Part shown: in pieces, positions 1 to 29,949 of the stretch
Position numbering within the stretch: the stretch's first letter is position 1
Layout of the letters: every line of letters begins with the position of its first letter
From: a virus
Direction: 5' to 3' (one strand)
DNA length: 29,949 bases
IMG/VR virus record: IMGVR_UViG_3300045973_000050
Coordinates: 1 to 29,949 of that record
The notes under the pieces: model-generated
What the model saw: only the letters and a program-made list of their open reading frames with translations
Told to the model about the DNA's origin: nothing
Database searches by the model: none
Program-made: the position numbers and the translations under genes

Positions 1-1
1 A

Positions 2-286
2 CGTACTACCCTTGATGAAGTCAAGGCCTTTAAAGAATCAATCCTCTGGGCTGATTTCATTGCCGAACTTGAGTTCTGGAAAGAAGGATTTGCACACGAG
101 ATGGATTCGATTGTAGAGGATGCTTCCTCTTCCAATCCTTCTACTGCCTCGGTCCTGTTACACCTGGGAGATATTAATGGGAGAAAAAAAGCAGTCGATT
201 ACTTACTTGGAATCCCTGACATGTTCATAGACATTTTAAATAGTGACAAGGAGGAAGTTAAAGATGGACGCGACCAAGCCGAATGA
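2..286 (+). CDS. small head-region protein, 5' truncated
   Basis: The reading frame is open from the first complete codon at the window edge, so the true start lies upstream; the visible part is 94 residues. It is largely helical and acidic, with Trp/Phe-rich stretches (LWADF, ELEFWKEGF) and a C-terminal segment GRKKAVDYLLGIPDMF. I do not recognise a named family. Its position, just before a small virion protein and the scaffold/capsid pair, suggests a small protein of the portal-to-capsid region. The end overlaps the next gene by 23 bases, and that gene's Shine-Dalgarno lies inside this one. The coding call is sound; the function is unknown. Confidence 0.7.
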   Translation, partial: RTTLDEVKAFKESILWADFIAELEFWKEGFAHEMDSIVEDASSSNPSTASVLLHLGDINGRKKAVDYLLGIPDMFIDILNSDKEEVKDGRDQAE

Positions 287-722
287 TACAGAGTTAGTAA
301 GTGCACTACCAGCATACCTGAGGGAGACTCGAGCAGCTATTAATGCGATCTCAGGCAGTGGAGATGTTGGGATTACAGATCTTACCATAGGTGCTGGGGC
401 TGTAGCATTGACAGTAGGGACTGAGGTAGGAAGATACGGTTACGAAGTAGTTAGAACCACTGCTGTTGGCGCTGTAGCGATTGCTAAAATCCTAGGCGGC
501 ACTGACGGGCAGGTAAAGAAATTCATCTTCGGAGATAACAATACTTCACTCACCGATGGAGTAGCGTCAGGTGGGAATCTTTATCTCAACCAACTACCGG
601 CACTTTCATCTTTCGCAACCCAGGCCAACGATGCTATTGAATTAGTCAACATTGGCGGAGATGGTGGAGTAACTACTCACGGATACTGGCAGGAAGTGAG
701 TAGGCAAGTAGCGTTGAAATAG
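264..722 (+). CDS. small beta-rich virion protein (possible head decoration/fibre)
   Basis: 152 residues. I chose the ATG at 264 over the upstream GTG at 243 because AAGGAGG sits at 248-254, at a good spacing for 264. After a short helical N-terminus (about 1-30), the protein is rich in Gly/Ala/Val/Thr and looks like beta-strands (DLTIGAGAVALTVGTEVGRY), ending with a HGYWQEV segment. Similar small beta-rich proteins with an aromatic C-terminal segment are common beside phage scaffold and capsid genes, so a decoration or head-fibre role is plausible but inferred. The stop codon TAG overlaps the first bases of palindrome copy 1. Cytoplasmic assembly is expected, since there is no signal peptide or membrane segment. 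Confidence 0.7.
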   Translation: MDATKPNDTELVSALPAYLRETRAAINAISGSGDVGITDLTIGAGAVALTVGTEVGRYGYEVVRTTAVGAVAIAKILGGTDGQVKKFIFGDNNTSLTDGVASGGNLYLNQLPALSSFATQANDAIELVNIGGDGGVTTHGYWQEVSRQVALK

Positions 723-745
723 ACGCATTAATTTTTAATCGAACT
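721..745. promoter_or_regulatory. 25-bp palindromic element, copy 1
   Basis: The core is ATTAA-TTT-TTAAT with outer arms AGACGC and CGAACT. It overlaps the TAG stop of the gene ending at 722 and is followed by the AAGGAG of the scaffold gene. The outer arms match the AGWY half-site rule but pair poorly with each other. Confidence 0.85.
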
Positions 746-759
746 AAGGAGATCAGATC

Positions 760-1536
760 ATGGAAGCAGATGTGAAGAGTGAGATAGGAAATATGTTAGC
801 AGCGTTAGAAGGTAAGGAGATAGAATCTGAACAGAAAGAAGAAGAGATAGTGGAGGAAGAGGTTAAAGAAGAAAAGGAAGAAGTTGTTGAAGAAGAGGTC
901 AAAGAAGAAGTCAAGGAAGAAGAAGTAATCCCTAATGAAAAGGAAGTTGAACTGGCCAACTTGCGTGCTGAAGTTGAATCGCTGAAGAAGGCTAAAGAGC
1001 CAGAGAAGAAAGAAGAAGTCAAGGAAGAAGTCACTACCTTCGAAGAAACCGACTTCATTGGGGATCTCGACCTCGACGACTTAACACGTGACAAGACTGC
1101 ATTTAATAAGATTCTAAACGCAGTCTATTCCAAGGGGGTTAACGATGCTAGGAAATTAACAAGTGAGAAAGTACTACTCTCCATCCCTGACATTGTTAAG
1201 AATAACATAACCTTACTATCTCAACTAAAGGAGGCAAGCGACAAATTCTATACTGAAAATAAAGACCTAGAACCCTTCAAACGCGTTGTAGCAGCCACCT
1301 TCGAAGAAGTAGCAGCTGCTAACCCTGGAAAAAAATACGATGAGTTGATGAAACTCGTAGCACCTGAGGCGAGGAAGAAACTTGACTTGCATAAGAAAGT
1401 CGATGCGGATAAGAAAAAAGACCCTCCTCGATTGCCTCAGAAGGATTCTAACAAGCGGAATGTACCTAACGAAAAACCTAACACTTCAGCTCTTCAGAAT
1501 GAACTTGACGAGATGAACAAAACAATTAGACGTTAA
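760..1536 (+). CDS. capsid scaffold protein
   Basis: 258 residues, very rich in Glu and Lys. Residues about 20-95 are a low-complexity Glu/Lys stretch with repeats of the type VKEEVKEE, predicted to be an extended or coiled-coil helix. A more ordinary helical part follows (about 100-210), then a basic, proline-containing C-terminal tail (about 215-258). An acidic coiled-coil protein one gene ahead of the major capsid protein fits a scaffold, which guides procapsid assembly and is then removed; the basic tail would suit contact with the capsid shell. This is inferred from composition and gene order, since scaffolds are poorly conserved in sequence. The start has a clear AAGGAG about 10 bases upstream. 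Confidence 0.8.
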   Translation: MEADVKSEIGNMLAALEGKEIESEQKEEEIVEEEVKEEKEEVVEEEVKEEVKEEEVIPNEKEVELANLRAEVESLKKAKEPEKKEEVKEEVTTFEETDFIGDLDLDDLTRDKTAFNKILNAVYSKGVNDARKLTSEKVLLSIPDIVKNNITLLSQLKEASDKFYTENKDLEPFKRVVAATFEEVAAANPGKKYDELMKLVAPEARKKLDLHKKVDADKKKDPPRLPQKDSNKRNVPNEKPNTSALQNELDEMNKTIRR

Positions 1537-1552
1537 ATGGAGGTAATAAACT

Positions 1553-1909
1553 ATGTTGGAAGATAGATTTGCACAACATGATAAAGAAGCACCGGATAAG
1601 TATATTGATCCTGGCGTTTCGGTAGATATGTCTACACTCGATTACGTAGTTCGGCCGACCCTGTCTGCGGTATCAACTACGATTGTCCTTCCTCCTGTAT
1701 CGGAAGCAAAGGGTAGATTCTACTCTATTGTCTGCCGAGCCCTTAATGGTAAAACTGTTACCATTACTGACCGAGACGACTCCGAGTGCTGGGCCGATAT
1801 AGTAATGAACAGTAAGTGTGATCGGCTGCTCATGTACAGTGATGGATTGTTCTGGCATCCGCTTGCGGCAATCCTTCCTACATTCCCTAACGGTTACAAC
1901 TATCCGTGA
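1553..1909 (+). CDS. small virion protein beside the capsid gene
   Basis: 118 residues between the scaffold and major capsid genes, with a strong TGGAGGT ribosome site before its ATG. The N-terminus (1-30) is polar; the rest looks beta-rich, with the segments TTIVLPPVSEAKGRFYSI, KTVTITDRDD and LLMYSDGLFWHPL. Placement and fold resemble head decoration or head-fibre proteins, and the style is like that of the 264-722 protein (beta-strands and an aromatic C-terminal segment), so the two may be related structural parts. No enzyme motif, signal peptide or membrane segment is visible. The function is inferred from context only. Confidence 0.7.
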   Translation: MLEDRFAQHDKEAPDKYIDPGVSVDMSTLDYVVRPTLSAVSTTIVLPPVSEAKGRFYSIVCRALNGKTVTITDRDDSECWADIVMNSKCDRLLMYSDGLFWHPLAAILPTFPNGYNYP

Positions 1910-1924
1910 TAGGTAATGGAGACG

Positions 1925-1949
1925 AGACCGATTAATTTTTAATGTAACT
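1925..1949. promoter_or_regulatory. 25-bp palindromic element, copy 2
   Basis: The core is ATTAA-TTT-TTAAT with arms AGACCG and GTAACT. It lies in the intergenic gap directly before the major capsid gene; GGAGGT and the capsid ATG follow within about 30 bases. Confidence 0.85.
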
Positions 1950-1979
1950 TAACACTTTAACTTTACGGAGGTAACTAAT

Positions 1980-3287
1980 ATGTTTTTAGGTATGAGAGGA
2001 ACCGGCGACTGGGTGGCAGACCAGAGGCCTGAAAACTGGAGAGAGCAAATTCTCTATTTGTATCCTAACGGTATGGCGCCTTTAACGGCTATCTTATCAA
2101 TGATCGGATCGGAAGCTGTGAACGATCCCAGATTCCATTGGTGGACACAGGAACAGACTGCAGTCGGTGGGGCAGTAGCAGGTATCTACACGCTTCCTGA
2201 CTTGTCTCATGCTTACGCAGTGGGTGGAGTGGCTGGAGATGTTCTCTACGTCCTGATCACAACTGTCCTCGGCAATCGTATTCGGGAAGGTCATCAGATC
2301 CTTCTCCGTGACGCTTCTGACTATGCAGTAGATGTAGTCGGCAAAGTCACTGGTGTAACCAGAGGTGGAGTCAACACTGTGCTGGCTGTTAAACTTCTGG
2401 AAGACGACGATAACTCCACCAGTCACGACCTGTCCGACTGCGACACGTTTAAGATCATCGGTAACATCAACCCGGAAGGTGGCGAGATGCCCGATGCTAT
2501 CGCACTCAATCCGACTCAGGTCTACAATGTCACCCAGATCTTCCGTACGCCCTTGTCTTTAACTCGTACGGCTCTGAAAACCAAACTTCGTACGCCTGAG
2601 CAGCGGCAAAAAGCTAAAGCCGAAGCGTTGGAGAATCACTCATGGGAAATGGAGCTTGCATTCCTCTGGGGTATCAGAACCGAGAACATCGGAGACAACG
2701 GCAAGCCGGAACGGACCACTATGGGTGTGATCAACTTCATCCGTCAGTATGCTCCGCTTAACTGCGATGACTATACGTTGAACGCTACGTATGCCGGCTT
2801 GGATTGGACCGCAGCAGGTGGTGGTGCTGTATGGTTGAGTAACTTCCTTGAGCGGATTTTTAGGTATGGTGCTAATGAGAAACTGTGCCTGTGTGGCTCT
2901 GGTTTCTTGTTAGGTCTGAACAGATTGGCCGAAGCCTTTGGTACGATCCAGATCCAACCTGGCCAGAAAATCTACGGTATGGAAATTACCAAGTGGATCA
3001 CTCCGTTTGGTACGATCTACATGAAAACTCATCCGTTGTTCAGCTATGATGTAACCACTCGTTATATGGGCATCATCCTTGAGCCGAAAGAACTCAGCTA
3101 TCGCTTCATTGACGATACAGCGTTCTACGGCGAGAGCAATAGCAAGGATCATTCCTTCGGCTATGGCCAGCGGAGAGTTGATGGTATTAATGAGGAGTTC
3201 TTGACCGAGTGTGGTCTTGAATTTGGGCTCCCTCAGAAATGCGCTGTGCTTAATGGTGTAGGTTTGGACAATAACCTGGTTCCGTAA
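1980..3287 (+). CDS. major capsid protein
   Basis: 435 residues, preceded by CGGAGGT 9 bases before the ATG. The size, the position right after the scaffold gene, and the N-terminal pattern (PLTAILSMIGSEAVNDPRFHWW, about residues 34-55) match phage major capsid proteins of the HK97 fold, most like the SU10-type group as I remember it. Hundreds of copies would form the icosahedral or elongated head shell. Codon use here is richer in G/C-ending codons than in neighbouring genes, as expected for a highly expressed gene. A GC-rich hairpin and palindrome copy 3 follow directly. The capsid assignment is strong from context; the exact subfamily is from memory and less certain. Confidence 0.88.
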   Translation: MFLGMRGTGDWVADQRPENWREQILYLYPNGMAPLTAILSMIGSEAVNDPRFHWWTQEQTAVGGAVAGIYTLPDLSHAYAVGGVAGDVLYVLITTVLGNRIREGHQILLRDASDYAVDVVGKVTGVTRGGVNTVLAVKLLEDDDNSTSHDLSDCDTFKIIGNINPEGGEMPDAIALNPTQVYNVTQIFRTPLSLTRTALKTKLRTPEQRQKAKAEALENHSWEMELAFLWGIRTENIGDNGKPERTTMGVINFIRQYAPLNCDDYTLNATYAGLDWTAAGGGAVWLSNFLERIFRYGANEKLCLCGSGFLLGLNRLAEAFGTIQIQPGQKIYGMEITKWITPFGTIYMKTHPLFSYDVTTRYMGIILEPKELSYRFIDDTAFYGESNSKDHSFGYGQRRVDGINEEFLTECGLEFGLPQKCAVLNGVGLDNNLVP

Positions 3288-3300
3288 GGGGCCTTATCGG

Positions 3301-3335
3301 CTGGGAAGGGATTGTGATCTCCTTGCCCTTCCCAG
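3301..3335 (+). terminator. GC-rich hairpin after the capsid gene (possible attenuator/terminator)
   Basis: CTGGGAAGGG at 3301-3310 pairs perfectly with CCCTTCCCAG at 3326-3335 around a 15-base loop. There is no good T-run after it, so it may be a partial terminator, an RNA-processing site or a 3' stabiliser of capsid mRNA. Its last two bases are the first two of palindrome copy 3. Confidence 0.5.
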
Positions 3336-3358
3336 TCCGATTAAATTTTAATGGGACT
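3334..3358. promoter_or_regulatory. 25-bp palindromic element, copy 3
   Basis: Arms AGTCCG and GGGACT flank ATTAA-ATT-TTAAT. This is one of the most symmetric copies (five of six outer arm positions are complementary). It lies between the capsid hairpin and the gene starting at 3375. Confidence 0.85.
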
Positions 3359-3374
3359 TAAAACGAGGTGGGAT

Positions 3375-3692
3375 ATGAAGAAATTAATCATTGCAATATT
3401 GTTAATCCCTTCGCTGTTAAGTGCTGCTCCGTTCCTGGTCTGTGATCCACAAACCGGCGTCACCACTTACAAACTGACCGGCCCAGCATGGACGCCCGCG
3501 AGTGTCCCGGCCCAGCCTGACGGCTCGATCAAGATGGACGTATCAGCGGCAACAGTCGGCTCCAGCGCCCTGACTGTGGCGGCCTGCATCACCGATGCGG
3601 TCTGGGGAGAGTTGTGCAGCACTACCGTCCCTTTTCCCTTAACGCGGCCAACACCGCCAGTTATTACAAAGAACATCAGGCTTATACCGTGA
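3375..3692 (+). CDS. short secreted protein with signal peptide
   Basis: 105 residues from the ATG at 3375, chosen because GAGGTGGG sits just upstream; an in-frame ATG at 3351 would start inside palindrome copy 3. The N-terminus MKKLIIAILLIPSLLSA is a textbook Sec signal peptide with likely cleavage near SAA-PF (about residues 17-19). The mature part looks like one small beta domain with four cysteines that could form disulfides in the periplasm or outside the cell, and a proline-rich end. From about 3420 the sequence is clearly richer in G and C than its neighbours. I do not recognise the family. An exported protein inside a virion block could act at the cell surface (for example exclusion or lysis support), or the hydrophobic start could be a membrane anchor. 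Confidence 0.7.
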   Translation: MKKLIIAILLIPSLLSAAPFLVCDPQTGVTTYKLTGPAWTPASVPAQPDGSIKMDVSAATVGSSALTVAACITDAVWGELCSTTVPFPLTRPTPPVITKNIRLIP

Positions 3693-3723
3693 GACGTGAG
3701 TGGTGGATTAAATAGGAGGTAGA

Positions 3724-4002
3724 ATGTTTACAATAAATAGCACAAGAATAAATGGCGAGACACTGACGGCGAATACAACCTTTACGTTGTCGGACAAGAC
3801 AGAGCTTACCATCGACGTTCCTATGTTCATGCCGCAAAACGTTGATGAGGTATTTCAATCCCTTGCTAATCGAGAAGCTAGCGAGCAGTTAAAGTGTGAT
3901 GTTACTCCAGTTCTTGAGTCCATAAAGAGTGAGCTGGATAGTATGGATAAGAAGCAGGTGGCAATTCGGATTGAGTCAATCAACATGACAAGGGGTGAGT
4001 AA
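3724..4002 (+). CDS. hypothetical small protein
   Basis: 92 residues with a strong AGGAGGT ribosome site. The N-terminal half looks beta-rich (TINSTRINGETLTANTTFTLSDKTELTI split over strands), and the C-terminal half (about 40-85) looks helical. No known motif is recognised. Its TAA stop shares one base with the ATG of the next gene (TAATG), so the two are probably translated together. Given the downstream fibre-like proteins, it could be a small assembly factor or base for them, but this is a guess from position. Confidence 0.6.
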   Translation: MFTINSTRINGETLTANTTFTLSDKTELTIDVPMFMPQNVDEVFQSLANREASEQLKCDVTPVLESIKSELDSMDKKQVAIRIESINMTRGE

Positions 4003-5234
4003 TGGCTAAGTACGCAAAATCAGCTGGTGGCAACTGGTCGGCAGCAGCAACTTGGTCGGCTACGAGTTCTGCTGGTGTTGATAATGCTGGTGCTCCAGCG
4101 GCCACAGATGATGTCATATTCGATGCAGGGGCTATATCGGTCGTCACAGTCGATACAACAACCTGCTTAGCAAAGACTTTAACCTGTCAAGCCTTGACAA
4201 ATAACATTGCATTTACCGCAGCAAAAACACTCACTGTCTCAAGTAATGTTACCTTTTACGCTGGTATGACATTAAGTGGAACTGGAACTTTAGCGCTCTC
4301 ACCAGCATCAGGTTCCGTTTCTTTAACCTCTGGTGGTGTAACATTCCCTGGCATACTAATTATAAATGGATCAGTTACATATACCCTGGTTGATAGTTGG
4401 ACAGTAACGGGGCTATTTTCACATACATCAGGCAGTTCTATAATTAACAAGACATCGGCAGAGACCATCACTTGCAATGGTGGCATGAACTTAAACTCTA
4501 ATTGCTCTGGCACTGCCACTCTTGTTCTTGGCGGTGGCACATGGACAGGGAACAGTTCGTCTGTTATAAGTATAAATATCATCATAAACGGGACAACTGC
4601 AATAACAATTTCTAATCAGGTCAGTATAGGTGCCGCAACATTAACCTATACCGCAGCGGCCGGTGGTATAACTGTTACCGGTGCAGACCTATGCATTACC
4701 GGCAACGCTACACTTAACACTAATGGATTAACATGGGAAGATATTCTTCTCGTCAACGGCTCTACTAATGTCACGTTGGCATTAACATCTCCCCTACAAT
4801 GCAGCGGAGCATTTGGTGCTTTAACAAAAAACACTAGCGTCACCACTCCCACAACGATGACAATGAGTGGTGCATATAATATATCCTGTGGCACTTTGCT
4901 ACTTATCCCGTTCTACACCCTAAAAATTGTACCTGGTATAACAATTACGGTTTCAACTCGCATAAGTATGTCTGGCGATACGTCAGGCAGATTCCCGGCG
5001 ATACTTCAATCGGTCACTGCGTCATCAGCATTCACACTTACTTATCAAGGGGCGCGTGCTGATTGTGGTATGTTTGCTGTGATTTGTACCGACGTGGATG
5101 CCTCCACTTCGGCGCAAGCTCTGGAGAATTGGTGTGGAGGAACACTTACCAGATGCACAAATATAACAAACAGAACAGTTTCAGCTATTGGCGGTGGCGG
5201 AGTAAACATGCCCCGAACGAGGATAGGACACTAA
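4002..5234 (+). CDS. beta-solenoid fibre/spike-like protein
   Basis: 410 residues, dominated by Thr, Ser, Ala, Gly and short hydrophobic strands repeated at roughly 20-residue spacing (for example LTVSSNVTF, LALSPASGSVSL, ITVTGADLCI). The start GGNWSAAATWS followed by DDVIFDAGA resembles the opening of parallel beta-helix surface proteins. No catalytic motif or signal peptide is seen. It probably forms a fibre, spike or head-surface appendage for contact with the host or a surface polymer; this rests on composition and repeat pattern, not on a recognised family. It is translationally coupled (TAATG) to the preceding gene. Confidence 0.65.
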   Translation: MAKYAKSAGGNWSAAATWSATSSAGVDNAGAPAATDDVIFDAGAISVVTVDTTTCLAKTLTCQALTNNIAFTAAKTLTVSSNVTFYAGMTLSGTGTLALSPASGSVSLTSGGVTFPGILIINGSVTYTLVDSWTVTGLFSHTSGSSIINKTSAETITCNGGMNLNSNCSGTATLVLGGGTWTGNSSSVISINIIINGTTAITISNQVSIGAATLTYTAAAGGITVTGADLCITGNATLNTNGLTWEDILLVNGSTNVTLALTSPLQCSGAFGALTKNTSVTTPTTMTMSGAYNISCGTLLLIPFYTLKIVPGITITVSTRISMSGDTSGRFPAILQSVTASSAFTLTYQGARADCGMFAVICTDVDASTSAQALENWCGGTLTRCTNITNRTVSAIGGGGVNMPRTRIGH

Positions 5235-5235
5235 T

Positions 5236-6936
5236 ATGAATATATTTCTCAAATCCACAGCAGCGCGGGTAGTAGGCAGGGGTTATCTGTCCTCCGACCA
5301 TATCTCCACAGCAACGGGTCTCGATCCGGCTATCACCATCAGCAAAAATGGCGGAGCCTTTGCTAATCCAGCGGCAGGCGCAAGCGTAATGACGGAGATC
5401 GAGGCAACGGGTTGGTACTATTTTGCGCTTGGCAGCGGCGATGTTGACACCCTTGGCCCTCTGATTATTCGGGCCACTCACGCCACAATGGACAATATCG
5501 AGGTTGCCTGTCGGGTCGTGGAAACGGTTACGGCGGCGAATCTCACGCATATCCTTGGTACGGCCCTGACCGAAACCAGCGGCTACCTTGCTGCGGCATT
5601 CAAGAAATTCTTTAACATCGCAACGCCCACGGGAACGGTTAACAGCCTACCCGATGCAGTGGCAGGAGCCGCTAACGGCCTCACCACAACCAACGGTACG
5701 AAGCAGATACAGACCGTTGACCTGACGGCAGGGCAGACGATAGCGGCAACGGTAGCGGGTTCTGTCGGCTCTGTGACGGCAGGCGTCACGGTCACGACAA
5801 ATAACGACAAGACTGGATACACGGTCAGTACGGTCTCGGATAAGACGGGGTATTCCCTGTCATCCACCGGTGCCGATGCAATCCTGAAATCCTCTACCTT
5901 TGTCCAGGCAATCGTGGCAGCGGTTAATGAGTTCGCCAATTACGGGCTGGCGGCCCTTAATACGCTCTTGGTTACCACGGGAATCAAGGCGGCAACTATA
6001 CCGGCTGCTACCTTAGCGGCAAGCCAGCATGTCATTGTGGACTCCGGGACAGTTACGACGCTCACCAATGCTCCGGCCGATATGGCGCTCAACTCGACGG
6101 TTGCGAAGGATGCGACAGTTTCCAAGCCAGGGATAGCGCAGACGATCACGGCACCTGTTGATATGGCTTTGAATAGCACGGTTGCGAAAGAAAGCACTCT
6201 TGCCACTGTGGCAGGTTACATAGATACCGAAATAGGCACTATCATCACGGCGGTAGGAACTACAATCCTTAATGCTATTGCAGTTCTTCCTACCGATGCA
6301 GATGTGAATGCAGCTTGTGATTCGGCAATAGTTGACGCTGGATTAACTTCAGGTGGGATAGCAGATGCAGTTTGGGATGAAGTCCTTCATGTAGTTCATG
6401 AAGTTGCAGGTAGTGCTAGTGTTCTTCTTCAATCGGCTGGTAGTGCTTCTGATCCTTGGTTAACTAGTCTTCCAGGAGCTTATGGTGCTGGAACAGCTGG
6501 TGATCTTATAGGTAATAATCTAGCTATTGCATCTGCTGATCCATTGTTAAATGCAGTCCCTGGTACATATGCAGCAGGTACAGCTGGCTATGCGTTAGGT
6601 ACTAGTCCTACAGTAACTATTAAGAATAGAGTAGATATGCAATCTTTTGTAAATATAGAAATGTTCATGGGGGATACAGGGGAGATTCGTTTGACTACTG
6701 GAATAAATACAGTCCCTTATACCACTAAACAGATTAAATTTACTAGGCCGAATGGTACTACGGGTCACTGGGATGCTGCAACAGATCCTAATGATAATAC
6801 ATGTATTATAGTTACGTGTAATAGTAGTACACTTACAATGCCTGGTATGTGGAAGGTTCAGACATATCTAAGTAATGGTAATGAGATTCTTCATGGGCAA
6901 AGGACAAATTTAATAGTCTTAGCTCCTATAGCTTAA
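5236..6936 (+). CDS. phage fibre/appendage-like virion protein, mosaic composition
   Basis: 566 residues. An N-terminal beta domain (about 1-95, with GWYYFALGSGDVDTLGPL) is followed by Ala/Thr-rich repeats, including DKTGY twice and MALNSTVAK twice (DNA about 6079-6117 and 6160-6198). Next comes AVWDEVL at about 377-383 and a tandem pair PGAYGAGTAG / PGTYAAGTAG (about 408-455), a pattern common in tail fibre and baseplate proteins. The C-terminal domain (about 470-566) is an Ig-like beta sandwich. It is likely a structural appendage protein. DNA up to about 6220 is GC-rich, then abruptly becomes like the neighbouring AT-richer genes, which suggests domain exchange by recombination. The exact location in the virion cannot be told. 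Confidence 0.65.
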   Translation: MNIFLKSTAARVVGRGYLSSDHISTATGLDPAITISKNGGAFANPAAGASVMTEIEATGWYYFALGSGDVDTLGPLIIRATHATMDNIEVACRVVETVTAANLTHILGTALTETSGYLAAAFKKFFNIATPTGTVNSLPDAVAGAANGLTTTNGTKQIQTVDLTAGQTIAATVAGSVGSVTAGVTVTTNNDKTGYTVSTVSDKTGYSLSSTGADAILKSSTFVQAIVAAVNEFANYGLAALNTLLVTTGIKAATIPAATLAASQHVIVDSGTVTTLTNAPADMALNSTVAKDATVSKPGIAQTITAPVDMALNSTVAKESTLATVAGYIDTEIGTIITAVGTTILNAIAVLPTDADVNAACDSAIVDAGLTSGGIADAVWDEVLHVVHEVAGSASVLLQSAGSASDPWLTSLPGAYGAGTAGDLIGNNLAIASADPLLNAVPGTYAAGTAGYALGTSPTVTIKNRVDMQSFVNIEMFMGDTGEIRLTTGINTVPYTTKQIKFTRPNGTTGHWDAATDPNDNTCIIVTCNSSTLTMPGMWKVQTYLSNGNEILHGQRTNLIVLAPIA

Positions 6937-6949
6937 CGGTGAGGTTAGT

Positions 6950-7672
6950 ATGAACTTGTTACAGATACGGACTAAGTTTAGGGAACTAAGTGGAAGGTTT
7001 GATCTGGTTAATTCTGATGGGTCAGATGCAGGCGCTGGATTCTATATCAATGAAGGTAGGAAGTTCCTTGATCGAATGGATGAGACGCAGAAGTCCTGGG
7101 GGACTTGCTTTAGATTTATGGAGATAGGACAAGGTTCAGTTCAGTTTCCATATTGTAGGGCGATTAAGGAAGTATGGGTTGCTACGGCAACTGGAAAGAG
7201 GCAACTGGAAAAGAAACGAATTCAGGATTTAATGGAAGGTTATTTAACTGGGTATCCAACTACATATACCAACGGAACACCTGAGTATTATTCACCATGT
7301 ATTAGTAGAATGGTTCCAGAGAATGTTACAACTAATACGTTAGAAGCATTTATTGGTCTGGTAGATATACCAAGTGGGAATGCTGCAGAGTTTAATGCAA
7401 TCTTGGTTAACGTTCCTACGAAGGAGAAGTTAACTGTAATCATTAATGGATTGTTCTATTCAGCTGAACTGATCAATGATACAGATCAAAACTACTGGTC
7501 AGCTGTACATCCAATGTTACTTTACATGGCCGCTATGAGACAAGTCGAGATTAACAATAGGAACACTCAAGGGGTGAACGATTGGAGCAGTGCAATAGCG
7601 ACAGATATGAAGCAGCTTGGAATGGACTTGGTAGAAGAAATTATTTCTGAATCGTCACAGATGGAGGGATAG
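6950..7672 (+). CDS. head-tail adaptor (connector) protein
   Basis: 240 residues. The N-terminus MNLLQIRTKFRELSGRFDLV followed by GAGFYINEGRKFLDR (about residues 29-43) is the pattern I associate with the adaptor proteins of podoviruses of the SU10 type. They bind beneath the portal and carry the tail nozzle. The middle is beta-rich (QFPYCRAIKEVWVA) and the C-terminal third is helical (HPMLLYMAAMRQVEINNRNT). It sits upstream of the nozzle-like gene, as expected. GTGAGG precedes the ATG. The family call is from memory of the pattern and fairly confident. Confidence 0.7.
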   Translation: MNLLQIRTKFRELSGRFDLVNSDGSDAGAGFYINEGRKFLDRMDETQKSWGTCFRFMEIGQGSVQFPYCRAIKEVWVATATGKRQLEKKRIQDLMEGYLTGYPTTYTNGTPEYYSPCISRMVPENVTTNTLEAFIGLVDIPSGNAAEFNAILVNVPTKEKLTVIINGLFYSAELINDTDQNYWSAVHPMLLYMAAMRQVEINNRNTQGVNDWSSAIATDMKQLGMDLVEEIISESSQMEG

Positions 7673-7674
7673 GG

Positions 7675-8163
7675 ATGGACAACAAGCGTATTGAAGATCT
7701 TGAAAGAGTATCTGAACGGTTGATGAGAAGGGCGACTAAGAAACACTCGGCTGTGATTATTCCTTATCCAATCTCCAATGCAGTGTTTGGAGATGATGTG
7801 CAGGGAGTAGTCCTTCGCTATATGTTTCCTTGTGATGGAGTCATATCTAAGGGATTGTTTAGACTTGGAGCTAAGCCGAAGAAGGAAGTCCTTGGTGTGG
7901 CTAAGATCTTCAATGATGAGACTCAGGAATCTAAGGGATTTACTATTAATAAGAAATCACTTAAGGTTGATTTAGATATTAAGGTAAAGTCTGGTGATTG
8001 TCTTGAGGTTTCAATTAGTTCAGTCGAAGACATCTTAACCGAAGTCTGGATTGCATTTCTTTGGAAACCAACTATGGCTGATGTAGAGGTTAAGAGTTTT
8101 TTAATCGAGGAGCTTGAGAATGATCTATCTAAAGCAAAAGAATTGTCTTTGAACCAATCCTAA
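7675..8163 (+). CDS. hypothetical beta-rich virion protein
   Basis: 162 residues, starting two bases after the adaptor stop with GAGGGATAGGG upstream. A short charged N-terminal helix (about 1-22) is followed by a beta-rich body (VVLRYMFPCDGVISKGLFRLG, LKVDLDIKVKSGDCLEVSIS, TEVWIAFLWKP) and a helical acidic tail. It resembles small beta-sandwich structural proteins of virions. No specific family is recognised. Its location between adaptor and nozzle genes suggests a tail or neck component. Confidence 0.6.
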   Translation: MDNKRIEDLERVSERLMRRATKKHSAVIIPYPISNAVFGDDVQGVVLRYMFPCDGVISKGLFRLGAKPKKEVLGVAKIFNDETQESKGFTINKKSLKVDLDIKVKSGDCLEVSISSVEDILTEVWIAFLWKPTMADVEVKSFLIEELENDLSKAKELSLNQS

Positions 8164-8184
8164 CAGTCAGGTGATTGTTAATCG

Positions 8185-8209
8185 AGACGCATTAAAAATT
8201 AATGGGACT
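8185..8209. promoter_or_regulatory. 25-bp palindromic element, copy 4
   Basis: Arms AGACGC and GGGACT flank ATTAA-AAA-TTAAT. It lies in the 72-base gap between the genes ending at 8163 and starting at 8236; a purine-rich AAAGGAAAAG ribosome site follows. Confidence 0.85.
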
Positions 8210-8235
8210 GAAAAACAAGATAAAGGAAAAGAATC

Positions 8236-9624
8236 ATGCGAGAGTTTGAACTCACTATCGACGAGTTGCAGAGAGGACTGAGCCCAGAGAAACTCCCTAT
8301 CAATTCACAGTTCCTTTACGAATGCTTAGGATTTAGGTGTGGAAAGGGTAGGTTAGAGTCTCATATACTATTGACTAACCCCCTCCCTGGTACAGTAGAT
8401 ATGTTCTACAACTGGCCCTTTCCACAGTTTATTACAGGTGAGAAATATAACTTTTTGATTGTTAGGGATACGGTTACTAATCAATGGGACTCTGTATATT
8501 TGATTAGTGCTGATCACCTTACAGTCACGCATATCTTCGACGTGGACGAGCTGACGTTTGGCAAAGGTACGCTGATGGAAGTGGCAGACTTCGGTGAGTA
8601 TGCCTTTATGACCAATGGAGTTATTATGATCTATTGGGACGTAGCTTTAAACGCCTGGCATCCGGTAATAGTTAGTGCCTACATCCCTATGATGAGAACT
8701 ATATGTAATTTCAAAGGGCAGGCTATTGGAGGGAATGTAGTAAGTTCTTGGTACGGCTGTGATAACTCATCTTATATATGGTCTAAGATTGGGGCAATGA
8801 ACTTTATACCGGAAGATGATAATGAGTCTGGGTATAAACGTTGTCCTTATGGAGGAGTAGTCCAGCATGTAAGGAGGTTAGGTGACTTTGTTGTCGGGTA
8901 CTCGTCCAAAGGCATTACCTTCATCTTCCCAGTCTCCGATCCAGTCCCTACATTTGGATTTAAAGAAGCTTGTAACATAGGCATAGTTAACCAAGGAGCT
9001 ATGAATGGTGACTTCAATCGTCAAGTATTTGTTGGTGAAGATTATATACTTCGAGAGGTTACTAAGGAAGGTGTTAAGGAACTTGGGTATCAAGATAAGA
9101 TTCAACAGTTGAGTGGGGAGGATGTTGTAGTAAGTTATGATCCGCAGAAGAAGGATTTCTATATTGGAAATAGTGAGAAGACTTTCTTATTGTCACCTTA
9201 TGGATTGACTGAGGTTTTGCAGCACCCTTCAGCAGTATGGAGGAGTAATAAACAGTCTTATATGTTACCAGAGGCAGTCGATTCAACTAGTCCAGTTATC
9301 TGCACTGAACCTTATGACTTTGGCTATCGAGGACAGAAGACTGTGTTCTCGATTGAGACAGATGCTCAGGTAATGTTAAGTCCAGAGGTGAGTATAGACT
9401 ACAGCAATCCAGTTAATTGGATTCTTACTGGGTTTAAACCTATCAACGATCAAGGTTGTGCAGCACTGATTGCTTCGAGTGATTCGTTTAGGTTTAGGTT
9501 AAGATTTGGAACCCTCTATGATTCGACTGTAGTTAGTTATATGAAGATACGTTATAAGATGACGGACTTAAGAGGAATGCGTGGAGTCTATGCACCACCT
9601 ACTAGTTTCCGAGGACAAAAATAA
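8236..9624 (+). CDS. tail nozzle/stabilisation-like structural protein
   Basis: 462 residues. The N-terminus (about 1-60) has the pattern LQRGLSPEKLPINSQFLYECLGFRCGKGRLE, typical of long podovirus structural proteins described as tail tube, nozzle or stabilisation proteins. The rest alternates short strands with turns (FNFLIVRD-like, YAFMTNG, FVVGYSSKGITFIFP, FYIGNSEKTFLLSPYG), consistent with a beta-propeller-like body. It comes after the adaptor gene, matching the usual order portal, adaptor, nozzle. Its TAA overlaps the next ATG as TAATG. The assignment rests on pattern and gene order. Confidence 0.6.
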   Translation: MREFELTIDELQRGLSPEKLPINSQFLYECLGFRCGKGRLESHILLTNPLPGTVDMFYNWPFPQFITGEKYNFLIVRDTVTNQWDSVYLISADHLTVTHIFDVDELTFGKGTLMEVADFGEYAFMTNGVIMIYWDVALNAWHPVIVSAYIPMMRTICNFKGQAIGGNVVSSWYGCDNSSYIWSKIGAMNFIPEDDNESGYKRCPYGGVVQHVRRLGDFVVGYSSKGITFIFPVSDPVPTFGFKEACNIGIVNQGAMNGDFNRQVFVGEDYILREVTKEGVKELGYQDKIQQLSGEDVVVSYDPQKKDFYIGNSEKTFLLSPYGLTEVLQHPSAVWRSNKQSYMLPEAVDSTSPVICTEPYDFGYRGQKTVFSIETDAQVMLSPEVSIDYSNPVNWILTGFKPINDQGCAALIASSDSFRFRLRFGTLYDSTVVSYMKIRYKMTDLRGMRGVYAPPTSFRGQK

Positions 9625-10070
9625 TGATTAATAAACTTTTACCAGATCAAGTTGCAACCTTCTGGCCTATCATCAAGTATGCGGTGGAAGAATCAGTTCC
9701 TCCTATAGTTGGAGAACAACCTGATAGGATGAATAGGATTCTCTCCTCAATGCTTAGTGGGAAGTTGGAAGTCTGGGCTTCATATACTAAGCCAGAGAAC
9801 AAATTCGAAGCTATCATGGTAACACAGTTCTTGTTCGATGAAGGTAGTGGAACGAAGAATTTGTTATTATATAGTGTGTATGGATACACTGCTATTACTG
9901 AGAAGTCATGGACTGAAGGATTTCATTATCTTGCAGAGTATGCAAAGGCTAACAACTGCTCAGCGCTGATAGCTTACTCAGCGAATCAAGATATAGTTAA
10001 CCTAGCCAAACAATACGGAGGGAATACAAGTTATACATTCCTTTCAATTCCGTTAAACGAGACACATTAA
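9624..10070 (+). CDS. GNAT-like acetyltransferase-fold protein
   Basis: 148 residues. It shows the layout of a GNAT fold: an N-terminal helix region (FWPIIKYAVEESVPP), a strand pair with a Trp (KLEVWASYT, FEAIMVTQFLF), a further strand (NLLLYSVYGY), a helix with AEYAKANNC, and a C-terminal ALIAYSANQDIVNLAKQYG segment like the usual 'neighbour residue' end of GNATs. The acetyl-CoA loop (Q/R-x-x-G-x-G/A) is not clear, so activity is doubtful. Such proteins are often found among tail and internal virion genes of podoviruses with unknown role. The stop TAA lies inside palindrome copy 5, which supplies the C-terminal Thr-His. Confidence 0.55.
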   Translation: MINKLLPDQVATFWPIIKYAVEESVPPIVGEQPDRMNRILSSMLSGKLEVWASYTKPENKFEAIMVTQFLFDEGSGTKNLLLYSVYGYTAITEKSWTEGFHYLAEYAKANNCSALIAYSANQDIVNLAKQYGGNTSYTFLSIPLNETH

Positions 10071-10084
10071 ATTTTAATGGGTCT
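10060..10084. promoter_or_regulatory. 25-bp palindromic element, copy 5
   Basis: Arms AGACAC and GGGTCT flank ATTAA-ATT-TTAAT. The TAA stop of the upstream gene is the TAA of the core, and the downstream GGAGG starts two bases after the element. Confidence 0.85.
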
Positions 10085-10095
10085 ATGGAGGTCTC

Positions 10096-11001
10096 ATGGG
10101 TAGTTCAGGTGGTGGTGGGAGTTCTGGAGCAGTAAGCCATTCAGCGTATTTGGAGACAGCGCATAAAGATTGGTTGGATAAAGCAGGTGTAGATACAATA
10201 GAAAAGTCTATAACAGAAGTTATGGACTCGGCATTAGGGAGTTCTCCTTGGACTGCGCTGACTGCATATAATCCAGATGTGGACATAGCAAGTTATGAAG
10301 CAGGAGTTACAGCATTTGCAGGAATTCTAGCTGGACTATCAGATACAGTTGACTGGGCTGCATTCTATGCGCAGGCTGCGTTGACTATTGATGGGATAGG
10401 TGATGTACAAATTGCATCAGATATCGCAGCGTTTCAGGCTCAATTAGATGACAATGTTACTACTCGAATCCTTCCGCGTTTTCGAAGGGGGATGCAAGAT
10501 ATCAATGCAGTAACTTCTTCAGCTTTTGCTATTGGCGAAGCTATCATCGAGGCATTTCAAGCAAGGGATGTGGCCAAGTATACCTCCTCACTCCGTATGG
10601 GTTTAGGTGATAAACGTCTTCAGGCCGTTGAGCAGATGATGAACTTAATGGCAAGAAGGGTAGGATGGAAAGAAAGTTATACAAAGATGTTGGTCGAGTC
10701 GAAGAGGATTAAGATCGTTGCGAAGAAGGAACAAATTGAGTCGGATGCGGCTATTGATGAGAAGGATGCCAAGTGGGACTTGGAAGTATTCCAGTATGGT
10801 GGGAATCTCATGGCGGCAATAGGTGGTGGAACAGCCATTCCGAACATGGCAGGAAAGAACCAGACCGCATCGGCAATAGGTGGAGCAATGACTGGAGCGG
10901 CTGCAGGTGCTATGATCGGCGCTCAGATGGGTGCTAGTGGTGGGCCTTATGGTGCAGCTGCAGGCCTTGTAATCGGAGCAGCTATCGGGATGATGAGTTA
11001 A
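10096..11001 (+). CDS. probable internal virion (ejection) protein with glycine zipper
   Basis: 301 residues. A Gly/Ser-rich start (about 1-14), then a helical body (about 20-230) with Ala-rich segments, and a C-terminal glycine-zipper region (about 245-301: GGAMTGAAAGAMIG, GGPYGAAAGLVIGAAIGMM). Glycine zippers insert into or span membranes. The location between tail-nozzle genes and two further long virion proteins matches the ejection-protein genes of podoviruses, which enter the host envelope with the DNA. No catalytic motif is seen. The role is inferred from composition and order. Confidence 0.6.
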   Translation: MGSSGGGGSSGAVSHSAYLETAHKDWLDKAGVDTIEKSITEVMDSALGSSPWTALTAYNPDVDIASYEAGVTAFAGILAGLSDTVDWAAFYAQAALTIDGIGDVQIASDIAAFQAQLDDNVTTRILPRFRRGMQDINAVTSSAFAIGEAIIEAFQARDVAKYTSSLRMGLGDKRLQAVEQMMNLMARRVGWKESYTKMLVESKRIKIVAKKEQIESDAAIDEKDAKWDLEVFQYGGNLMAAIGGGTAIPNMAGKNQTASAIGGAMTGAAAGAMIGAQMGASGGPYGAAAGLVIGAAIGMMS

Positions 11002-11016
11002 TAGGAGGATTTAAAT

Positions 11017-12246
11017 ATGGACAGTCAGTTGGCCTTAATGGCTATGAACTTAGGTGGTGGGCTAAGTAGATACGGACAAAATACTAACTCTGGTTCACCT
11101 TTGACAGAAATTAATAACCAAATGGTTCAAGGTATTACTACCCAGAATGCTGCGAAGAACCAGATGCAATTTATTCAGATGTTAAAGGAAGCATTTAACC
11201 CAGCTACAACATCTGAATTGAAAGCAGGTCCTAAAGGTCTAACGATGAGCCTTGACCCGAATTCAGAAATGATGAAGAATCTTCTTTCTGGCCCAGGTAG
11301 TAATGCTAGTGACTTCTATCAAGGTATAGGTGCAATGGGAAGTACTCCAGCACCTACGGCAGTTACTCCTACCCCAACCACAGGAGGCACCACACCTAAC
11401 CCTTTCGTCAGTGGTCAACCTAGTTTTTCTGCCTCAGACTTGGCTGGCCTAACACCGGAGATACTGGCAAGTAATCTTTCAGGGGCATTGAATGTAGTAG
11501 GGACGCAGAGTAAGTTAGGATTGGAAAGGGAGCAGTTGGCGAATAAGACTACTCAAGAACTATTCAATATGAAGTTGCAGATTGCCACACTTGCAGGCGA
11601 TCAAGCTTATAAGTCTAAGGTAATGGAAAATATAGAATCTGAGATATCTGCAAGGGCTAAAGACTACCCGCTTGGTGATACAGGTGTGATGGGTAGTGCT
11701 GCGGACTTCTTAGCTTATCAGAAGCTGTTGAAGGAGAATAATCCGACTGAGGTTAAGCTATATGAGTACGCAAAGAATCAAGGGTTCACTGGTAGTCTAC
11801 TAGACTTCAAAAACTCCGACAAGACAGGGCACCAGAAAGATTACGATGCAGCAGTTAAAAGTGGTTACAAGGGTGATTTTAATACCTGGATGTTAGACAT
11901 GGCTAAGGCTGGCGCGATTAATCTTGGAGCAAAAGTAGATGAAAAACGCGCTATGGGTGGAGTTGATAGGGAGAATGATATCCTTAAACCTAACTTTTAC
12001 CAGGGGATTGAGAAGGACCTATCGACTAGACTTAGGACCGATTGGAAGATGCCAAGTGAAGCTCCGACACTGGCTAAGCAGCATGGAATTAGTGAGGAAG
12101 CAGCAACTAAGGCTATACAACAAAGTCTAGTCCGTAGGGAAATGGATGCACAGATTAAGCAAGTGTATCCGAAAGCTACATGGGCTAAAGGTCAGGGTTG
12201 GATTGTAGATGGAAAGGTAGTCGTGAGGGATCCTTATGCCAAATGA
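11017..12246 (+). CDS. probable internal virion protein
   Basis: 409 residues with a strong AGGAGG ribosome site. The N-terminal part is Gln/Asn/Met-rich and helical (about 20-65), followed by a Pro/Thr/Gly-rich linker (about 108-135, with TPAPTAVTPTPTTGG) and a long helical, charged C-terminal half. Repeated YEYAKNQGFTGSLLDFKN and YDAAVKSGYKGDFNTWM segments (about 248-290) are two copies of a short sequence-structure repeat often seen in phage structural proteins. It probably works with its neighbours as an ejected or internal protein. Its end overlaps the giant gene by 11 bases. Confidence 0.6.
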   Translation: MDSQLALMAMNLGGGLSRYGQNTNSGSPLTEINNQMVQGITTQNAAKNQMQFIQMLKEAFNPATTSELKAGPKGLTMSLDPNSEMMKNLLSGPGSNASDFYQGIGAMGSTPAPTAVTPTPTTGGTTPNPFVSGQPSFSASDLAGLTPEILASNLSGALNVVGTQSKLGLEREQLANKTTQELFNMKLQIATLAGDQAYKSKVMENIESEISARAKDYPLGDTGVMGSAADFLAYQKLLKENNPTEVKLYEYAKNQGFTGSLLDFKNSDKTGHQKDYDAAVKSGYKGDFNTWMLDMAKAGAINLGAKVDEKRAMGGVDRENDILKPNFYQGIEKDLSTRLRTDWKMPSEAPTLAKQHGISEEAATKAIQQSLVRREMDAQIKQVYPKATWAKGQGWIVDGKVVVRDPYAK

Positions 12247-15200
12247 TTTCTTGGATTTAGGTACAGTTGCAGCGCCGACGGTTGAAGTGGGAGCGAACAG
12301 TTTCTTGGACCTCCCGAGTAAATCAGTAGATAGGTTTCCTACAACTCCAGATGCGCAGAAGGCATTGACATTGGAAGGGGAGTTTGGACTAGATGCGTTG
12401 AAGAAATCTAACCTTTCTAAGTTTAATGTAGTTGTACCCCCAGGAGTCGATCCAACTGTAATGGCAGAAGGGATTGTTAAGAATGGAGTGCCTGCTGTTG
12501 AGCCAAAGGTAGAGCCGAATAAGTACAATGATGCAGTCAGGCGGTATTACGAGACAGGCGAAAGTCCCTGGATGGCTCAGATGATTCCTGGACAGGGGTT
12601 GGATACAAGTATAATTCCTGGATCATATGACAAGGATGGAAATCTTACTGGACCTTCTATCAAATCACCATTAGGTCCAGAGCCTCCAGGTGGATATGAT
12701 AAACAAGGGAAACCATTAGATGAGAATGGTAAGAGGTATGTAGTCCCTTCAATGTCCGGTGAGATTGGAAAGGCTGTGTCGACGTTGTCGAGGCATATCT
12801 ATACCAAGGCTACAGCAGTGGCAGATGTTATTGGTACTCAGGTAGGTAACATAAGTGATGATTTGTTTAAGGCTTATGATAACTTAACCAAGACTAATCC
12901 GAATATGGCTAATGCGATTAAGGGGAATGCTATTGCACTGGAGACGATTGCTGCAACTGGATCTGGATTAGTTAATGCATTAGTTCATCCGCTTACTAAA
13001 CATACACAAGTAGCGTTAGGGAAGAGTGAAGAAGAGGCCACAGCATTTGCTAATAAGGCAGCAAGTGAGACTACCTATCAGCCGATTACAGAAGAGGGGA
13101 AGATATTAACTGAATCTGTGACAAAGGTACTTGGAATACCTTTTGAGTTGGCAGGGAAGTATATAGCGAAGCCGGCCAGGAAATTGTTTGAAGAGACAGT
13201 AGGTGACATAATCAAAGGTTATGGTGGAAGACCGGACATAGCTGGATCGTTGATCGAGGATATGTTGACGTTCTATTTTGGTGCTAAGGCGATTGGTAAA
13301 GGTCCGGAGATAGTTAAGGTTGCTACAGATGCAATCGGAGCAAAGAGGGTGGAAGGTTCGTTAGGATATACACCGTCAGTAGTACCACCGAAGACACCTT
13401 ATACAGGTACGGATTTTAAACCTATTATTCCTCCACCTGTTACTGGTGGTGAGGTTAAGACTGGTATTGCACCTGAGGATTTTTTATCTTTGCCTGAGAT
13501 CAAACCAGCCGATACAAAACCAATTGAGGTTAAATCTGAAGTTATACCTGAGGTTGTTAAAGATCCATTACAAGCAATGGTTGAGAAAGCCCAGGCAAAG
13601 ATAGACGAAGTTGTCAAGACTCAAGCAGATTTAGAGGCGGCTAAGACTGCGGTGGCTGAGACACCAGTTGAAGATGTGATTGCTGAGGAGTTGAAAGTTA
13701 AAGGGGAGAAGATACAGGAGATTCGAGATGGAGTGACTGACCAGACCGATCAAAAATTAATGGATCTTGTCGATGAAGATAAGTTAGATATTAGTGCGTT
13801 GGAAGAAGCGTTTCCAGAGGGTAAAGTAGACGCATTAAAAATTAATGAGACTAAGCCTGAAATAGTTAAAGAACCTAAATATGCCACACCTGAACAGGTT
13901 AAAGATTCACGTGTTACTGACCAAGCGATTGATATAGTAGCAGACAAAGTACCTGATGATATGCTTAATGGTGTAGTAGATAGGATATACAAAGCATATG
14001 AAAGAGAAGATATGTTATTGGAAGTAGATCCAGATGGAACTATGTTTAATAACTTGGATAATGCAGGAAAGAGAAAGATCATTAAAGACTTCTCAGACGC
14101 TAATGGAGAAGATTTTACATTGATGCAGAGGGTGTTTAGCGACTTGTTACCGAATAAGAAACAGAAGAGGATAGGGAATAAGAAAAAGAGAGAACCTATT
14201 ACCGAACTCGATGAACAACTTGGAACGCCTGGCCCGGAGTTACTTCAGCCCTCCAATCCTAAACATCCCTTTCGTGACAGCAATGTAGAGTACACTAATA
14301 CAATGAGTAAGATGTTTAAGGAAAAGTTACAAGGTGCAGGGAGGAGTATTGAAGTTTATACAAGGTATGCGATTAATGAAGTTAACAGATACCTCAATGG
14401 TGAAGACGTTAATATTGAGAAGGTTAGAGAAGTTCTAAGTGACCTTTCCTCCAAAGCCGAAGAGGCACGTAATCAGTTTGATCGCACTGATGATTTTGTT
14501 GCTTGGCAGAGAAATGTAGGGGAGGCAGCCAAGTGGGCGAGAGGAACTAATAGGGTTAGTAGTCCACAGAATGGAACTAAATTCATGATGGGAGTAGATC
14601 CAACTGATATAGTTAAAGTAGTAAACTATATGAAACAAAAACTTATAAAATCATTCTCGTCAGATAAGACACTTAATACATCTGGATATATCTTTGATGA
14701 TGGAAGAACTAGTAACTTAACACGGAAGATTAAGGGTGGTTATGAATCTATCCCACATGAAGCAGCTTTAGTGGATAAGTTAAATGATTTTGATAGGGAT
14801 GTGATTAGTTCTATTCTTAGTGGGGAAGTGAAAGATTTTATATTAGACGATTATCTAAAACAAAGTGGTACTGTAAGATATGTGAGAGAAGAAAACAACC
14901 ATATAAGTATTCAACTTGGTAAGCGACCTACAGAAAAACAAATGCAGATTATTGAAGATAGCCTACCACTTAATAGTAGGATTACAGTAGACTCTCCAGT
15001 AGGTCAGCAGACTATTGATAGTGAGATATTTAGAATATTTATTAACTCTCAGTTTAATCAATTAGACCAATTAAAAATTAATGGGTCTGGAGGGACTCAG
15101 TTAAATATGATGATTCCTGTGGATCAGATACCTGAGATGGTTAAGGATGTTTTGAAAGGGATTAAAGCTGCAGTAAAGCCTTTTAGTTCTGGTGGTAATG

Positions 15201-18200
15201 CTGTAGAAATATTTAAGGATTATCAGAATAGTCTCTATCGTAACAAAGAAGTCTTCGACAAAACTGGTTATTGGTTAGGAAAAGATGGAAAGTGGAGATA
15301 TGAGATTAAGGACGAAAGAGTGCATAATGAAACTTATCTTAATAGTACAGGAGAGTCTAATAGTGTAAATCACAGATTATACTTAGACATAGATGAAGTA
15401 GTGCACAGCCCTGAGTTGTATAAGGCTGTTCCAGAAGCTAAACAGATAAAGATAAGAGTTAATAAAGATTTAAATGCTGAAGGGACTTACTACTCAGATA
15501 GAAAGACTATCGAGATTAGAAAGTTTAATGAAGATACTATTATTCACGAACTTCAACATGCAGTTAATGATATAGTAGGGAGTAAGTTTAAAGGGACTAA
15601 TCCAAAAGCCCAAGAGAGGGTGAAGATATACGAAACTCTAAGTGAGATGAGAGACAAAGCAAAAAATGCTTCAGTACAGTTAGATATCGACAACGCACTT
15701 GAACAGTTAAATAAAGGTAAGAAAGAAACTATTTATTCAATTACTAAAGATATAGAAATGAATGCCTTTGGAACTGGTGATTATCAGACTATTATTGATC
15801 TGATCCATAAGCACTTTGAAGATACTGGCACCGATCGCTACATGAAAAACCCTGGTGAGATGGAAGCTAGGCTCGCGAGTAAGAGAATGGAGATGAGTGC
15901 GGAGCAGAGGAAGAAAACTCCTCCATGGGAGACGTTGGATAAGATGCTTGCTGATGAAGGATTTATCTCTCCTATTGATTGGGAAGATGGAAAACCTTAC
16001 TTTCCCACTAGGGGAACAGTCGGTCACAATCTCTACATGGGCATAGATCCTACTCGTATCAAGCAGATGTTCAAAGGCTTTCATGGTACAAGTAGTAAAT
16101 ATATCAAACCAGAAGATATGGTTGGTAAGTATCTTGAACCTAAAAGCCTCAAGCGTATAGTTGAAGATACTCTAGACGAACTTAAACTCTTTGGTGATGA
16201 GAGGAAAAAAGCTAAAGAGAAAATCTATGCAGAAGACTACTTTGATATGTCTAGAGACCCAAAGAAGTATGATTTGGAAGGTAGTGGCACTAGGCCCTTT
16301 GATAAACAAGGAGAAGTATACACAGCTAAGGATTTTGAGGACGCTGCAGACTATGCAAATTGGGCTGGAGAAGCATACGATAATGCCTTACTTGCATTAG
16401 CAGATGATTCTCCACTGGGAAAGCGAGCTAATGATATATATGAGAAGAATAGGTCTGCAACTCCTTATGTACTGGAAGTAGCATTTGATAAGCCTCTGAA
16501 AGAAGGAGATAATATTTCTAATAACCCAGTTAAAGTAACTGGAGTATTTGATCAGAAAGGAACTAGACTATTTTCTGGGGTAGATCCTACTCAAATCCCT
16601 GAAGCGACTCGAAGGATTATAGAAGGTGCAAAGAAACTTGCGGCTTATACTAATCAAGCAAGAGGGATGAAGGAGTGGAAACCTGCAGCGGCAGCGAAGA
16701 TGTTAAGGGAAGAGTTTAATCGTTCCTTTATTGACCGATCAGGTAATATCCGACAGAGACTATTGAGTGAGTTGGGAGATCAAGGATATGAAATAGTACA
16801 GAAAATGTACTTGAGCAAAGGTGCGAGTTCTCTCGCCGCACAACAGTTGAAGCAGATGAGAGGGGAAGTCTATGATGGGTTGAAGGGTAATGAGAGGAGA
16901 GTTCTAGATAATCTAATTCTAGCCGATCGTATGCTTGACATATCCAAGTATAAGACTGCTAAAGAATTTAAGTTTCCCGAAGGGTTGAGTCCGATTGAAG
17001 CTGCTGCGTATAATGAGTTGTTTCAATTCACCGAGAAGTTAACCGGAGAACAGGCGTCCCTCTTACGTGATCGAGCTAAGGCCTACTTCGATTGGATGAA
17101 GAAGCCATTGAAGGATATGTTGGATGCTGAGTTGATAAGCGAGCAAGAGTTTAATGATCTATCAAGTCACAACTACCGTCGGATTAAATTAGTAGATGTA
17201 TTCGACAAGCGATCTGTTTCCAAGACCGGTAAGACTAAACGTACGGTCTATGATTCAGGTGTGGAGGCCTTGTCCCGTGGACGAGATACAGATATCTTCG
17301 AGCCGAGTTCTGAGGTAATGGCATTGGAAGTATTCAATAGGGCTTATGGACGAATCTTGAATAACGGAGCTAATAGGACTCTACTTGACCTTGCCAGGCA
17401 AGATAGAACTAATCCATTTGTTCGGGTTAAGGAAACTCCAAAGGATGGAATCCCCACTGGATGGGATCGAGTGTTTGTGTATGAGAAAGGTGAACGTAAA
17501 GCACTTTACCTATCACCTGAAATGTCAAAGGAATGGATAACGAATAGTCCAGAGATGAGCTATAAGATGAGTCAGTTTCTTAGGTATGCAAGTGGGAGTC
17601 CTGTATTGAGAACCTTTGCGACCGGAATCAACTGGGGATTTGCACTTGCCAATTTACCCAGGGATATAATGCATATCTGGTATGCAGCTAGGACATTCCA
17701 AGATGGGAAGTGGAATCCTGTGTACAGTTCTAACATTCCAGTCTATGGGTTGCAGATAGGACATGATATAGGTAGTGTGTTTTCAGATGCTGTATTACGT
17801 AAAGGGAGGTATCAAGACTATATTAAAGAAGGTGGAGGGATGGAGTTCTTGGTGCATCAAGGCCGCCTAATGCAGCGTGGGAGACATATAGAAGGTGGAC
17901 TTGATAAAGTCATGGATTTCCTAGGTTACTTTGGCGAAACGTCAGAGATCATGATTAGGTTAGCGATTCGTGAACGAGTACTTCGTAATGGTAAGAGTAG
18001 TCAAGAAGCTACGTTTGTTGCTAGAGACTACATGGATTTTGGTCAGGGTGGTGGGTTAGGTAAGGCACTTGATAATGCTTTTCCTTATCTTAATGCAAGT
18101 ATACAAGGTACAAGGGGATTGTTTAGAGCGTTTAAAGATAATCCGTTACAGTCTACGTATAAGACTGCGCAGTTCGCAGCGTTAGTAACTGGGCTTTATA

Positions 18201-19258
18201 TCTACAATAACAACAGAAATCCCGAAACTATGAAATCCCTGAAGGGAAACATAGATATGCAGAATAACTTGGTGATTCCATTAGGAGATGGATTTAGTTA
18301 TCTGGATGAGAAGGGGCAGACCAGGTATCCGTTTATAAAGATTCCACTTGATCCTGGACAGAGGTTTTTCAAGACTATGTTCGAGGCTAGTACAGATAAG
18401 TGGTTAGGGAATCAAATAGATGTAGATGCAGTTACTAATACATTAAGTCAGATTTCTCCAGTAGGGATTAGTTCTTTGCCACCGACAGTTTCGGGTGCCT
18501 TAGGCTATATGTATAATAAGGACTTTTGGAAGAACGAAGATATATGGAAGAAGACTGACAAACCTTTTAGTTGGCCACAGAGTAAGCAGGAGTTTATCCC
18601 AGGACAGACACCTCAAGCAATGGTTGATCTTGGATCGGCTACTGGATTATCACCGGAGAGGACTAAGCACGCGATTGAGCAGTTGATTACAAGTGGTTCC
18701 GAATGGGCTTGGTTATCTGGATATGGATACGATAAGGTATTTAGTAACCTACCGAAATCTCAGAAGGAACAACACCTAGCGGAGGTATTGACTAAGGTTC
18801 CAGGTGTCAGGCGATTTATAGGAGTGACTAATCCCTATTCGCAATTTGCTAGTCCAGTCGAACAGGCGAGGGAAGATAGTTCGTTGCAGAGATGGACTGA
18901 GAATAGGGGACTTGACGCATTAGTAGATGGTTATTTATACCAAAAGAATACTAAGCGAGAGGAAATTAATAGTTATATTAAAGGGTTTAAAGATCCTGAT
19001 ACACAAGATAGATTGTTAAGTAGGTTTGAGTTTTCCCAGTCGATTAAAGAACTTTCCAATCGTTCCTTTTGGCTTGCGTTGAAAGGTACGCCTGATACAG
19101 AGGCGAGAGCTAGATTGTATGTGGAGAGGTTGAATGGTTCTACTCCAGTACAGCAGCAAGCATTACGTAAAGAGCTTACGATTGTAGATGCTGCTGGTGG
19201 AGTAGTATCTGATTCATTCTTAGATGAAGTAGCTAGGTTAAGAAATAAGACGCATTAA
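12236..19258 (+). CDS. giant polyvalent virion protein (metalloprotease-like + ART-like + helical C-terminal module)
   Basis: 2340 residues, about a quarter of the window. The N-terminal part (1-380) is mixed helical; about 380-560 is Pro/Lys/Glu-rich linker. From about 1007 (FDKTGYWLGKDGKWRYEI) there is a metalloprotease-like domain with HELQH at 1104-1108 and a likely third zinc ligand in GEMEAR (1207-1212), like the phage 'large polyvalent protein' peptidase domains. An ADP-ribosyltransferase-like domain follows at about 1280-1440 (FHGTSS at 1282-1287, then VYTAKDFEDAADYA from 1361). Residues about 1500-2300 are a long helical module with NLPRD and a C-terminal part resembling LPD38. The motif G-V/I-D-P-T recurs at 70, 786, 1269 and 1448. 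It is likely packaged and injected, giving early host-modifying activities. Two palindrome copies lie inside the frame. Domain calls are by motif only. Confidence 0.75.
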   Translation: MPNDFLDLGTVAAPTVEVGANSFLDLPSKSVDRFPTTPDAQKALTLEGEFGLDALKKSNLSKFNVVVPPGVDPTVMAEGIVKNGVPAVEPKVEPNKYNDAVRRYYETGESPWMAQMIPGQGLDTSIIPGSYDKDGNLTGPSIKSPLGPEPPGGYDKQGKPLDENGKRYVVPSMSGEIGKAVSTLSRHIYTKATAVADVIGTQVGNISDDLFKAYDNLTKTNPNMANAIKGNAIALETIAATGSGLVNALVHPLTKHTQVALGKSEEEATAFANKAASETTYQPITEEGKILTESVTKVLGIPFELAGKYIAKPARKLFEETVGDIIKGYGGRPDIAGSLIEDMLTFYFGAKAIGKGPEIVKVATDAIGAKRVEGSLGYTPSVVPPKTPYTGTDFKPIIPPPVTGGEVKTGIAPEDFLSLPEIKPADTKPIEVKSEVIPEVVKDPLQAMVEKAQAKIDEVVKTQADLEAAKTAVAETPVEDVIAEELKVKGEKIQEIRDGVTDQTDQKLMDLVDEDKLDISALEEAFPEGKVDALKINETKPEIVKEPKYATPEQVKDSRVTDQAIDIVADKVPDDMLNGVVDRIYKAYEREDMLLEVDPDGTMFNNLDNAGKRKIIKDFSDANGEDFTLMQRVFSDLLPNKKQKRIGNKKKREPITELDEQLGTPGPELLQPSNPKHPFRDSNVEYTNTMSKMFKEKLQGAGRSIEVYTRYAINEVNRYLNGEDVNIEKVREVLSDLSSKAEEARNQFDRTDDFVAWQRNVGEAAKWARGTNRVSSPQNGTKFMMGVDPTDIVKVVNYMKQKLIKSFSSDKTLNTSGYIFDDGRTSNLTRKIKGGYESIPHEAALVDKLNDFDRDVISSILSGEVKDFILDDYLKQSGTVRYVREENNHISIQLGKRPTEKQMQIIEDSLPLNSRITVDSPVGQQTIDSEIFRIFINSQFNQLDQLKINGSGGTQLNMMIPVDQIPEMVKDVLKGIKAAVKPFSSGGNAVEIFKDYQNSLYRNKEVFDKTGYWLGKDGKWRYEIKDERVHNETYLNSTGESNSVNHRLYLDIDEVVHSPELYKAVPEAKQIKIRVNKDLNAEGTYYSDRKTIEIRKFNEDTIIHELQHAVNDIVGSKFKGTNPKAQERVKIYETLSEMRDKAKNASVQLDIDNALEQLNKGKKETIYSITKDIEMNAFGTGDYQTIIDLIHKHFEDTGTDRYMKNPGEMEARLASKRMEMSAEQRKKTPPWETLDKMLADEGFISPIDWEDGKPYFPTRGTVGHNLYMGIDPTRIKQMFKGFHGTSSKYIKPEDMVGKYLEPKSLKRIVEDTLDELKLFGDERKKAKEKIYAEDYFDMSRDPKKYDLEGSGTRPFDKQGEVYTAKDFEDAADYANWAGEAYDNALLALADDSPLGKRANDIYEKNRSATPYVLEVAFDKPLKEGDNISNNPVKVTGVFDQKGTRLFSGVDPTQIPEATRRIIEGAKKLAAYTNQARGMKEWKPAAAAKMLREEFNRSFIDRSGNIRQRLLSELGDQGYEIVQKMYLSKGASSLAAQQLKQMRGEVYDGLKGNERRVLDNLILADRMLDISKYKTAKEFKFPEGLSPIEAAAYNELFQFTEKLTGEQASLLRDRAKAYFDWMKKPLKDMLDAELISEQEFNDLSSHNYRRIKLVDVFDKRSVSKTGKTKRTVYDSGVEALSRGRDTDIFEPSSEVMALEVFNRAYGRILNNGANRTLLDLARQDRTNPFVRVKETPKDGIPTGWDRVFVYEKGERKALYLSPEMSKEWITNSPEMSYKMSQFLRYASGSPVLRTFATGINWGFALANLPRDIMHIWYAARTFQDGKWNPVYSSNIPVYGLQIGHDIGSVFSDAVLRKGRYQDYIKEGGGMEFLVHQGRLMQRGRHIEGGLDKVMDFLGYFGETSEIMIRLAIRERVLRNGKSSQEATFVARDYMDFGQGGGLGKALDNAFPYLNASIQGTRGLFRAFKDNPLQSTYKTAQFAALVTGLYIYNNNRNPETMKSLKGNIDMQNNLVIPLGDGFSYLDEKGQTRYPFIKIPLDPGQRFFKTMFEASTDKWLGNQIDVDAVTNTLSQISPVGISSLPPTVSGALGYMYNKDFWKNEDIWKKTDKPFSWPQSKQEFIPGQTPQAMVDLGSATGLSPERTKHAIEQLITSGSEWAWLSGYGYDKVFSNLPKSQKEQHLAEVLTKVPGVRRFIGVTNPYSQFASPVEQAREDSSLQRWTENRGLDALVDGYLYQKNTKREEINSYIKGFKDPDTQDRLLSRFEFSQSIKELSNRSFWLALKGTPDTEARARLYVERLNGSTPVQQQALRKELTIVDAAGGVVSDSFLDEVARLRNKTH
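13828..13852. promoter_or_regulatory. 25-bp palindromic element, copy 6 (inside giant ORF)
   Basis: Arms AGACGC and GAGACT flank ATTAA-AAA-TTAAT. It is read in the frame that avoids the TAA, giving DALKINET at residues 532-539 of the polyvalent protein. Confidence 0.8.
15064..15088. promoter_or_regulatory. 25-bp palindromic element, copy 7 (inside giant ORF)
   Basis: Arms AGACCA and GGGTCT flank ATTAA-AAA-TTAAT. It is read as DQLKINGS at residues 944-951, the same LKIN as copy 6, directly before a glycine-rich linker. Confidence 0.8.
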
Positions 19259-19272
19259 ATTTTAATGGGTCT
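19248..19272. promoter_or_regulatory. 25-bp palindromic element, copy 8
   Basis: Arms AGACGC and GGGTCT flank ATTAA-ATT-TTAAT. It contains the TAA stop of the giant gene and encodes its final Thr-His, as copy 5 does for the GNAT-like gene. It sits at the convergent boundary of the two blocks. Confidence 0.85.
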
Positions 19273-19277
19273 GGTAA

Positions 19278-20471
19278 CTAATGAGGCTTGATATGGATGT
19301 AAGCATCCGTACCAGGCCTTTTTATTACATCGACTAGGTTCATTGCTTCGAGGGTCATAAGGACTTTATCCATGACTAATTTATCCATATCACCTTCGAA
19401 ATGCTTAGCGAATTGCCAGATAGGTATCTCAGGTATACGGGAGTTGGCTACGAACACTACAGCGTCGTTGATTAGTGATGCAATATCAGACCTTCCCATA
19501 CCTTTAAATACCATCCCCATCTTTTTCTCTACTTCAGCAAGTAAAGCTCCGGCTCTTCCTATGTCGTCGGAAGTCATTATCATATCATCTGTACGACTAG
19601 CACAACAGACCATTGAGAGTGACAGTAAGTGATTACGTCTTCGTCCACAGTAACCATCGAACTTCTTGTCGTAGAAAGGAGGATTAAGAGCTGCTTCATT
19701 ACACCACTTGGTATAGTCAACCATAAAGGACTCAGTACAGGACATATTGCCAGATAACATGGAGATAGTTTCGAGATCTTTGATGAGTGCTTGTTGAAGA
19801 TACATCTCCCGTTCGGTCTTGGTAGGGGTGATAACTAACTTCGCGCGTTTCTCTTCGTATACAAAGATGATTCGGCTGGTTAGACCCTGTCCGATTGACT
19901 CTATTGGAAGGGCTGATTGAATAGCATCAGGAGTGGTACCTGCAAGAAGGTTAACCCATACTCCAATTACCTCTTCTTTTTTACGTGCTATTGTTTCATA
20001 AGTCCAGCGGCCTAGACAATCGTACCAGTCGCAGAGGGCTGAGATTAATTCTCTATTGTGATATCCCAAGAAGACAGTGAATTCATTAGAGAAAATTGTC
20101 AGGGATGAATGATACTGTTGTTCACCTGTGACTAGGTCTACATCGGTTAGGTTAGTTTCCTTCATTCGCCGAATTAAGGCTTGGAGTGAAGTAGCTTGGG
20201 CCGCTAACTTAATTGATGTAACTTGTTCGATAATATCAAAGGCGAATTTCATCGCTGTGCCTTTACCAGTAGCGGATGGACCAACTAAGATGATGTAAAG
20301 GTTAGGGTAGAATGTAAGGGACATTCCAAGTTCAAATCGGACCTTACGTTGTAATGCTGAGGCAATTGAGGAGATAGCTGACCATTTTCTGAACAGTATT
20401 GGAGGTTCAGAATTCTCAGTGAGCTCCATAAACGAAGTGATCCAATCTGGTAAATGGCGATCTGAAGACAT
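19278..20471 (-). CDS. DUF3987-like helicase/primase-type ATPase
   Basis: 397 residues. A Walker A motif GPSATGKGT at 64-72 follows a strand (NLYIILV), and a second acidic strand (SLTIFSNEFTVFLG, about 126-139) fits the DUF3987 family of phage and plasmid replication ATPases. The rest follows the family layout, with Trp-rich and helical parts and a small C-terminal winged-helix-like end (about 340-397). It is probably the replicative helicase or part of the primase-helicase, supplying unwound DNA to the polymerase encoded just upstream. A GGAGT site precedes the ATG, and the gene is 11 bases from the polymerase stop. The C-terminal codons overlap the terminator of the opposite block. No separate primase is seen in the window. 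Confidence 0.75.
   Translation of the reverse strand: MSSDRHLPDWITSFMELTENSEPPILFRKWSAISSIASALQRKVRFELGMSLTFYPNLYIILVGPSATGKGTAMKFAFDIIEQVTSIKLAAQATSLQALIRRMKETNLTDVDLVTGEQQYHSSLTIFSNEFTVFLGYHNRELISALCDWYDCLGRWTYETIARKKEEVIGVWVNLLAGTTPDAIQSALPIESIGQGLTSRIIFVYEEKRAKLVITPTKTEREMYLQQALIKDLETISMLSGNMSCTESFMVDYTKWCNEAALNPPFYDKKFDGYCGRRRNHLLSLSMVCCASRTDDMIMTSDDIGRAGALLAEVEKKMGMVFKGMGRSDIASLINDAVVFVANSRIPEIPIWQFAKHFEGDMDKLVMDKVLMTLEAMNLVDVIKRPGTDAYIHIKPH
19284..19323 (+). terminator. rho-independent terminator of the virion block
   Basis: A 16-base arm at 19284-19299 pairs with 19304-19319 around the loop TAAG, with two G-U pairs and one A-C mismatch on the + strand, followed by TTTTT at 19319-19323. 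On the - strand the pairing is worse and there is no T-run, so it acts on + strand transcripts. It lies wholly inside the 3' end of the convergent - strand gene. Confidence 0.8.
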
Positions 20472-20482
20472 TAAGTTACTCC

Positions 20483-23020
20483 TTAGTAAATGATTGAGGG
20501 AAGGAGTGTTTTACTCCGGAGTTTAAAGTAAGTTGTTTGCAATACTTCAGCAAGTTTAGTTATATCGGAGGGGATATATTTAGACTTAATTTCCTCCATG
20601 TTTTCTTTACACATATCAAAGCCGATGGATAAATCAGTTGGTGTGATTATCTCAGTATCATGCCAGATTAAAGGCGTCTCGATGGACTTCTTCATTAGTA
20701 ATAACATTCTAGCGTGTTCAATCCAAGGTAAGGATAAAGGAATTTGGAATACTATCGAGTCATGAATCTGAGCGAGTAACTCTACAGGTTTGAACAAGTC
20801 TTGGTTGTAGTAAATGTATTCCAGACCTTGTTCATTTATCTTATCAGCACAAGTACTCTGTGCAAAGTGAGCGTAGCCCTGGCGATAGGTCTCATCGCAA
20901 GCGTGTTGAGGGACGTTGGGGTAAGATGGGAACACTGGGCCGAGGAACAATCGAGTACGACCGAAGAGGTTAGTGATTGTCCTGGTAGTCTTAAGTTGAT
21001 GCTGGATCATAGCATGATAACCACCTTGGATTTGTGGATAGCCTCGGTGAATGTCTGCAAGCATACGCTTAGCGTCGGCTTCAGGCATCTCATTGACCAG
21101 AGCGAATTTCTTATAGCTTTCATCATAGTTTATTCCGTGATTTCCTTTCTTTCCCCAGTAGCGTTCTGATTGCCTACCGTCACCAAGTGAAGAGGAACCA
21201 TCGACCTTTGAGATTTGGTCGTAGGGTTTTCCAAAGATGATGGAGGCCGTAAGAGTGTGTAAGTCGATTCCTTGTTCAAAGGCTTCGATTTGGGACAAGA
21301 CTCCTCCTGCATAAGCAACGATCCTATTCTCAATTTGTGAGAGGTCGAAGGAGTAGCCGATATACCCCTCATCGAACAGAAAGAAACGGAGCAGGTCATG
21401 GGGCCAGTTTTGCTGGTTACCTCCAGTTCCAAAGATAGTTTGACCACTTGAGAGTCTTCCAGTTTCAGCTCCCACTGGTTTGTACGAACTTCTATATCTT
21501 CCATCTTTATCCACCTTTCCTATGTCGAGATATGTTGAGATGCGTTTGGATAAGCCACGAATGTCAAGCATTAGGCGAGCAGCGTTGGAGCCTTTACCAC
21601 CTAGACGATAGAGACGTTTCAGCGCATCGACGTCTACAGAGTCAGAGTAGACTCCATTAGTGTTCTTTTTCTTGTAAGGTTTATGCTTGAGCTCTTTGTA
21701 GAAGTAATCCATTAGTTGCTTGGGACTGTTGTAGTTTATCTCGCGTCCAACTTCGGAGTTGAGTTGTTCGGCCAATACATCAAGAAGTTTATGTTGCTCT
21801 TCTTCGTACTCCACCATGCCTTGGACGTCGACTTTAATCCCGCGCTCACCCATATAGATGAGAGGTTTAATTAGTTTACGTTGACGTTCGTAGGTGGCTT
21901 CATTACCTTGTTTGATTAAACAGGCGATTTGCTTAGGGATTGATTCGACTGGTACGATAGAATCCATTCCGTTGTAAGTCCACCAGGACTCCCAACTTCC
22001 CCCTTGCATCTTCATCCACTGCTTACCATCTTGTTTATAGTAAGGAATGTCAGTGTACATAGTAGTAACAGCATCGAGTCCAGCAGGAAAGTCAGGGTAA
22101 GAGATCTTCTGCGCGATCTGAGTGCAATGGAGACTTCCACGAGGATTGATACCGTACTTACGAAGCAGAAACTGAGTATCAAAGATAAAATTAGCCCCGC
22201 ATTTAGCAATGTTCTCATCTTGAATTATCTTTGCTATCCATCGCATTATTGCGAGTTCTTGGTCAGGGTTGAAGTAGTCACCGTCACCCTTGCGGAATGG
22301 GATAGACATTGATTCGTTAAGGTTGCAGGAGAAGGAGATACAGTCAACTTCGCCATTCATTACTTCGATGTCGAGTGAGACGAGGGAACCTTTAAGGCCT
22401 TCCTCGTAGCAGTACATTAGCCAGTTGATAGCCCAGTTGAAGTCGGGCTGGATGTGAATTTTGCGAGGGAGACGTTTGATTTCCTTGAACTGCGCTTCGT
22501 ATTTGGCTTTCATTAAGTCTTCGCAGATTATAGGCTTATTCAAGAAATTAAATTTAGGTGGAATAAATGTAGCTGGATGGAATGTAGGGATTACTTTTAA
22601 CCCAGGTACAAGAGTTGACTCAAGAACTGAGCCACGCCATTTAGTAATTCCAACCCTGTTAGTAAGAGCAAGCAAAGCAATATTCCCAAAAGCGACAATG
22701 CAATTAAGGTCCAGTCTACGTAGTTCATCCCCAAGCTCCTTTATGTAGATCATTCCTTCTTCATGTATAGTCCACTTGCCTCTGGTATCAATGTCTATGT
22801 AATGAGCGAGTGGTGCATCGAGATCTTTGATTACATTGGTTAGATACATATGACTACGTGGAATCTTAGTCATTATAAGACACTCGTCTAGACCCTGTCC
22901 AGTTGGACCAATGAAAGGTTTAGGTGGACGGGCTCTAACTTCTTGAAATCCAGGTTGTTCACCACAGCCGGCTAATTTACAAGTTGGATCGCCTGAAGGT
23001 GGAACGAAAGTTCGTTTCAT
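20483..23020 (-). CDS. uracil-DNA-glycosylase-like domain fused to family A DNA polymerase
   Basis: 845 residues. The N-terminal domain (about 1-195) looks like a family 4/5-type uracil-DNA glycosylase: GEQPG at 20-24, PFIGPTG at 35-41, TNVI, and PTFHPA near 165-170. Two cysteines (14 and 19) sit where Fe-S UDGs have ligands, but a full four-Cys set is not evident. Next comes a 3'-5' exonuclease-like region starting with LDIEVMNGEV (about 222-231), then the polymerase: motif A DLSQIENR (D559), motif B around KKGNHGINYD (624-633), motif C HDS (D754). This is the phage replicative polymerase. Motif C has HDS instead of the usual HDE. The start overlaps the preceding gene by ATGA, with GGAGGT upstream. 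Confidence 0.92.
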   Translation of the reverse strand: MKRTFVPPSGDPTCKLAGCGEQPGFQEVRARPPKPFIGPTGQGLDECLIMTKIPRSHMYLTNVIKDLDAPLAHYIDIDTRGKWTIHEEGMIYIKELGDELRRLDLNCIVAFGNIALLALTNRVGITKWRGSVLESTLVPGLKVIPTFHPATFIPPKFNFLNKPIICEDLMKAKYEAQFKEIKRLPRKIHIQPDFNWAINWLMYCYEEGLKGSLVSLDIEVMNGEVDCISFSCNLNESMSIPFRKGDGDYFNPDQELAIMRWIAKIIQDENIAKCGANFIFDTQFLLRKYGINPRGSLHCTQIAQKISYPDFPAGLDAVTTMYTDIPYYKQDGKQWMKMQGGSWESWWTYNGMDSIVPVESIPKQIACLIKQGNEATYERQRKLIKPLIYMGERGIKVDVQGMVEYEEEQHKLLDVLAEQLNSEVGREINYNSPKQLMDYFYKELKHKPYKKKNTNGVYSDSVDVDALKRLYRLGGKGSNAARLMLDIRGLSKRISTYLDIGKVDKDGRYRSSYKPVGAETGRLSSGQTIFGTGGNQQNWPHDLLRFFLFDEGYIGYSFDLSQIENRIVAYAGGVLSQIEAFEQGIDLHTLTASIIFGKPYDQISKVDGSSSLGDGRQSERYWGKKGNHGINYDESYKKFALVNEMPEADAKRMLADIHRGYPQIQGGYHAMIQHQLKTTRTITNLFGRTRLFLGPVFPSYPNVPQHACDETYRQGYAHFAQSTCADKINEQGLEYIYYNQDLFKPVELLAQIHDSIVFQIPLSLPWIEHARMLLLMKKSIETPLIWHDTEIITPTDLSIGFDMCKENMEEIKSKYIPSDITKLAEVLQTTYFKLRSKTLLPSIIY

Positions 23021-23247
23021 TTATCAACCTCCATCCATACTTCATATACACCAGCACCAAGAGATTTCTTTTTGAATATTACTTTTGAACCATTAAGTAT
23101 ATTACAATCTGTATCATGAAAAAGAAGGATTAGTTTAATAAGTTTAAGTGTACATCTGGTATGAGAAAAGTTTAATGTATTAATCCTGTCCCATACCTCT
23201 GTAGCCATTCTTCTCTCATGATGCTGTTGGACTCCTCTCATATTCAT
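23017..23247 (-). CDS. hypothetical small basic protein
   Basis: 76 residues from the ATG at 23247, chosen because AAGGAG lies 7 bases upstream; a longer TTG start would begin inside palindrome copy 9. The N-terminus is Met/Arg/His-rich (MNMRGVQQHHERRMATEVWDRI), and the C-terminal half looks like two beta-strands (GSKVIFKKKSLGAGVYEVWMEV). It overlaps the polymerase start by four bases, so the two are likely translationally coupled. Small proteins coupled to phage polymerases can be accessory factors, but nothing here identifies one. Confidence 0.65.
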   Translation of the reverse strand: MNMRGVQQHHERRMATEVWDRINTLNFSHTRCTLKLIKLILLFHDTDCNILNGSKVIFKKKSLGAGVYEVWMEVDK

Positions 23248-23261
23248 AATAGATCTCCTTA

Positions 23262-23286
23262 AGATCAATTAATTTTTAATGTATCT
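23262..23286. promoter_or_regulatory. 25-bp palindromic element, copy 9
   Basis: Arms on the + strand are AGATCA and GTATCT around ATTAA-TTT-TTAAT. It sits directly after the methyltransferase stop and before the Shine-Dalgarno of the 76-residue gene. Confidence 0.85.
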
Positions 23287-24600
23287 TTATTTCATTGAGT
23301 GGACTTTGACTAAGAAGGAATCTTTGTAACCCTTCCCAAGTTCGAAACCAATAGCTGACATACCTACTTGCTGAGCTGCTATTAGACCATTGCCACTCCC
23401 AAGGAAAGGTATTAAGATACGCGAACCAGGAAAGGCAAATGTCTCGTATACATCTTTCATTAACTCAACAGGCCTTTCAGTAGGATGAGTTTTTTGTTGA
23501 GGTGGTACTGGAGAGTAATTGAAAGAGTTTCCACTTCGCTGTCTTGCGATTGCTGGTCTACCTTTCCAAGCATAGAAGAACATCTCGTATGAGTTTGGAA
23601 GGTGCATTTCAGGCCGCTTTGTTTGTCCAGTAGGTTTTGTCCAAATAGGACACATTCTTGTTGTTTCAAATCCTGCATTGATAATCTCCTTGTAGACTAT
23701 ATCAAACCAAGGTTCCGGTGCAAACCAGCAAAGTAACCAGGAGTGATCGGCCATGACTCGGTAACATTCATGGAAGAGTTTGGATAGGAATGGTTGGTAA
23801 GAATCGGCCGGAACTTCATTGTAATCAGCTTGGACGTATTGAGATTCACCGTCAGATTTCTTCGCATCCTGGAGGGCAATGGCATAGGGCGGATCTATCT
23901 CAACCAAGTGGAATACACCAGCAGGGATTTCCTTAACACCTTCGAAAAAGTCTTTGATGATAAAGGATTGAGCTAACTTCTGAAGTTGTTTGTCATCTGT
24001 ATTGGATACAAGTTTCTCAGCAATCACTTGTTTGATCAAAGCCTCATCCATCTTCTGGATTACCTTCGTAGCATCCGAGGCAGTCTTGCAACCGTCAAAG
24101 AGTTCCGGACAGGCTTCGCGGAGGTTAGCGCGCTTGATTGCCTGGGACACAGCGCCTTGGGTCACGCCTAACATTACACCAGTGTCGGTTACCGAGTGGC
24201 CGGTTGAGCCAGGACCAGGTGCCTTGACTCCGTGGATAGCTTGCTGCATCTGATGAATTTCAAGAGTGAGCCGGTCGAACTCAAAATACTCCATGTCTTT
24301 ACGATGAAAGTTTTCAGATTTTTCAATGATCTTCATCTCGAGCTCTGAAAGGGCTTCGTCGTAGATGCGGACAGGTATTAGGTCTACACTGTTCCGGCTG
24401 AGGACTGTAAAGCGTCGTTCACCAGCGAGAAGGAGAAAGGTTCCATCTCCATTATCCATCACTGCGAGGGGTGAGATAAGGCCAGATTCTTTCATGTTAG
24501 ATTCGAGACCGTCTAAGTCACCCATTATTTCTCGTGCACGGTCAGATACCATTATGCTAGATGTAGCAATCATTCCTACCTTTCCAACTGATATAGACAT
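23287..24600 (-). CDS. ParB-like nuclease/DNA-binding domain fused to DNA methyltransferase
   Basis: 437 residues. The N-terminal ParB/sulfiredoxin-like domain (about 8-95) carries LAGERRFTVLSR with GERR at 60-63. It is followed by a helix-turn-helix region (about 137-158, TDTGVMLGVTQGAVSQAIKRA). The C-terminal half is an N6-adenine or N4-cytosine methyltransferase with DPPY at 236-239, HPTERP near 363-368, and the S-adenosylmethionine motif FLGSG at 399-403; DPPY before FxGxG marks the beta-class order. Such fusions are common in phages and probably methylate phage DNA at specific sites, to resist host restriction or mark DNA. No restriction enzyme partner is next to it. GGAGGT precedes the ATG, which overlaps the previous stop (TAATG). 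Confidence 0.88.
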   Translation of the reverse strand: MSISVGKVGMIATSSIMVSDRAREIMGDLDGLESNMKESGLISPLAVMDNGDGTFLLLAGERRFTVLSRNSVDLIPVRIYDEALSELEMKIIEKSENFHRKDMEYFEFDRLTLEIHQMQQAIHGVKAPGPGSTGHSVTDTGVMLGVTQGAVSQAIKRANLREACPELFDGCKTASDATKVIQKMDEALIKQVIAEKLVSNTDDKQLQKLAQSFIIKDFFEGVKEIPAGVFHLVEIDPPYAIALQDAKKSDGESQYVQADYNEVPADSYQPFLSKLFHECYRVMADHSWLLCWFAPEPWFDIVYKEIINAGFETTRMCPIWTKPTGQTKRPEMHLPNSYEMFFYAWKGRPAIARQRSGNSFNYSPVPPQQKTHPTERPVELMKDVYETFAFPGSRILIPFLGSGNGLIAAQQVGMSAIGFELGKGYKDSFLVKVHSMK

Positions 24601-24812
24601 TACATACCTCCAAGGATTTTAAGCAATTCTTCTGCCATGTTAGAAGTTACGGCTGCCGTTGCCTTGGTTCGGGTGACTTTGACGGACTCTTGCTTCGGTG
24701 CTCGTTTTTCGGGTACTCGACGAGACAGACGAATTTGACGTAAGAGGTCTATTGCCTCGTCATTGTCCATATCTGAGATGGAAGGATAGCCGAGAGATTC
24801 AATATCAGCCAT
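24600..24812 (-). CDS. hypothetical small charged protein
   Basis: 70 residues, with AAAGGAG upstream of the ATG. The sequence has an acidic helical N-terminal half (DNDEAIDLLRQIRL), a basic middle (RRVPEKRAPKQESVKVTRTK) and a short helix at the end (NMAEELLKIL). It overlaps the preceding gene by 8 bases and the methyltransferase ATG by one base, so it belongs to the same transcript. A DNA- or protein-binding accessory role is possible from its charge pattern, but no family is recognised. Confidence 0.6.
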   Translation of the reverse strand: MADIESLGYPSISDMDNDEAIDLLRQIRLSRRVPEKRAPKQESVKVTRTKATAAVTSNMAEELLKILGGM

Positions 24813-25044
24813 TAGGTTTTACTCCTTTCTCGAGTACCGAGATGACTCCGGCTGTAACAACATTCTCACTCATCATTATGCCTATGGCTAGGCCATGATA
24901 AGATTCTATGAGGTCCAAGACGTCGTCGAGAATCTTGCCGAATATTGCCTTGCGTTGGCCGTAGGTGGCGAGGAGAGTATTGGCACGGAGTCTTTGTTCC
25001 TCTGTAATTTCAAAGGTGAAACGGGGCTTGTAGTCATCTTCCAT
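24805..25044 (-). CDS. possible ribbon-helix-helix DNA-binding protein
   Basis: 79 residues. An N-terminal strand (PRFTFEITEEQ, about 7-17) is followed by two helices (RLRANTLLATYG and AIFGKILDDVLDLIESYHG), the order seen in Arc/MetJ-type ribbon-helix-helix repressors. The C-terminal part (IMMSENVVTAGVISVLEKG) is an extra hydrophobic segment not expected in a minimal domain. It starts 10 bases downstream of palindrome copy 10 in transcription direction, with GGAGGAAC as ribosome site, so it could regulate itself through that element. This is a pattern-based guess; a general phage accessory protein is the alternative. Confidence 0.45.
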   Translation of the reverse strand: MEDDYKPRFTFEITEEQRLRANTLLATYGQRKAIFGKILDDVLDLIESYHGLAIGIMMSENVVTAGVISVLEKGVKPNG

Positions 25045-25053
25045 TGTTCCTCC

Positions 25054-25078
25054 AGTTGCATTAATTTTTAATTGATCT
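25054..25078. promoter_or_regulatory. 25-bp palindromic element, copy 10
   Basis: Arms on the + strand are AGTTGC and TGATCT around ATTAA-TTT-TTAAT. It overlaps the 3' end and stop codon of the dCMP deaminase gene and lies just upstream of the ribosome site of the gene starting at 25044. Confidence 0.85.
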
Positions 25079-25508
25079 CAAACGGTCGTATCTTGATTGA
25101 AGAATTATCAATAAGACACTGTGTGTACTTGTCATAACAGTCGACTTTGTCTACCACAATCTCCACGATTCCAGCATTTATCAAGGTACCAAAGCAATTC
25201 TTACATGGTATAATGCAGTTCATGTAGAGAGTAGTTCCGACTACTGATACACCCAGACGGGCTGCATTAGATATACAATTTTCCTCTGCGTGTTGGGCAG
25301 GGCAGAGTTCCATGTGAGTGCCAGAGGCATATCCAGCAGATTTGCGTGGACAAGGATTGCAGTGAGGAATACCTCTAGATGGGCCATTGTAGCCGGTTGA
25401 GACTATGGAATGGTCCTTGACAAGTATAGCTCCGATCTTGCGTGAGAGGCAAGGAGATTTATAGGAGACTGCCTTGCATACTTCATGGTAGTAAGAGTCC
25501 CAGTCCAT
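25068..25508 (-). CDS. deoxycytidylate (dCMP) deaminase
   Basis: 146 residues, the usual length. It converts dCMP to dUMP, the precursor for thymidylate or modified pyrimidines. The zinc site is visible: HAEEN at 73-77 (His73, Glu75 as proton shuttle) and PCKNC with Cys102 and Cys105. The N-terminal part SRKIGAILVKD and TGYNGPSRG (about 39-46) is typical of the family, and the CNPCPR segment adds the extra cysteines often seen in phage dCMP deaminases. GGAGGTCTGAT before the ATG overlaps the stop of the preceding gene. It acts in the cytoplasm as part of the nucleotide supply for phage DNA synthesis. The C-terminal end lies within palindrome copy 10. Confidence 0.93.
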   Translation of the reverse strand: MDWDSYYHEVCKAVSYKSPCLSRKIGAILVKDHSIVSTGYNGPSRGIPHCNPCPRKSAGYASGTHMELCPAQHAEENCISNAARLGVSVVGTTLYMNCIIPCKNCFGTLINAGIVEIVVDKVDCYDKYTQCLIDNSSIKIRPFEIN

Positions 25509-25509
25509 A

Positions 25510-25818
25510 TCAGACCTCCAAGTCTATCAACAAGGCTTCGAGAAGAACCATGTAGTTCTTTAGGTCTCCTGTTTTCTCATGCCACTGTTGGGTAGTATAG
25601 TCATTTGGATTCTTTGCCATTTCAGTGATGGAGACGAAATGTTTAGCAGCCATGCCGACAAGTGCAGCCGAAGACGCTATGCCTTGTGCTGCTCCAGCCC
25701 GCTTAAAATTGTCCAGGCGGTCATCTTCCGATGCATACTCCTTGGCTTTCTTTAACATTACCTTCTTCGCCCGATTGAAGGAGTTTTCTACTTCAATTGT
25801 AAAGTCTTCGTTGGTCAT
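25510..25818 (-). CDS. DUF1599-like (nucleotide-modification-associated) protein
   Basis: 102 residues, helical. The segment KKAKEYASEDDRLDNFKRAG (about 23-42), then GMAAKHFVSITEMA and DLKNYMVLLEALL, follows the pattern of phage proteins grouped with DUF1599, also called nucleotide modification associated domain 1. The acidic residues may bind a metal-nucleotide, but the reaction is unknown. It lies next to dCMP deaminase (one base between stop and start), which supports a nucleotide-metabolism role. AAAGGAG precedes the ATG. Its leader carries the long inverted repeat at 25840-25925. Confidence 0.5.
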   Translation of the reverse strand: MTNEDFTIEVENSFNRAKKVMLKKAKEYASEDDRLDNFKRAGAAQGIASSAALVGMAAKHFVSITEMAKNPNDYTTQQWHEKTGDLKNYMVLLEALLIDLEV

Positions 25819-25839
25819 CTTATTCTCCTTTGATTGTAA

Positions 25840-25925
25840 TGATCTAACCAGTGTAACAGGTTGACTCGGTTACCTGTATCCCCTTGTACGCCTCAACGGT
25901 TTAGACTCCGTCACTGGTTAGATCA
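25840..25925 (-). ncRNA. candidate structured leader element (14-bp stem enclosing two hairpins)
   Basis: TGATCTAACCAGTG and CACTGGTTAGATCA form a perfect 14-bp stem. Inside are two hairpins: 25856-25861 with 25872-25877 (ACAGGT/ACCTGT, 10-base loop) and 25896-25899 with 25908-25911 (ACGG/CCGT, 8-base loop), joined by an 18-base unpaired segment. As - strand RNA it would form a three-way-junction-like leader ahead of the DUF1599-like gene. One arm shares six bases with palindrome copy 11. There is no T-run, so it is not a classical terminator, and it is not a recognisable tRNA. Strand is assigned by context; the fold works on both strands. Confidence 0.5.
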
Positions 25926-25944
25926 ATTAATTATTAATGGGACT
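25920..25944. promoter_or_regulatory. 25-bp palindromic element, copy 11
   Basis: Arms on the + strand are AGATCA and GGGACT around ATTAA-TTA-TTAAT. It directly follows the stop of the ssDNA-binding-like gene, and its AGATCA arm is part of the 14-bp stem of the structured leader. Confidence 0.85.
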
Positions 25945-25945
25945 G

Positions 25946-26365
25946 TTACCGAGCAGCTAAGTACTTCTTGATCGTATTCTGATCACCGTACTCGTCGGAT
26001 TTCTTGACTCCGAGAATGATCCAGCCTTCAAGGCCGACAAGGTCCTCGATCCAATCGAAGGGTTTGGAATAGTCAATCCCGAAAGCTTGGGCAAACGTCT
26101 TGAATCCGCGCATAGCGGACAAGGCAGCCTTTTCCTCCAGCTTATTCCGATCAGCCAGGTCCCAGAAGAACCCGTTGAATTCTTTGGCAAGCGGCTCTTG
26201 TGGCACATCGAAGACGACCGAGTACCAGTGGGCTCCGTTCTTGTCGGACACGCCTTCACGTACAACTATGATGCGTGCTTTGACTTCACTGCCGTTAGGG
26301 AGGACTTTGGGTTCTGGTGCGTTCTCGATCTCGTTTTCCATTGCGCTGTAGTCTGTTAAGCTCAT
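25946..26365 (-). CDS. probable ssDNA-binding protein (DUF669-like)
   Basis: 139 residues. An N-terminal acidic start (MSLTDYSAMENEIENAPEPK) leads to an OB-fold-like beta region (SEVKARIIVVREGVSDKNGAHWYSVVFDVPQE, about 26-57), a helical insert with FKTFAQAFGID (about 88-98), then a final strand region (GWIILGVKKSDEYGDQN). This order resembles DUF669-type phage proteins, thought to bind single-stranded DNA in replication and recombination. The neighbouring RecA-like ATPase and nuclease genes fit. AAAAAGGAGC precedes the ATG. Codon use is more GC-rich than in the neighbouring small genes, as might suit high expression. Confidence 0.6.
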   Translation of the reverse strand: MSLTDYSAMENEIENAPEPKVLPNGSEVKARIIVVREGVSDKNGAHWYSVVFDVPQEPLAKEFNGFFWDLADRNKLEEKAALSAMRGFKTFAQAFGIDYSKPFDWIEDLVGLEGWIILGVKKSDEYGDQNTIKKYLAAR

Positions 26366-26446
26366 TTGTTGCTCCTTTTTGGTTTAAAGAGTTAGGTTAG
26401 TAGTAGACGTTTAGTTTTCTTTTAATCCTTGTTAATCCACCTCCTT

Positions 26447-26686
26447 TCATTCGATTGAGAAGAATATAAACCTACCTACTGTAACAGATAGATACTTTGT
26501 ATATTCAGAATCTTTACAATGCCAGGGTTTTTCAGTGATAGGATAGGCAGAGAAAAGATCTCTAACATTGCTTACATGAAAGTTACAACCGTAGGCACTT
26601 ATTCCTATGATTCCATACTTATCACTCATCTCGTCTCGGTAATGAACTAAGGCTTTTAAGTCATTGAGTATTTCTTCTGTTTCCAT
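26447..26686 (-). CDS. hypothetical small protein
   Basis: 79 residues from the ATG at 26686, selected because GGAGGAAAAG lies just upstream; a longer TTG start at 26716 would begin inside palindrome copy 12. The N-terminal helix (EEILNDLKALVHYRDEM) is followed by short strands with two cysteines (GCNFHV, WHCKD) and a hydrophobic end (TVGRFIFFSIE). No family is recognised. It sits between the RecA-like ATPase and the ssDNA-binding-like gene on the same strand. The 81-base gap after it holds a strong but unused-looking AAAGGAGGTGG and no clear gene. Confidence 0.55.
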   Translation of the reverse strand: METEEILNDLKALVHYRDEMSDKYGIIGISAYGCNFHVSNVRDLFSAYPITEKPWHCKDSEYTKYLSVTVGRFIFFSIE

Positions 26687-26708
26687 TAGCTTTTCCTCCT
26701 TTGTTATT

Positions 26709-26733
26709 AGATCCATTAATTATTAATGGGACT
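26709..26733. promoter_or_regulatory. 25-bp palindromic element, copy 12
   Basis: Arms on the + strand are AGATCC and GGGACT around ATTAA-TTA-TTAAT. It touches the TAG stop of the RecA-like gene and lies just upstream of the ribosome site of the gene starting at 26686. Confidence 0.85.
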
Positions 26734-27556
26734 ATGTCAACACTAACTTAGGTTTATCTTCTGAACTGAAACCTGCTTTCTTAAGCAAGGCTTTGATATC
26801 AGGAGGTTCGATTGCGGAGAGAAGACCGTTCATTTTAAGTCTTGAACGAGCACTATAGGTACCAAGTGAGTCTGTAAGCATCTCCCGTTTGGGACCTTCA
26901 CGGCCTTCTTTACCTACGATAACGTAGATTTCATCGAATAGGAGAGGAATGGTGACTACAGCATCACCAGTGACGTAGAAACGATATTTAATCTCTTCAC
27001 GTGCAATCCCTGTCTGAGTATCTATAGAAAGTAACTTCTTAATCTCCCTTAGATGGCCTGTTAAGATGAAATCACAGGGTAAGGTCATTAGCTTCTTAAT
27101 GTAGTTAACCATATAAACCTTTTGTGGCATATAATCTTTGTTTCGCATAGGAGCTTCTCCAGCCCTACCTTTATCTCCCATACCGTAAGACATTACAGCC
27201 GCTCCGAACATAGTGGCAGAGTCGATGCAGTAAGTACCGAACTGTTTGTAGTAACCAAGATGGAAGCGAAGGTCTACGGCCTTCATCCAATTGGCGAAGG
27301 CTTTAGGTTCGAAAGGATCATCGTTCTCGAATGAAGTATCTGCAATAACGTCTCCTTTCCCGATGAGATCTCGGAGGCACTTAGTCCCACCCGGATCGAA
27401 GGAGTCAATGTGAATAGGTTTTCTAGCTGTGCGAAGTAAGTAAGTTTTGCCTGCATTAGTTTCTCCGGTGACGAGTGCACTAAATCGTCTTTGTAATGGG
27501 TCTCCATTGTAGTAGTCCTTTACTTTTTTAAGTTCGTCTTGCATTGAGTAGGCCAT
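26732..27556 (-). CDS. RecA-like AAA_24 ATPase (Sak4-like recombinase candidate)
   Basis: 274 residues. Walker A GETNAGKT at 31-38 follows a strand (RFSALVT). PIHIDSFDPGG (about 47-57), a Walker B-like strand ending in CIDSATMFG (about 108-116), and CDFILTGHLREI (about 161-172) match the phage AAA_24/Sak4 group, RecA-like proteins that help anneal or pair single-stranded DNA. The nearby Fe-S nuclease and ssDNA-binding-like genes make up a typical phage recombination set. The start shares TAATG with the preceding stop. An alternative is a packaging or replication ATPase, but the length and motifs fit Sak4-like proteins better. Confidence 0.75.
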   Translation of the reverse strand: MAYSMQDELKKVKDYYNGDPLQRRFSALVTGETNAGKTYLLRTARKPIHIDSFDPGGTKCLRDLIGKGDVIADTSFENDDPFEPKAFANWMKAVDLRFHLGYYKQFGTYCIDSATMFGAAVMSYGMGDKGRAGEAPMRNKDYMPQKVYMVNYIKKLMTLPCDFILTGHLREIKKLLSIDTQTGIAREEIKYRFYVTGDAVVTIPLLFDEIYVIVGKEGREGPKREMLTDSLGTYSARSRLKMNGLLSAIEPPDIKALLKKAGFSSEDKPKLVLT

Positions 27557-27753
27557 TAGCTTTTACCGCCTTTCTCGAGTGTAATAAGGATTCCCTCTGC
27601 TGGAAATGGAAAGCTCTTGTCAAGATATACTCCACCAAGGACTATATCTGCCTGAGTTCCAAATACATAGTGAGCGCGTTTAGCGTCTTCGGACAGGCCT
27701 TTTCGATTCTCGAATACCCCTACACAATCAAATTTAGCTTTTAGTTCTAACAT
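27556..27753 (-). CDS. hypothetical small protein
   Basis: 65 residues from the ATG at 27753, supported by AAAGGAG and by the TAATG overlap with the preceding nuclease stop; an upstream in-frame ATG at 27771 has no comparable ribosome site. The sequence is mostly short strands (LELKAKFDCVGVFE, YVFGTQADIVLGGVYLD, EGILITLEK), suggesting a small beta-barrel fold. No family is recognised. Its tight coupling between the nuclease and the RecA-like ATPase suggests an accessory role in recombination, but this is position only. Confidence 0.6.
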   Translation of the reverse strand: MLELKAKFDCVGVFENRKGLSEDAKRAHYVFGTQADIVLGGVYLDKSFPFPAEGILITLEKGGKS

Positions 27754-28757
27754 TATAGTTCTCCTTTCCATGTTAAGTTCTTAACTACACTCGCTTCCTT
27801 TGCTGAAGGATCCCAGAAACCGAGTTTAAATCCAAGTGGGGGTTCCTGACATTGGCGAAGAGGATTCTGCCAGCTCATACAATAGTCATGAAACATACAT
27901 CCTCGGTAACTTGTGCAGGATTTAGGGTTCATCCGAAAGGCCTGGAGGACGGAGTCATTATCGGAGCAATGAAACAGCCTATCCATATCCCTTTCGATAT
28001 CGTCCAAGATATCATTGACACTCCAGAGCCAGGTGTTCATCTGGTCAGGTGTCTTGAATGCCGGTACTCGGCGAGTAGTAGCGTAGTATCCAGCAGGACG
28101 ATTGACAGATCCTTTGGACAAGTATTCAAAGCCAGTTTTGACAAACTCGACCCCGAGAACTTGTTCGATAGGAAACATACAGTAAAGGCAATGACTGTAG
28201 GTACCGTTCTGTATGCCAAGGAATAGCTCAGCATCCCATCTGGTATCATGTATCCACTTGCCAGATGTAGTTTTATGGTCCCAGGAGAAGATCATCTGAT
28301 CGTCAACTCTACGCATCACACTATCCATGCGGTAGTGGAGGACTCTGTGGTCGTCAACAGGGACAGTACCGGAGATTTCTGTCATCTTCTTACCGTCCAG
28401 GATGACAACTTCATTCTCAACCAAGTCGTAATTGTAGCGTTCAGCAAAGTTAATCAAGCAGTTAAGTACGGCTGTAGGGTTCTTAGGCGAGTACATGGAG
28501 TCGGTAGAAGGATCAAATTCCTTCCTATAGCACTCGTTGAACTTCTCCATTGCCCCAGCTACATCGTCATAGCCGTTGATTAGTTGATGCTCACGAGCAC
28601 GATGGAAGGCTTCGCCGAAAACCAGATCATGTTCAGACTGGTCTAAAGTCCAGCCGAGTAGGTAATGGTAGAAGTAGTAACGTGGACAGAAGATATAGCT
28701 ATCTAACTTTGAGCTGTCCTTGATTTCCCATGTAGGGTGGGTTGAGATAGGAAACAT
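27753..28757 (-). CDS. PD-(D/E)XK nuclease with Fe-S-type cysteines (Cas4/AddB-like)
   Basis: 334 residues. SKLDSYIFCPRYYFYHYLLG near the N-terminus, GEAFH (His52), MDSV (Asp145) and WDHKTT (Asp160, Lys162) give the RecB/Cas4-type nuclease core. Cysteines 24, 281, 287 and 293 (spacing C-x5-C-x5-C at the end) match the four-cysteine 4Fe-4S arrangement of Cas4 and AddB nucleases. It probably resects DNA ends in recombination with the RecA-like ATPase encoded downstream. GGAGGT precedes the ATG; both ends share TAATG overlaps with neighbours. No CRISPR array or other Cas gene is in the window, so a CRISPR role is unlikely. Confidence 0.85.
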   Translation of the reverse strand: MFPISTHPTWEIKDSSKLDSYIFCPRYYFYHYLLGWTLDQSEHDLVFGEAFHRAREHQLINGYDDVAGAMEKFNECYRKEFDPSTDSMYSPKNPTAVLNCLINFAERYNYDLVENEVVILDGKKMTEISGTVPVDDHRVLHYRMDSVMRRVDDQMIFSWDHKTTSGKWIHDTRWDAELFLGIQNGTYSHCLYCMFPIEQVLGVEFVKTGFEYLSKGSVNRPAGYYATTRRVPAFKTPDQMNTWLWSVNDILDDIERDMDRLFHCSDNDSVLQAFRMNPKSCTSYRGCMFHDYCMSWQNPLRQCQEPPLGFKLGFWDPSAKEASVVKNLTWKGEL

Positions 28758-29032
28758 TACTTCACCTCCGTCGGAGTCCAGTGGATTCCATACTCGAGTT
28801 TGTTCTTCATCTCAAGTGCGGCTTTGATTGTCCAGGGATTGGTATTCTCTCCACGACGAGTAAAGTAAGGTTCAGAAGAATCTTTGGAGAAGACTATTTG
28901 ATCAAAGAAAGAATCGTTACAGACAATCACTTCAATCGTATCGAAAGTCTCAACCGCTACCATTTCGTATCGAGTTCCGTCACCAGGTTGGAGTATTCCA
29001 GCGAGGGACTTAGTTTGTTTAAATCTTTCCAT
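28757..29032 (-). CDS. hypothetical protein
   Basis: 91 residues with GGAGAAAAAGCTAA before the ATG. A short basic start is followed by strands (TRYEMVAVETFDTIEVIVC, FFDQIVFSKD) and a helical C-terminal part (PWTIKAALEMKNKLEYG). No family is recognised. It shares TAATG with the downstream nuclease start, and its own start lies within the zinc-ribbon gene, so the three are probably one translational unit. Confidence 0.6.
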   Translation of the reverse strand: MERFKQTKSLAGILQPGDGTRYEMVAVETFDTIEVIVCNDSFFDQIVFSKDSSEPYFTRRGENTNPWTIKAALEMKNKLEYGIHWTPTEVK

Positions 29033-29160
29033 TTAGCTTTTTCTCCTTTTGGTGGAAACTTGTTACCTATCCTTCTCCCATTACATTGAGGACAGGTGAT
29101 AGGTAGATGATTAATTAAGTGAATATAGCCTATACCTAAGCACCAACAGTAACCTTTCAT
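28957..29160 (-). CDS. small zinc-ribbon protein (DnaJ-type CxC/CxxC)
   Basis: 67 residues. Cys5-x-Cys7 with LGIGYIH, then Cys23-PQ-Cys26-NGRR, looks like a single zinc knuckle resembling those of DnaJ proteins. The second half is basic and polar without a clear fold. The ATG overlaps the stop of the 53-residue gene (ATGA). The last 25 residues overlap the next gene by 76 bases in another frame, which is unusually long here; the real protein may still use this stop. A role in protein or nucleic-acid binding is possible. Confidence 0.55.
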   Translation of the reverse strand: MKGYCWCLGIGYIHLINHLPITCPQCNGRRIGNKFPPKGEKAKWKDLNKLSPSLEYSNLVTELDTKW

Positions 29161-29318
29161 CTTTTCATCAAGTGCTGGTCGAGCAGAATAGAGGTTAATC
29201 GAAGGATACGTTGATGAGCTTCAGCATAGTACTTGGCATCCACTAAGGCATCCGTACCTTCCTGGGTTATCCTAAGCGCATCCTTTCTCCACTGTTCCAA
29301 AGTTCGTTTAGTTATCAT
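29157..29318 (-). CDS. small helical protein
   Basis: 53 residues, a short gene missed by a 60-residue cut-off. AAAGGAG lies 9 bases upstream of its ATG, and its TGA overlaps the next start as ATGA. The sequence is a charged, probably all-helical protein (LEQWRKDALRI, DALVDAKYYAEAHQRILRLTSILLDQH). It is the first gene after the predicted sigma70 promoter and palindrome copy 13, so it leads the operon. No family is recognised. Confidence 0.65.
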   Translation of the reverse strand: MITKRTLEQWRKDALRITQEGTDALVDAKYYAEAHQRILRLTSILLDQHLMKR

Positions 29319-29342
29319 AGTCTTATTCTCCTTTCATTGTTA

Positions 29343-29367
29343 AGTTACATTAATTATTAATGTATCC
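29343..29367. promoter_or_regulatory. 25-bp palindromic element, copy 13
   Basis: Arms on the + strand are AGTTAC and GTATCC around ATTAA-TTA-TTAAT. It starts two bases past the predicted -10 box on the - strand, so it covers the likely transcription start. Confidence 0.85.
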
Positions 29368-29368
29368 G

Positions 29369-29397
29369 ATGATAACATACCTCATGGTATTTGTCAA
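29369..29397 (-). promoter_or_regulatory. sigma70 promoter for the replication block
   Basis: On the - strand, TTGACA (complement of 29392-29397) and TATCAT (complement of 29369-29374) are separated by exactly 17 bases: a perfect -35 and a one-mismatch -10. The expected start, about 7 bases on, falls inside palindrome copy 13. It implies use of host RNA polymerase for this operon. Confidence 0.8.
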
Positions 29398-29410
29398 GAA
29401 GGTTGTGAAT

Positions 29411-29686
29411 TTACTCTACATTAAAGAATTCGTCAGTAGGTTCAAATGCTGTATAGTCGTAGAATGCACACTCAGCAGGTACAGCTACATCAAACCTACC
29501 AGCGTCATTACAAACAGTCCCTTTGATAGTCACTATATCTCCAATGTGGAGAACCTTACCAAATCCATACATAGTGGGATTATCCTTAATACAACGTACT
29601 TGTTTAGGTTTTTCTCTTGTATTATGGAATAGTTCTAGTTTTCTATCGTCACTAGTATAGAGCCCATTATTACTTTGCACTGTCAT
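29411..29686 (-). CDS. hypothetical protein, small beta-rich
   Basis: 91 residues. After a polar start, the sequence KQVRCIKDNPTMYGFGKVLHIGDIVTIKGTV and GRFDVAVP (about 28-70) looks like a small SH3-like beta barrel, with an acidic tail ending FFNVE. Its ATG overlaps the preceding stop (ATGA). It ends just before the sigma70 promoter, so it belongs to an upstream transcript. No family is recognised. Confidence 0.6.
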   Translation of the reverse strand: MTVQSNNGLYTSDDRKLELFHNTREKPKQVRCIKDNPTMYGFGKVLHIGDIVTIKGTVCNDAGRFDVAVPAECAFYDYTAFEPTDEFFNVE

Positions 29687-29949
29687 AGGATATGATTCCT
29701 TTCTATATAACCTCCGTCCTTAAATAGCAGAAGGTTTAGCTTATGATGCTTGGAGGCGAAGATTGCACAAGCAATCGAGTTCATCACATTCAATGAACAA
29801 GGCACGATGAAGTCTGAGTCGGCTGAATCTTTCATTGACTCTTCAAACTGTCTCACCATAGAATTCGTAGCGTAACGATTCATAGAACCCTCTGAGAGGA
29901 AAATAACGTCTCCATATTTATTAGCAGCAGAGAAGTCGTGCGATGATCT
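29683..29949 (-). CDS. conserved-looking phage protein, 5' truncated
   Basis: The frame stays open from the window edge through an internal ATG at 29883, so the gene probably starts outside the window; 88 residues are visible. The pre-ATG part (HDFSAANKYGDVIFLSEGS) reads like ordinary protein sequence and favours an extension. The rest includes VMNSIACAIFASKHHKLNLLLFKDGGYIE. It is mixed helix and strand with no catalytic motif that I recognise, although the pattern feels familiar from other phages. An alternative is a start at 29883 with AGAGGG upstream. Confidence 0.6.
   Translation of the reverse strand, partial: RSSHDFSAANKYGDVIFLSEGSMNRYATNSMVRQFEESMKDSADSDFIVPCSLNVMNSIACAIFASKHHKLNLLLFKDGGYIERNHIL

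What the first reader, a model, noticed from the sequence alone, without database searches (positions are those of the whole stretch)
12236..19258. 2340-residue polyvalent protein with peptidase-like and ART-like domains
HELQH (1104-1108) plus a downstream GEMEAR (1207-1212) suggest an active zinc peptidase, and FHGTSS (1282) with the following VYTAKDFEDAADYA pattern suggests an ADP-ribosyltransferase fold. Both are in one protein placed after the internal-virion genes, so two host-attacking activities may be injected with the DNA. Large polyvalent proteins are known from phages and mobile elements, but this combination and its targets are not something I can name.
Basis: partly seen in the sequence, partly recalled or inferred. 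Interest (0 to 1): 0.7.

Follow-up and report, generated by a model that had tools for sequence, protein, structure and literature searches.

The report
Phage-injected protein with exchangeable effector modules
This is a very large phage protein, of a known kind probably packed in the virus particle and injected with its DNA, that carries a protease module with an intact active site and a divergent, possibly inactive ADP-ribosyltransferase-like module in a slot where related phages swap such modules in and out.

Summary
In detail: one 2340-aa ORF at 12236-19258 has HELQH (1104), GEMEAR (1207), FHGTSS (1282) and VYTAKDFEDAADYA (1361) where stated. The combination is not unnamed. It is a phage "polyvalent protein" (Iyer et al. 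2017), a class in which zincin-plus-ART fusions were already described.

The first part is an LPD23-linked zincin with all zinc and catalytic residues intact. HExxH plus GExE[A/S] occurs in 88 of 93 LPD23/zincin ORFs fetched, and 20 of these 93 also carry a classical ART.

The second part, residues 1279-1447, is an ART-like domain that Pfam, NCBIfam and PHROGs do not recognise. It has homologues in other phage contigs and a confident AlphaFold2 model. Nearly all PDB matches over it are ARTs (Tre toxins, KptA, cholera toxin A). It keeps the strand-1 His and strand-2 Tyr, but has no conserved acid on strand 5, so its activity is doubtful.

Both sit between a conserved helical domain and an LPD38-type C-terminal scaffold. 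In about 30 syntenic relatives this slot is empty or holds other modules, mostly separated by a recurrent peptide (LYxGIDP/LNMMIP). Virion packaging is supported by proteomics of related proteins only. Targets are unknown.

The parts
12236..19258 (+). Polyvalent protein gene, 2340 aa
   Evidence: Open frame, ATG start; about 30 syntenic homologues
14183..14569 (+). Conserved helical 'mid' domain, aa 650-778, N-terminal border of the cassette slot
   Evidence: HMM hit in nearly all family members; AlphaFold2 helices with block pLDDT mostly 72-97
14573..14605 (+). Junction peptide 1, GTKFMMGVDPT (aa 780-790)
   Evidence: Motif 45 observed vs 0.65 expected in the family
14606..15085 (+). Module X, aa 791-950, unknown function; lower GC3 (0.23) than the flanks (0.36-0.38)
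   Evidence: 47% identical module in L127; composition
15092..15124 (+). Junction peptide 2, GTQLNMMIPVD (aa 953-963), the form that precedes LPD23
15242..15325 (+). LPD23 core, aa 1003-1030 (TGYWLGKDGKWRYEI)
   Evidence: PF18838, 30.6 bits in the full protein against cut-off 27, 3.2e-8 for the segment
15383..15970 (+). Zincin metallopeptidase domain, aa 1050-1245
   Evidence: Homologues in phages F116, H66, AF, 8P and Pseudomonas phage-like plasmids; AlphaFold2 three strands, HExxH helix, second helix with Glu
15545..15559 (+). HELQH zinc-binding/catalytic motif (aa 1104-1108)
15854..15871 (+). GEMEAR, predicted third zinc ligand Glu (aa 1207-1212)
   Evidence: GExEAR invariant in A1
16025..16054 (+). 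Junction peptide 3, HNLYMGIDPT (aa 1264-1273)
16070..16576 (+). ART-like module, aa 1279-1447 (His1283 on strand 1, Tyr1362 on strand 2)
   Evidence: Homologues L111/L112, L121, L128, L132; AlphaFold2 block pLDDT about 79-96 over most of it; PDB matches are nearly all ARTs
16559..16591 (+). Junction peptide 4, GTRLFSGVDPT (aa 1442-1452), overlaps the last ART strand
16592..19255 (+). LPD38-type C-terminal scaffold, aa 1453-2340
   Evidence: BFVD matches to LPD38 proteins, E 3.5e-15; PF18857 hits 4 of 31 family members, best 2.5e-10
10096..11001 (+). Upstream neighbour with C-terminal Gly-zipper-like stretch, likely ejection protein; context
   Evidence: Weak Pfam hit PF13441 0.003; syntenic in 33 loci
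11017..12246 (+). Upstream neighbour, 409 aa, likely internal virion protein; context
   Evidence: Syntenic in 23 loci

Best explanation
It is a phage-type polyvalent protein. A conserved N-terminal/mid region and an LPD38-type helical C-terminus form a scaffold that is probably packed into the virion and ejected with the DNA. Between them lies a slot of exchangeable modules, which here holds an unknown module X, an LPD23-linked zincin protease and an ART-like domain. Shown: the module boundaries, the homology, intact zincin residues, the swapping of modules among relatives, and an ART-type predicted fold. Inferred: packaging and ejection of this protein, proteolytic activity, and that the ART-like domain binds NAD+ or modifies a host molecule early in infection. 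The zincin more likely acts as an accessory effector or optional processor than as the obligatory releaser of the other modules.
For: Zincin: LPD23 above Pfam cut-off; HExxH and GExEAR conserved across phages and plasmids; model with the expected strands and helices. ART: conserved module in other contigs, two of them on unrelated scaffolds; rows over model residues 634-811 are TreTu Z 7.7, TreX Z 7.3, T. kodakarensis KptA Z 6.3, 2aua (unknown function) Z 5.9 and cholera toxin A Z 5.0. Scaffold: LPD38. Slot: module map. Virion: LPD38-bearing JC1 gp69 gave 51 unique peptides from purified virions (PMC9144972); the LPD23/zincin protein of H66 is annotated as verified in the virion by mass spectrometry. 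Synteny with capsid and neighbouring virion-region genes.
Against: No proteomics for this phage. ART profiles do not detect the ART module and the acid of strand 5 is missing. All VIA-align Z values are under 8, which the tool says can be a common arrangement. The PDB Foldseek list gave no significant hit for the zincin. The Pfam LPD38 model does not hit the window protein itself.
Confidence: 0.75

Rival explanations
1. The zincin is a self-processing protease that cuts the ejected polyprotein at the repeated junction peptides and sets the modules free, as Iyer et al. proposed in general.
For: Junction peptides sit at each module border in this protein; Iyer et al. argue for autoprocessing, citing cleavage of P1 DdrB.
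Against: The junction peptide stays in family members without a zincin (L096, L097, L098, L110, L117). Three members that carry module X or a classical ART have no HExxH at all (L109, L117, L127). L014 keeps the domain with YEVQH in place of HExxH. N4 vRNAP is packaged uncut.
Confidence: 0.3
2. The ART-like module is catalytically dead or is a binding domain that reuses the ART fold.
For: No conserved Asp/Glu on strand 5; strand-2 Tyr is Phe in L121 and L128.
Against: His-Gly-Thr-Ser, an Arg, the GEAYD motif and LEV..K.GD are invariant over 45-57% identity, which suggests a kept active site; KptA-type ARTs work without a strand-5 Glu (general knowledge, not tested here).
Confidence: 0.4
3. The segment 1279-1447 is not an ART at all; HGTS and VYTA are coincidental motifs in another alpha/beta fold.
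For: No ART profile reaches significance.
Against: The PDB matches over this region are nearly all from several different ART subfamilies, and one relative has a weak KptA profile hit (PF01885 E 0.051) covering the same HGTS.
Confidence: 0.15

Closest known systems
Phage polyvalent proteins with zincin MPTase and ART (Iyer et al. 2017, PMC5512222)
   Same: One giant phage polypeptide with a zincin, an ART and LPD domains, encoded with virion genes
   Different: Their ARTs belong to the HYD2 clade (His, Tyr, Asp); this ART-like module is a separate family lacking that Asp
PLxRFG / LPD23 proteins of Pseudomonas phages F116 and H66
   Same: Same LPD23 plus zincin block; the H66 protein is annotated as found in the virion by mass spectrometry
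   Different: Other partner domains, classical ART-PolyVal in F116; about 25-29% identity in the zincin only
DarB-like gp69 of Burkholderia phage JC1 (Bcep22 group)
   Same: C-terminal LPD38, abundant in purified virions
   Different: Carries transglycosylase, methylase/helicase and LPD3 domains; no LPD23 or ART reported in that table
Phage N4 virion RNA polymerase
   Same: Ejected giant protein with an HExxH domain followed by a large helical C-terminus (PMC12633501)
   Different: Has an RNA polymerase; homology of the helical parts was not tested here
KptA and Tre-type ARTs
   Same: Best fold matches of the ART-like module
   Different: No significant sequence similarity; catalytic set not shown to be shared
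T4 Alt
   Same: Model for an ART packed in the head and injected
   Different: R-S-E class ART, stand-alone, no zincin

Membership tests
Phage-type polyvalent protein | Several unrelated activities in one very large polypeptide | tested here: met
   mid, X, LPD23-zincin, ART-like, LPD38 in 2340 aa
Phage-type polyvalent protein | Encoded with virion morphogenesis genes | tested here: met
   Synteny with major head protein and conserved downstream virion-region genes
Phage-type polyvalent protein | Packaged and injected with DNA | not testable with these tools
   Only by analogy to JC1 gp69 and the H66 protein
LPD23 (PF18838) | Score above the gathering cut-off | tested here: met
   30.6 bits vs 27
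Zincin-like metallopeptidase of polyvalent proteins | HExxH on a helix | tested here: met
   HELQH in helix 1099-1113
Zincin-like metallopeptidase of polyvalent proteins | Third zinc ligand Glu on a following helix | tested here: met
   GEMEAR in helix 1206-1218, invariant in A1 homologues
Zincin-like metallopeptidase of polyvalent proteins | Fold match to a solved zincin | tested here: inconclusive
   Only a weak selecase (minigluzincin) row, 4qhf prob 0.47, 56 columns, rmsd 2.5
Zincin-like metallopeptidase of polyvalent proteins | Proteolytic activity | not testable with these tools
   Needs protein
ART superfamily | ART fold | tested here: met
   Model of 1279-1447 matches TreTu Z 7.7, TreX 7.3, KptA 6.3, cholera toxin A 5.0; moderate, all Z under 8
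ART superfamily | His on strand 1 and Tyr on strand 2 | tested here: met
   H1283 invariant; Y1362, Phe in two relatives
ART superfamily | NAD+-dependent transfer | not testable with these tools
   Needs protein
ART-PolyVal / Tox-ART-HYD2 clade | Asp on strand 5 | tested here: not met
   Strand 5 VKVTGVF has no conserved acid
ART-PolyVal / Tox-ART-HYD2 clade | Sequence-profile similarity | tested here: not met
   HMM score -3.3; hhalign prob 20%, 12 columns
LPD38 (PF18857) | Pfam match of the window protein | tested here: not met
   No hit for the window; 4 of 31 close relatives hit, best 2.5e-10
LPD38 (PF18857) | Same predicted fold | tested here: met
   BFVD LPD38 proteins E 3.5e-15 and 1.4e-14 over about 890-1020 alignment columns

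The most novel reading that the evidence does not exclude
The 170-aa HGTS...AGEAYDNAL module is a new family of ART-fold enzymes with a non-canonical active site (no strand-5 acid), carried as one of several interchangeable warheads. The warheads are inserted and removed between short repeated junction peptides in an ejected phage scaffold, so that phages of one lineage re-arm by recombination at the junctions.
Probability: 0.3. Interest if true: 0.55.

Novelty: new member of a known kind. Interest (0 to 1): 0.35.

Why it matters
Polyvalent proteins are predicted to be first-wave weapons of phages, but few have a clear natural experiment attached. Here about 30 syntenic relatives differ mainly in which modules fill one slot, so the roles of the zincin, the ART-like domain and the junction peptide can be separated by comparing natural variants. 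The ART-like module adds a domain family absent from Pfam, NCBIfam and PHROGs.

Tried and rejected
Direct family look-up of the ART segment in Pfam, NCBIfam and PHROGs: nothing significant. tblastn of the ART segment in phage and plasmid records: no match. Two viral scans and one genome scan with single-sequence queries found no relative; relatives appeared only after the C-terminal profile scan. A classical ART-PolyVal HMM built from fetched loci does not score the window. PDB fold matches for the C-terminal domain: only common helical arrangements, Z 5.8 or less. The idea that junction peptides are obligatory zincin sites was weakened by zincin-less members that keep them. The zincin HMM hit in L127 was discarded: L127 was itself a row of that alignment and has no HExxH, and an HMM rebuilt without it no longer hits L127. 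The hit at 396-582 in L107 was not pursued. Two family calls failed on a frame error and were repeated.

Full report
Observation. The window is a whole 29,949-base virus record, with a major head protein upstream and primase, DNA polymerase and ParB-methyltransferase genes on the opposite strand downstream. No near-identical phage record exists in the collection searched.

Zincin. Pfam finds LPD23 at 1003-1030 above its cut-off. tblastn of 985-1280 finds LPD23 proteins of Pseudomonas phages and phage-like plasmids. In the alignments TG..., DGKWR, HExQH and GExEAR are invariant or nearly so. Of 93 ORFs with this block, 88 keep both HExxH and GExE[A/S]; of the five exceptions L014 has lost the first His and in several others the match runs to the end of the ORF, so the second motif may simply be cut off. 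The model places HELQH on helix 1099-1113 after three strands and GEMEAR on helix 1206-1218, as Iyer et al. describe for this class. Twenty of the ORFs also carry a classical ART, so zincin plus ART is common.

ART-like module. Direct searches failed, and no ART profile scores it significantly. A scan with the C-terminal profile brought relatives L111 (46% identical) and L121 (51%) with the same module, and a further scan brought L128 and L132 on unrelated polyvalent scaffolds. The alignment shows invariant HGTS.K, YA..AGEAYD.AL, VLEV and K.GD. AlphaFold2 models most of it with block pLDDT of about 79-96. In the PDB comparison the rows over this part are TreTu, TreX, KptA, a protein of unknown function (2aua) and cholera toxin A chains. 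The predicted strands are FKGFHGTS, EVYTA, PYVLEVAF, DNIS, VKVTGVF and RLFS. The His and Tyr positions fit an ART of the H-Y type; strand 5 has no conserved acid. I therefore call it an ART fold with doubtful activity, not a member of the HYD2 clade.

Scaffold and slot. Residues 1442-2340 are shared by about 30 syntenic proteins and match LPD38 by fold and, in four relatives, by sequence. Between the mid domain and LPD38, relatives carry nothing recognisable (L094, L098, L106, L123, L124), the zincin (13 relatives), X (L127), this ART-like module (L111, L121), or a classical ART (L109, L117); where several of these occur, the order is always mid, X, zincin, ART, LPD38. Most modules end with a peptide such as GTKLYSGIP or GTRLFSGVDPT; 45 matches were seen against 0.65 expected from shuffles. 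The pattern was drawn up after looking at these proteins, so the ratio describes enrichment and is not an independent test. The single junction of the cassette-less L123 resembles window junction 1 in its first half and junction 4 in its second (30 and 27 matching bases of 46-47, versus 24 and 17 the other way). This fits loss or gain of modules by recombination at junctions, but is one case and not proof. GC3 of the modules (0.23-0.33) is lower than that of the flanks (0.36-0.38).

Mechanism. Related proteins are virion components: JC1 gp69 with LPD38 (51 unique peptides; PMC9144972) and the H66 LPD23 protein. Together with the synteny and the neighbouring Gly-zipper-like protein, this makes packaging and ejection likely. 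A cis-releasing role of the zincin is possible but not general: L109, L117 and L127 carry modules without any HExxH, and L014 keeps a dead copy.

Verdict. An ordinary architecture of a published class, with one uncharted ART-like family and an unusually clear module-swapping series.

Noticed in passing
L014, ORF from 2084, zincin region: The zincin reads YEVQH instead of HExxH and lacks the segment before the Glu motif: a decayed protease kept in an otherwise intact polyvalent protein.
   Followed up: partly
L113, N-terminus of ORF from 5677: A transglycosylase-like stretch (LLANVIKTESQFDPSAKSPAGAVGIAQIMP) lies in the N-terminal region, so that region also swaps modules.
   Followed up: no
L016/L107 aa 466 and L111 aa 499: A second, different HExxH domain lies before the mid domain.
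   Followed up: no
window aa 5-26 and N-termini of L096, L097, L113, L116: Short repeated N-terminal motifs (FLDL, LLDI, LTDQM, GLEFL) recur in tandem; perhaps a packaging or binding signal.
   Followed up: no
L097 cassette, aa 665-1075: An unnamed cassette module with KKILFIEEMQGPSG and GFDGVAWTPGEIQANRY; Pfam has no name for it.
   Followed up: no
L112: Nearly the same protein as L111 but split over several frames in the contig; sequencing error or decay.
   Followed up: no
window 23287-24600 (-): ParB-like domain fused to an N6/N4 DNA methylase, conserved across the family.
   Followed up: partly
L008 (plasmid p382, P. aeruginosa): One protein with about a dozen ART-PolyVal copies plus an LPD23 zincin, like the 12-ART protein that Iyer et al. 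mention.
   Followed up: no
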